A stretch of 38,713 nucleotides of DNA, taken from the IMG/VR virus record IMGVR_UViG_3300045242_000049, positions 1 through 38,713 of that record. One strand, given 5' to 3'. The stretch comes from a virus. Below the pieces are notes generated by a model, which was not told where the DNA came from, did no database searches, and was given only the letters and a program-made list of their open reading frames with translations. A program made the translations under genes and the position numbers. This document shows, one piece after another, positions 1 to 38,713 of the stretch (positions within the stretch are counted from its first letter, which is position 1; every line of letters starts with the position of its first letter).

Positions 1-2
1 TG

Positions 3-188
3 CGGGTCTTTAACCTATCCATCGCGCTCGGCTGGGCGATGCTCACGATCGGCGCTTGCCTTGTGAGCCTTGCCGTTGGCCTGATCACTGGAGGCATCAC
101 CATGCTGGCGATCGTGGCGGCACTGACTAAGTTCGCCGGCGTGTACGTGCCGCGCGACGGGCAGCAAACAGCCAGGACGGATGGCTGA
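3..188 (+). CDS. Small membrane protein, 5' end cut off by window edge
   Basis: The frame is open from the first bases and gives 61 residues before TGA at 186-188. The visible part has two hydrophobic stretches, roughly residues 4-24 and 28-42, separated by a short glycine-rich turn, and ends in a polar tail. Its stop overlaps the portal start (TGATG), so the two are translationally coupled. Small two-helix membrane proteins between the large terminase and the portal gene are common in HK97-like phages, but their role is unknown. The true start may lie left of the window. Confidence 0.6.
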   Translation, partial: RVFNLSIALGWAMLTIGACLVSLAVGLITGGITMLAIVAALTKFAGVYVPRDGQQTARTDG

Positions 189-1663
189 TGTTCCTGCAGA
201 AGATTCGCGCAGGGTCGGATGACCGCTCGGTTTTCGGCGACTTCTGGTTTGGGCCTGTCGGCTCGCCGACGGCGTCCGGGCAGCGTGTCTCTGGCGATCG
301 CGCGTTGCAGCTGCCGGTGGTCTACGCATGCGTGCGCGTGCTCTCGGAATCCTTCGCCGTGCTCCCGCCGTGCGCTTACACCGGCACCGGTCGGAAGCGC
401 AAGCAGATCGAGAAGTTCTGGCTGATCGACCTGCTCAAGCGTCCGAATCAGTTCCAGAACGGGTTCGAATGGCGGGAAATGATGCAGGGCCACCTGGCCA
501 TGCGCGGCAACGCTTACAACCAAATCCAGACCGATCGCCGCGGCAACATCACCGCGCTCATGCCGCTGCACCCGGATCGGATATCGATCGAGTTCATCGG
601 CCAGGATGGCGAGTACCGATACATCTACACGGACCGCTTCGGTCGCAAGCAGACGTTCGTGCGTGGCGAGATCTGGCACATCCGCGGGCTTGGCGGGGAT
701 GGCGTTCAGGGCTACAGCCCATTGCGCCTGGCCGCCGAGTCGATCGGGCTCGGTCTGGCTGCCCAGGAGTACGGCTCGCGCTTCTTTGCGAACGATGCCA
801 AGCCTGGTGGCGGCTGGATCGAGTATCCAGGCAATTTCAAGGATAAGGCTGCGCGCGAGGAATTCCGCGAGTCCTGGCAAGCGGCGCAGTCCGGCTTCAA
901 CCGCGGCAAGGTCGCGGTGCTCGAATACGGGATGAAGTTCAATGAGCTTGGCATGACGAACAAGGAATCCCAGTTCCTTGAGGCGCGCGGCTTCCAGGTG
1001 AAGGATATCGCGCGGATCTACCGGGTCCCCCCGCACATGGTCGGCGACCTGGACAAGTCGGCCTTCACCAACATCGAGCAGCAATCGCTCGAGTTCGTGA
1101 TTTACACCATGATGTCCTGGGCTGAGCGCTGGGAAGCCTCGGCCGAGACCGAGCTGATGCTCGAGGCCGATGGCGATGTTGACATCGAGTTCGACTTCAC
1201 GCGGCTGCTGCGCGGCGACCAGGCGGCGCGCGGTGCGTTCTACCATTCGGGGATTACCGATGGATGGATGACCCGCGCAGATGCGCGCGACCGCGAGGGC
1301 CTCGAGCCATTGCCTGGACTGGAGAAGCCGCTTGTGCCGTTGAACATGTCTACGGTCGACGCCGACGGGAACATCGAGCAACCAGCTGGTGCTGCTAGCA
1401 ATGCTGTTGACGCCGGCGCTGATGCTGGCGGCAATGCTGGCGATGCGGAATACTCGAAGACGGCAAACCCGCGCCTACAGGCCATGGTTCGAAGCAATGC
1501 GGCCAGGATGGCGCGGCGCATGGCAGGCGGCAGTTCGCTCACGCCAGATGCGCTCGCCGATGCGCTGGCGATCACGCCGGCAATGGCGGCTGCATGGCTC
1601 GGGTCCGGCAAGACGGGCAGCGAGCAGGAAATCACCGAATCTCTGATCGAGGTGGCGCTATGA
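188..1663 (+). CDS. Portal protein, HK97 family
   Basis: A 491-residue protein at the usual length for HK97-type portals. The N-terminal third carries the typical segment LPVVYACVRVLSESFAVLP (around residues 46-64), and the middle contains the LRLAAESIGLGLAAQEYG helix region and the RVPPHMVG motif typical of Phage_portal (PF04860). Twelve copies would form the ring at the capsid vertex through which DNA is packaged and to which the connector binds. The C-terminal 100 residues are Ala/Gly-rich low-complexity sequence and look like a flexible tail. The start overlaps the preceding stop, and the stop overlaps the protease start (ATGA). Family assignment is secure. Confidence 0.95.
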   Translation: MFLQKIRAGSDDRSVFGDFWFGPVGSPTASGQRVSGDRALQLPVVYACVRVLSESFAVLPPCAYTGTGRKRKQIEKFWLIDLLKRPNQFQNGFEWREMMQGHLAMRGNAYNQIQTDRRGNITALMPLHPDRISIEFIGQDGEYRYIYTDRFGRKQTFVRGEIWHIRGLGGDGVQGYSPLRLAAESIGLGLAAQEYGSRFFANDAKPGGGWIEYPGNFKDKAAREEFRESWQAAQSGFNRGKVAVLEYGMKFNELGMTNKESQFLEARGFQVKDIARIYRVPPHMVGDLDKSAFTNIEQQSLEFVIYTMMSWAERWEASAETELMLEADGDVDIEFDFTRLLRGDQAARGAFYHSGITDGWMTRADARDREGLEPLPGLEKPLVPLNMSTVDADGNIEQPAGAASNAVDAGADAGGNAGDAEYSKTANPRLQAMVRSNAARMARRMAGGSSLTPDALADALAITPAMAAAWLGSGKTGSEQEITESLIEVAL

Positions 1664-2568
1664 AGCACGAACGGTACATCGCATGGTGCCTGTCCCAGCC
1701 CTGGGCGCTGATGCCCGAGCGCATGGCCGCCTACGCGCGTGCCTTGTCGATCAAGGTCGGCGCGGCCAATGAAATGCAGGCCATGGACCAGGAAGACGAG
1801 AATTCTGCTCGAGCGGCAACCGCGCGCGGCAAGAACAACACGCGCAGCGGTGCGATCGCTGTTGTCCCGGTCTACGGGACAATCGTGCAGCGCGCCAGCC
1901 AGCTCGATCTGTGCGAGAACGGCACGAGCACGCAGCAAATCAGCGCGGCGATCGCCGATGCGCTGGCAGACGACTCGGTCGCGCAAATCCTGCTCGATAT
2001 CGATAGCCCTGGCGGCTCGGTTTACGGGGTCCAGGAGCTTGCCGCAGAGATTGCTGCAGCGCGCAAGCCGGTCGTGGCAATCGCCAATTCACTGGCCGCG
2101 AGCGCGGCCTACTGGATCGGCTCTGCAGCATCCGAGTTCCATGTCACGCCGGGCGGTCAGGTCGGCTCGATCGGCGTCTGGATGGCGCACCAGGACTGGG
2201 CGAAGGCGCTGGAAATGGATGGCATCAAGGTAACGCTGATCTCTGCTGGCGAATACAAGACCGAGGGCAACCCGTACCAGCCACTCGGGGAAGAGGCGCA
2301 GAAATTTATGCAGGCGCAGGTCGACGACTACTACGCCATGTTCACCAAGGGCGTGGCGAAGGGCCGGAAGGTCGGCATCGATGCCGTGCGCAACAACATG
2401 GGCAAGGGCCGCGTGTATGGCGCCGATCAGGCGCTGTCGGCTCAGATGGTCGACTCGGTCAGCACCTTCGACCAGGTCGTCGCTCGCATGCAGAAGAACA
2501 TCAAGGCATCGGCGCCGCGCACGATGAGCGCGCAGGCTGCGATGCGTGAGATCGCTATTCGGGGCTAG
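1660..2568 (+). CDS. Prohead protease, S49/SppA family
   Basis: 302 residues from the ATG at 1660, which overlaps the portal stop. The core has the SppA-like signatures: a conserved SPGGSVYGV glycine turn, the AIANSLAASAAYWIGSAA helix carrying the expected nucleophilic Ser, the GQVGSIGV strand, and SAGEYKTEGNPY, which supplies the expected general-base Lys. S49 enzymes next to a capsid gene mature the prohead by cutting scaffold or capsid N-terminal regions. The first 60 residues are charged and variable, and could act as a scaffold or targeting segment. Position between portal and capsid supports the role. An upstream in-frame start inside the portal gene is possible but has no advantage. 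Confidence 0.92.
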   Translation: MKHERYIAWCLSQPWALMPERMAAYARALSIKVGAANEMQAMDQEDENSARAATARGKNNTRSGAIAVVPVYGTIVQRASQLDLCENGTSTQQISAAIADALADDSVAQILLDIDSPGGSVYGVQELAAEIAAARKPVVAIANSLAASAAYWIGSAASEFHVTPGGQVGSIGVWMAHQDWAKALEMDGIKVTLISAGEYKTEGNPYQPLGEEAQKFMQAQVDDYYAMFTKGVAKGRKVGIDAVRNNMGKGRVYGADQALSAQMVDSVSTFDQVVARMQKNIKASAPRTMSAQAAMREIAIRG

Positions 2569-2586
2569 TGCCAGCCCGAGCCCGCG

Positions 2587-2622
2587 GAGCCCGATGGCTC
2601 TGTAGGATCAGCCCGACGGCTG
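2587..2622 (+). promoter_or_regulatory. Tandem palindromes upstream of the capsid gene
   Basis: Two near-identical palindromes, AGCCCGATGGCT at 2588-2599 and AGCCCGACGGCT at 2610-2621, lie 22 bp apart. As RNA each folds into a 5-bp hairpin (GAGCC/GGCTC and CAGCC/GGCTG) with a four-base loop. They occupy the 110-nt gap between protease and capsid. They could be an mRNA processing or stability element for the highly expressed capsid gene, or a DNA-binding site with two-turn spacing. Function is not known. Confidence 0.4.
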
Positions 2623-2678
2623 AGCCGGCACAACAATCGTTCGCCATCCTGGCGTTCACCACAACCCGGAGACACACC

Positions 2679-3977
2679 ATGAGCAAGAAACTCCGCGAGC
2701 TGAACGCTCGCAAGGCGCAGCACGTCACGTCGATGCGCGCGATCGCCGACAAGGCTTTTGCCGACGGCAACCGCGATCTGACGCCGGACGAGGAAGAGGC
2801 ATTCAACACCGAGAAGAAGGGCCTGGATGCCACCGTCGCCGCGATCGCGCGTGAGGAAACGCTGATCGAGGCCGAACGTAACATCGGCGCCACCCGCGTC
2901 GAGGACGTGCGCGCATCGGGCGGCGAGGACACCCTGATGCAGGATCCCAAGCGCGGCTTCAAGTCGCTTGGCGAGTTCGCGCAGGCTGTGCGGGTGTCGA
3001 AGGTCGGCGGCGCGATGGACGGTCGTCTGGCCGCTGCTGCTCCGTCATCGTTCGCCAACGAAGCCGACGGCGCCGATGGTGGCTTCGCCATTCCGCCGGC
3101 ATTCTCGACCGACATCTGGAACATGTCGCTCGCCGAAGGCTCGCTGATCCCGATGACCGACAACACCGAGGTCACCGGCAACTCGATGGCGTTCCCGAAG
3201 GACGAGACCACGCCGTGGGGCGGCACCGGCATCCAGGTGGCATGGCAGGCGGAAGGCACCGCGGCAACGCCGACCAAGCCGGTCCTGGGCCTGGACACGC
3301 TGCGCCTGCACAAGATGATCGCGCTGGTTCCGATCACCGACGAGCTGATGGCCGATGCGCCGGCGCTCTCCGGCTATCTGAGCAACAACGTCCCGCCGAA
3401 GATCATGTACAAGGCGAACGAGGCGATTTTGTTCGGCACTGGCGTTGGCCAGCCGGCTGGCTGTCTCAACGCGGCCTCGCTGGTCGTGGTGGCCAAGGAA
3501 ACCGGCCAGGCGAATGCGACGATCGTGCAGCCGAACATCTCCAAGATGCGCAGCCGCTTGCTGGTCGGCAATCTCAAGAACGCGGTCTGGGTGGGCAATC
3601 CCGACATCCTGCCGGCGCTCGAGAGTCTGGTCGTCGGTCAGATCCCGATCTTCCTGCCGCCTGGTACGGGCATCCGCGAGGCGTACAACGATGGCACGTT
3701 GAACGGGCGTCCGCTGATCTTGTCCGAGCACGCCAACGCGCTCGGCACGCAGTCGGATCTCTCGTTGATCGCTCTGAACGGCTACCGCACGATCACGAAG
3801 GCTGGCGGCATCGAGACGGCGACGTCGATGCACCTGTACTTCGATGCAGCCGTGACGGCGTTCCGCTTCATCTTCCGGATGGATGGCCAGCCGATCATGA
3901 AGGCTGCCGTGACGCCACCGGCCGGCAAGAGCACCAACTCGCGCTCGTACTTCGTCTCGCTCGGCGGCCGTCCGTAA
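2679..3977 (+). CDS. Major capsid protein, HK97 fold
   Basis: 432 residues from the ATG at 2679, which has a GGAG Shine-Dalgarno 8-11 nt upstream; longer in-frame starts have none. Residues 1-70 are charged and helical and resemble the HK97 delta (scaffold) domain. Residues from about 115 onward show the HK97-fold family pattern: the DGGFAIPPAFSTDIW start of the mature protein, an E-loop-like stretch with W and T residues, and the C-terminal GYRTITKAGG and RFIFRMDGQP strands. The delta domain is presumably removed by the upstream protease during maturation. No doubt about family; the exact cleavage point is not determined. Confidence 0.95.
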   Translation: MSKKLRELNARKAQHVTSMRAIADKAFADGNRDLTPDEEEAFNTEKKGLDATVAAIAREETLIEAERNIGATRVEDVRASGGEDTLMQDPKRGFKSLGEFAQAVRVSKVGGAMDGRLAAAAPSSFANEADGADGGFAIPPAFSTDIWNMSLAEGSLIPMTDNTEVTGNSMAFPKDETTPWGGTGIQVAWQAEGTAATPTKPVLGLDTLRLHKMIALVPITDELMADAPALSGYLSNNVPPKIMYKANEAILFGTGVGQPAGCLNAASLVVVAKETGQANATIVQPNISKMRSRLLVGNLKNAVWVGNPDILPALESLVVGQIPIFLPPGTGIREAYNDGTLNGRPLILSEHANALGTQSDLSLIALNGYRTITKAGGIETATSMHLYFDAAVTAFRFIFRMDGQPIMKAAVTPPAGKSTNSRSYFVSLGGRP

Positions 3978-4008
3978 TCGGGCGTAAGCTGATCACCCTG
4001 CTATACGT

Positions 4009-4026
4009 CGGCCGCTTCGGCGGCCG
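4009..4026 (+). other. UUCG-capped hairpin after the capsid gene
   Basis: CGGCCGC at 4009-4015 and GCGGCCG at 4020-4026 form a perfect 7-bp stem around the stable tetraloop TTCG. It begins 32 nt after the capsid stop. No T-run follows, so it is more likely a 3' mRNA-stabilising or partial attenuation structure than an intrinsic terminator. Confidence 0.6.
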
Positions 4027-4068
4027 GCGCCACCGCATCACCGCATTCCATTCAGAAGGAAAACGATC

Positions 4069-4518
4069 ATGAACCCGAACACGAAAGGCTCGGAGCAGGC
4101 GGCACTGCTCGGCGTCATCGCACCGTCCAGCCAGGGCGCTGGCGCGCTGTCGACCGCATGGGTCGCCGCAAAGAACTTCCACCGCTTCCTAGCGATCATC
4201 CAGTCCGGCGTGCTCGGCGCGTCGGCTACGCTGGATGCGAAGCTGCAGCAGGCGACGGACGGCACTGGTACCGGCGTGAAGGACGTGACCGGCAAGTCGA
4301 TCACGCAGTTCGTCAAGGCCAGCAACGACGGCAACCAGGCGCTGATCGACTGCTCTGCCGATGATCTGGACGTGGCGAACAGCTTCAACTTCCTGCGCTT
4401 GACCGTCACGGTCGGCACGGCGGCCAGTTTGTCGTCTGCAGTGCTGCTGGGCATGAGCCCGCGGTTTGCGCCGGCGTCGGACTTCAACCCGGTGACCGTC
4501 GTCCAGGTCGCTGGCTGA
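4069..4518 (+). CDS. Putative head decoration protein
   Basis: 149 residues with an AAGGAA Shine-Dalgarno about 10 nt upstream. The sequence is largely beta-rich: DAKLQQATDGTGTGVKDVTG in the middle and a strand-rich LRLTVTVGTAASLSSAVLLG segment near the end. I recall similar proteins directly after the capsid gene in other HK97-type phages, usually unnamed. Position and predicted beta sandwich fit a decoration or capsid-stabilising protein, but that role is inferred. It is isolated from its neighbours by a hairpin on each side, which would allow independent control of its level. Confidence 0.6.
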   Translation: MNPNTKGSEQAALLGVIAPSSQGAGALSTAWVAAKNFHRFLAIIQSGVLGASATLDAKLQQATDGTGTGVKDVTGKSITQFVKASNDGNQALIDCSADDLDVANSFNFLRLTVTVGTAASLSSAVLLGMSPRFAPASDFNPVTVVQVAG

Positions 4519-4549
4519 TTCCGCCACCGAAACCCACGTAACTCCACGA

Positions 4550-4583
4550 AAAGGAGGGCGCCGGTCACCCCGGCGCCTTTTCA
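4550..4583 (+). promoter_or_regulatory. Shine-Dalgarno plus hairpin that decides the connector start
   Basis: A perfect AAGGAGG sits at 4550-4556, too far (27 nt) from the only available start codon, ATG 4584. Between them GGCGCCGG (4557-4564) pairs with CCGGCGCC (4570-4577) around a 5-nt loop, leaving TTTTCA before the ATG. With the stem folded the effective spacing is 6 nt. The same stem with its TTTT tail also resembles an intrinsic terminator, so it may do either job or both. Confidence 0.65.
4557..4581 (+). terminator. Possible intrinsic terminator before the connector gene
   Basis: An 8-bp all-GC stem (GGCGCCGG/CCGGCGCC) with loop TCACC is followed by TTTT. Stem strength is high, but the U-run is short and the structure lies between a ribosome binding site and its start codon. 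A translational role is therefore an equal alternative. Confidence 0.45.
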
Positions 4584-5444
4584 ATGGGCCTGATCTGCAT
4601 CAATCCACCCACCGCTGAGCCGTTCGACCTGGCCGAGGCGAAGCTTCAGGTCCGCGAGGACGTCGGGCTGGTCGACGAGGATTCGTTGCTGCGGGCCTTC
4701 ATCGCTACGGCGCGCAACTATGCCGAGGACTTCACCCACAAACAATTCTGCGCGGCCAGCTACAAGCAGGTGCTGGATGCGTTCCCGTTCGCGCAGGCCT
4801 ATGGCGGCGTGTACGGCGTTGCACATGCTCGACCTGGCAATGCGCTGTATCTCGAGCGCGGGCCGGTCCTGCAGGTGACATCGATCCAATATCTGGATCA
4901 AAGCCGGGTGGTGCAAACGCTTGATCCGACCTTGTACGTGGTCGATTATTCGTCCGATCCGGTCAAGATCACCCCCATTTTCGGCCAAATCTGGCCGATC
5001 CCGATGCCGCAAATCGGCTCGGTCTGGATCAATTTCTTGTGCGGCTATGCGGCTCCGCTCATCGCCGATGCCACCGCGAACACCATCCGGATCCAGAACT
5101 GGCCTGCTCTGGCCGTGAATGACATCATTCGCGTCTCGAATAGCGGTGGCGCATTGCCTGGCGGTCTGGCCGTCGGGACGGACTATTTCATAAAGTCGGT
5201 CGTCAGCTCTGGCGTCTACACGCTGGCTGCATCGATCGGCGGTACAACGATCGATCTGACCGACATCGGCACTGGCACAAGCTACGTTGGCATCATCCCG
5301 GAGAACCTGGTCGGCTGGATGCGCATTCGTTTCGGCGCGCTGACCGAAAACCGCGAAGAGGTCGCTATCCTTAGCCGCGGAAAGATCGAGCCACTACCGT
5401 ATGTCGACCAGATGCTCATCATGCACAAGACCTGGCAATTCTGA
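4584..5444 (+). CDS. gp6-like head-tail connector with an inserted domain
   Basis: 286 residues. Residues 6-60 match the start of gp6-like connectors: PPTAEPFDLAEAK, then DSLLRAFIATARNYAEDFT and the H/Q-F aromatic end of the second helix. The expected C-terminal helix, with the NREE signature, appears only at residues 241-286. The two halves are separated by about 75 residues (163-236) rich in beta strands, with LPGGLAVGTDYFIKSV and DLTDIGTGTSYVG, a module usual in tail or fibre proteins. Most relatives are 100-220 residues long, so this is a domain insertion. The protein forms the adaptor ring below the portal. No in-frame start exists between the upstream TAA at 4539 and ATG 4584. Confidence 0.85.
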   Translation: MGLICINPPTAEPFDLAEAKLQVREDVGLVDEDSLLRAFIATARNYAEDFTHKQFCAASYKQVLDAFPFAQAYGGVYGVAHARPGNALYLERGPVLQVTSIQYLDQSRVVQTLDPTLYVVDYSSDPVKITPIFGQIWPIPMPQIGSVWINFLCGYAAPLIADATANTIRIQNWPALAVNDIIRVSNSGGALPGGLAVGTDYFIKSVVSSGVYTLAASIGGTTIDLTDIGTGTSYVGIIPENLVGWMRIRFGALTENREEVAILSRGKIEPLPYVDQMLIMHKTWQF

Positions 5445-5447
5445 GCC

Positions 5448-5801
5448 ATGCCAAGCCTGCGCGCCGGCACGATGCGGCATCGGATCACGTTCCAGAACCG
5501 GGTCGAGACCCAGGACGCCAACACCGGTGCGCTGACCGAGACATGGACGGATGCGTTTACCTGCTGGGCCTCGATCGATCCGCTTAACGGCCGCGAGCTG
5601 ATCGCCGCCGCTGCGGTGCAATCTGGCGTGACGCACTCGATCACTGTGCGGTATCGTGACGCCTTGGCTGTGCCTGCGGTGACTGCATCAATGCGGATCC
5701 TGTACGGCTCGCGCATTTTCAACATCAAGGCATCGATGAACGAGTCGGAAAGCCGGCACACCATTACCCTGCAGGCCGAAGAAGGCCTGACCACGTCGTA
5801 A
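5448..5801 (+). CDS. Head closure / head-tail joining protein
   Basis: 117 residues matching the Phage_H_T_join pattern (PF05521): the start LRAGTMRHRITFQNRV, then a TETWTDAFTCWASIDPLNGREL segment typical of the group, and a final strand region ending in AEEGLTT. These small beta-barrel proteins sit below the connector and close the head after packaging. It begins 3 nt after the connector stop. Length and position are as expected. Confidence 0.88.
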   Translation: MPSLRAGTMRHRITFQNRVETQDANTGALTETWTDAFTCWASIDPLNGRELIAAAAVQSGVTHSITVRYRDALAVPAVTASMRILYGSRIFNIKASMNESESRHTITLQAEEGLTTS

Positions 5802-5812
5802 GGAGAGCAACC

Positions 5813-5977
5813 ATGAAAGTTCGCGCACTGAAAGGCTGGCACGGCGTCGAGACGATCGCGAAACCCGGCGATGAGCTCGAGGTATCGGAGAAGCACGGCA
5901 AGGACCTGATCGCATCGGGCCTGGCAGAGGCTGTCGCCGAGCAACAGAGCAAGCCGGCAGACGACGACCACGCATGA
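5813..5977 (+). CDS. Small head-tail region protein
   Basis: A 54-residue protein with an AAGGAGAG Shine-Dalgarno 5 nt before ATG 5813; its TGA overlaps the next start (ATGA at 5974). The sequence begins MKVRALKGWHGV and contains KPGDELEVSEKHGKDLI, resembling the short proteins found at this position in other HK97-type phages (a small beta-strand protein with a helical tail). The C-terminus is acidic (ADDDH). Function unknown. Confidence 0.75.
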   Translation: MKVRALKGWHGVETIAKPGDELEVSEKHGKDLIASGLAEAVAEQQSKPADDDHA

Positions 5978-6486
5978 TCGCCGAGACGCAGGTTCTGCAT
6001 GGTCTGGAAGGGGTGCTCGCTGCACTCCAATCCCTGCCGCAGGAAATCGTATCGAAGAACGGTGGCGTGGTGCGTAAGGCGCTGCGCAAGGCCTCGTTGC
6101 CTGTTCGCGACCAGGCCAAGGCGAACGTGCAGCGCATCATCGCCGAAGATCATGGGCTTGATCCCACGCTTCCAGAGTCGACCGGCGCGTTGTTGCAGGC
6201 GATCGGTACGGTGAAAGCACGGAATCCGGAGGCGCAATTCGGCCCTGGATTCAAGGAGGCCTATATCGTGAAGGTGCGCAAGGCTCCGCGCGTGCGCAAC
6301 ATGACGCCGGCGCACTACGGCCGCGTGCTCGAGTTCGGCTCCGAGAAGGAGACGGCGCGGCCCTGGATGACGCCGGCATACTACGCCACGCGGCAGCTCG
6401 CCTTGGACACGTTCGTCGCCGCGATGACTGCAGGTGTTGCGGTGGCCATCCAGAAGGCTGCAGCGCTCGGCCGGACTGGCGCCTGA
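5974..6486 (+). CDS. HK97 gp10-like tail component
   Basis: 170 residues. The sequence has the family pattern of HK97-gp10_like proteins (PF04883): an N-terminal helical segment with VRKALRKASLPVRDQAKANV, a beta hairpin around AYIVKVRKAPRVRNM, and the conserved Y..VLEFGSEKETARPWMTPA motif near residues 111-134. Family members act at the head-tail joint or in tail completion. Start and stop overlap both neighbours, placing it firmly in the head-tail operon. Confidence 0.88.
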   Translation: MIAETQVLHGLEGVLAALQSLPQEIVSKNGGVVRKALRKASLPVRDQAKANVQRIIAEDHGLDPTLPESTGALLQAIGTVKARNPEAQFGPGFKEAYIVKVRKAPRVRNMTPAHYGRVLEFGSEKETARPWMTPAYYATRQLALDTFVAAMTAGVAVAIQKAAALGRTGA

Positions 6487-6860
6487 TGGCTGGGATGCTG
6501 CCCAACGTCTTTGCGTTGCTGAAGGTCGCAGCGCCGGTTACGGCCATCATCGGCAGCCCGCCGCGTTGCTATCGCCACGGCCGGGCGCCGCAGGGCGTCA
6601 TCGTGCCGTATGTCACGACCGAGGTCGTCGCTGGTGCACCGGAAAACACGCTGACGGGCGTACCGCCTGCTGACAGCTTCGGCGTGCGCGTCGACTGCTG
6701 GTCGAAGGATGACACCGAGGTCGAGACCCTGGCAGCTGCCGTACGCGATGCGGTCCAGGACTCGGCGCACATGATTGCGATCGTGGCCAATGACCGCGAC
6801 GCCGTCACGAACATCTGTCGGCTATCCATGCAATACGAATTCTGGACCTCAAGGTCCTGA
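6486..6860 (+). CDS. Tail terminator / DUF3168-type protein
   Basis: 124 residues starting at the ATG that overlaps the preceding stop. The pattern is that of DUF3168 proteins (PF11367): an N-terminal helix with VFALLKVAAPVTAIIG, then YRHGRAPQGVIVPYVTTEVV, and a helix with DTEVETLAAAVRDAVQ, ending in a strand with FWT. These proteins cap the tail tube and fix its length at the head-proximal end, as lambda gpU does. Order (gp10-like, this, tail tube) is the standard one. Confidence 0.82.
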   Translation: MAGMLPNVFALLKVAAPVTAIIGSPPRCYRHGRAPQGVIVPYVTTEVVAGAPENTLTGVPPADSFGVRVDCWSKDDTEVETLAAAVRDAVQDSAHMIAIVANDRDAVTNICRLSMQYEFWTSRS

Positions 6861-6867
6861 TGCCCTG

Positions 6868-6888
6868 CCCGCGTGAGCGGGTCTTTTT
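6868..6888 (+). terminator. Intrinsic terminator before the tail tube gene
   Basis: CCCGC (6868-6872) and GCGGG (6877-6881) form a stem with a GTGA loop, followed by TCTTTTT. The stem is short, but the T-run is good. It lies 7 nt after the tail terminator stop, inside the late operon, so partial termination or antitermination would be required for downstream tail genes. Confidence 0.6.
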
Positions 6889-6906
6889 CGTCCCGAGGAA
6901 CCGACC

Positions 6907-7377
6907 ATGACGACCGCAACGAAAACCCAAGGCACCGAGTTCTGGTGGGTGTCCGGACCGAGCGCAGTGACCAAGCTTACCCAGATCCCGAGTGCGCCAT
7001 CGCCGATCGGCGGCCCACGGCCACAAATCCCGATCACGCACCTGGATTCGGTCGAGGAAGAGTTCGTCGGCGCGTTGCCGCAGCCGGCCAAGGCGACCTT
7101 CGAGGTCATCTACAACCCAGCCGATGCATCGCACCAGGCGCTGCTGGCGCTCAAGGGAACGGGCGCCGTGACACCGATGGCCATCGGTATGTCCGATGGC
7201 ACCGTGGCACCGACAGCTGCGAGTAGCGCGTTCGTGACGACTGCTGTCGCGCGGACGTTCCACTACTTCAACGCCTACGTCGAGGATGCCCAGATGGGTC
7301 TGCCGGCGAATAACGTCACCAAGCTGGCTGTCACCCTGCAGCGCAGCGGCCCGACCACGACGGTCCTGCATACCTGA
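6907..7377 (+). CDS. Major tail (tube) protein
   Basis: 156 residues with a GAGGA Shine-Dalgarno at suitable spacing. The sequence has the tail-tube signatures: an N-terminal TQGTEFWWVSG strand, DSVEEEFVGALPQPAKATFE in the middle, and an ATFEVIYNPADASHQAL segment typical of lambda-like tube proteins, ending in a beta strand with AVTLQRSGP. It polymerises into hexameric rings around the tape measure. Position just upstream of the G/GT chaperone pair confirms it. Confidence 0.85.
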   Translation: MTTATKTQGTEFWWVSGPSAVTKLTQIPSAPSPIGGPRPQIPITHLDSVEEEFVGALPQPAKATFEVIYNPADASHQALLALKGTGAVTPMAIGMSDGTVAPTAASSAFVTTAVARTFHYFNAYVEDAQMGLPANNVTKLAVTLQRSGPTTTVLHT

Positions 7378-7415
7378 TCCCGCGCGGCTCAGCCCGCGCT
7401 TCACCTCGAGGCTTT

Positions 7416-7745
7416 ATGTCGAATCCACAGGAAGCACCTGTTGTTGCAACACGCGAGATCGATGTCCGCGGCGAGAAAGTCACATATCAATTCCGGGAGC
7501 TATCGGGCGAAGAGGCCGAGTCGATCTTCGATCTGTCCGATGCGGACGGGAACGTGAGCCGGGAGAAGCAGAAGGCTGTCCGGCGCCGCATGATCGCCAC
7601 AACGGTCACGCGCGCCGATGGCTCTGCGCTGACGGTCGAGGATCTCGGCAAGATGCGCAATGTCTTGGTGAAGGCGCTCTATGACCAGGCCATGGAGTTC
7701 AACGGGCTCGGGGATAACGCGGCTGCCGAAGTAAAAAACGCCTAG
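7416..7745 (+). CDS. Tail assembly chaperone G (unshifted product)
   Basis: 109 residues, ATG with GAGG upstream. It corresponds to the G protein that binds the tape measure before tail polymerisation: an N-terminal beta strand pair (EIDVRGEKVTYQFRELSG) and a helical second half with DLSDADGNVSREKQKAVRRR. The last codons before TAG form the slippery run A AAA AAC (7733-7739), so part of the ribosomes continue into the -1 frame. Length is typical of HK97-group G proteins. Confidence 0.85.
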   Translation: MSNPQEAPVVATREIDVRGEKVTYQFRELSGEEAESIFDLSDADGNVSREKQKAVRRRMIATTVTRADGSALTVEDLGKMRNVLVKALYDQAMEFNGLGDNAAAEVKNA

Positions 7746-8053
7746 CCGCCAAGTCCGACGCCTGGTTCTGGCATACCCTGGCGCTCGCACTTGGCGGTCG
7801 CAGCGTGCGCGAATGGAAGCGCACCATCTCGAAGCGTGAATACATCGAATGGGTCGAATACTTCCGCCAGCAGCCGTTCGATGATTTTCACCGATTCCAT
7901 CGCCCGGCTGCTCTGGTCGCATCGGCCATGGCACGATTCGAGCACGCCGACATTGAAATCCCGAAGATGCTCGAGTTCCTGCAGCCGAAGATCCAGGTCG
8001 ACCTGTCTCCAGCCGATCTCGATGCTGCCTGGACAACGTTCGTCTCCATCTAG
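7416..8053 (+). CDS. Tail assembly chaperone GT (made by -1 frameshift)
   Basis: The -1 frame is open from the slippery site to TAG at 8051-8053 and lacks a start codon of its own with a ribosome binding site near its beginning. A slip on A AAA AAC at 7733-7739 joins 108 G codons to 104 T codons, giving about 212 residues. The T part contains AWFWHTLALALGGRSVREW and an aromatic-rich EWVEYFRQQPFDDFHRF segment typical of the T extension in lambda-like phages. T is thought to bridge tape measure and tail tube subunits. Segments are 7416-7739 and 7739-8053. The frameshift ratio cannot be read from sequence. Confidence 0.85.
7733..7797 (+). promoter_or_regulatory. -1 programmed frameshift signal (slippery site and stem)
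   Basis: The heptamer A AAA AAC occupies 7733-7739 in the G frame. After a 6-nt spacer containing the G stop codon, CCGCCAAG (7746-7753) pairs perfectly with CTTGGCGG (7790-7797). Inside the 36-nt loop, CGCC (7759-7762) can pair with GGCG (7780-7783). This is the classical slippery site, spacer and stimulatory structure arrangement. Confidence 0.85.
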
Positions 8054-8062
8054 AGGCTCCAA

Positions 8063-10417
8063 ATGACCACCGGCGTCGGCTCCGTCTCTGTAGACCTGAA
8101 AGCCAATACAGGCACATTCGAGACCGACTTCGCGCGTGCTGCGCGGCTGGCGAAGACACATTCGGAATCGATCGGCGCATCCACGATCGCGATCGGTGTT
8201 GCTCTGGGCGGCTTCATCACCCAGGCGGTTGAGAGCATCGCGCGCGCGGTCGAGAACGTCATTGCGACGGGTGCCCAGATCGAGCGGATGTCGCAGAAGA
8301 CCGGTCTGAGCACGCAGGCGCTCTCGGCTCTGCGCGTGGCCGCGGTCGAGACCGGTCAGGACTTCGATCGGCTCGGCAAGGTCGTCACCAAGGTCGCCGG
8401 GATCCAGTTCGATGCAGCGTCTGGATCCAAGAAGGCGCAGGCCGAAATGCGCGCGTTCGGTATCACGGCCAAGGACACGGCCGATACGGCGCTCGACAAG
8501 CTGCTCCGCGGCTTCGGCGCATTGCCTGCGAACTTCGATCGTGCAGGCCTTGCGGTTAAGTTGTTCGGGCAGCGGCTCGGCACTGACTTCCTGCTGATCG
8601 CCGACCAAACCCAGGACGGCCTGAAGGGCCTGGAGGCGCATACCGACAGTCTTGGCCTGCTGATGGATGGCCCTGCTGCCAAGGCTGCGGAGGACTTCGA
8701 GAAGAATCTCGCCGATATCAAGCTGATCGTCGAGGGCCTGGCTGAAAAGGTGTTCGAAGCGCTCGCGCCATCACTGGTCAGTGCGACTGACGAGATGAAG
8801 AAATTCGGCGAGCAGAAGGCTGCTGCGCAAGAGATAGCCGATGTCCTGCAGGCCGTCGCAACTGTCGCCGGCAAGGTGTACGACGTCATCAAATACATCA
8901 CCAATCAAATGGTGGTGCTTGGCGGCACTGCGTTGCTGATCTACGACAAGGTGACTGGTGGCAATACAAAGAGCGACTGGGCCGCTATGCATGGCGGAGC
9001 GGAAGGCTCACGCGATGCGTTGCGCGCGCTGGTGGGCAATGCACCGCCACCAGTGATCACGCATGCACCGGTGACCATTACCGAAACCGGGCAAACACCG
9101 GACAGCATGCTCCGGCTGACGGATCAGCAGGTCGAGGCGCAGAAGAAGCAGGAAGCGCTGATCAAGCAGCTCAATGTCGACCTTGGCGAGCACACGAAGA
9201 AGCAGAAGGACGACACGGCCGCCATTCGTGCTGCTACTGATGCAGCGATAGCTTTTCATGACAAGGTCAGCGAAGTTCAGGGACGAAATCAAAGCCCATA
9301 CGAGCAAGCCGCTGCCACAGCACAAAAGGAATACGATCAACTCAAGAAAACCGCCGAAGCAGCCAATGCCCTTGCGGTCGGCAAGCACAAACTCGCCGGC
9401 GAGAATGGCGCGCTCAAGATCACCACGCAGGATTTGACGGTCGCGCAGAAGGCGTTCAACGATCGGCTTGCCGAAACTGCAGCCAACTTCAAGGCAGCTG
9501 ATCTTGGACCGGTCACCGAAGAGGCGCACAACTACGCCGAAGCCTTGCGCATCCTGCGCCTCAATGAGCGCGACCTTGGCTATACGGCCAAGGAGACGGC
9601 CCTAGCAGAGGCCCTGCTGGCACGCGAGCACGAGCTCGCAGCGAAAGCAGCGAAAGACCAGCTGGATCCAGGCGCTGCGATCTTGCGCGACCTGACCGAC
9701 CAGCTCAACCTGCTGCACATGAACAACGTCGAGCAGGCGACGTTCAACCAGCTGAAGAATCTTTCCATCGATGACCAGAAGAAGTGGCACGGTGCTGTGC
9801 TGGCTGCCAACCAGGCGCTCGAGGATCAGAACCGGATCATTCAGGTGCAGGACTCACTCCGCGGCGATGTGCAGTCGTTCTTTACCGACATCATGGATGG
9901 CAGCAAGTCGGCGAAGCAGGCGTTCAAGGACTTGGTGAATTCGATCGTTGCGGATATCTCGCGCATGGTGTCGCAAATGATCACCGCGCGCTTGTTCGGT
10001 CAGCAGGGCCAGTCCGGTGGTGGTTCGATGGGCGGCGGCATCTTCGGACTGCTCGGCAATCTTTTCGGCGGTGGTTCGAATGGATCCTTCGCAGCCAATG
10101 GGTTGCCTGGCAGCGCGAAGGGCAATATCTTCGACAGCGGCAACATCGTCCCGTTCGCGCGCGGTGGCGTGGTCAGCCAACCGACCATGTTCCCGATGGC
10201 CAATGGCATGGGAATCATGGGCGAGGGTGGAAATCCGGAGGGCGTGCTGCCGCTCAAGCGAGACAGAAGCGGCAACCTGGGCGTGATCGTTGCAAACGGA
10301 GGCGGTGGCGTGGTTCAGAATATTTACGTGCAGGGAACCGTCAACCAGCGTACTGCGCAGCAGATTCAGCAGGAGGCAGCTGTGAAGCAGCGTCGTGCCG
10401 TGGGGCGCAACGCATGA
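8063..10417 (+). CDS. Tail tape measure protein
   Basis: 784 residues, ATG preceded by GAGG. The N-terminal 160 residues have the pattern of siphovirus tape measures: VSVDLKANTGTFETDF, a hydrophobic segment near 45-60, and IERMSQKTGLSTQALSALRV. The centre is long helical sequence rich in Ala, Lys and Glu, and the C-terminal 120 residues are Gly-rich with the typical ending before the distal tail genes. At about 1.5 angstroms per residue the tail would be near 118 nm (a rule of thumb). It is the scaffold and ruler for tail polymerisation. Its stop overlaps the DUF2460 start. Confidence 0.93.
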   Translation: MTTGVGSVSVDLKANTGTFETDFARAARLAKTHSESIGASTIAIGVALGGFITQAVESIARAVENVIATGAQIERMSQKTGLSTQALSALRVAAVETGQDFDRLGKVVTKVAGIQFDAASGSKKAQAEMRAFGITAKDTADTALDKLLRGFGALPANFDRAGLAVKLFGQRLGTDFLLIADQTQDGLKGLEAHTDSLGLLMDGPAAKAAEDFEKNLADIKLIVEGLAEKVFEALAPSLVSATDEMKKFGEQKAAAQEIADVLQAVATVAGKVYDVIKYITNQMVVLGGTALLIYDKVTGGNTKSDWAAMHGGAEGSRDALRALVGNAPPPVITHAPVTITETGQTPDSMLRLTDQQVEAQKKQEALIKQLNVDLGEHTKKQKDDTAAIRAATDAAIAFHDKVSEVQGRNQSPYEQAAATAQKEYDQLKKTAEAANALAVGKHKLAGENGALKITTQDLTVAQKAFNDRLAETAANFKAADLGPVTEEAHNYAEALRILRLNERDLGYTAKETALAEALLAREHELAAKAAKDQLDPGAAILRDLTDQLNLLHMNNVEQATFNQLKNLSIDDQKKWHGAVLAANQALEDQNRIIQVQDSLRGDVQSFFTDIMDGSKSAKQAFKDLVNSIVADISRMVSQMITARLFGQQGQSGGGSMGGGIFGLLGNLFGGGSNGSFAANGLPGSAKGNIFDSGNIVPFARGGVVSQPTMFPMANGMGIMGEGGNPEGVLPLKRDRSGNLGVIVANGGGGVVQNIYVQGTVNQRTAQQIQQEAAVKQRRAVGRNA

Positions 10418-11022
10418 GCATCTTGGCAGTCGAGCTCACCCCGAAGACCACGTTCGGTTTCGTCGGCGGACCCGAATTCTCGACACGCATCTCGACGTTG
10501 CGCAACTCGCACGAGCGGCGTAATGCGAACTGGGCGCAGGCCCGGCATCGCTGGACGGCCCCGTTCCAGAACATCACCGATACCGAGGCCCGCGATATCT
10601 TGCGGGTGTTCAATGCCTGCCATGGCATGACGTTCGGATTCTTGTTCAAGGACTTCCTTGATTTCCAGGCCACGGTTGAGCCGCTAGGCAATGCCCCGAG
10701 CGGCTCGGCTCCGGTGCAGCTGATCAAGACGTCGACGGCTGGGTCGCAATCCTACGTACGCACCATTACCAAGCCCGTCGCTTCCGGCTTCACGCTCTAC
10801 CAGACGGCGATCGCCAAGACCGGTACGCTCGACACCACCACCGGCTTGTTCACGCCAACCACTGCCTGGACGGCTGGGCAGCCGCTGACCTGGACTGGCG
10901 AATTCCGTGTGCCGGTGCGCTTCGCTGCAGACTGGCTGCCATTCTCGATCGACAACAAGCGCGGGACGGTCGATTTTGCCGTGAACGGCTCTGTCGACGT
11001 CATCGAGGTTTTCGGTGAATGA
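10414..11022 (+). CDS. DUF2460 distal tail protein (GTA-like)
   Basis: 202 residues from ATG 10414, overlapping the tape measure stop. Family marks are AVELTPKTTFGFVGGPEFST at the start, a HERRNANW motif, and DILRVFNACHGMTFGFLFKDF, typical of DUF2460 (TIGR02217). In gene transfer agents and related siphoviruses this protein forms the distal tail ring that receives the hub. An open frame extends upstream inside the tape measure gene, but that portion has no family match. The middle has a short beta insertion (residues 98-160). Confidence 0.88.
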   Translation: MSILAVELTPKTTFGFVGGPEFSTRISTLRNSHERRNANWAQARHRWTAPFQNITDTEARDILRVFNACHGMTFGFLFKDFLDFQATVEPLGNAPSGSAPVQLIKTSTAGSQSYVRTITKPVASGFTLYQTAIAKTGTLDTTTGLFTPTTAWTAGQPLTWTGEFRVPVRFAADWLPFSIDNKRGTVDFAVNGSVDVIEVFGE

Positions 11023-12020
11023 AGACGATCGAAATCCAGCTGCTGGACCACAAGAAGCTGGCCAGCACAACACTGACCGACCTGCTGCTGGTCGGGCCAC
11101 TTCCGGATGCCAGCTATCGTGGTTTCACCCAGCTGACGCAGGACATGGTCTACGATGACGCCGATGTCGCCGGCAGCATCACCTACTACGCGCACACTGG
11201 CCTGCAGATGGCCGCAATTGCCACATCCGACGACCTGGGTGTCGACAACTCCGAAGCGCAGACGCTGTTCCCGATTGCGTCCTACTTGCTGGAAGGCTTC
11301 ACGCAGGCCCAGATCGATGCTGGCGCGCTGGACAAGACGCCGTTCGTCGTTTATCGGGTCAACTACAAGGATCTGACGGCTGGTCGCCATGAAGTCATGG
11401 CCAGCGGCACGATCGGCGAGCAGACCAACCAATTCGACCAAGTCGCGATCCTCGAGCTGCGCAGCTTGCAGCAGCAACTTGGGCAGTCGATCGGTGAGCT
11501 CGATTCGATCACTTGCCGCGCGACCTTCGGCAGCCAGCCAATCGGCACCGGTGGCGGGGTCGTCGAGGAACGCTTTCCGTGCGGCTTCGATCTGACGTCC
11601 GAATGGGTCAGCGGCACTGTGACGTCGCTTGGCTCTGAACACGACCGCGAGTTTAACGATACAGCGCTCGCAATCTCACAACCGACGGCCGACTATTTCG
11701 CGCCGGGCATGGTGGAAATGCTCACCGGTGACAACGCCGGCATCGAGCGCGAGGTCGATTCCTACACGGCCGGTGCCGTCGGGATGCAGTTCGCCTTCCC
11801 GGCGATGAACAAGGTCGGCGATAACTACCGCATCCGGCGCGACTGTACGAAGAACAAGAACGGCCACAATTCCTGCAAAGGCACGTTCTGGCTGAGCAGC
11901 TGGGCTCTGCACTTGCGCGGCGAGCCCGCGATCAATCCGGCTGCGGCAGCCGCGGCTACGACGCCAGGCGCGGCGATCTCGCGTTCCTTGAGCGGCGGCA
12001 CCGGCGAGCAGCTGGCATGA
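11019..12020 (+). CDS. DUF2163 tail hub protein with four cysteines
   Basis: 333 residues, starting at the ATG that overlaps the previous stop. It matches the DUF2163 / BR0599 family (TIGR02218), the hub of GTA-like tails and a relative of lambda gpL. Cysteines at about residues 166, 188, 276 and 286 (DSITCRATFG, RFPCGF, RRDCTKNKNGHNSC) are spaced as in family members that bind an iron-sulfur cluster; binding here is inferred. The C-terminus after the last Cys is Ala-rich. It sits between distal tail and peptidase genes, the usual order. Confidence 0.85.
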   Translation: MKTIEIQLLDHKKLASTTLTDLLLVGPLPDASYRGFTQLTQDMVYDDADVAGSITYYAHTGLQMAAIATSDDLGVDNSEAQTLFPIASYLLEGFTQAQIDAGALDKTPFVVYRVNYKDLTAGRHEVMASGTIGEQTNQFDQVAILELRSLQQQLGQSIGELDSITCRATFGSQPIGTGGGVVEERFPCGFDLTSEWVSGTVTSLGSEHDREFNDTALAISQPTADYFAPGMVEMLTGDNAGIEREVDSYTAGAVGMQFAFPAMNKVGDNYRIRRDCTKNKNGHNSCKGTFWLSSWALHLRGEPAINPAAAAAATTPGAAISRSLSGGTGEQLA

Positions 12021-12370
12021 AACTCACCGATCTGGAGCCTGAATTCCTGACGTGGTACGTTGAGGACGGCCGGATCTACCATGGCCATGTTCGGACCATC
12101 GGCGAAGCGCAGGGTGTCATGTTCCTTTGCCCGAAGTGCTTCGCGGCAAACAATGGCCCTGTCGGCACACATCGCGTGATCTGCTGGTCGCGCAGTCGTG
12201 GCGTCCCGGACGACGCAAACCCACAACCAGGGCGCTGGGCGCTCGACGGGACCGGGCTCGATGATCTGACCCTCAATGGTGACCCGCCAGGCCAAGCTCG
12301 ATCCGTGCAGCTGCTCGGCGGATGCAACTGGCATGGCCACATCACGAACGGCGAAGTAACCAACGCATGA
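12017..12370 (+). CDS. Small tail-region protein with CxxC motif
   Basis: 117 residues, coupled by ATGA overlaps on both sides. It contains FLCPKCFAANNGPVGTH, a knuckle-like CxxC followed by a conserved His, and LLGGCNWHGHITNGEV at the end, with a further Cys. Similar proteins occur in the tail operon of many proteobacterial phages without a known role (I associate it with DUF6527, from memory). Metal binding by the Cys/His residues is plausible. The genomic position, between hub and NlpC/P60 peptidase, suggests a tail tip or assembly function. Confidence 0.7.
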   Translation: MKLTDLEPEFLTWYVEDGRIYHGHVRTIGEAQGVMFLCPKCFAANNGPVGTHRVICWSRSRGVPDDANPQPGRWALDGTGLDDLTLNGDPPGQARSVQLLGGCNWHGHITNGEVTNA

Positions 12371-12828
12371 CCAGGCTCATCCACCCGCTGACCGCTGCCG
12401 AGCGCGTGACCGTCGTGGCGGCTGCCAGGGCGCACCTGCACCCACCAGCCATCTTCCGGCACCGTGGGCGCTCCCGTACGCGCCTGGACTGCCTAGGGCT
12501 CGTTATACGCTCGCTGGCTGCCGTTGGCGCCGTGGTGCAGGACCGGGAGGCCTACGGCCGGGACCCGGTCAATGACGGGCTTCGTGCGGCCGTTGTGGAG
12601 CATCTGGGGGATCCATTCGCCACTAGCCCGGTTCAGCTCGCACAACTGGCGCCTGGGGACCTGGTGCTCATGAAATGGCACACCGAGCCCAACCACATCG
12701 CGGTCGTGACCGACTACGTCCTGGGCGGCCTGGCGATCATCCATGCCTATGCCCAAGTCGGCTGCGTGGTGGAGCATGCACTGGCTGATCCCTGGCCACG
12801 GCGTATCACTGAGGCCTTCAGGCCATGA
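12367..12828 (+). CDS. NlpC/P60-type tail tip peptidase
   Basis: 153 residues from ATG 12367, overlapping the preceding stop. The catalytic Cys lies in LDCLGL (C42), the His in NHIAVV (H110), and a third polar residue in IHAYAQ (H126), which matches the NlpC/P60 arrangement. GDLVLMKW is the usual strand before the His. Such tail proteins cut peptidoglycan cross-links or stem peptides during DNA entry, or process the tail tip. Next-door tail tip and hub genes support this. Confidence 0.88.
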   Translation: MTRLIHPLTAAERVTVVAAARAHLHPPAIFRHRGRSRTRLDCLGLVIRSLAAVGAVVQDREAYGRDPVNDGLRAAVVEHLGDPFATSPVQLAQLAPGDLVLMKWHTEPNHIAVVTDYVLGGLAIIHAYAQVGCVVEHALADPWPRRITEAFRP

Positions 12829-15791
12829 GTGGCTCATTCCTCGGTGGTGTGATCGGTGCAACCATCGGTTTCGCCATCGGCGGCCCTGGAGGTGCACAGG
12901 AAGGCTGGCTGATCGGTGCGACTGCGGGCGGCATCCTTGATCCGCCGGTGATCAAGGGCCAGCGCCTGACGGATGCCCAGGGCCAAACCGCGACCGATGG
13001 TGTCTTTCGTCCGATCGTCTATGGCATCGCGGCATGCGCTGGCAACGTCATCCAGATCGGTCCGCTGGTCGAGCACAAACACAAGCAAAGCTCGGGGAAG
13101 GGCGGTCCGGTCCAGATTACCTATACCTACACGCGCACCTACGCGATCCGCATCTGCGAAGGGCCGATCAGCGCGATCCTACGGGTCTGGCGCAACGACA
13201 AGCTGATCTACGATGCGACCGCTTCGGGTGTGGTGATCGCCGCGGATTCGGCGACGACCGCGAGCAAAATGACGTTCTACCTGGGCGATGAAACCCAGAT
13301 GCCGAGCTCGATCCTCGAGGCGCTACCTAGCGCCAATGGTGGCGGCGCCGGCAATGTCTGCGCGCACCGCGGCACCGCCTATGCTGTGATCGCGAACGAT
13401 GATCTGACCGACATGCAGGGCGCCATTCCGCAGTACAAATGGGAGGTGCGTACCTGCATCGCTTCGGACGCAGCAGGCGTGACCTGGATCGACGGCAACA
13501 CCGGGACGACGCAATCGGTCGAATGCCTCAATGGTGGCGCCGGCGCATGGATGATCGGCGGTGATAACGGCACGCTCGCACGCTCAGATGACTACGGTCA
13601 GACCTGGTCGCTGATCCCGTTCACCGCGCAGCTCGGAATCTCAAGCACGTCGCCCTGCCAGAACCTCTGGTTCGACGTGCTCTGGTACATGACCAATAGC
13701 GTCAACCTGGCATCGAGTCTCGATGGAGGGGAAACCTGGCAGTTCGTCTCGACCCCGGTGCACACGGCGCAGCCCAACTCGATCAGTGAGGTCGACGGAG
13801 CGTTCTGGGCTGGATATGGCACTGGCGGCAACACAGCCATCTTCCAGCCGATCGACGGCACCACGATCACCCTGGGATCCAATTTCGGGATCATGAACAC
13901 GGCCGCGAAGCTCAGCGGCTCGTATTTCATGGGGACCGACAACGGCTACATCCTGAAGGGCGCATCGCTCGGCGCGTGCGCCTCAGTGGCGCATTACGGT
14001 GGTGCCAGCATCCGGCAATTCGCAGAGGGCAACGGCATCATCCTGGCGGTCGGCGATGGACTGAGCTCGCAGTATGCGTATTCGAGCGACGGTGGTTCGA
14101 CTTGGTCGCTGAAGGCTGGCGTATTCGAGGGTGTCGCCTTTTTCGACGGCCTGTTCTATGCCTGCACTGCGAATGGCATTTTCTTCAGCAGCGACGGCCT
14201 CGCCTGGACGCAGGACGACAGTTCGTTCTTCTTCAATGCGCTCGGCAGCTTCATGCGGCCGACAATCTCTGGCATGGTAGCCTGCACGAGCGCGGGCAAG
14301 ACGGCAGCGGCCGGCTTCCCCGGCTTCTCCGGCTCGCTCTTTCAGATGCCGGACTCGCCAGGCTTCGGTGTCGGCGTCCAGGGCGATGTCGTTGGACCAC
14401 CGACGACGAATCTTGGCTTGTGTTCGAGCGAGCTGTCCGGGATCGTTGCCGATCTGTGCGCGCGCTGCGGAGTGGACAGCACCCAGATCGACGTGAGCGC
14501 CCTCACGGACGATGTCCGCGGCTTCCTGGTCGGCGCCCAGATCGCCGGCAAGGATGCGATCAAGACGCTGCAGCAGGGCTATTTCTTTGACTTCCCGCAA
14601 TGGGACAAGAAGCTGCGCGGCGTGAAACGCGGTGGTGCACCGAGCTTCGTCGTCAACGATTCGGATCTGCTGATCGAGGACGACAACGACACCACGACCA
14701 GGGCGCAGGCGATCGAGTTCCCGCGCAAACTCAACCTGATCTACGCCGACCCGACCAAGAATTACGCAGCGACGACACAAACGGCCGAGCGTCGCACCGA
14801 GGACGTGCGCGCGATCGGCGAGCTCACGGTGCAGCTGCCACTCTCGCTGATCAGCACGGAAGCCGCGCAAATCGCCGCGATCCTGCTACAGATTGCCTGG
14901 ACCGAGGCAGAGGGCAAATGGAAGCGTCATTTGCCGGAGGAATTCTCCCAGATGACGCCGAGCGACATCTTCACGACGTCGGACGGGCGCCGCTATCGCG
15001 CGCTGACGGCCACGCTGGAGAATGACGAGACGCTGTTCGAGGCGGTGCGTGATCGCGTGAGTTCGTACAGCTCGAGCGCGGCTGGATCCACGAGCGTGGT
15101 TCCGATCGATCCCGTCTCGAGCATGAAGGGACCGACGATCTTCGCAGCGATGAATCTGCCTAGGCTAAACACCCAGGACAACTCGCCTGGCATGTACATC
15201 GCCGTCATGGGCCTGCTCGCTGGCTGGATCGGCTGCGACCTGCAGCTTTCGACCGATGCCGGGGTCAGCTTCCATTCCGTGGCCCAGCTCATGACGGCCT
15301 CGACGATGGGTAGGCTCACAGGTGCCATCGGCCCGAGCACCACGCCAATTCCGGTGGAAATGTACGACGACGGACAGCTCGATTCTGTGACCGATGCACA
15401 GCTTGCTGCACGCGCGAACGGATTCGCGATTGTGGCGAGCGATCTGTCCGAGGTGGGCCAGTTCAAGACGGCCACATCGACCGGTGTTGGCTTGTATGAT
15501 CTGACCACGATCACTCGCGGCGCGCTCGGCAGCACGGCGGCATCGCATGCGAAGGGCGATCAGTTCGTCATGCTCGACAACGTTTTTTTTCTGCAGCTGG
15601 ATGCGAGCCTTGCTGGACAAACACTCATCTTCAGGCCAGTGTCGATCGGCACACCGGCTGCAACCAACGCAACCTATTCGGTGCTATTCGATCCGCAGTT
15701 CACTGGACCTGCGGTGATTGATTTTTATGAAGACGAGACCGGCGCGAAATACGCCGACGAGACAGGCGCTTACTACCAGGTGACGGAATAA
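12825..15791 (+). CDS. Tail tip / host-specificity protein with Asp-box insert
   Basis: 988 residues, coupled to the peptidase gene by an ATGA overlap. The N-terminus (Gly-rich, GQRLTDAQGQTATDGVFRP) and the later segment ELSGIVADLCARCGVDSTQ with QQGYFFDFPQWDKKLRGVKR belong to the GTA-like tail tip family that replaces lambda gpJ. Between them residues about 218-510 carry at least four Asp-box repeats: SDDYGQTW (254), SLDGGETW (298), SSDGGSTW (420) and SSDGLAWT (455), which implies a BNR-type beta-propeller insert. Family members lack this block as far as I know. The C-terminal 200 residues contain a Gly/Ala-rich fibronectin-like end. Likely receptor-contact protein. Confidence 0.85.
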   Translation: MSGSFLGGVIGATIGFAIGGPGGAQEGWLIGATAGGILDPPVIKGQRLTDAQGQTATDGVFRPIVYGIAACAGNVIQIGPLVEHKHKQSSGKGGPVQITYTYTRTYAIRICEGPISAILRVWRNDKLIYDATASGVVIAADSATTASKMTFYLGDETQMPSSILEALPSANGGGAGNVCAHRGTAYAVIANDDLTDMQGAIPQYKWEVRTCIASDAAGVTWIDGNTGTTQSVECLNGGAGAWMIGGDNGTLARSDDYGQTWSLIPFTAQLGISSTSPCQNLWFDVLWYMTNSVNLASSLDGGETWQFVSTPVHTAQPNSISEVDGAFWAGYGTGGNTAIFQPIDGTTITLGSNFGIMNTAAKLSGSYFMGTDNGYILKGASLGACASVAHYGGASIRQFAEGNGIILAVGDGLSSQYAYSSDGGSTWSLKAGVFEGVAFFDGLFYACTANGIFFSSDGLAWTQDDSSFFFNALGSFMRPTISGMVACTSAGKTAAAGFPGFSGSLFQMPDSPGFGVGVQGDVVGPPTTNLGLCSSELSGIVADLCARCGVDSTQIDVSALTDDVRGFLVGAQIAGKDAIKTLQQGYFFDFPQWDKKLRGVKRGGAPSFVVNDSDLLIEDDNDTTTRAQAIEFPRKLNLIYADPTKNYAATTQTAERRTEDVRAIGELTVQLPLSLISTEAAQIAAILLQIAWTEAEGKWKRHLPEEFSQMTPSDIFTTSDGRRYRALTATLENDETLFEAVRDRVSSYSSSAAGSTSVVPIDPVSSMKGPTIFAAMNLPRLNTQDNSPGMYIAVMGLLAGWIGCDLQLSTDAGVSFHSVAQLMTASTMGRLTGAIGPSTTPIPVEMYDDGQLDSVTDAQLAARANGFAIVASDLSEVGQFKTATSTGVGLYDLTTITRGALGSTAASHAKGDQFVMLDNVFFLQLDASLAGQTLIFRPVSIGTPAATNATYSVLFDPQFTGPAVIDFYEDETGAKYADETGAYYQVTE

Positions 15792-16801
15792 TGGCCCGAT
15801 TCGGAGACAAACCGGCAGCCGCTGCGCTGACCGGTACAGAAATCATGCCGATGACGCAGTCGGGCAGTGATGTCCATTCCAATCCTGCAGACGTCGCGAG
15901 CTTCGCGAACAACAACTCAGCGCATACAGGCACACCAACGGCGCCGACTGCATCGCCTGGCACGAACACCACGCAGCTGGCCACAACGGCATTCGTGAAG
16001 GCCGCTGTCGACCTGGCCGTCCAAGGATTGACCCAAAAGCCCACCGCGCGCGCTGCGACCACTGGGGCGCTTCCTGCGAACACTTACGCGAACGGCAGCA
16101 GCGGCGTCGGAGCCACGCTGACCGGCAACAGCAACGGAGCGCTGGCAGCGCAGGACGGCGTGACCCTGGGTGCCAACGATATCCTGCTCGTACTCAACGA
16201 GGCCGCAGCTGCGCACAACGGCCTGTATACGCTCACCCAGGTCGGCGATGGGTCGCATCCGTACATCCTGACCCGCCACGTCGACATGGATCAGAGTGCG
16301 GAGTTCACTGGCGCCTTCGTTCCGGTCGACAACGAAGGCACGACGAACAAGAACACGATCTGGCTGAACAACTTTACCAGCGGCCTGGTCGTTGGCACCA
16401 CGGCGGTCACCTTCACCGCGCTCACATCGGCTGGCTATACCGCCGGCCAAGGCATCTCGATCGCCGGCAGCGTGATCAGTGTGTCTCCACCAAATGTCCA
16501 GGCCGTGGCATCGGCCTCAACGGTTACCCCAACTTTCAGCAACGATCTGGTCGAGATCACCGCGCAAGCTGCGGCGCTGACGCTGGCCAACCCGACTGGA
16601 ACAGCTGCAGATGGATGGGGGATAGCGATTCGCATCAAGGACAACGGCACCGCGCGCGGGATCACCTACGGTTCGCAATATAGGGCGCTTGGCGTGACAT
16701 TGCCGTCGACGACCGTCATCAGCAAGACGCTTTACCTAGGCATGATTTTCAACAACACCGACACGAAATGGGACGTTGTCTCTGTGGCGCAGGAAGCCTG
16801 A
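15791..16801 (+). CDS. Tail fibre-like protein
   Basis: 336 residues, starting at the ATG that shares bases with the preceding TAA. The N-terminal 70 residues contain the repeat region TPTAPTASPGTNTTQLATTAFV that often begins phage fibre or appendage proteins, and the middle has a beta-rich module with GVTLGANDILLVLNEAAAAHNGLYT and a YILTRHVDMDQSAEF strand pattern. Composition is rich in Thr, Ala, Asn and Gly. It is probably attached to the tail tip and contributes to host binding. No enzymatic motif is visible. Confidence 0.7.
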   Translation: MARFGDKPAAAALTGTEIMPMTQSGSDVHSNPADVASFANNNSAHTGTPTAPTASPGTNTTQLATTAFVKAAVDLAVQGLTQKPTARAATTGALPANTYANGSSGVGATLTGNSNGALAAQDGVTLGANDILLVLNEAAAAHNGLYTLTQVGDGSHPYILTRHVDMDQSAEFTGAFVPVDNEGTTNKNTIWLNNFTSGLVVGTTAVTFTALTSAGYTAGQGISIAGSVISVSPPNVQAVASASTVTPTFSNDLVEITAQAAALTLANPTGTAADGWGIAIRIKDNGTARGITYGSQYRALGVTLPSTTVISKTLYLGMIFNNTDTKWDVVSVAQEA

Positions 16802-16802
16802 T

Positions 16803-17639
16803 ATGCGCCCCATCAAAATGATGACTGGTGGGCATTCTGGCGGTGGCGGCTACAACGCCGAGACTGTCGCCTGGTACACCGCCATCGCTGGGCTCGGCGC
16901 TTCGGTCACGACCACGGAGAAGAACTGGGCTGATGCATTGATCGTCGCCTGGCGCGCGCAGACGTTCGACAGCAAGACCGTTTCGATCTATCCATTCCTC
17001 GGCGCCTACATCAATGCGGCGCGCGTGCCGTTGCGGGATGCGCTCTCAGCTGGTCCCGCAGCAAATACTGGATTCGTGGATGGCGATGTTGGCAATGCAG
17101 TCGGCATCGCGAATTCGTCAGGCGCGAACAAATATTTGAACACCGGGATCACGCCGAGCCAGCTCGGTTCGTCTGGGAATGGTGGCCTGGGCTGGTACGA
17201 GCGCAACTTCCTCGGTAACGGTACAACGACCGAGATCATGGGAATGGACGAGTCCACGATCACCGCCGATGGACGTTTTGTTCTGGATATTCGTTCAAGC
17301 GGAAATCGCTTTTTCTCATTCGGAGAGGTTGGGACACGATCTGGCGATACCGTTGCAGGCGCGAACGGCTTCTATTACGGCCAGCGCAACGGAGCAACGA
17401 GCAGGGCGCTTTATAAGGACAGCACGCAGCTGGGCAGCACGAATACATCAAGCGATCCTGCATCCGGTGCGAATCAGTATTCGATCCTGCTGATGGGCTG
17501 CAACGTGCACGGCACACCGACCCAGGCGAATGGTCGCGGTGGCATCGCTGTGCTCACGGATGGCACGTTCACGACCACCGAGATTGGGGACATGAAAACC
17601 CTGATCGACATTTACCTAATCACCGCGACTGGTCGCTAA
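16803..17639 (+). CDS. Tail appendage protein with lectin-like C-terminal half
   Basis: 278 residues from ATG 16803, 1 nt after the preceding stop; AGGAAG lies about 7 nt upstream. An in-frame TTG at 16776 is possible but lies inside the fibre gene. Residues 100-278 follow the pattern of concanavalin/LamG-like jelly rolls in phage structural proteins: GFYYGQRNGATSRALYKDST, a QYSILLMGCNVHG strand, and a final LTDGTFTTTEIGDM helix start. The N-terminal half holds GGHSGGGGY. Likely carbohydrate-contact protein. Its last 24 nt overlap, tail to tail, with the acyltransferase gene on the other strand. Confidence 0.65.
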   Translation: MRPIKMMTGGHSGGGGYNAETVAWYTAIAGLGASVTTTEKNWADALIVAWRAQTFDSKTVSIYPFLGAYINAARVPLRDALSAGPAANTGFVDGDVGNAVGIANSSGANKYLNTGITPSQLGSSGNGGLGWYERNFLGNGTTTEIMGMDESTITADGRFVLDIRSSGNRFFSFGEVGTRSGDTVAGANGFYYGQRNGATSRALYKDSTQLGSTNTSSDPASGANQYSILLMGCNVHGTPTQANGRGGIAVLTDGTFTTTEIGDMKTLIDIYLITATGR

Positions 17640-18668
17640 ACCCCGACTTGCCGTAGCGCACTTTCCCGTGCCCGCGCAAGTACGGATCTTGATTCCATGT
17701 GGCTTGTGCGCGAGCAATTCTTCGAAGATGCGCTGATATGGCCTTAACTCGACGACTGCTGCGCGCTGCTTCCTGAAGCAGGCCTCGATTGTATGGAAGG
17801 ACAACGCAGCCAGCGCGGTCGATGTTGCCATGGTCAGCAAAAGAGCCGGGGCGCCAACCAGATGCGCGTCATGGGACACGAACCAGATAATCGGCCAATG
17901 GTAGAGATAGATGCCGTAGGAAACCCGGCCGATGTAGACGAACGGCTGGCGCGCTAGGAAAGGAATGCTGGTCTGGTACGAGAGCAGAATCAGCGCACCG
18001 GTCGCGCCCTCGGCGAACATGCGATCAGCTGGAAATCCAAGAGCGACAAGCAGCATCCCCACGCCAACCACGGCGATGGGAAGCATTGATCGGATCGGCA
18101 GGAATGCCAGCAAGGATCCGAAGACAAGGCCGGACATCCGTGTGTCGAACCGGAATGGCGCGCGCCAATCGAATAACCCCCACCAGCACCAGGCTGTCGC
18201 GACAACGTAAACAGCCAGCAGCAAGGCGGTTGCATTGCGTCGCTTCATGCGCGCCACGAGCGGCAGCAGCAGCGGCCAGAGCAGATAGTAATGTTCCTCG
18301 ACCGCTAGGCTCCAGGTATGCACAAGGATGCCTGCTGGGCCGATGTAGTCGTCGAGGTAGAGCAACGCGTTCGCCGCGCTGCGCCAGGTCACCCACCCAA
18401 GCGCCAGCATGGTGGCCACCAGCGTGATCAGCGCTGGGAACAGGCGCCGGGCCCGGCGCATGTAGAAGGCGCCAAGCTTGATCCCGCCAGCGCTTGTCTC
18501 GCGCAGTAGGATGGACGTGATCAGGAAGCCGGACAGCACGAAGAACACGTCGACGCCGAGATAGCCTCGCAGGCTGAGCACATGCCAGCTCGCGTGGTAT
18601 TCGATCACGGCCAGTACCGCGATCGCGCGCAGGCCGTCGAGCGCTGGATTGTAGCGAAGCGTGCTCAC
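17616..18668 (-). CDS. Membrane acyltransferase 3 (OafA-type), likely O-antigen modification
   Basis: 350 residues from a GTG that overlaps the J-domain stop (GTGA). Acyltransferase_3 (PF01757) features are clear: YNPALDGLRAIAVLAVIEYH at the start with the conserved His, GYLGVDVFFVLSGFLIT, the RRARRLFPAL loop, and HTWSLAVEEHYYLLWPLLL. Hydropathy suggests about ten membrane helices to residue 310; the final 35 residues are polar and low-similarity. Enzymes of this type transfer acetyl groups to surface polysaccharide in the inner membrane, and phage versions change O-antigen and block reinfection. Substrate is inferred. It is the last gene of the minus operon, converging on the tail genes. Confidence 0.9.
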   Translation of the reverse strand: MSTLRYNPALDGLRAIAVLAVIEYHASWHVLSLRGYLGVDVFFVLSGFLITSILLRETSAGGIKLGAFYMRRARRLFPALITLVATMLALGWVTWRSAANALLYLDDYIGPAGILVHTWSLAVEEHYYLLWPLLLPLVARMKRRNATALLLAVYVVATAWCWWGLFDWRAPFRFDTRMSGLVFGSLLAFLPIRSMLPIAVVGVGMLLVALGFPADRMFAEGATGALILLSYQTSIPFLARQPFVYIGRVSYGIYLYHWPIIWFVSHDAHLVGAPALLLTMATSTALAALSFHTIEACFRKQRAAVVELRPYQRIFEELLAHKPHGIKIRTCAGTGKCATASRGLATSRGD

Positions 18669-19315
18669 GCTGTTGCCTGCTCGTATGCCTGCATTATTTC
18701 CTGGAACCGTGCCGTGTCGCCACCGTTATCTGGGTGGTGCTTTGATCGCAGCCGCATGTATGCAGCATGGACTTCGGTCCCGTGAGCCTCGGGGCTGATA
18801 CCGAGCACATCCCACCAATGCCGGCTTGGTTGGTGCTCGATCGCCGTGAAGCCGGTGAAGGCGCGCTCGAGGATCTGGGCGCCACCATGGCGCTCTATCG
18901 CGCGCATGGCATCCAGGGTGGCCGCTACGGCGGCCAGATTGTCGGCGATGCGAACGTATCGATCGATCGCCATGCAGCGCGCTGGGCCTGTTCCCTGCCA
19001 ATATACGGCCACGCCTGGGTCGTCTGGCTCACGCTGGGTCGACTTGGGCCATCCGTCCATCCGCAGCTGCAGGTCCGTGCTGATGACCAAGTCGTCGTCC
19101 TGGATGCCCATGCGAGCAAGTTCGGCGCGCACGCGCTCGACCCCTTGGGCGATCGTGATCTCGCCGTTCACCATCCGTCGGGAGAAGGAACCGTCTGCAT
19201 TCTTGAAAAGGCTGACGTGCTCGCGCTTTTTTGCGAAGCGCGCGCGGGTGCGTTCACCAGGGAAGGTGCGCTTCCAACCGGCAGGCCATTGCAGCGGATA
19301 GGCGGGAACGCTCAT
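18665..19315 (-). CDS. J-domain protein with phage-type N-terminal domain
   Basis: 216 residues from ATG 19315. A TTG 6 nt upstream is in frame but less likely. The last 50 residues are a J-domain: HWWDVLGISPEAHGTEVHAA, then the HPD triad at 194-196 and NGGDTARFQEIMQAYEQA. The N-terminal region (AYPLQWPAGWKRT, then VERVRAELARMG) is found in similarly built phage and plasmid proteins. A C-terminal J-domain would recruit host DnaK, perhaps for replisome remodelling as lambda P needs DnaJ and DnaK. The role is inferred. The gene is coupled to the acyltransferase downstream. Confidence 0.85.
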   Translation of the reverse strand: MSVPAYPLQWPAGWKRTFPGERTRARFAKKREHVSLFKNADGSFSRRMVNGEITIAQGVERVRAELARMGIQDDDLVISTDLQLRMDGWPKSTQREPDDPGVAVYWQGTGPARCMAIDRYVRIADNLAAVAATLDAMRAIERHGGAQILERAFTGFTAIEHQPSRHWWDVLGISPEAHGTEVHAAYMRLRSKHHPDNGGDTARFQEIMQAYEQATA

Positions 19316-19317
19316 TC

Positions 19318-19569
19318 TCAAATCTCCAGGTGTTGGAGGTCGATCTCATCGACCTTGTCGCGCAGCTGGCGCTTGGCGATGCGCAGGGCTTGCGCAACTA
19401 TGCGCGGAGGCTGACTGGCATGCACATTCAGCGCCGAAATATGCAAGGCATTATGGCAATCACGCCGGAACAACCGGTATTGGATCTGGCCAGACTCGCC
19501 GACAGGTGTCCTGAACCAGCTGAAGCCGTTCCGCTTGCTTGGCTGGCGCATGGTCTGATGCTTCGTCAT
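19318..19569 (-). CDS. Small basic protein, unknown
   Basis: 83 residues starting at the ATG that overlaps the stop of the preceding gene (ATGA). The sequence begins MTKHQTMRQPSKRNGFSWFR and is basic, with RLFRRDCHNALHISALNVHA and a Lys/Arg/Gln-rich C-terminal helix. The stop is followed 2 nt later by the J-domain start. I do not recognise a family. Its tight coupling to neighbours is the main evidence that it is real; small DNA-binding function is only a guess. Confidence 0.55.
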   Translation of the reverse strand: MTKHQTMRQPSKRNGFSWFRTPVGESGQIQYRLFRRDCHNALHISALNVHASQPPRIVAQALRIAKRQLRDKVDEIDLQHLEI

Positions 19570-19850
19570 GGCGCCAACCCGAAAGCCTGCTCGAGCGCAG
19601 CACGCGTCTTTCGACGGTACTCGGCCTTGGCTCTTTTCCCGACATCGTTCCAATAAATCCAGAGGGAATTGCCGACGCTTTCCACATGCGCGTCCGTGAT
19701 GCGCGTAACTGGCGCGCTCTGGTACGCGAGCACCGCAGCCCATTGCCCACCAGTCAAGGTCACGATGTTCGTGCCAGGCCGATCGAGCTGGTGCTGCGCA
19801 TGCGCGAGCACGCCAGCGAAGGTCATGTCTGTTTTGTGGGCGATCGTCAT
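19566..19850 (-). CDS. Small protein, unknown
   Basis: 94 residues. The sequence contains LAHAQHQLDRPGTNIVTL, GGQWAAVLAYQSAPV, and a basic helix GKRAKAEYRRKTRAALEQAF near the end. It begins 5 nt after the stop of the SSB-like gene and its stop overlaps the next start. No family recognised. Its place next to an SSB-like gene suggests a replication or recombination accessory role, which is inference from context only. Confidence 0.6.
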   Translation of the reverse strand: MTIAHKTDMTFAGVLAHAQHQLDRPGTNIVTLTGGQWAAVLAYQSAPVTRITDAHVESVGNSLWIYWNDVGKRAKAEYRRKTRAALEQAFGLAP

Positions 19851-19855
19851 GGGAA

Positions 19856-20455
19856 TCAGAACGGAATTCCGTCATCGAAAGGATCGGCATCACTACTGGC
19901 CGCGGTCGCGCCTGGTTCCTGCAGCTCTTTCCATTCGTCAGATTCCTCGATCTGATCGCGGATCCATTCGGGCAGCGCGTCGAAGTCGGCTTGTTTGAAA
20001 TCGTCGAAGGAGAAGTATTGCAATTCTCCGATGCGCTCTGGCACCGACAGGCCTTTGGGGACCGACATAATCGATTCGACCTTGGCCCGGTCTTTTTCGT
20101 CGCGCACCACCTGAAGCATGCATGGCTTGCCGAGGACATTCTTGAGTTCGAAACCCTTGAGTTCGTCAGGGGTGAACGGTTTCCCGCGCCAGCTTTCCAG
20201 GGCCTTGCGCAGATGGCCTTTATCCGCGAGCGTGAGCGAGAAGTAGCGCATGACGATGAAGGGCTCGCCGGCGAAATCCCCTTCCTTTTTCACTTCGTGT
20301 GGCAGCTCCCACCGGAAGATGGCCTGGCGTCCGGTCTTGGGCTTGCCCTTGTATTCGTAATGGTTCGTGCCGAGGTCGATCAGCCCGATGCACCTGGCGA
20401 CGTGCGCGCCTGGTGGCGCTTGTTCGATGACGATTCCGCTGTCTGTCACGATCAT
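19856..20455 (-). CDS. SSB-like single-stranded DNA-binding protein
   Basis: 199 residues. The N-terminal 140 residues resemble a phage family with an OB-fold-like region: ARCIGLIDLGTNHYEYKGKP, RQAIFRWELPHEV and LRKALESWRGKPFTPDEL. The C-terminus is acidic and ends DADPFDDGIPF, almost identical to the DDDIPF tip by which bacterial SSB recruits partner proteins. That tip is the strongest evidence for SSB function. The core is not the classical bacterial SSB domain, so the assignment rests on tail and context. It begins 1 nt after a frameshifted gene and precedes two small genes. Confidence 0.7.
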   Translation of the reverse strand: MIVTDSGIVIEQAPPGAHVARCIGLIDLGTNHYEYKGKPKTGRQAIFRWELPHEVKKEGDFAGEPFIVMRYFSLTLADKGHLRKALESWRGKPFTPDELKGFELKNVLGKPCMLQVVRDEKDRAKVESIMSVPKGLSVPERIGELQYFSFDDFKQADFDALPEWIRDQIEESDEWKELQEPGATAASSDADPFDDGIPF

Positions 20456-20456
20456 G

Positions 20457-20639
20457 TTATTTCCCCGGCTTGATCTGGTTTGGCGTTAGCGTGAGTTCGA
20501 TCTTTTCCTGCAGCAGCTCGCACAGGATGCCGATCTGCTCGGCGTTCGGGTGGCAGACGATATTGAACACCAGCCGCACCGTGCCACCCTCGAGCGCCTC
20601 GATCGCGAATTTCTTGAGTTCGCATTCCTCGCATCGCAC
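20457..20639 (-). pseudogene. 3' part of the frameshifted conserved protein
   Basis: In the -1 frame relative to the upstream part, residues run CEECELKKFAIEALEGGTVR, then FNIVCHPNAEQIGILCELLQ and ELTLTPNQ. This pattern (C-x-V/L-x-KF, EGGTV, HP.....G.L, ITLTP) is the conserved C-terminal half of the protein whose start is at 20968. A GTG at 20639 could start it but has no clear Shine-Dalgarno. One inserted base at about 20641 would restore one 170-codon frame from 20968 to 20457. Confidence 0.6.
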
Positions 20640-20968
20640 TCGAGCTTGTTATCGTCGCCGACGTTGAACGGGATCTCGAGCAGGTAGTCCTTCATCGATC
20701 CGTCCCAGCGCTGCCGCAGCAGCTTCGGGAACTTCAGCGCGGTCAGGTCCGACTCGGCATCGAGCGGCAGCGCTGGCTGCTCACCGGCGAGGCTGGGCTT
20801 GCGGAACAGGAACTTGCGCAGCTGCGGGTCGAAGGCATCGAGGATTTTCTGGCCGCTGTCGACTTCGACCTTGATATCGCAGGCCAGCTTGTTATCTTCA
20901 CCATGCTTTTCCGTGCGCGGGTTGACGTGCAGCACGGTGGCCTGGGCGTTGATCAGTGCGAATTGCAT
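20486..20968 (-). CDS. Conserved phage protein, frameshifted (5' part)
   Basis: ATG 20968 has AGGAG nearby. The reading frame gives MQFALINAQATVL, HVNPRTEKHGEDNKLACDIK and, near residue 95, LLEIPFNVGDDNKLECD, then turns into Arg/Ser-rich sequence (NSRSRR) that ends at 20486. I recall this family in Pseudomonas and Burkholderia phages, always with a following segment of the kind found in the -1 frame here (see 20457-20639). The switch lies near 20641. The natural protein would have about 170 residues; the product read here is about 160 with an unrelated tail. Possibly a sequencing or assembly indel. Confidence 0.6.
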   Translation of the reverse strand: MQFALINAQATVLHVNPRTEKHGEDNKLACDIKVEVDSGQKILDAFDPQLRKFLFRKPSLAGEQPALPLDAESDLTALKFPKLLRQRWDGSMKDYLLEIPFNVGDDNKLECDARNANSRNSRSRRSRVARCGWCSISSATRTPSRSASCASCCRKRSNSR

Positions 20969-20984
20969 CGTGGTGCTCCTATTA

Positions 20985-21350
20985 TCAGACCATCCAGGAT
21001 GGTGGTCGTGGGATATCTCGACCGAGCGGTCGCCAGATATGCAGGCAGTACGGGTGGCAGTCGATATGCTCGGCCACAGGGACGTGCAGCTGCATGCAGG
21101 ACTCATCGGGATTGAAGAACAAGCGCTTGACCTGCTCCATCTCTGCCCATGTTGGCGTCCGGTGCTCAAGGCTCACGCTGACGTGGTCCCAGCCCATGCT
21201 GCTCACGGCAATGACCCGAAGCCATTCGCCGGTCGTGTCTGATCGAAAGACGAAGACGCCGCAGGTTGAGTCGCCAGCCATCGATGGTATTGCCGGATTC
21301 AGCCCATTCGGCACGATTCGGAAATGATCCAGCTGGTGGAGGTTGATCAT
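20985..21350 (-). CDS. DUF7694-type phage protein
   Basis: 121 residues, starting at an ATG that overlaps the previous stop. It follows a phage family with GWDHVSVSLEHRTPTWAEM, LFFNPDESCMQLHVP and HPYCLHIWRP, ending in PRPPSWMV; the W, H, P and C positions look structural or metal-binding. I associate it with DUF7694 from memory. The function is unknown. It sits upstream of the frameshifted gene in a run of coupled early genes. Confidence 0.7.
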   Translation of the reverse strand: MINLHQLDHFRIVPNGLNPAIPSMAGDSTCGVFVFRSDTTGEWLRVIAVSSMGWDHVSVSLEHRTPTWAEMEQVKRLFFNPDESCMQLHVPVAEHIDCHPYCLHIWRPLGRDIPRPPSWMV

Positions 21351-21622
21351 GACCCGCTCGCATCCTCGATTTCTTTTTGCCTGCGCATGCCATCAACGAT
21401 TTGTTGCTGTGTGGCGACCGTCGCCGTAAGTGGTCGCGTGTACCATCGAATCGCCTGGGCAGCGCTAATGGCACGCACTAAGCAGACATCGTCCACATCA
21501 TCTGGATTCGTGACGAGATAGATGCGGGAGCCGGACTTGCGCGGCTTTTTCGCAAGACTGAAGGGCGTTGCGTTCGGGGCTGCAGGTGCTGCAGGTGCTG
21601 ATGCATCGGGCTGATCGCTCAT
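21347..21622 (-). CDS. Small unknown protein with Ala/Pro N-terminus
   Basis: 91 residues from ATG 21622, with AAAGGA about 8 nt upstream. The first 20 residues are Ala/Pro-rich (a CAGGTGCTG tandem repeat in DNA near 21584-21601). The rest has SRIYLVTNPDDVDDVCLVRA and AAQAIRWYTRPLTATVAT. It reads like a small folded domain of the type seen in several phage early operons. Not recognised further. The stop overlaps the next gene. Confidence 0.6.
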   Translation of the reverse strand: MSDQPDASAPAAPAAPNATPFSLAKKPRKSGSRIYLVTNPDDVDDVCLVRAISAAQAIRWYTRPLTATVATQQQIVDGMRRQKEIEDASGS

Positions 21623-21654
21623 GGTGATTCCTTTGGCTTGGCTGGGTGAAGGAC

Positions 21655-21942
21655 TCATCGCGCTGCCCGCCGGCGCTTGCGCAGCTGCAGGACGTTCTGG
21701 ACGGGCTCTGGCGCCTGCTCTTTCATGAAGGCGACCGGCCAGGTAGGCCATGTCCGCAGGCAGTTCTGGTATTCGACGCCGGCCAGGAAGCGCTGCCGGA
21801 ACCGCAGCGCATCGTTCCGGTACTCGGTCCCGCGGTCGAAGTAGTGCGGTGCGCTCGGCCCGCGCGGCGTTCTGGCGAAGACCGCGACTAGGAACAGCAC
21901 GATCGATCCGAAGACACCAATCGCGAGCAGGATGGCGCTCAT
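21655..21942 (-). CDS. Small membrane protein
   Basis: 95 residues, starting at an ATG overlapping the preceding stop. Residues 2-23 (SAILLAIGVFGSIVLFLVAV) form one strong membrane helix, followed by a polar region with HYFDRGTEYRNDALRFRQRF and a basic C-terminus RKRRRAAR. By the positive-inside rule the C-terminal domain should face the cytoplasm. Function unknown. Confidence 0.6.
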   Translation of the reverse strand: MSAILLAIGVFGSIVLFLVAVFARTPRGPSAPHYFDRGTEYRNDALRFRQRFLAGVEYQNCLRTWPTWPVAFMKEQAPEPVQNVLQLRKRRRAAR

Positions 21943-22364
21943 TGCATGTACGGCGCGGCCGGGCGCAGCAGCGCTGAGAGTGGCAGCAGGTACTTCGCGC
22001 GCGCATCTGCTTCTGCCTGGCGCACCTCCTGGCCAGTCTCAACCGCTTCGCGGTAGTCATCGCGCACCATGCGCGCCAGCGGCACGGCTGCCGTCTTGCA
22101 ATACCCAAGCTTCATGGCGCCAGAGATCGCGCGCTGGAAGACGTGCTGGCGATCCTCGAGCGAGCACGGGATGCGCTGGACTGCACTGGCTGGAACCTTG
22201 CCTGTGCCGTTGCAGGCATAGCAGAGCGACTTCGATAGCGGTCGCCGATAACCACCACCTGGTCGTGGCGCGCTCGCGTCGCGCTGCCGCGGCGGGATCC
22301 AGTATTTGGTCCCATCGCACCGAAGGCACTTGACCATCGGCGAGTCTTGCACTTGATCGTTCAT
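21939..22364 (-). CDS. Zinc-ribbon protein with DnaJ-like CxxCxG motifs
   Basis: 141 residues from ATG 22364, with GGGGAA upstream; a longer in-frame reading would invade the neighbouring gene. Two motifs, CLRCDGTKYW near residue 13 and CYACNGTGKV near residue 48, match half of a DnaJ-type cysteine-rich zinc finger (CxxCxGxG). The rest is helical with QHVFQRAISGAMKLG. A DNA- or protein-binding role through a zinc site is likely. A J-domain gene lies in the same operon; a link between them is speculation. Confidence 0.7.
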   Translation of the reverse strand: MNDQVQDSPMVKCLRCDGTKYWIPPRQRDASAPRPGGGYRRPLSKSLCYACNGTGKVPASAVQRIPCSLEDRQHVFQRAISGAMKLGYCKTAAVPLARMVRDDYREAVETGQEVRQAEADARAKYLLPLSALLRPAAPYMQ

Positions 22365-22519
22365 GGGATTTTCCCCGGCATGGCAGCCTTGATGATCTGG
22401 CCGATGATCCCACCGGCGATCGCACACCCGATCACGGCGCAGATATCGATCAGGGTGATCTGCAGGCGGTAGAGCCTGGCAGCCTTGGCGATGCGCTCGC
22501 GATACGTCTGAACGCTCAT
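22361..22519 (-). CDS. Small membrane protein
   Basis: 52 residues. It begins MSVQTYRERIAKAARLY, and then one hydrophobic stretch of about 27 residues (ITLIDICAVIGCAIAGGIIG) forms a membrane helix. Start and stop both overlap neighbours (ATGA), so translation is coupled to the methyltransferase upstream. No family recognised. Confidence 0.6.
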   Translation of the reverse strand: MSVQTYRERIAKAARLYRLQITLIDICAVIGCAIAGGIIGQIIKAAMPGKIP

Positions 22520-23463
22520 GCCGCTTGATCCTGGGTTTGATGGTGTACCGCATCGATCCGTTCGCCGATCCAGCGCATACACGGCACCGCCATCGAATTG
22601 CCGAGCGCCTTGTAGCGCGGGCCGTCCGGGGTCGCTTTGCCGTTCAGGCGGATATTGGTGTAGTCGTCAGGGAAGCCGAGCATGCGTTCCCATTCCCGCG
22701 GTGTTGCGAAGCGCAGCCCGTTCGCGTCGATTAGCGCCGGGAAGCGTTTCTTGTCGGGCATGGTCTGGCCCTTGTGCAGTACCGCATCGGCTGTCTGCGC
22801 CAGCTGACCACCATCCCACCAGCACGGGATCAGAGGAGCTCCGTCACCGCGACCGCGCGGAGTAGTGCTGCCAAGTGTTCTGGCACCTTCCAGCCGTGCG
22901 TCGCTGCCCGGCGCAGGATTCCCTGACAACGCCGCTGGCTCAAGCAATACCGTTGCGGAACGGCGCCAGTCTCTACGATTTCCGACAACAAACACGCGCG
23001 CGCGGGGTGCGGCGCAGGCGAAGTATTGAGCGTCAAGCACTCGGTAGGCGAACCCATACCCGAGTTCGACCAGCGCCCCGAGGAAGGCTCCAAAGTCCCG
23101 CCCTCCTGCCGATGACAGTACGCCGGGGACGTTCTCCCATACCAGCCACTCGGGCCGATATCGGTCAGCCAAGGCAAGATAGACGAGGGCGAGGTTTCCG
23201 CGTGAATCGCTGAGCCCTTTGCGGAGCCCGGCGACGGAGAAGGACTGGCAGGGCGTTCCGCCAACAAGGACATCTGGGTTGAGGTCATCTGGCCATTCCT
23301 GGAATCGGGTCATGTCGCCGAGGTTAGGCACATGCGGGTAGTGATGCGCGAGGACCGCGCTCGGGAACTTCTCGATCTCGCTGAAACCGACCGCCTTCCA
23401 GCCGAGCGGATGCCATGCGCAGGACGCAGCTTCGATGCCCGAGCAGACAGACAGGAATCGCAT
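22516..23463 (-). CDS. C5 cytosine DNA methyltransferase
   Basis: 315 residues from ATG 23463, which overlaps the leader peptide stop. All main motifs are present: motif I SVCSGIEAASCAW, motif IV GGTPCQSFSVAG with the catalytic Cys at 72, motif VI ENV at 110-112, motif VIII PRARVFVVGNRR, and motif X ALGNSMAVP near the C-terminus. It transfers a methyl group from AdoMet to cytosine C5 in a specific site. No restriction partner is nearby, so it most likely protects phage DNA from host restriction. The target-recognition part (residues 165-250) is short. Confidence 0.92.
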   Translation of the reverse strand: MRFLSVCSGIEAASCAWHPLGWKAVGFSEIEKFPSAVLAHHYPHVPNLGDMTRFQEWPDDLNPDVLVGGTPCQSFSVAGLRKGLSDSRGNLALVYLALADRYRPEWLVWENVPGVLSSAGGRDFGAFLGALVELGYGFAYRVLDAQYFACAAPRARVFVVGNRRDWRRSATVLLEPAALSGNPAPGSDARLEGARTLGSTTPRGRGDGAPLIPCWWDGGQLAQTADAVLHKGQTMPDKKRFPALIDANGLRFATPREWERMLGFPDDYTNIRLNGKATPDGPRYKALGNSMAVPCMRWIGERIDAVHHQTQDQAA

Positions 23464-23540
23464 CAGAGTGCGAACGCAGCCGCGCGGTGCACCTTGGCAA
23501 TGGCGATCTGGGTGTTGCTGATGGTGGTCTGGCTGTTCAT
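23463..23540 (-). CDS. Leader peptide coupled to the methyltransferase
   Basis: A 25-residue ORF, MNSQTTISNTQIAIAKVHRA and five more residues, has an AGGGGAAG Shine-Dalgarno 5 nt before its ATG. Its stop overlaps the methyltransferase start (TGATG). It is the first gene of the minus operon. The strong ribosome site here and none directly before the methyltransferase suggest coupled translation. A functional peptide is possible. Confidence 0.5.
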   Translation of the reverse strand: MNSQTTISNTQIAIAKVHRAAAFAL

Positions 23541-23683
23541 TGTGCTTCCCCTGTTGGGTAGTGGTCTGTCTTGCGTGACTGAACAATGCGCCGACGCTCC
23601 GGGGACTTCAACGCCACGGATGGGAAGGATCGTTCTATTTATGATGCTTCCGCGCAGCCTCGATCCGTGCCTAGAATCCGGGC
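23541..23683 (+). promoter_or_regulatory. Divergent early control region
   Basis: This 143-nt gap separates the leftward and rightward early operons, so at least two promoters must lie here or inside the flanking genes. For the rightward side, TAGAAT at 23672-23677 ends 6 nt before ATG 23684 and there is no Shine-Dalgarno, so the first transcript may be leaderless; no clear -35 box is seen. For the leftward side I see only an A/T-rich patch around 23634-23646. No operator pair or repressor gene is recognised. Promoter assignment is weak. Confidence 0.35.
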
Positions 23684-23908
23684 ATGAATCGTCCCATCCG
23701 CATTGCCCCGATCTGGCGCGATCTGTACGCCGGTGACTCGTTCTTTTCGGCCAAGCCTTATCACGCGCTGCTGGCCACGGCTGAGGAGCTGAAGGCCGAA
23801 GGCTACGCCTACCTGCTCGAGCCGGCGCTTGGCGGCTATATCGTCCGCTGCACGGAAAGCCCACTCAAATCGCTTGAGGATGGCTTCATTCGGGCCACGC
23901 AGACATGA
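23684..23908 (+). CDS. Small unknown protein, first gene of the rightward early operon
   Basis: 74 residues. The sequence has a basic start (MNRPIRIAPIWRDLYAGD), AELKAEGYAYLLEPALG and a C-terminal helix. There is no Shine-Dalgarno before ATG 23684, so translation may be leaderless. The stop overlaps the next start (ATGA). No family recognised. Confidence 0.55.
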   Translation: MNRPIRIAPIWRDLYAGDSFFSAKPYHALLATAEELKAEGYAYLLEPALGGYIVRCTESPLKSLEDGFIRATQT

Positions 23909-24306
23909 GCGTCGCGCTGTTCACCAAGATCACCGCGCGGCTTGAGGAGCTGCTGGATATTTATGAAGCCGCTATCATCGTTAACGATGGCTCGGATGCC
24001 GATAATGATGCCATTGCTGAAGCTGCCGACATTATCGATACCCTCGCCGGGGCCAAGGACTTGCTGGGCGATTGGGAGAAGCGCGTAGCCTTCTCGGGTA
24101 GTGAACAAGCAGCCCAGATCGTGGCTGGCATGCTGGCCGACTGGAAGCTCGCAGGCGCTGTCTGGTTTGATCCGAAGACCAAGCGCTTTCGGCTTGTCGG
24201 CGATGCCTACAAAGCTGCCCGGCGCGAAATCTGTTGCGGTGTTTATCTGCCCACGGCAACCGCCAAAATGCTGCAAGAAGACTTCGCGGAGGTCATGGGC
24301 GAATGA
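23905..24306 (+). CDS. Unknown acidic helical protein
   Basis: 133 residues. The first 60 are acidic and helical (ARLEELLDIYEAAI, then ADIIDTLAGAKDLL), and the last 50 contain FDPKTKRFRLVGDAYKAARR and a terminal acidic helix. Both ends overlap neighbouring genes. I do not recognise a family. Location between small early genes and the replication initiator suggests an accessory regulator, without sequence support. Confidence 0.55.
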   Translation: MSVALFTKITARLEELLDIYEAAIIVNDGSDADNDAIAEAADIIDTLAGAKDLLGDWEKRVAFSGSEQAAQIVAGMLADWKLAGAVWFDPKTKRFRLVGDAYKAARREICCGVYLPTATAKMLQEDFAEVMGE

Positions 24307-24488
24307 AATCGCGCGATCGACCGCACGCGCTCGAGCACATCCGCGATTGCCTGCAGGAGCTTGAGGTCATACACACGCCGGAAGAAGTCCGGGATGCCGC
24401 GCGCGCGCTCGGCATGGCGCACCACCTGCCCGACCCGCAGGATGATCTTCCGCTCGGTCCACCGGTCCATCCCGAGGCCGGCTCATGA
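24303..24488 (+). CDS. Small unknown protein
   Basis: 61 residues from ATG 24303, which overlaps the preceding stop. The sequence has a helical start (RPHALEHIRDCLQELEVIHT, then PEEVRDAARALGM) and a Pro-rich end. A longer upstream reading exists but lies inside the neighbouring gene. No family recognised. Confidence 0.5.
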   Translation: MKSRDRPHALEHIRDCLQELEVIHTPEEVRDAARALGMAHHLPDPQDDLPLGPPVHPEAGS

Positions 24489-25462
24489 CCGTCGATGCCC
24501 GCATCAATGTCGAGCTGCGCTCGCATCCAAAGACGAAGAAGCTCCGGCGCCTGCTCGGCGCCGAAGGGGTGTTATCCCTGATCTGGCTGATCGCCTGGAC
24601 GGCGGCGAATCACCCGGACGGTGACTTGGCCGGAATGACCGGGGAAGACATAGAACTGGCAATCGACTGGCCAGGGGATCCCGGCGCCTTGATTACTGCG
24701 CTCACCGCGGTGCGCTTCCTGGACGGGGAGGAAGGGTCGTTCCGGATGCATGACTGGGACGAGCACAACCCCTGGGCTGCAGGCAGCCCTGCCCGCGCGC
24801 TCAAGGCGCGCTGGAACGCCGTCAAGCGCCATCACGGCGTCGACGCGGCGAACCGGCTTGTGCCTGGATACCATTCTGCTGGAACTCCCGGTTCCAGTGC
24901 TGCAGGCAATGCTGATAGAAAAGCTGTTAGCAATGCTAGCAGCAAACAATTAACGAAACCAGAGCGAAAAGATGCTGCTAGCAATGCTCCGTCTCCGTCT
25001 CCGTCTCTAGAAGAGCAAGAGCAAGAGCATGGGAAAACCCAACCGCACGGATCCGCTCCTGCGGATCCACCCGGTCAGCTCGAGCTCACTCCATCCGAGC
25101 CAAGCAACGTAACCGACCACCCCTCGAAGACCGCATCGGAAATAGTGCGCGATGTCTACAACGAGCTGATGCCGCGCTGTCGCCATATCAACGTGCTCAC
25201 TCCAAAACGCCGACGTCGCATCCTGGCAGCAGAAAAGCTTGCGCGCGCTGTCTGCGAAGAGCAGGGCTGGTCGTTGTCGACCGAAGCATTCTGGCGAGCC
25301 TACTTCACCGAATGCCAGCTTGATCCATGGCTGCGCGGAGAAGTGACCAATCCGCACAACCCGAACTGGAAACAGAACCTGGACGTGCTGATCGCCGAGG
25401 ACCGCTTCGCCGGCATCATGGACCAGGCCATCGAGACGGCGCGCGCGGAGCATGCAGCCTAG
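24485..25462 (+). CDS. Phage replication initiation protein (O-like)
   Basis: 325 residues, coupled to the previous gene. Residues 1-110 resemble the winged-helix N-terminal domain of phage replication proteins: INVELRSHPKTKKLRRLLG, SLIWLIAWTAANHPDGDLAG and FRMHDWDEHNPW. Residues 130-225 are a low-complexity linker (AASNA, PSPSPS, EEQEQE), and 228-325 a helical C-terminal domain with ILAAEKLARAVCEEQG and NWKQNLDVLIAEDRF. The arrangement, DNA-binding domain, linker, helicase-contact domain, followed by DnaB in the operon, fits an O-type initiator. The repeats in the linker DNA may be the origin. Confidence 0.75.
   Translation: MTVDARINVELRSHPKTKKLRRLLGAEGVLSLIWLIAWTAANHPDGDLAGMTGEDIELAIDWPGDPGALITALTAVRFLDGEEGSFRMHDWDEHNPWAAGSPARALKARWNAVKRHHGVDAANRLVPGYHSAGTPGSSAAGNADRKAVSNASSKQLTKPERKDAASNAPSPSPSLEEQEQEHGKTQPHGSAPADPPGQLELTPSEPSNVTDHPSKTASEIVRDVYNELMPRCRHINVLTPKRRRRILAAEKLARAVCEEQGWSLSTEAFWRAYFTECQLDPWLRGEVTNPHNPNWKQNLDVLIAEDRFAGIMDQAIETARAEHAA
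24879..25028 (+). repeat. Candidate replication origin: iterons and simple repeats inside the initiator gene
   Basis: Within the linker-coding DNA there are three copies of GCAATGCT (24906-24913, 24930-24937, 24981-24988); the last two are extended to TAGCAATGCT. A 7-bp inverted repeat CTGGAAC/GTTCCAG lies at 24879-24897. A locally A-rich stretch (24938-24970) separates copies 2 and 3, and (CTCCGT)x3 and (AAGAGC)x3 follow (24987-25028). Lambda-type origins also sit in the linker region of O. The spacing of the copies (24 and 51 bp) is irregular, so the call is tentative. Confidence 0.45.
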
Positions 25463-25476
25463 TAACAGCCAGCCAG

Positions 25477-25500
25477 CCCGCAGGCGGTGCGGGATTGTTT
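25477..25500 (+). terminator. Weak terminator-like hairpin after the replication gene
   Basis: CCCGC (25477-25481) pairs with GCGGG (25489-25493) around a 7-nt loop, followed by ATTGTTT. It lies 15 nt after the initiator stop and 15 nt before a new start. The T-run is interrupted, so it is likely an attenuator at best. Confidence 0.4.
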
Positions 25501-25515
25501 CAACAGGAGTAAATC

Positions 25516-25590
25516 ATGGCAATCAAGAAGGCAAGTGAGCGTCCGGTGATCGTTTTTGCGAGGGCGCGCCCACGACGCCGCGCGGGCTGA
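25516..25590 (+). CDS. Short peptide with strong ribosome site
   Basis: ATG 25516 has AGGAG 7 nt upstream and encodes a 24-residue basic peptide (MAIKKASERPVIVFARARPR and four more). It may be a leader peptide or the start of a larger gene lost by a frameshift, because the next frame opens almost at once. Confidence 0.35.
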   Translation: MAIKKASERPVIVFARARPRRRAG

Positions 25591-25597
25591 GCCGCTA

Positions 25598-25939
25598 ATG
25601 TCCGGATGGGAATTGACACACTCGCCGCAAAATAGTGTGCGGGCTGAGCCGGTGGCGAATAATAGTGATGGCGACTTCTGCGACAAGTGGGGGGCGTGCA
25701 AAGTTTGCGGCGGTGAGATTCCATACGGACACACTGCCACCTGCTACATCTGGAAAATCGAACAAGAGCGCGATCAGGCAATCGCCGCCACACCGCCCAC
25801 AGTGGACGTGGCCGCGCTGCGCCGAAAAATACTACGGTTAGCGGATCAGATTGACGGCCTTGCACTGACGGCCGCTTGTACAGACCTCGCCAATGAAGCG
25901 CGCGATATAGCAGCACTGCTGCCTACGGAGGACAAATGA
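25598..25939 (+). CDS. Small zinc-knuckle-like unknown protein
   Basis: 113 residues from ATG 25598. A cluster of Cys and His, CKVCGGEIPYGHTATCYIWK, forms a likely zinc knuckle. The second half is helical with VAALRRKILRLADQIDGL and LANEARDIAALL. A TTG 14 codons upstream is in frame. The stop overlaps the DUF551 gene start. Not assignable beyond that. Confidence 0.55.
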   Translation: MSGWELTHSPQNSVRAEPVANNSDGDFCDKWGACKVCGGEIPYGHTATCYIWKIEQERDQAIAATPPTVDVAALRRKILRLADQIDGLALTAACTDLANEARDIAALLPTEDK

Positions 25940-26427
25940 ACGCCGCGAAGGATGAAGTGCTGAGGTTGCGTGATGTTGCGCACCGTATCGCGAAAGCTGG
26001 CATCAACGGCTTCGGAAACGAGCTAAACGACATTGCAGACGCACTCGCCGCCAGCATGCCGGACGGCGCGGAGGCGGTAGTATGGGCCGATCCGAATGAT
26101 GTAGCTGAGCAGCGCCAATCCATCATGGCAACCGCCAACAAATGGGAACATGAAGGAACCAGATACAAATTACCCCTCTACGCAACCCCGCAGCTACCTG
26201 CGCAGGGGTGGATGGCGATTGAGAGTGCGCCGAACAATGACAAAGTGTGTGTGATTGGATGGGCAGAGAGTCGTTACCGTGATGGCTATGGTGTGGTCAT
26301 CATGCGATGGTTTGCCTGTGGGAAGGACTTGCTTGAGGGATATTGGACATGCAACGCAATTCAATACTACCCAACCCACTGGATGCCCCTACCAGCCCCA
26401 CCCGCACCGAAGGAGACGAGGACGTGA
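25936..26427 (+). CDS. DUF551-containing protein
   Basis: 163 residues, coupled to both neighbours. The second half has the DUF551 (PF04448) pattern: GWMAIESAPNNDKVCVIGWA, a middle strand region and YYPTHWMPLPAPPAP at the end. The N-terminal half is helical with HRIAKAGINGFGNELNDIAD. DUF551 proteins are frequent in phages and have no known role. Its stop overlaps the GTG of the PAPS-reductase-like gene. Confidence 0.75.
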   Translation: MNAAKDEVLRLRDVAHRIAKAGINGFGNELNDIADALAASMPDGAEAVVWADPNDVAEQRQSIMATANKWEHEGTRYKLPLYATPQLPAQGWMAIESAPNNDKVCVIGWAESRYRDGYGVVIMRWFACGKDLLEGYWTCNAIQYYPTHWMPLPAPPAPKETRT

Positions 26428-26969
26428 GCAGACTTGTGTGCTGGTGGTCTGCTGGCGTTACCTCTGCGGTCGCGGCGGCGCTTGCGCTGACAACGATTGA
26501 TGCCGACGAAAAGGTTGTTGCTTACTGCGCCAGTGTCGAGAACGACGAACATCCAGACAATGCGCGATTCCTTGCCGACTGTGAGGGGTGGTATGAGATC
26601 GGTATTGAGCGACTGTACGCCGCAGACTATTCCAGTGTCGAGGACGTATGGGAGAAGCGCCAGTACGTCGCAGGCATCGCCGGAGCGCCCTGTACAACTT
26701 TCCTGAAAAAGAAGGTTCGCAATGCCTTCCAGCGTCGCGACGATGTGCATGTGTTCGGATTCGATGCTGGCGAACCGCATCGCGCCGATAGGTTCATCGA
26801 GAACAATCCTGACATCGACGTGCGATTCCCGCTGATCGAGCGCGGCCTTACGCACGCTGATTGCAGCGCGATTCTGGCCGAGCAGAAGATCGAATTGCCA
26901 GCGATGTACGCGCTCGGCTACCGGAACAACAATTGCATAGGGTGCGTGAAGGGTGGCGCTGGCTACTAG
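26424..26969 (+). CDS. PAPS-reductase-like (PP-loop) phage protein, truncated by TAG
   Basis: From the GTG at 26424 (GGAG 9 nt upstream) the frame gives 181 residues. Motifs: LVCWWSAGVTSAVAAALAL (an S-G-x-x-S PP-loop), CASVENDEHPDNARFLAD, VAGIAGAPCTTFLKKKVR, and near the end LGYRNNNCIGCVKGGAGY. This is the standard phage PAPS-reductase-like protein. The frame stops at TAG exactly where relatives have W in GYWNKIR, and the rest continues in frame (26970-27170). The product here therefore lacks about 66 C-terminal residues. Confidence 0.8.
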   Translation: MSRLVCWWSAGVTSAVAAALALTTIDADEKVVAYCASVENDEHPDNARFLADCEGWYEIGIERLYAADYSSVEDVWEKRQYVAGIAGAPCTTFLKKKVRNAFQRRDDVHVFGFDAGEPHRADRFIENNPDIDVRFPLIERGLTHADCSAILAEQKIELPAMYALGYRNNNCIGCVKGGAGY

Positions 26970-27170
26970 AACAAAATACGGGCCGACTTTCCCGAAATCT
27001 TTGCAAGGCGCGCGGAGCAAAGCCGAAGGCTCGGAGCGAGATTGATCCGCGTGAATGGTAAGCGCGCATTCCTTGACGAACTGCCGCTTGGCACTGGCCG
27101 CTACGAGGCCGAGGAAGCTGTCGAATGTGGCGTCGGGTGTGACGGTGCGATGAAAGAACTTTGTCCATGA
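26970..27170 (+). pseudogene. C-terminal segment of the PAPS-reductase-like gene after the amber codon
   Basis: The same frame continues from 26970 with NKIRADFPEIFARRAEQSRR, then AFLDELPLGTGRY and VECGVGCDGAMKELCP, and ends at TGA 27168-27170. These are the conserved C-terminal motifs of the same family (FLDELDP..GRY, then a Cys pair). It is separated from the rest only by TAG at 26967-26969. One base change (TGG to TAG) explains it. Confidence 0.8.
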
Positions 27171-27186
27171 GCACAGGAGCCAACCC

Positions 27187-28650
27187 ATGACTGAGCAGAA
27201 GCCACGCGCGGCCAAGCCTGCAGCGACAATCGCGCAGCTGCGCATGGCGCCGCAGTCGATCGTAGCCGAGCAGGCGGTCCTGGGTGGCGTGATGCTCGAC
27301 CCCTCGGCGATCTGGCGCGTGCTCGATACCATCACCGAGGCCTGCTTCTACCGCCACGGCCATCGCCTGATCTGGCGCGCGATCCTCGAGCTGCACACGG
27401 CCAACCGTCCGTTCGACGTGGTCACGCTCGGGACCTGGTTCGATCAGCATGGGCTCTCGCAGCACATCGATGGCTCGGCCTATCTAATCGAGCTGGCGCA
27501 GACCACGCCGTCGGCTGCGAACATCACCGCCTACGCCGAGATCGTGCGCGAGCAGTACATGCTCCGAACGCTGATCGAGGCTGGGACCAAGGTGGTGGAG
27601 AACGCGTTCAACGCCGGCAGCCGCAAACCGCTTGAGCTGATCGCCGAAGCGCAATCAGCGATCGGTCACGTCCTGCTCGGGCAACCCAGCCAGCTCGAGT
27701 CGCCGGCAACCATCATCGACGAGCTGATCGCCGAGGCGGCTGAAGCAAGCGAGGACCAGCTGGTGATCCGCGGATTGACCACCGGCCTGCCAGATCTGGA
27801 CCTGATCCTGGGTGGCATGCGTGGCGGCCAGATGATCGTGGTTGCGGGTCGGCCGAAAATGGGCAAGACCACGCTCGCGGTCAACATCGCCGAGCACGTC
27901 GGCCTGGCGCTGCGCCGGCGCGTGGCGATCCATTCGCTGGAAATGCTCCCGAAGGAGCTGATGCAGCGGATGATCTGCTCGCTCGGCTACATCGATGCGA
28001 CCCGCATGCGTTCCAACGATCTCACCCAGGACGAATGGAGCAGCTGGTCGCTGATCACCGGCAAGCTACGCCAGGCGCCGATCGACTTCTCTGGCCCGCG
28101 CAACGTGGTCGTCGACCAGTTGATCGCGCAGACCCAGCGCGCGCATGCCGAGAACCCGATCAGCCTGGTCGTGGTCGACTACGCTCAGCTGATCGATGTC
28201 AGCAGCTCCGACAACCAGAACATCGGCTATGGCGAAGTCTCGCGCAAGCTCAAGCTGATGGCCGGCGCCATGAATGCCGTTGTCATCCTGGTGTCGCAGC
28301 TCAACCGCAAGCTCGAGGAGCGCGGCGACAAGCGTCCGATCCTTTCGGATCTGCGTGCCAGCGGTAGCCTCGAGCAGGATGCCGATGCGATTGTGTTCGT
28401 ATACAGGGACGAGATTTACCACAAGCGATCCGAGGACCGCGGCACCGCCGAGATTATCGTCGCAGCCCAGCGCGGTGGTAAGCCTGGCACAGCGCGCGTG
28501 CTCGCCGACCTGGATCATTATCGCTTCGCACCACTGCCGCTGGATTTCGTGCCAGCACCATTACCAGATGAACCATCGCATAAGGCGCGCAAGGGATCTG
28601 GCGCATTCCCACGCGTTCGGCGCGATCATTCCGATCGCGACGACGACTGA
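27187..28650 (+). CDS. Replicative DNA helicase, DnaB family
   Basis: 487 residues, AGGAG 8 nt before ATG 27187. The N-terminal domain (residues 18-130) starts with APQSIVAEQAVLGGVML. The RecA-like domain has Walker A GRPKMGKTT at 221-229, SLEMLPKELMQRM (DnaB H2), Walker B VVVDYAQL near 328-335, and the SQLNRKLEERGDKRP, SDLRASGSLEQDAD motifs near the end. Length is like bacterial DnaB. It would be loaded by the upstream initiator and unwind the fork. The last 30 residues are Arg/Asp-rich. Confidence 0.95.
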   Translation: MTEQKPRAAKPAATIAQLRMAPQSIVAEQAVLGGVMLDPSAIWRVLDTITEACFYRHGHRLIWRAILELHTANRPFDVVTLGTWFDQHGLSQHIDGSAYLIELAQTTPSAANITAYAEIVREQYMLRTLIEAGTKVVENAFNAGSRKPLELIAEAQSAIGHVLLGQPSQLESPATIIDELIAEAAEASEDQLVIRGLTTGLPDLDLILGGMRGGQMIVVAGRPKMGKTTLAVNIAEHVGLALRRRVAIHSLEMLPKELMQRMICSLGYIDATRMRSNDLTQDEWSSWSLITGKLRQAPIDFSGPRNVVVDQLIAQTQRAHAENPISLVVVDYAQLIDVSSSDNQNIGYGEVSRKLKLMAGAMNAVVILVSQLNRKLEERGDKRPILSDLRASGSLEQDADAIVFVYRDEIYHKRSEDRGTAEIIVAAQRGGKPGTARVLADLDHYRFAPLPLDFVPAPLPDEPSHKARKGSGAFPRVRRDHSDRDDD

Positions 28651-28670
28651 TCACTAGACCGAGGCCCAAC

Positions 28671-29180
28671 ATGCCACTCGCACTAAAAATCCTGATCTTC
28701 CTGAACGTCGTCGGCCTTGTGACGATCGTGCTCATCGCGCTGGCACTGCGCAACGTCCTGATCGACGTTTACCTTGAACGCTTCAATTATCGCTTCACGC
28801 ACCGCTGGAGTCGCAACGGCAAGGATGCCGCAACCATCCGTCTGGTCCTGGATCCTGACGGCATTTCAATCGAAGGAGGATGCATCATGAGCAACAAGCA
28901 CATCGGCGACACCAAGAAGTTTCATATCGACGGCACCAACGCCGGCGCCGCGCTCGATCTGACCAACGTGAAGGTCAGCACCAGCGATGCCACGGTGGCA
29001 ACCGTTTCCGGTAGCCTCAACGCGGACAACACCGTCTATTCCGGCGAGTACACCTGCGTCGGCATCGGCACCTGCTCGCTCGATGCCGAGGATCTGACCG
29101 CAGACGGTCAGGACGTGAAGGCCTCGCTCGGCATCAATGTGGTCGCACCGGCAACGCTGGAAATCGTCGAGGACGCATAG
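28671..29180 (+). CDS. Membrane-anchored Ig-like protein (long form)
   Basis: 169 residues from ATG 28671 (GAGG upstream). Residues 5-27 form one membrane helix (ILIFLNVVGLVTIVLIALAL). Residues 73-169 are a beta-rich region with VSTSDATVATVSGSLNADNT and EYTCVGIGTCSLDAEDLT, which resembles bacterial Ig-like (Big_2) domains. Between them is a basic linker (FNYRFTHRWSRNGKDAA). A second, much stronger start at 28887 lies in the same frame, so a short soluble form is expected; this long reading may be two adjacent genes joined without a stop. Confidence 0.5.
   Translation: MPLALKILIFLNVVGLVTIVLIALALRNVLIDVYLERFNYRFTHRWSRNGKDAATIRLVLDPDGISIEGGCIMSNKHIGDTKKFHIDGTNAGAALDLTNVKVSTSDATVATVSGSLNADNTVYSGEYTCVGIGTCSLDAEDLTADGQDVKASLGINVVAPATLEIVEDA
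28887..29180 (+). CDS. Soluble Ig-like protein (short form, internal start)
   Basis: AAGGAGGA at 28873-28880 is 6 nt from ATG 28887, much stronger than the site before 28671. The product has 97 residues: MSNKHIGDTKKFHIDGTNA, then LTNVKVSTSDATVATVSG and an ending LGINVVAPATLEIVEDA. The pattern of Thr/Val/Asp alternation fits one Ig-like domain, typical of phage structural or surface-binding proteins. Position in the early operon is unusual for a structural part. The short form is the better-supported one. Confidence 0.65.
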   Translation: MSNKHIGDTKKFHIDGTNAGAALDLTNVKVSTSDATVATVSGSLNADNTVYSGEYTCVGIGTCSLDAEDLTADGQDVKASLGINVVAPATLEIVEDA

Positions 29181-29203
29181 TCGAACCCGCGGAGGAGCAA
29201 TCC

Positions 29204-29251
29204 AATGCGATGGCATAGCGCGGCGACCTGGCAACGGGTCGCCGCTTCATA
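29204..29251 (+). other. Mini-ORF with strong ribosome site and hairpin
   Basis: GGAGGAG (29191-29197) precedes a 15-codon ORF (MRWHSAATWQRVAAS) ending at TAA 29249-29251. The coding DNA contains a perfect 9-bp stem GCGGCGACC (29220-29228) / GGTCGCCGC (29237-29245) with an 8-nt loop. It lies directly upstream of the DUF1064 gene. It may be an attenuator or leader peptide. Confidence 0.4.
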
Positions 29252-29268
29252 AATCATCGGGGGATGTA

Positions 29269-29760
29269 ATGGCGAAGGGGAAGCGCTCGCTTCGGTATGC
29301 CGGGATCGAGGAAATGCCGGAAGGTATGCGCAAATTGCTAGAGCAGAAGAACACCTCAATGCAGGCCGGGCTCGAGCACCTGCGAAAGATGCCAAACCAC
29401 GCAGCGGATAACAGCCAGCAGCGCCACCGCGCGCTCGGGCGCCTGCCGACCGGGACCATGAACAAGACCGAGACGCTCTATTCGCAGCAGCTCGAGCTGC
29501 GGCTTCGCGCTGGCGAACTGCTCTGGTACCGATTCGAAGGGATCAAGCTGCGCCTTGCAGAGAAGACGTTCATCACGATCGACTTTGCCGTGATGCTGGC
29601 AAACAAGCAACTCGAAATGCACGAGGTGAAGGGCGGCCATTGGGAGGACGACGCCAGGGCCAAGACCAAGATTGCTGCTGCGCAATATCCGTTTCAGTTT
29701 ATCGCTGTCACACCGATTGCGAAGAAGCACGGCGGCGGCTGGCGCGAGGAGCGATTCTAA
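29269..29760 (+). CDS. DUF1064 phage nuclease-like protein
   Basis: 163 residues from ATG 29269. The sequence has the DUF1064 (PF06356) pattern: NKTETLYSQQLELRLRAGEL, LLWYRFEGIKLRLAEKT and DFAVMLANKQLEMHEVKGGH with HWEDDARAKTKIAAAQYPFQ. The D plus E-V-K in DFAV..EVKG resembles the PD-(D/E)xK nuclease core. The N-terminus is basic, so DNA binding is likely. Family members are found in early or recombination modules. The coordinates before 29269 are open but contain no match. Confidence 0.8.
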   Translation: MAKGKRSLRYAGIEEMPEGMRKLLEQKNTSMQAGLEHLRKMPNHAADNSQQRHRALGRLPTGTMNKTETLYSQQLELRLRAGELLWYRFEGIKLRLAEKTFITIDFAVMLANKQLEMHEVKGGHWEDDARAKTKIAAAQYPFQFIAVTPIAKKHGGGWREERF

Positions 29761-30087
29761 ATGATCCATCGCATCGCTTGGACCAGGAAAGAGGACACCA
29801 TCATCGAGAAGCACTGGCCGTCCGGCGGAATGGACGTGGTCAAGCAGCTGCTGGACGATTTTCACGAAGACGACGTTCGTACCTGCGCGGCGATTGCATG
29901 CCGGGCATCGCGGCTCGGTGTGAAGCTGACCGAAGAGATGCGCGCTGGAATCAATGGCGTTGCATCGGCCAAGCGCCTGGCGAAGATTGCCGCGGCGCTA
30001 TCGAAAGAGGCGCCGGGATGTCTGTTCATGGGCTACGAGATAGTCGATGTCTCCAAGGCCTTTAACGCCTGGCTGAAGACACGATGA
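29761..30087 (+). CDS. Small putative DNA-binding protein (Myb/GcrA-like start)
   Basis: 108 residues. It starts MIHRIAWTRKEDTIIEKHWP, a W-x-x-x-E-D-x-I pattern typical of Myb/SANT or GcrA-type helix-turn-helix proteins, followed by RTCAAIACRASRLGVKLT, the recognition-helix-like segment. The rest is helical and basic. It begins right after the DUF1064 stop. DNA binding is inferred from the pattern. Confidence 0.6.
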   Translation: MIHRIAWTRKEDTIIEKHWPSGGMDVVKQLLDDFHEDDVRTCAAIACRASRLGVKLTEEMRAGINGVASAKRLAKIAAALSKEAPGCLFMGYEIVDVSKAFNAWLKTR

Positions 30088-30329
30088 GCTGGGAGGTCGA
30101 TTCCCTGAATAGCCGTATCGAGCACGCATGGTGCGCGATGCAGGCGTGGTCGCCTTTGGTGCGGCATGCCATCTATCTGACCCCAGCTTTTTTGATCATC
30201 GGAATCAAACCCACCGATTACCGGCCGCAAGGATCCTATTGGATCGGGGACTTCGACCGTTCCGTGAAGCTCGATCACTTCCGGCAGGCAGCTTTCGCCA
30301 CATTCGAGAAAATGAAGGGGCCACGCTGA
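30084..30329 (+). CDS. Small unknown protein
   Basis: 81 residues, with overlaps at both ends. It contains LNSRIEHAWCAMQAW, AIYLTPAFLIIGIKP (a hydrophobic strand) and DHFRQAAFATFEKMKG. I recognise no family. Its position directly before the antiterminator-like gene suggests a part of late control, on context alone. Confidence 0.5.
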   Translation: MSWEVDSLNSRIEHAWCAMQAWSPLVRHAIYLTPAFLIIGIKPTDYRPQGSYWIGDFDRSVKLDHFRQAAFATFEKMKGPR

Positions 30330-31042
30330 TGGGCGACGTGCGCGAGCTGCTGGCTCGGGATGGCTTGGCCGGCGTGCAGTTCGGTACCGGCGGCCGCGGT
30401 GGTGGCGTTCCAGAAATCACCAACATGGACATCCGGGCAGCCCTGGGAATGGTCCCGACCGGCCTTGGCCGTGAGCTGCTGGACTGGCTGTATGCCAGCG
30501 GCCGGTCGGAGCGCCCGGAAGGCCCACAGCGCATCCCGCGCGCACTGGATCGTGAGCTGGCCCTCATGCTCTACACCGAGAAGGACCGGCTCGAGCGCGC
30601 GCTGCTGGCGGCACGGCTCGAGCTCCACATCGCCCAAGACCTTACCAGCCAGCACCACCGGTCGGAAGAGGAACGGATGGAGCTGCAATACCTGCACGGT
30701 CGCGTCGCACACCACCACCATCGGGTCTGGCCAGACCAGACGAGCCTGTATCCCCGGATTCGCGCAGCCGTGGTCCATGAAATGGATGGCCGCGAGCATT
30801 GTGCAGTCTGTGCAGGCCGCGCCAACCTGCTGCAGGCCAACCTGCAGGTGCGGTGCACGGCCTGCAATGGAAGCGGCGTGGTCCGGATCAGTGGGCGCTA
30901 TCGGGCAGCCTGGCTGGGGGTCGACGAATCGAGCTATCGCCGTTCCTGGCGTGCTTGCTACGAATGGCTGCACTCGCAAGTATCTTTCGCGCATTCCGAT
31001 GCGCTCGAGGCGTTGAAGAGCGCTCTAGGCCGCATCCTGTAG
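30329..31042 (+). CDS. Q-like late antitermination protein
   Basis: 237 residues from ATG 30329, overlapping the preceding stop. The C-terminal 90 residues have a zinc-binding arrangement, C158-x2-C161 and C176-x2-C179 (HCAVCAG, RCTACNGSG), followed by a helical segment AWLGVDESSYRRSWRACYEW typical of phage antitermination Q families. The N-terminal part is helical (DRLERALLAARLELHIAQDL). Position, last early gene directly before a strong terminator and the lysis genes, is the expected Q position. DNA or RNAP contact is inferred from the family. Confidence 0.7.
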   Translation: MGDVRELLARDGLAGVQFGTGGRGGGVPEITNMDIRAALGMVPTGLGRELLDWLYASGRSERPEGPQRIPRALDRELALMLYTEKDRLERALLAARLELHIAQDLTSQHHRSEEERMELQYLHGRVAHHHHRVWPDQTSLYPRIRAAVVHEMDGREHCAVCAGRANLLQANLQVRCTACNGSGVVRISGRYRAAWLGVDESSYRRSWRACYEWLHSQVSFAHSDALEALKSALGRIL

Positions 31043-31069
31043 TGCGGCATTGATGCTGCCGCATTTTTT
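31043..31069 (+). terminator. Strong intrinsic terminator after the Q-like gene
   Basis: TGCGGCA (31043-31049) pairs with TGCCGCA (31057-31063) around a 7-nt loop, followed by TTTTTT. It starts at the base after the Q-like stop. It should stop early transcription before the late genes, or be the site overcome by antitermination. Confidence 0.85.
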
Positions 31070-31103
31070 CGCCATTCTACGCGCGAGGGCGAAATGCCCC
31101 CAG

Positions 31104-31125
31104 ACGCCAGCCCAAACGCTGGCGT
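31104..31125 (+). other. Hairpin just upstream of the tRNA
   Basis: ACGCCAGC (31104-31111) and GCTGGCGT (31118-31125) form a perfect 8-bp stem with loop CCAAAC, 10 nt before the tRNA 5' end. It may mark an RNase processing site or a second pause signal. A further stem, CTGGCCG/CGGCCAG (31232-31258), lies after the tRNA. Confidence 0.55.
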
Positions 31126-31134
31126 TGCCGTTTC

Positions 31135-31209
31135 AGCGGGATGGAGCAGCGGCAGCTCGCCTGGCTCATAACCAGGAGGTCGCCTGTTCGAATCGGGCTC
31201 CCGCTACCA
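31135..31209 (+). tRNA. tRNA(CAU), initiator-like
   Basis: A complete cloverleaf of 75 nt including the encoded CCA. Acceptor AGCGGGA/TCCCGCT pairs fully; D arm GAGC/GCTC with loop AGCGGCA; anticodon stem CCTGG/CCAGG with loop CTCATAA (anticodon CAT); T arm GCCTG/CGGGC with one G-U pair and loop TTCGAAT. The A11-U24 pair and the G30-C40 and G31-C39 pairs resemble bacterial initiator tRNA; position 1-72 is A-U rather than the initiator mismatch, and pair 29-41 is T-A. It could decode Met, act in initiation, or be an Ile2-type tRNA if modified. Confidence 0.9.
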
Positions 31210-31260
31210 AACCCCCACCCCTGGGGATGGTCTGGCCGTTTGACTCCTTGTCGGCCAGTA

Positions 31261-31301
31261 GTCGGCTGCGGTTTCAGGCATGGCACCGTAGCCGACATTT
31301 T
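31261..31301 (+). terminator. Long stem before the lysis genes
   Basis: GTCGGCTGCGGT (31261-31272) pairs with ACCGTAGCCGAC (31285-31296) through 11 Watson-Crick pairs and one G-T pair, loop 12 nt, followed by ATTTT. It lies between tRNA and first lysis gene. Intrinsic terminator is the likely role, possibly a target of antitermination. Confidence 0.65.
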
Positions 31302-31314
31302 CGAAGGACGCCAC

Positions 31315-31626
31315 ATGACCGATCCAGAGCTGTTGGCTGTAGTGCTGCAGCGCCTGGATTATATCGATGAAGCAGTCGCGCAACATGCACGCGATGATCG
31401 CGCACAGCATGCAGCCGTTGCCGAAAAGATTGACTTGAAGGCCATCCACGACACGGTAGAACGGGCAAAGCTTGGAAAGAAGATCGACGATCTTTCCTCG
31501 CTCCTAGTCATCCTGAATGCTGCAAAGGGATTACGGAGTATCGTGGTATCACTCGGCGGCTTGGCAGTGGCATTGACCGCCATAGGTGTTGCAGTGAAGT
31601 TTTTTCTCAGCTGGTTGAAAGGATAA
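31315..31626 (+). CDS. Coiled-coil protein with C-terminal membrane helix (holin-like or holin partner)
   Basis: 103 residues from ATG 31315 (AAGGA upstream). Residues 1-55 are helical and charged (VLQRLDYIDEAVAQHARDD, then AIHDTVERAKLGKKID). Residues 76-100 form one membrane helix (IVVSLGGLAVALTAIGVAV). The build resembles XhlA-type lysis proteins (coiled coil plus one helix), but I cannot confirm the family. First gene of the lysis block. Confidence 0.6.
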   Translation: MTDPELLAVVLQRLDYIDEAVAQHARDDRAQHAAVAEKIDLKAIHDTVERAKLGKKIDDLSSLLVILNAAKGLRSIVVSLGGLAVALTAIGVAVKFFLSWLKG

Positions 31627-31646
31627 ATTTCCGCATAGGAGTTCGC

Positions 31647-32192
31647 ATGGCCGCTGATGCGAAGCCGGAAAAAACGCCGATCGAGCAGTTCGAAGCGGTC
31701 GTCGCACTGACGGCACAGCTTGCGGCATTGCATGCCAAACGGCTGGATGATCTACGCGAAGCGGCAATCAAGCGCATGGATGATCTGCGCATCCAGGACA
31801 TCGCCAACCGGCAGCTGCTCGATAGCGCTGAATCCCGGCGCCTGGATGCATTGCTGATCGCAGAAGCGCGCCGCTTGGATGCGTTGCTGCTGACAGCCAA
31901 GAGCGATGTGAGCCTTGCCAGCACGCGCGCTGAGCTGACCGCAAGCGCTCTGGCCGAGCGTGTCGAGGCATCTGCGAAGACGCTTGCCGCGCAGGTCGAG
32001 GCAACAGCCAAGGCTGCAGCGCTCGCGGTCGAAGCGACAGCCAAGGCGCTGATGACACGCATCGAGCCGCTCGAGGCTGCACGCTTCGTGCAGGCCGGCA
32101 AGAGCGGGATCTCCACACCGTTGATGCTGACAATAGCGACGGCGTTCGGCGCGCTCGGACTCTATCTGCTGGAAATGCTCATCCACCACTGA
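31647..32192 (+). CDS. Coiled-coil protein with C-terminal membrane anchor
   Basis: 181 residues. Residues 12-150 are continuous Ala/Glu/Leu helix with a repeated pattern (SRRLDALLIAEARRLDALLL; VEASAKTLAAQVEATAKAAA), interrupted by no prolines, and predict a long coiled coil. Residues 157-178 form one membrane helix (LTIATAFGALGLYLLEMLI). Similar proteins near lysis genes in other phages have no known function. It may bridge membrane and cell wall or modulate holin activity. It lies between two other membrane proteins. Confidence 0.65.
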   Translation: MAADAKPEKTPIEQFEAVVALTAQLAALHAKRLDDLREAAIKRMDDLRIQDIANRQLLDSAESRRLDALLIAEARRLDALLLTAKSDVSLASTRAELTASALAERVEASAKTLAAQVEATAKAAALAVEATAKALMTRIEPLEAARFVQAGKSGISTPLMLTIATAFGALGLYLLEMLIHH

Positions 32193-32202
32193 GGACACGG
32201 AT

Positions 32203-32364
32203 ATGTCACTCGGAACCGTTCTACTGATCGTTGTGATTCTGTTGCTGATCGGTGCGATCCCGTCCTGGCCGCACAGCCGCGACTGGGGCTATGCGCCTAG
32301 CGGCGGCATCGGCACGGTCCTGGTCGTGCTGATCATCCTGATCGTGCTGGGAGTGCTCCGATGA
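32203..32364 (+). CDS. DUF3309-like small membrane protein
   Basis: 53 residues. Two hydrophobic helices flank the motif IPSWPHSRDWGYAPSGGIG, which is the DUF3309 (PF11752) signature. DUF3309 proteins are usually encoded in bacterial chromosomes with unknown function, so this copy probably came from a host. The stop overlaps the next start (ATGA). A role in lysis is suggested only by its neighbours. Confidence 0.75.
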   Translation: MSLGTVLLIVVILLLIGAIPSWPHSRDWGYAPSGGIGTVLVVLIILIVLGVLR

Positions 32365-32633
32365 TCCTTTCGCCTGCAATCCTCATCGCGCTAGTCGCCG
32401 TGATCATCGGCATCTATCTCGGCATCGTGAATTCTGAGTACAAGAGCGGTTCGTTCTGGCTGTTGATCTCGCTGGTCGTGCTGCTGGTCGTTCCGCAGCT
32501 GCCGCAATCGCAACTCGCCGTCGGCGGAAATCACACCGATGCGCTCATCGTGGTCCTGATCATGGTGCTCGCATGCGTCGCTGTCGTGCTGCTCAGGAAC
32601 CGTAGACCGCCACCCCCACCGCCAGGCACCTGA
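32361..32633 (+). CDS. Three-helix membrane protein, holin candidate
   Basis: 90 residues with three hydrophobic stretches (AILIALVAVIIGIYLGIV, FWLLISLVVLLVVPQL, ALIVVLIMVLACVAVVLL) and a final RNRRPPPPPPGT. Charge pattern and three-helix layout fit class I holins. It directly precedes the endolysin gene, the usual place for a holin. No sequence family recognised, so function is inferred. Confidence 0.55.
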   Translation: MILSPAILIALVAVIIGIYLGIVNSEYKSGSFWLLISLVVLLVVPQLPQSQLAVGGNHTDALIVVLIMVLACVAVVLLRNRRPPPPPPGT

Positions 32634-32635
32634 TC

Positions 32636-33037
32636 ATGCCGTTTACGCTCGGTCCCAAATCGCTCAGTCGCCTGGTCGGCGTGCATCCTGACTTGGTCCG
32701 GATGGTGCAGCTCGCCATCACGCTCAGCGCGGTCGACTTTGCCGTGTTGCCGAGCGTGCGCACCCAGGCTCAGGAAGCCGAAGAGGTGAAGGAGCACAAG
32801 AGCACCACGATGCACAGTCGGCACCTGCCCAACCTGCAGGGCTACAGCTGCGCGGTGGATCTGGGCGCATGGGTGGGTGGCAAGCTCACCTGGGAACCGG
32901 TCACGATCTACGCCAGCATCTGGCAGGCCATGCAATCGGCTGCTGACCAGTTGCAGCTACCGATCGAATGGGGGGGCGCTTGGGTGACCTTCAAGGATTA
33001 CGATCACTTCCAGCTGCCATGGTCGAGTTATCCATGA
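32636..33037 (+). CDS. Endolysin, M15 L-alanyl-D-glutamate peptidase type
   Basis: 133 residues. The VanY/T5-type pattern is clear: GVHPDLVRMVQLAITLSAVD at residues 15-34, then TTMHSRHLPNLQGYSCAVDL with expected zinc ligands H63 and D75, and FKDYDHFQL with H124 as third ligand and D121 as likely catalytic acid. It cuts peptide side chains of peptidoglycan. It has no signal peptide, so it needs a holin for export. Length matches the T5 Lys group. Confidence 0.9.
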   Translation: MPFTLGPKSLSRLVGVHPDLVRMVQLAITLSAVDFAVLPSVRTQAQEAEEVKEHKSTTMHSRHLPNLQGYSCAVDLGAWVGGKLTWEPVTIYASIWQAMQSAADQLQLPIEWGGAWVTFKDYDHFQLPWSSYP

Positions 33038-33147
33038 GCACATTCCTGATCATCTTGGCCAGCATTGGCGCGACGATCATCGCGCTGATCGCGATCATCG
33101 TCTGGCTGATCTGGAAAAACATGAAGCACCCGAGGATTGGTCCGTGA
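33034..33147 (+). CDS. Single-helix membrane peptide
   Basis: 37 residues from the ATG overlapping the endolysin stop. Residues 4-26 (FLIILASIGATIIALIAIIV) form one strong membrane helix; the C-terminus is basic (KNMKHPRIG). Its stop overlaps the next start (GTGA). It may be a pinholin or antiholin; this is inferred from size and position. Confidence 0.55.
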   Translation: MSTFLIILASIGATIIALIAIIVWLIWKNMKHPRIGP

Positions 33148-33512
33148 ACGCTGTCGTCTTTACCCAGCCACATGACCCACGCGTTCCGGTCATTCCGGCA
33201 GATTGGAAGCAACCGCTCAATCTGACCGGATCGATCGTTGCTGTGCTGTTGCTTGTCCTGCTCGCGTTCGCGCTCTATGCGCTGGTGAAGTTCGACGTGA
33301 AGCCGGACAATCACGACATCCTGCTGGTCGTGATCACATTCCTGACGACGAAAGTCTCAACGATCGTCGATTTCTTTTTCGGTGGCAGTTCGACGAACCG
33401 GAAGAAGGACGACACCATCAATGCACTCGCCAGCAATGCACCCGCTGCGCCTGGGTCGCAGGCCGACGTGGCGGCCACTAATGCCACGACCAAACCGGGA
33501 GATTCGCCATGA
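33144..33512 (+). CDS. Two-helix holin-like protein
   Basis: 122 residues from the GTG at 33144. Two hydrophobic segments (SIVAVLLLVLLAFALYALV; HDILLVVITFLTTKVSTIV) are followed by VDFFFGGSSTNRKKDDTI, a pattern like the Y/F-F-G-S-S motif after the last helix of many phage holins. The long polar Ala-rich C-terminus is unusual. Together with the three-helix candidate there are two plausible holins. Confidence 0.6.
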   Translation: MNAVVFTQPHDPRVPVIPADWKQPLNLTGSIVAVLLLVLLAFALYALVKFDVKPDNHDILLVVITFLTTKVSTIVDFFFGGSSTNRKKDDTINALASNAPAAPGSQADVAATNATTKPGDSP

Positions 33513-33808
33513 AGCTCAACGCGCGAGCTATCGCAGAACAGGCCCTGGTGATCGCACGCATTCAATCGGGAAAGCTGCTTCCGATCGAAACCGGCGCGAT
33601 GGCGCTCATGACGAACGATTGGAAAGACCAGCCGACGTTCGGCAAGTTCGTCGGCGCCCTGCATGATCTTGTCATGGCGCACGTCGTCGACTATCAGGTG
33701 GTCGATTACCATTTCGCGCAGGGAGAGAATCCAAGCGTCGGGCTGAAAAATGATTCACAGCAAGGCACCGACGGCTTCATGCAGCAATATCGGCTGAAGC
33801 TGTCGTAA
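33509..33808 (+). CDS. Small unknown protein in lysis region
   Basis: 99 residues, coupled to the holin-like gene (ATGA). It has LNARAIAEQALVIARIQSGK, WKDQPTFGKFVGALHDLV and a C-terminal GTDGFMQQYRLKLS. There is no signal or membrane helix. I recognise no family. Confidence 0.5.
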   Translation: MKLNARAIAEQALVIARIQSGKLLPIETGAMALMTNDWKDQPTFGKFVGALHDLVMAHVVDYQVVDYHFAQGENPSVGLKNDSQQGTDGFMQQYRLKLS

Positions 33809-33857
33809 TCGCAGAACTTGCGCCGCACCGGCGCGTCCCATCCACTGGAGAGCCACC

Positions 33858-34241
33858 ATGATTCGTAAATCGTTTTCTTTACTTGTAATAGCCCTCACCT
33901 GCACTCTCATGCTGATGGTCGCCGTGCCAGGCTGCAAGCAGCTGGTCGGCGCAGGCATTGTCACCAAGGTTAATGCCAATGTCGGAACCGAACAGATCGT
34001 TCAAGCCTGCGCCACGATCAAGGCCGGCGAAGATGCGGTGCTGATCCTGGCCGCGAACCATCAGCTTTCGAACGCATGGCTGGCCCAGATCAAGATCGTC
34101 ATCCCGCTAACACAGCCGACGTGCAATGCGCTTGTCATGCCGACGTCGATTCCCGCTGCGCAATATACCGCGCTTCTTAACTACGGATTGACCTTCACCA
34201 ACGCGCAGGCAAATCCGAAAGGTTCGCCACCGCCGCAGTGA
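33858..34241 (+). CDS. Lipoprotein (candidate o-spanin or exported protein)
   Basis: 127 residues. The N-terminus MIRKSFSLLVIALTCTLMLM is a typical signal, and AVPGCK provides a lipobox with Cys at residue 26. The mature part is mostly uncharged with CATIKAGEDAVLILAANH and ends Pro-rich (KGSPPPQ). A lipoprotein beside lysis genes suggests the outer-membrane spanin, but the length and low proline content are atypical for Rz1. No separate inner-membrane spanin is clear. Confidence 0.6.
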   Translation: MIRKSFSLLVIALTCTLMLMVAVPGCKQLVGAGIVTKVNANVGTEQIVQACATIKAGEDAVLILAANHQLSNAWLAQIKIVIPLTQPTCNALVMPTSIPAAQYTALLNYGLTFTNAQANPKGSPPPQ

Positions 34242-34276
34242 TTGCGACAAATCCCCCTTCGCTTTCGAGAACGACC

Positions 34277-34552
34277 ATGAACCTCAATTTCACAAGTGTT
34301 TTCGCCGGCATCAAGGCGTTGCTGCCAGTTGCATCGCAAGTCCTCACGCTGCTCAATCCGGCAGCCGGTGCGGCAGCTGGTGTTGTGTCGAAAATCGTCA
34401 ACGAAGTCGACGTAGCGCTCCCGCTCGCCAAGCAGTATGTCGCCGATCTCGAGGCCGCAAAGGCAGGCTATACGCAGGAGCAATGGGACATCCTGAAGAA
34501 CGCCAAGCAGTCCGACGACGACGCGATCCTGGCGCTGCAGCCCACCACTTGA
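34277..34552 (+). CDS. Small helical unknown protein
   Basis: 91 residues from ATG 34277; a GTG at 34238 overlapping the previous stop is an alternative giving 13 more residues. It contains SVFAGIKALLPVASQVLTLL (moderately hydrophobic), AAGVVSKIVNEVDVALPLAK, and an acidic end DDDAILALQPTT. It has weak start signals. It may associate with membranes. No family recognised. Confidence 0.45.
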   Translation: MNLNFTSVFAGIKALLPVASQVLTLLNPAAGAAAGVVSKIVNEVDVALPLAKQYVADLEAAKAGYTQEQWDILKNAKQSDDDAILALQPTT

Positions 34553-34561
34553 GTCATCGCT

Positions 34562-34654
34562 GTGCGACGCAGCTTGCTGCCCGTCATCATCGTGATGGCG
34601 ATTTGCCTGCTGCTGTCGGCGTTCCTGCTGTATTCCGCAAACCTTCCCGAATGA
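34562..34654 (+). CDS. Very short membrane peptide
   Basis: A GTG-started ORF of 30 residues with one hydrophobic helix (LPVIIVMAICLLLSAFLLYS) between a basic start MRRS and an acidic end. There is no good Shine-Dalgarno. Its stop overlaps an alternative start of the next gene. It may be a short holin-like or spanin-like peptide, or not translated. Confidence 0.35.
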   Translation: MRRSLLPVIIVMAICLLLSAFLLYSANLPE

Positions 34655-34662
34655 GGTTTCCG

Positions 34663-35832
34663 ATGAAAGGCAAATCCCGTCAAATCGCTATGCTGAGCGC
34701 AGCCATCTTCATGGCATGCGCGCCGGCATTCGGCGATATCATCGACAGCAAGACAGCGCAGAGCAACGCGGCGAAGCTTGCCAACTTCAACTACAAGGGC
34801 GGATGGAATGCATCGCTTGGCACAGCGCCGAGCAATTCGCCAGCCGCGCTCGATTACTACATCGTGACGACTGCTGGAACCACGTCGTTAGGCGGGAACG
34901 CACAATGGAATGCTGGCGATTGGATCATCTATCTGGGCGGTGCCTGGCAGCGGCTTGATGCCAAGGATCCACAGTCGATGCTCAACCAGCTGGTCGGATC
35001 GCAGAACCTGACGACTTTCACCGCGAACATGGGCACCCAGGTTGGCGGCATTGCGAAGTCGTCATCTTTTGCAAACATCGGCACCGGCAACACAACGAGC
35101 GGCACGCCATCGTATGCATTCGGCGCGCACAACACCTCGAGCGGCAATTACGGATTCACTGCAGGAACCTACAATACAGCGAGCGGCAATTACTCGGATG
35201 CGATTGGCAGTCGCAACTACGGCACAGGGACTGGCGCGAGCGCGATCGGCAACGGCAACCACGCTGATGGCACCTATTCATCGGCATTCGGTAATGCCTC
35301 GAGCGCGACAGGGACAGGGTCTAGCGCATTTGGCTACGGAGCCAAGGCTCTCGCCAACCATGCCACAGCAATCGGGGATACCGTATTCGCCAACAATCTC
35401 GACAGCAGTTCTTTTGGATTCCATGCGAGCGCAAGCGCTGATGGCGCCACGGCTCTTGGATTCAACGCGGTTGGCGATGTAGTGAATGCCGTCTCAGTCG
35501 GCGCGACAGGCACCGAACGGAAGATCGTGCATCTTGCCGCTGGGTCTGCAGCGACGGATGCAGTCAATCTTTCGCAGGTAGTGCCGACGTCTAGCACGAC
35601 TTTGCCGAGTGGCATCACCGTTACCGCATCGCCGTTCGTGTATCACAACGTGGCCGCGTTCGATGCTGACGTGATCGTGAGTGGTGGCACCGTGACGGAG
35701 ATAGCCTTCAGCAGGAACGGCTCGACCTATTACGTCTCAGGATTGCTCGCTGGTGTTATCCAGCTCTCGCCTGGTGACTATGTGAAGGTCACATATAGCG
35801 TGGCGCCAACGGAGACCCTGGTCCCGCGCTGA
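34663..35832 (+). CDS. Exported YadA-like / tail-fibre hybrid protein
   Basis: 389 residues from ATG 34663 (GAGG upstream; ATG 34651 is in frame). Residues 1-24 look like a signal peptide: MKGKSRQ, hydrophobic IAMLSAAIFMACA, then PAFG before D25. Residues 45-100 (GGWNAS, DYYIVTTAGTTSLGG, WNAGDWIIYLGGAWQ) resemble a phage fibre module. Residues 135-275 are YadA-type head repeats (SSAFGYGAKALANHATAIGD), followed by a neck-like VSVGATGTERKIVHLAAG. The last 80 residues match the SPFVYHNVAAFDADVIVSGG tip module of phage proteins. No YadA membrane anchor is present. Probably trimeric; location unknown. Confidence 0.75.
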   Translation: MKGKSRQIAMLSAAIFMACAPAFGDIIDSKTAQSNAAKLANFNYKGGWNASLGTAPSNSPAALDYYIVTTAGTTSLGGNAQWNAGDWIIYLGGAWQRLDAKDPQSMLNQLVGSQNLTTFTANMGTQVGGIAKSSSFANIGTGNTTSGTPSYAFGAHNTSSGNYGFTAGTYNTASGNYSDAIGSRNYGTGTGASAIGNGNHADGTYSSAFGNASSATGTGSSAFGYGAKALANHATAIGDTVFANNLDSSSFGFHASASADGATALGFNAVGDVVNAVSVGATGTERKIVHLAAGSAATDAVNLSQVVPTSSTTLPSGITVTASPFVYHNVAAFDADVIVSGGTVTEIAFSRNGSTYYVSGLLAGVIQLSPGDYVKVTYSVAPTETLVPR

Positions 35833-36197
35833 TGCCACACCGACCACCGCTGCACCAGCCACCAGCGCCGCATAGCAAGCAACACCGGCCACAGGTAACC
35901 AGCCGACGAGCTCGGCGTGCGCTGGCGACGAACAGCGCAGCATGGCGAGCCATCCGCAGCGCACAGCTCGCGCGCGAGCCGCTATGCCGCTGCTGCAAGC
36001 ACCACGGCTGCCCGCGGTGTGCGCGCAGCGGTCTGCGAGCCGCGAACCAGGTCGACCACATCGACGGGGACGCCACCCACGACGAGCAGGCGAACTGGCA
36101 ATCGCTCTGTGCCCCGTGCCATAGTTACAAGACAGCGACTGAGCAGGGTGGCTTCGGGAACCCGAAGGGTGCCAAGGATGCCGACCCGACCCGGTAG
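35832..36197 (+). CDS. HNH endonuclease
   Basis: 121 residues, starting at the ATG sharing a base with the previous stop. The motif CRCCKHHGCPRCAR, then NQVDHIDGDATHDEQANWQS and LCAPCHSYKTATEQGGFG are the HNH core with zinc-binding Cys pairs. HNH proteins beside terminase genes are known to support DNA packaging in HK97-type phages. The N-terminal 40 residues are basic and His-rich. Confidence 0.9.
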   Translation: MPHRPPLHQPPAPHSKQHRPQVTSRRARRALATNSAAWRAIRSAQLAREPLCRCCKHHGCPRCARSGLRAANQVDHIDGDATHDEQANWQSLCAPCHSYKTATEQGGFGNPKGAKDADPTR

Positions 36198-36211
36198 GGG
36201 GTGGGCAATCT

Positions 36212-36253
36212 CTGCGGCGCTTCGCTCGCGACGCGTGTGCGCAGTCGTTTTTT
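36212..36253 (+). terminator. Possible terminator after the HNH gene
   Basis: CTGCG (36212-36216) pairs with CGCAG (36240-36244), with extra inner CGC/GCG pairing, followed by TCGTTTTTT. The stem is imperfect, but the T-run is strong. It separates the HNH gene from the methyltransferase, so partial termination is the most that can be argued. Confidence 0.4.
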
Positions 36254-36279
36254 CTGAGCCGCAAGTTTTGGATGGGGGG

Positions 36280-37623
36280 GTGGTTCGCTTGAAATTGCAC
36301 CAGAAGCGCACGGCCGATCTGGTCGCCTATGCCCGGAACAGCCGAACGCATTCGGAGGCGCAGGTCGCGCAAATCGCGGCCTCGATCGAGGAGTTTGGGT
36401 TCACGAACCCGGTCCTGACCGATGGCGCGAATGGCATCGTGGCCGGCCATGGCCGCGTCCTGGCGGCGAAGCTGCTGGGCCTTGCGACGGTCCCCTGCAT
36501 CGACCTGGGCCATCTCACCGAGGCCCAACGCCGGGCCTATGTGATCGCGGACAATAAGCTGGCGCTCAATTCCGGCTGGGATGCCGAAATGCTGCGCTCG
36601 GAGCTGATCGAGCTATCCCTGGCCGGGATGGATTCTGGAATGCTGGGCTTTAGCGATGCTGAACTGGCCGACCTGATGACGATCCCGAAGGGCTCCGGGG
36701 ATCCAGATAAGGCGCCGGCCTTGCGTCCGGATGCCGTGAGCCGGCTCGGTGATTGCTGGCTACTGGGGACGCACCGGCTGGTGGTTGGTGATGCCTGCAC
36801 GGCTGGCGCCTACGAGGCGCTGCTGGGTGGCGAGCGGATCGATGCCTGCTGGACCGATCCACCATACAACGTGGCGTATTCGACCGCGGCCGGCTCGATC
36901 CAGAACGACGACCTGGCCGATGCGGAGTTCGCTGAATTCCTGCAGCGCGCGTTCGCGCAGGCGTTCGATGCCATGAAGGTCGGAGCCTCGATCTATGTGG
37001 CGCACGCGGACATGGAGCGCTTGAACTTCACGCGGTCGTTCCTGGCTTCTGGCTTCAAGCTATCAGGCGTGGTGATCTGGAAGAAGGATTCCCTGGTCCT
37101 AGGTCGGTCTGACTACCAATGGATCCACGAGCCGATCCTGTATGGCTGGAAGCCTGGCGCCAAGCATCGGTGGTTCGGCGGCCGGAAGAACACGTCCGTG
37201 ATGGCGCTCGGGGATGGCTCGCCGTTTACCCAGCTCGAGGACGGGCGCTGGCAGATTCGGGTCGGGGACTCGATCATGCTGGTCAATGGCAATGCGACGG
37301 TCGAGACCCTTGTCCCATCCGTGCTCGAGCACGCTCGGCCGCGCAGCTCTTTCGAGCATCCGACCATGAAGCCGGTCGCGCTGATCGAGCGGATGCTGCA
37401 GCATAGCGCTCGGGCCGGGGATCTGATCCTGGACCCGTTCGCCGGCTCTGGCTCGACGCTGATCGCGGCCGATCGTCTGGGGATGAACGCCAGGCTGCTC
37501 GAGCTCGATCCGTGTTACGCCGACGTGATCGTTCGGCGCTGGCAGGATCTGACTGGACGTCGTGCCGTGCTCGCGGCGACTGGGAAGGAATTCCCTGCTG
37601 AAGCATTGCCGGTGGCTGCATGA
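36280..37623 (+). CDS. ParB-domain DNA methyltransferase fusion
   Basis: 447 residues from GTG 36280 (TTG 36289 is the alternative; no ATG is near). Residues 10-100 are a ParB-N domain (RTADLVAYARNSRTHSEAQV, then GIVAGHGRV). Residues 155-430 are an amino-methyltransferase of the beta type: DPPYN at 193-197 (motif IV) and LDPFAGSGSTLIAADRLG (motif I) near the C-terminus. It would methylate adenine N6 or cytosine N4. Such fusions next to terminase genes are common in phages and likely protect DNA from restriction. No paired nuclease is present. Confidence 0.9.
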   Translation: MVRLKLHQKRTADLVAYARNSRTHSEAQVAQIAASIEEFGFTNPVLTDGANGIVAGHGRVLAAKLLGLATVPCIDLGHLTEAQRRAYVIADNKLALNSGWDAEMLRSELIELSLAGMDSGMLGFSDAELADLMTIPKGSGDPDKAPALRPDAVSRLGDCWLLGTHRLVVGDACTAGAYEALLGGERIDACWTDPPYNVAYSTAAGSIQNDDLADAEFAEFLQRAFAQAFDAMKVGASIYVAHADMERLNFTRSFLASGFKLSGVVIWKKDSLVLGRSDYQWIHEPILYGWKPGAKHRWFGGRKNTSVMALGDGSPFTQLEDGRWQIRVGDSIMLVNGNATVETLVPSVLEHARPRSSFEHPTMKPVALIERMLQHSARAGDLILDPFAGSGSTLIAADRLGMNARLLELDPCYADVIVRRWQDLTGRRAVLAATGKEFPAEALPVAA

Positions 37624-38099
37624 GGGGTCCACGGCCGCAACCGACGCTGTTGAAGCTGATCACCGGCAATCCTGGAAAGCGCGCGCTGAACAAGCGCGAG
37701 CCGTTGCCGACGACCGGGAACCTGAAGGCGGCTCCGGACTGGTTCGACCAGGACCAACTGTCCGCATGGAACTATGCCGTCGATCACGCGCCGCGCGGCA
37801 TGCTGAAGAAGATCGACTCGTCTGCCCTGGTGATCTGGGTGGTCGCCGAAAGCCTGCACAGGCAGGCAGCACTGGCCATCGCCAAGTTCGGCATGGTCAC
37901 GCTCTCGCCGGTGAAGAAGGAACCAATGCAGAATCCGTACCTGGCAATCTTGAACCGCCAGGCTCTCATCATGCTGCGCGCGATCGACACGTTGGGCTTT
38001 TCCCCATCGGCGCGCTCTCGAGTAAGTCTGGATCCAGGTGCCGGCGAAACCGAAGGCAAAGGCAAGAGCGCGTTCAGCGAGTTCCGGCGCAACGCCTAA
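37620..38099 (+). CDS. Small terminase, P27 family
   Basis: 159 residues, start overlapping the methyltransferase stop. It shows the Terminase_4 (PF05119) pattern: MRGPRPQPTLLKLITGNPGK, then LNKREPLPTTGNLKAAPDWF, a central helical region, and RSRVSLDPGAGE near the end. It recognises phage DNA and loads the large subunit. Length and place are standard. Confidence 0.9.
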   Translation: MRGPRPQPTLLKLITGNPGKRALNKREPLPTTGNLKAAPDWFDQDQLSAWNYAVDHAPRGMLKKIDSSALVIWVVAESLHRQAALAIAKFGMVTLSPVKKEPMQNPYLAILNRQALIMLRAIDTLGFSPSARSRVSLDPGAGETEGKGKSAFSEFRRNA

Positions 38100-38713
38100 G
38101 CGCACGCGGCGCCGCGCGAGGCCGCGCGACCACGTCGACAAGGCCAATGCGTACGTCGCTGGCGTGCTGTCGGGTGCGATCCCTGCCTGCAAATGGGTGC
38201 GGATGGCATGCCAGCGCCAGCATGACGACCTGCACCGGCGCCGATTCAAGTACCGATTCGACCGCGATCGTGCGAACCGGGTCTGTCGCTTCATCGAGGG
38301 GCTGCCGCACATCAAGGGCGAATGGGCTGGCGACCTGATCGTGCTCGAGCCGTGGCAGTGTTTCATTCTGACCACCGTGTTCGGCTGGATCGATGCGCGC
38401 GGTCGACGCCGGTTCAAGACCGCTTACATCGAGGTCCCGCGGAAGAACGCGAAGTCCACGATCACGAGCGGGGTCGGGCTCTACCTGGTATCGGCCGATG
38501 GCGAGGCTGGCGCCGAGGTCTATTCGGCAGCGACTACGCGCGAGCAGGCTGGCATCGTCTGGAAGGACGCGCGGGCCATGGCGAACAAGACGCCGGCGCT
38601 GCGCGAGGATCTTGGCATTGCGACTACGTCGCGCGCGATCTTCGTTGCGGAGACGGCATCGAGCTTCAAGGCGCTGTCCCGCGACCAGCAGGGCAACCTG
38701 GACGGCTGGAATG
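38038..38713 (+). CDS. Large terminase subunit, 3' end beyond the window
   Basis: The frame opens after TAA at 38023 and the first start is GTG 38038, inside the small terminase gene. About 225 residues are visible. Marks are the basic Arg-rich start, WAGDLIVLEPWQCFILTTVF, the RFKTAYIEVPRKNAKST Walker-type ATP-binding loop, and VYSAATTREQAGIVWKDARA, typical of the Terminase_1 (HK97) group. The nuclease domain would lie beyond the right end. The C-terminus is probably followed by the small membrane protein at the left end of this window. Confidence 0.93.
   Translation, partial: MPAKPKAKARARSASSGATPKRTRRRARPRDHVDKANAYVAGVLSGAIPACKWVRMACQRQHDDLHRRRFKYRFDRDRANRVCRFIEGLPHIKGEWAGDLIVLEPWQCFILTTVFGWIDARGRRRFKTAYIEVPRKNAKSTITSGVGLYLVSADGEAGAEVYSAATTREQAGIVWKDARAMANKTPALREDLGIATTSRAIFVAETASSFKALSRDQQGNLDGWN

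Follow-up and report, generated by a model that had tools for sequence, protein, structure and literature searches.

Does a tailed phage export one of its own fibres? The question is raised by a gene at 34663–35832 (plus strand) of a virus record of 38,713 bases, the whole of which is referred to here as the window. Its 389-residue product appears to be a fibre/adhesin chimera bearing a signal peptide. Tailed phages assemble in the cytoplasm, and a fibre with an export signal therefore breaks the usual rule.

The gene order of the record is lambda-like. Genes for portal, protease, major head protein, connector, tape measure, tail tip (12825–15791) and tail fibre (15791–16801) are followed by an acyltransferase gene, replication genes (O-like initiator and DnaB-like helicase), a Q-like antiterminator and the lysis cassette, and then by the gene at 34663–35832, an HNH endonuclease, a ParB/DNA methyltransferase and the small and large terminase subunits (TerS/TerL). 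The two ends of the record (positions 1 and 38713) are joined in contig L007, which is 99.9% identical to both and supplies ∼1.1 kb between them, presumably the missing remainder of the large terminase gene; the record thus represents a nearly whole, circularly permuted genome. Neither an integrase (PF00589) nor an HTH_3 repressor was found in this incomplete record, which leaves a temperate lifestyle and a role in lysogenic conversion without support. Likewise, transcription of the gene as a moron from its own promoter was not supported by a scan for promoters of the sigma-70-like type, which returned none.

As originally predicted, the gene lies between the lysis cassette and the HNH/ParB-methyltransferase/TerS/TerL genes. 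The cassette is marked by an endolysin of the M15 peptidase family (32636–33037, plus strand; Pfam and PHROGs) and includes a lipoprotein gene with the lipobox AVPGC (33858–34241, plus strand), while the packaging-side genes begin directly downstream with the HNH endonuclease (35832–36197, plus strand). This location had been regarded as odd, a view that we could not uphold: phages often have fibre genes next to or inside their lysis cassettes, and the position is thus no evidence for an unusual role. For example, the viral contig L105 encodes a holin, a membrane protein, a 1044-residue fibre and an M15 endolysin in that order, and it is in this fibre that the C-terminal domain discussed below has its nearest relative (62% identity). 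Similar fibre/lysis neighbourhoods occur in Janthinobacterium phage Donnerlittchen, Acinetobacter phage P711 and Xanthomonas phage SB4.

The lipoprotein gene and its small partner (34277–34552) had no match in Pfam, PHROGs or annotated phages. A viral contig of 64 kb that otherwise differs (L014; 5980–6330 and 6342–6617) keeps the same pair next to a lysozyme-like gene, with a lipoprotein that is 73% identical, and to judge from these sequences the pair is possibly an undescribed lysis-cassette module.

The reading of the N-terminus depends on where translation starts. Of the in-frame starts around the 5′ end, ATG 34663 alone has a matching Shine-Dalgarno sequence (GAGGT, 34653–34657, plus strand, spacing 5); the alternatives ATG 34651, M10 and M17 have none. 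A 30-codon GTG reading frame with a single hydrophobic segment (MRRSLLPVIIVMAICLLLSAFLLYSANLPE; 34562–34654, plus strand), read from the sequence, ends with its stop 8 nt upstream of ATG 34663; translational coupling is possible, and the frame may specify a tiny membrane protein.

From this start, residues 1–24 (MKGKSRQIAMLSAAIFMACAPAFG; 34663–34734, plus strand) show the layout MKGKSRQ / IAMLSAAIFMAC / APAFG|D. Residues 1–7 carry a net charge of +3, the 12-residue core (8–19) is uncharged and hydrophobic with a mean Kyte-Doolittle value of 2.36, and signal peptidase cut sites fit at AFG|D, the site proposed earlier, or at APA|F. By a crude home-made three-part rule, which is no trained predictor and makes the signal peptide a reading of the sequence, the N-terminus passed with a score of 11.1, and the same rule gave 10.4–12.5 for six signal peptides taken from complete phage-borne trimeric autotransporters. 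Just 4 of the 254 mechanical ORFs of the window passed. Two of the four are on the plus strand, namely the lipoprotein at 33858 and an ORF of hydrophobic character at 28671; those on the minus strand scored 9.1 and 8.7. Charge, core, cut sites and score together bear out the claim of a signal-peptide-like N-terminus, probably of the Sec type. Export is its most natural reading, because the hydrophobic core is short and is followed by a proper cut site; ∼12 residues are few for a stable transmembrane anchor.

The remainder of the protein is built from parts already known singly. Residues 39–117 (34777–35013, plus strand) form a phage tail-fibre module (YKGxWNAS ... GDWIIY ... W) recognized by tblastn, by alignment and as PHROG 31460 tail protein. 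The module is present in most of the 48 matching annotated phage records, where its label is often tail fibre or minor tail protein. Hundreds of viral contigs also contain it, and 80 viral loci from these were examined. Nine 14-residue YadA-head repeats follow in register (residues 150–275; 35110–35487, plus strand). They match Pfam PF05658 with E = 1.2e-9, exceeding the curated cut-off, and their best match among solved structures is 3s6l (E = 5.8e-18). Identity at period 14 is 0.328, compared with 0.111 ± 0.026 in shuffled sequences (maximum 0.209, n = 2000), and glycine stands in register in nine of nine repeats. A YadA-type neck (residues 276–308, SVGATGTERKIVHLAAGSAATDAVNLSQV; 35488–35586, plus strand) is indicated by 3s6l and by the Pfam YadA_stalk/neck model, the latter match lying below the model's own cut-off. 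The original assignment of fibre and YadA-head parts is therefore well founded in PF05658, 3s6l, the 14-residue register and the phage relatives.

The C-terminal domain (residues 315–389; 35605–35829, plus strand) was delineated by sequence relatives, a structural model and BFVD matches. AlphaFold applied to that part alone predicts a jelly-roll with pLDDT above 95; the whole protein, modelled from its single sequence, reached a pLDDT of 35, and the structure used here is that of the C-terminal part only. The domain is common to the C-termini of phage tail spikes and fibres, its relatives match PHROG tail spike 11182, and it also occurs in small podovirus proteins encoded beside the packaged-DNA stabilization (gp10-like) gene. 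Foldseek found no PDB match to the model with E under 0.001, and VIA-align Z values of 6–7 were scattered over jelly-rolls; given such weak fold matches, no function was read from this domain. Sequence searches gave no credible homology of either the fibre module or the C-terminal domain to solved structures.

The same jelly-roll ends a family of small proteins that start with PPRVPxxDxRTGLISREWYRFFxNLF (contigs L108, L109 and L113, and L015 at 3875–4195). In L015, Rhodoferax phage P26218, the gene for this protein comes after the gp10-like gene, in the position of P22's tail needle. These small proteins might be short needle- or tip-like proteins.

A trimeric autotransporter would also be expected to carry a membrane anchor, which the original prediction had reported as missing. 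This was confirmed: YadA_anchor (PF03895) had no match at E ≤ 1 in any of the six frames of the whole record, which also rules out a complete autotransporter whose anchor was lost or lies out of frame downstream. With respect to type Vc secretion, the protein has the head repeats and the neck, but no anchor, and its C-terminus is a phage jelly-roll. With respect to virion tail fibres, it has the shared fibre modules (39–117 and 315–389), and no known virion-attachment domain ahead of the fibre module was found in Pfam or PHROGs. Nor is it a SAR endolysin or spanin by these searches, as its Pfam matches are to YadA head and stalk only and PHROGs returned no lysis family.

Comparison with known systems places the protein between two groups. 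Marine phages are known to carry a T7-type tail fibre with a YadA C-terminus (PMC3909814). Such YadA-headed fibres, of which contig L195 provides another example, share with the present protein the head repeats, the neck and the absence of a YadA anchor, but they begin with a virion-attachment domain (Phage_T7_tail, PF03906, in L195) and have no signal peptide. Conversely, complete phage-borne trimeric autotransporters, such as the prophage-encoded Eib proteins, e.g. EibD (PMC8065619), share the YadA neck (in some also the head) and their encoding by a phage, and resemble it in their signal-like N-terminus, but they end in a YadA anchor where the protein studied here ends in a phage jelly-roll; it also has the fibre module. 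Proteins like trimeric autotransporters with signal-like N-termini were likewise encoded by eight viral contigs of 170–315 kb (L187–L191, L193, L194 and L199). In the three tested for the PF03895 anchor, E values were 2.6e-15 (L187) and 5e-16 (L189), and the match in L199 was just under the cut-off. Some of these large-contig proteins contain collagen-like stretches. A YadA-head protein is also encoded amid the transfer genes of an E. coli IncX1 conjugative plasmid (L200, 2399–3496), adjoining an IS1 element.

Phages are also known to export surface proteins of other kinds, e.g. Bor and Lom of lambda (PMC7067206, PMC8065619) and superinfection-exclusion lipoproteins such as Ltp (PMC3952083). 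The likeness is that a phage gene product is exported and acts at the host envelope, as we propose here. Bor, Lom and Ltp are unrelated in sequence to our protein, which is a fibre and shows no outer-membrane barrel and no clear lipobox.

To place the N-terminus, we considered the relatives of the single modules. No full-length relative was found in viral contigs, genome contigs or plasmids; no annotated phage record covers 80% of the query, and 399 genomes of one bacterial order yielded two module-only matches. Homologues with the same N-terminus, for which the original prediction had proposed a search, were absent from all of these collections. Neither the 80 nearest relatives of the fibre module nor the 80 nearest of the C-terminal domain include a protein with a signal-like N-terminus; all 160 are signal-free proteins of the virion type. 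Homologues devoid of the first 24 residues had been named as evidence against a signal peptide. Loosely, all 160 are of this kind, but they are relatives of single modules and none is full length, so that they do not decide the matter.

A set of signal-less short fibres (MLKTVSS...NYKGTWNAS; contigs L026, L036, L040 and L059) starts ∼16 residues before the YKG motif; in L036 the N-terminus, MLKTVSSITNAIGALNYKGTWNAS, runs straight into the fibre module. Counted from D25, our protein starts 19 residues ahead of YKG. The distance between the (mature) N-terminus and the YKGxWNAS module is thus almost equal in both, although the short fibres have no signal peptide and different C-terminal parts. 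On this comparison the signal looks as if it had been added cleanly to a complete short fibre, rather than arising as a random extension. Each module being known already, the N-terminus stands out as the unusual feature, seemingly the front of an exported adhesin joined to the body of a virion fibre.

On balance, we consider it probable that the product is a trimeric fibre without an anchor, exported by Sec, made together with the lysis proteins and released at lysis, and that it perhaps shields receptors. This reading draws on the good signal at the only supported start, the short hydrophobic core, the intact modules and repeats, and other genes of the tail region that are candidates for the virion fibres (15791–16801, matching tail-fibre PHROGs, and 12825–15791, a tail protein). 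The lipoprotein and the small membrane ORFs just upstream are export or membrane proteins, too. According to this model, the protein would be produced late in infection alongside the lysis proteins, and residues 1–24 would direct it to the periplasm and then be removed. The remainder, starting where the signal-less short fibres start, would fold into fibre module, YadA-type head, neck and jelly-roll tip, and trimerization is suggested by analogy with the solved head and neck structures of the YadA family. Lacking the YadA anchor, it should have no type Vc route across the outer membrane; together with the position beside the lysis genes, this suggests that it would stay periplasmic until lysis and then be freed. 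The fibre-type modules could then occupy the surface receptor that the phage itself uses, on debris as well as on cells nearby, so that fewer progeny are lost to dead cells, or competition is reduced. We speculate, while thinking it rather unlikely in this full form, that a tailed phage has turned a short fibre into a soluble, secreted trimeric receptor-blocker by means of a cleavable signal, masking debris and neighbours against its own or competing virions.

The strongest alternative, which we hold to be possible though doubtful, is an ordinary short tail fibre of the virion whose hydrophobic N-terminus stays uncleaved as a docking or membrane-interacting segment, or is bypassed by a signal-free start at M17 (MACAPAFGDIIDSK...). 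Against export also counts that no orthologue with the same N-terminus was found. That every module relative is virion-type counts for the short fibre and against export, and so does the setting, as a fibre gene adjoining lysis genes is normal for virion fibres: signal-less short fibres with the N-terminal module occur in tail regions just ahead of lysis genes, and the L105 fibre sits inside a lysis cassette. Short fibres devoid of a recognizable attachment domain exist as well. Against it stand the GAGGT ahead of M1, which M10 and M17 lack, the three-part signal layout, found in ∼1–2% of mechanical ORFs, and the absence of a known virion-attachment domain ahead of the module.

A lipid-anchored outer-membrane fibre, cleaved before C19 (FMA|C) with the lipid standing in for the missing YadA anchor, seems improbable. 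Residues 15–19 (IFMAC) fit, by eye, only the permissive PROSITE lipobox pattern PS00013, but the residues at −3 (F) and −2 (M) are unfavourable in a lipobox, the good signal peptidase I site AFG|D comes after C19, and no relative has a conserved cysteine at this position. In its favour are the clear lipoprotein gene slightly upstream (33858) and the precedent of phage lipoproteins of the lambda Bor type (PMC7067206). Least of all do we expect a decaying or mis-assembled remnant, i.e. a trimeric autotransporter recombined with fibre pieces and now functionless: its mosaic build and the failure to find orthologues would suit this, but the fibre module has kept its conserved W, G and Y residues and the repeats their register, the frame is open over all 389 codons, and GC3 is near that of the neighbours, so that the gene is not visibly decaying.

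If the fibre is exported as we favour, this phage would have split host-binding machinery from the virion and would supply it in free form. Receptor masking or superinfection control would then have a new route, and stable trimeric binders that can be secreted a natural source. Should export not occur, the case would show that a signal-like N-terminus by itself can mislead the annotation of phage fibres.

Elsewhere in the genome, the 287-residue protein encoded directly after the tail fibre (16776–17639) had no match in PHROGs or annotated phages and is a candidate receptor-binding protein. Just past the tail genes and on the opposite strand, a gene for an O-antigen acetylase-like acyltransferase (17616–18668, minus strand) overlaps one for a DnaJ-domain protein (18665–19321, minus strand), placing a surface-modifying gene in a genome in which no integrase was found.
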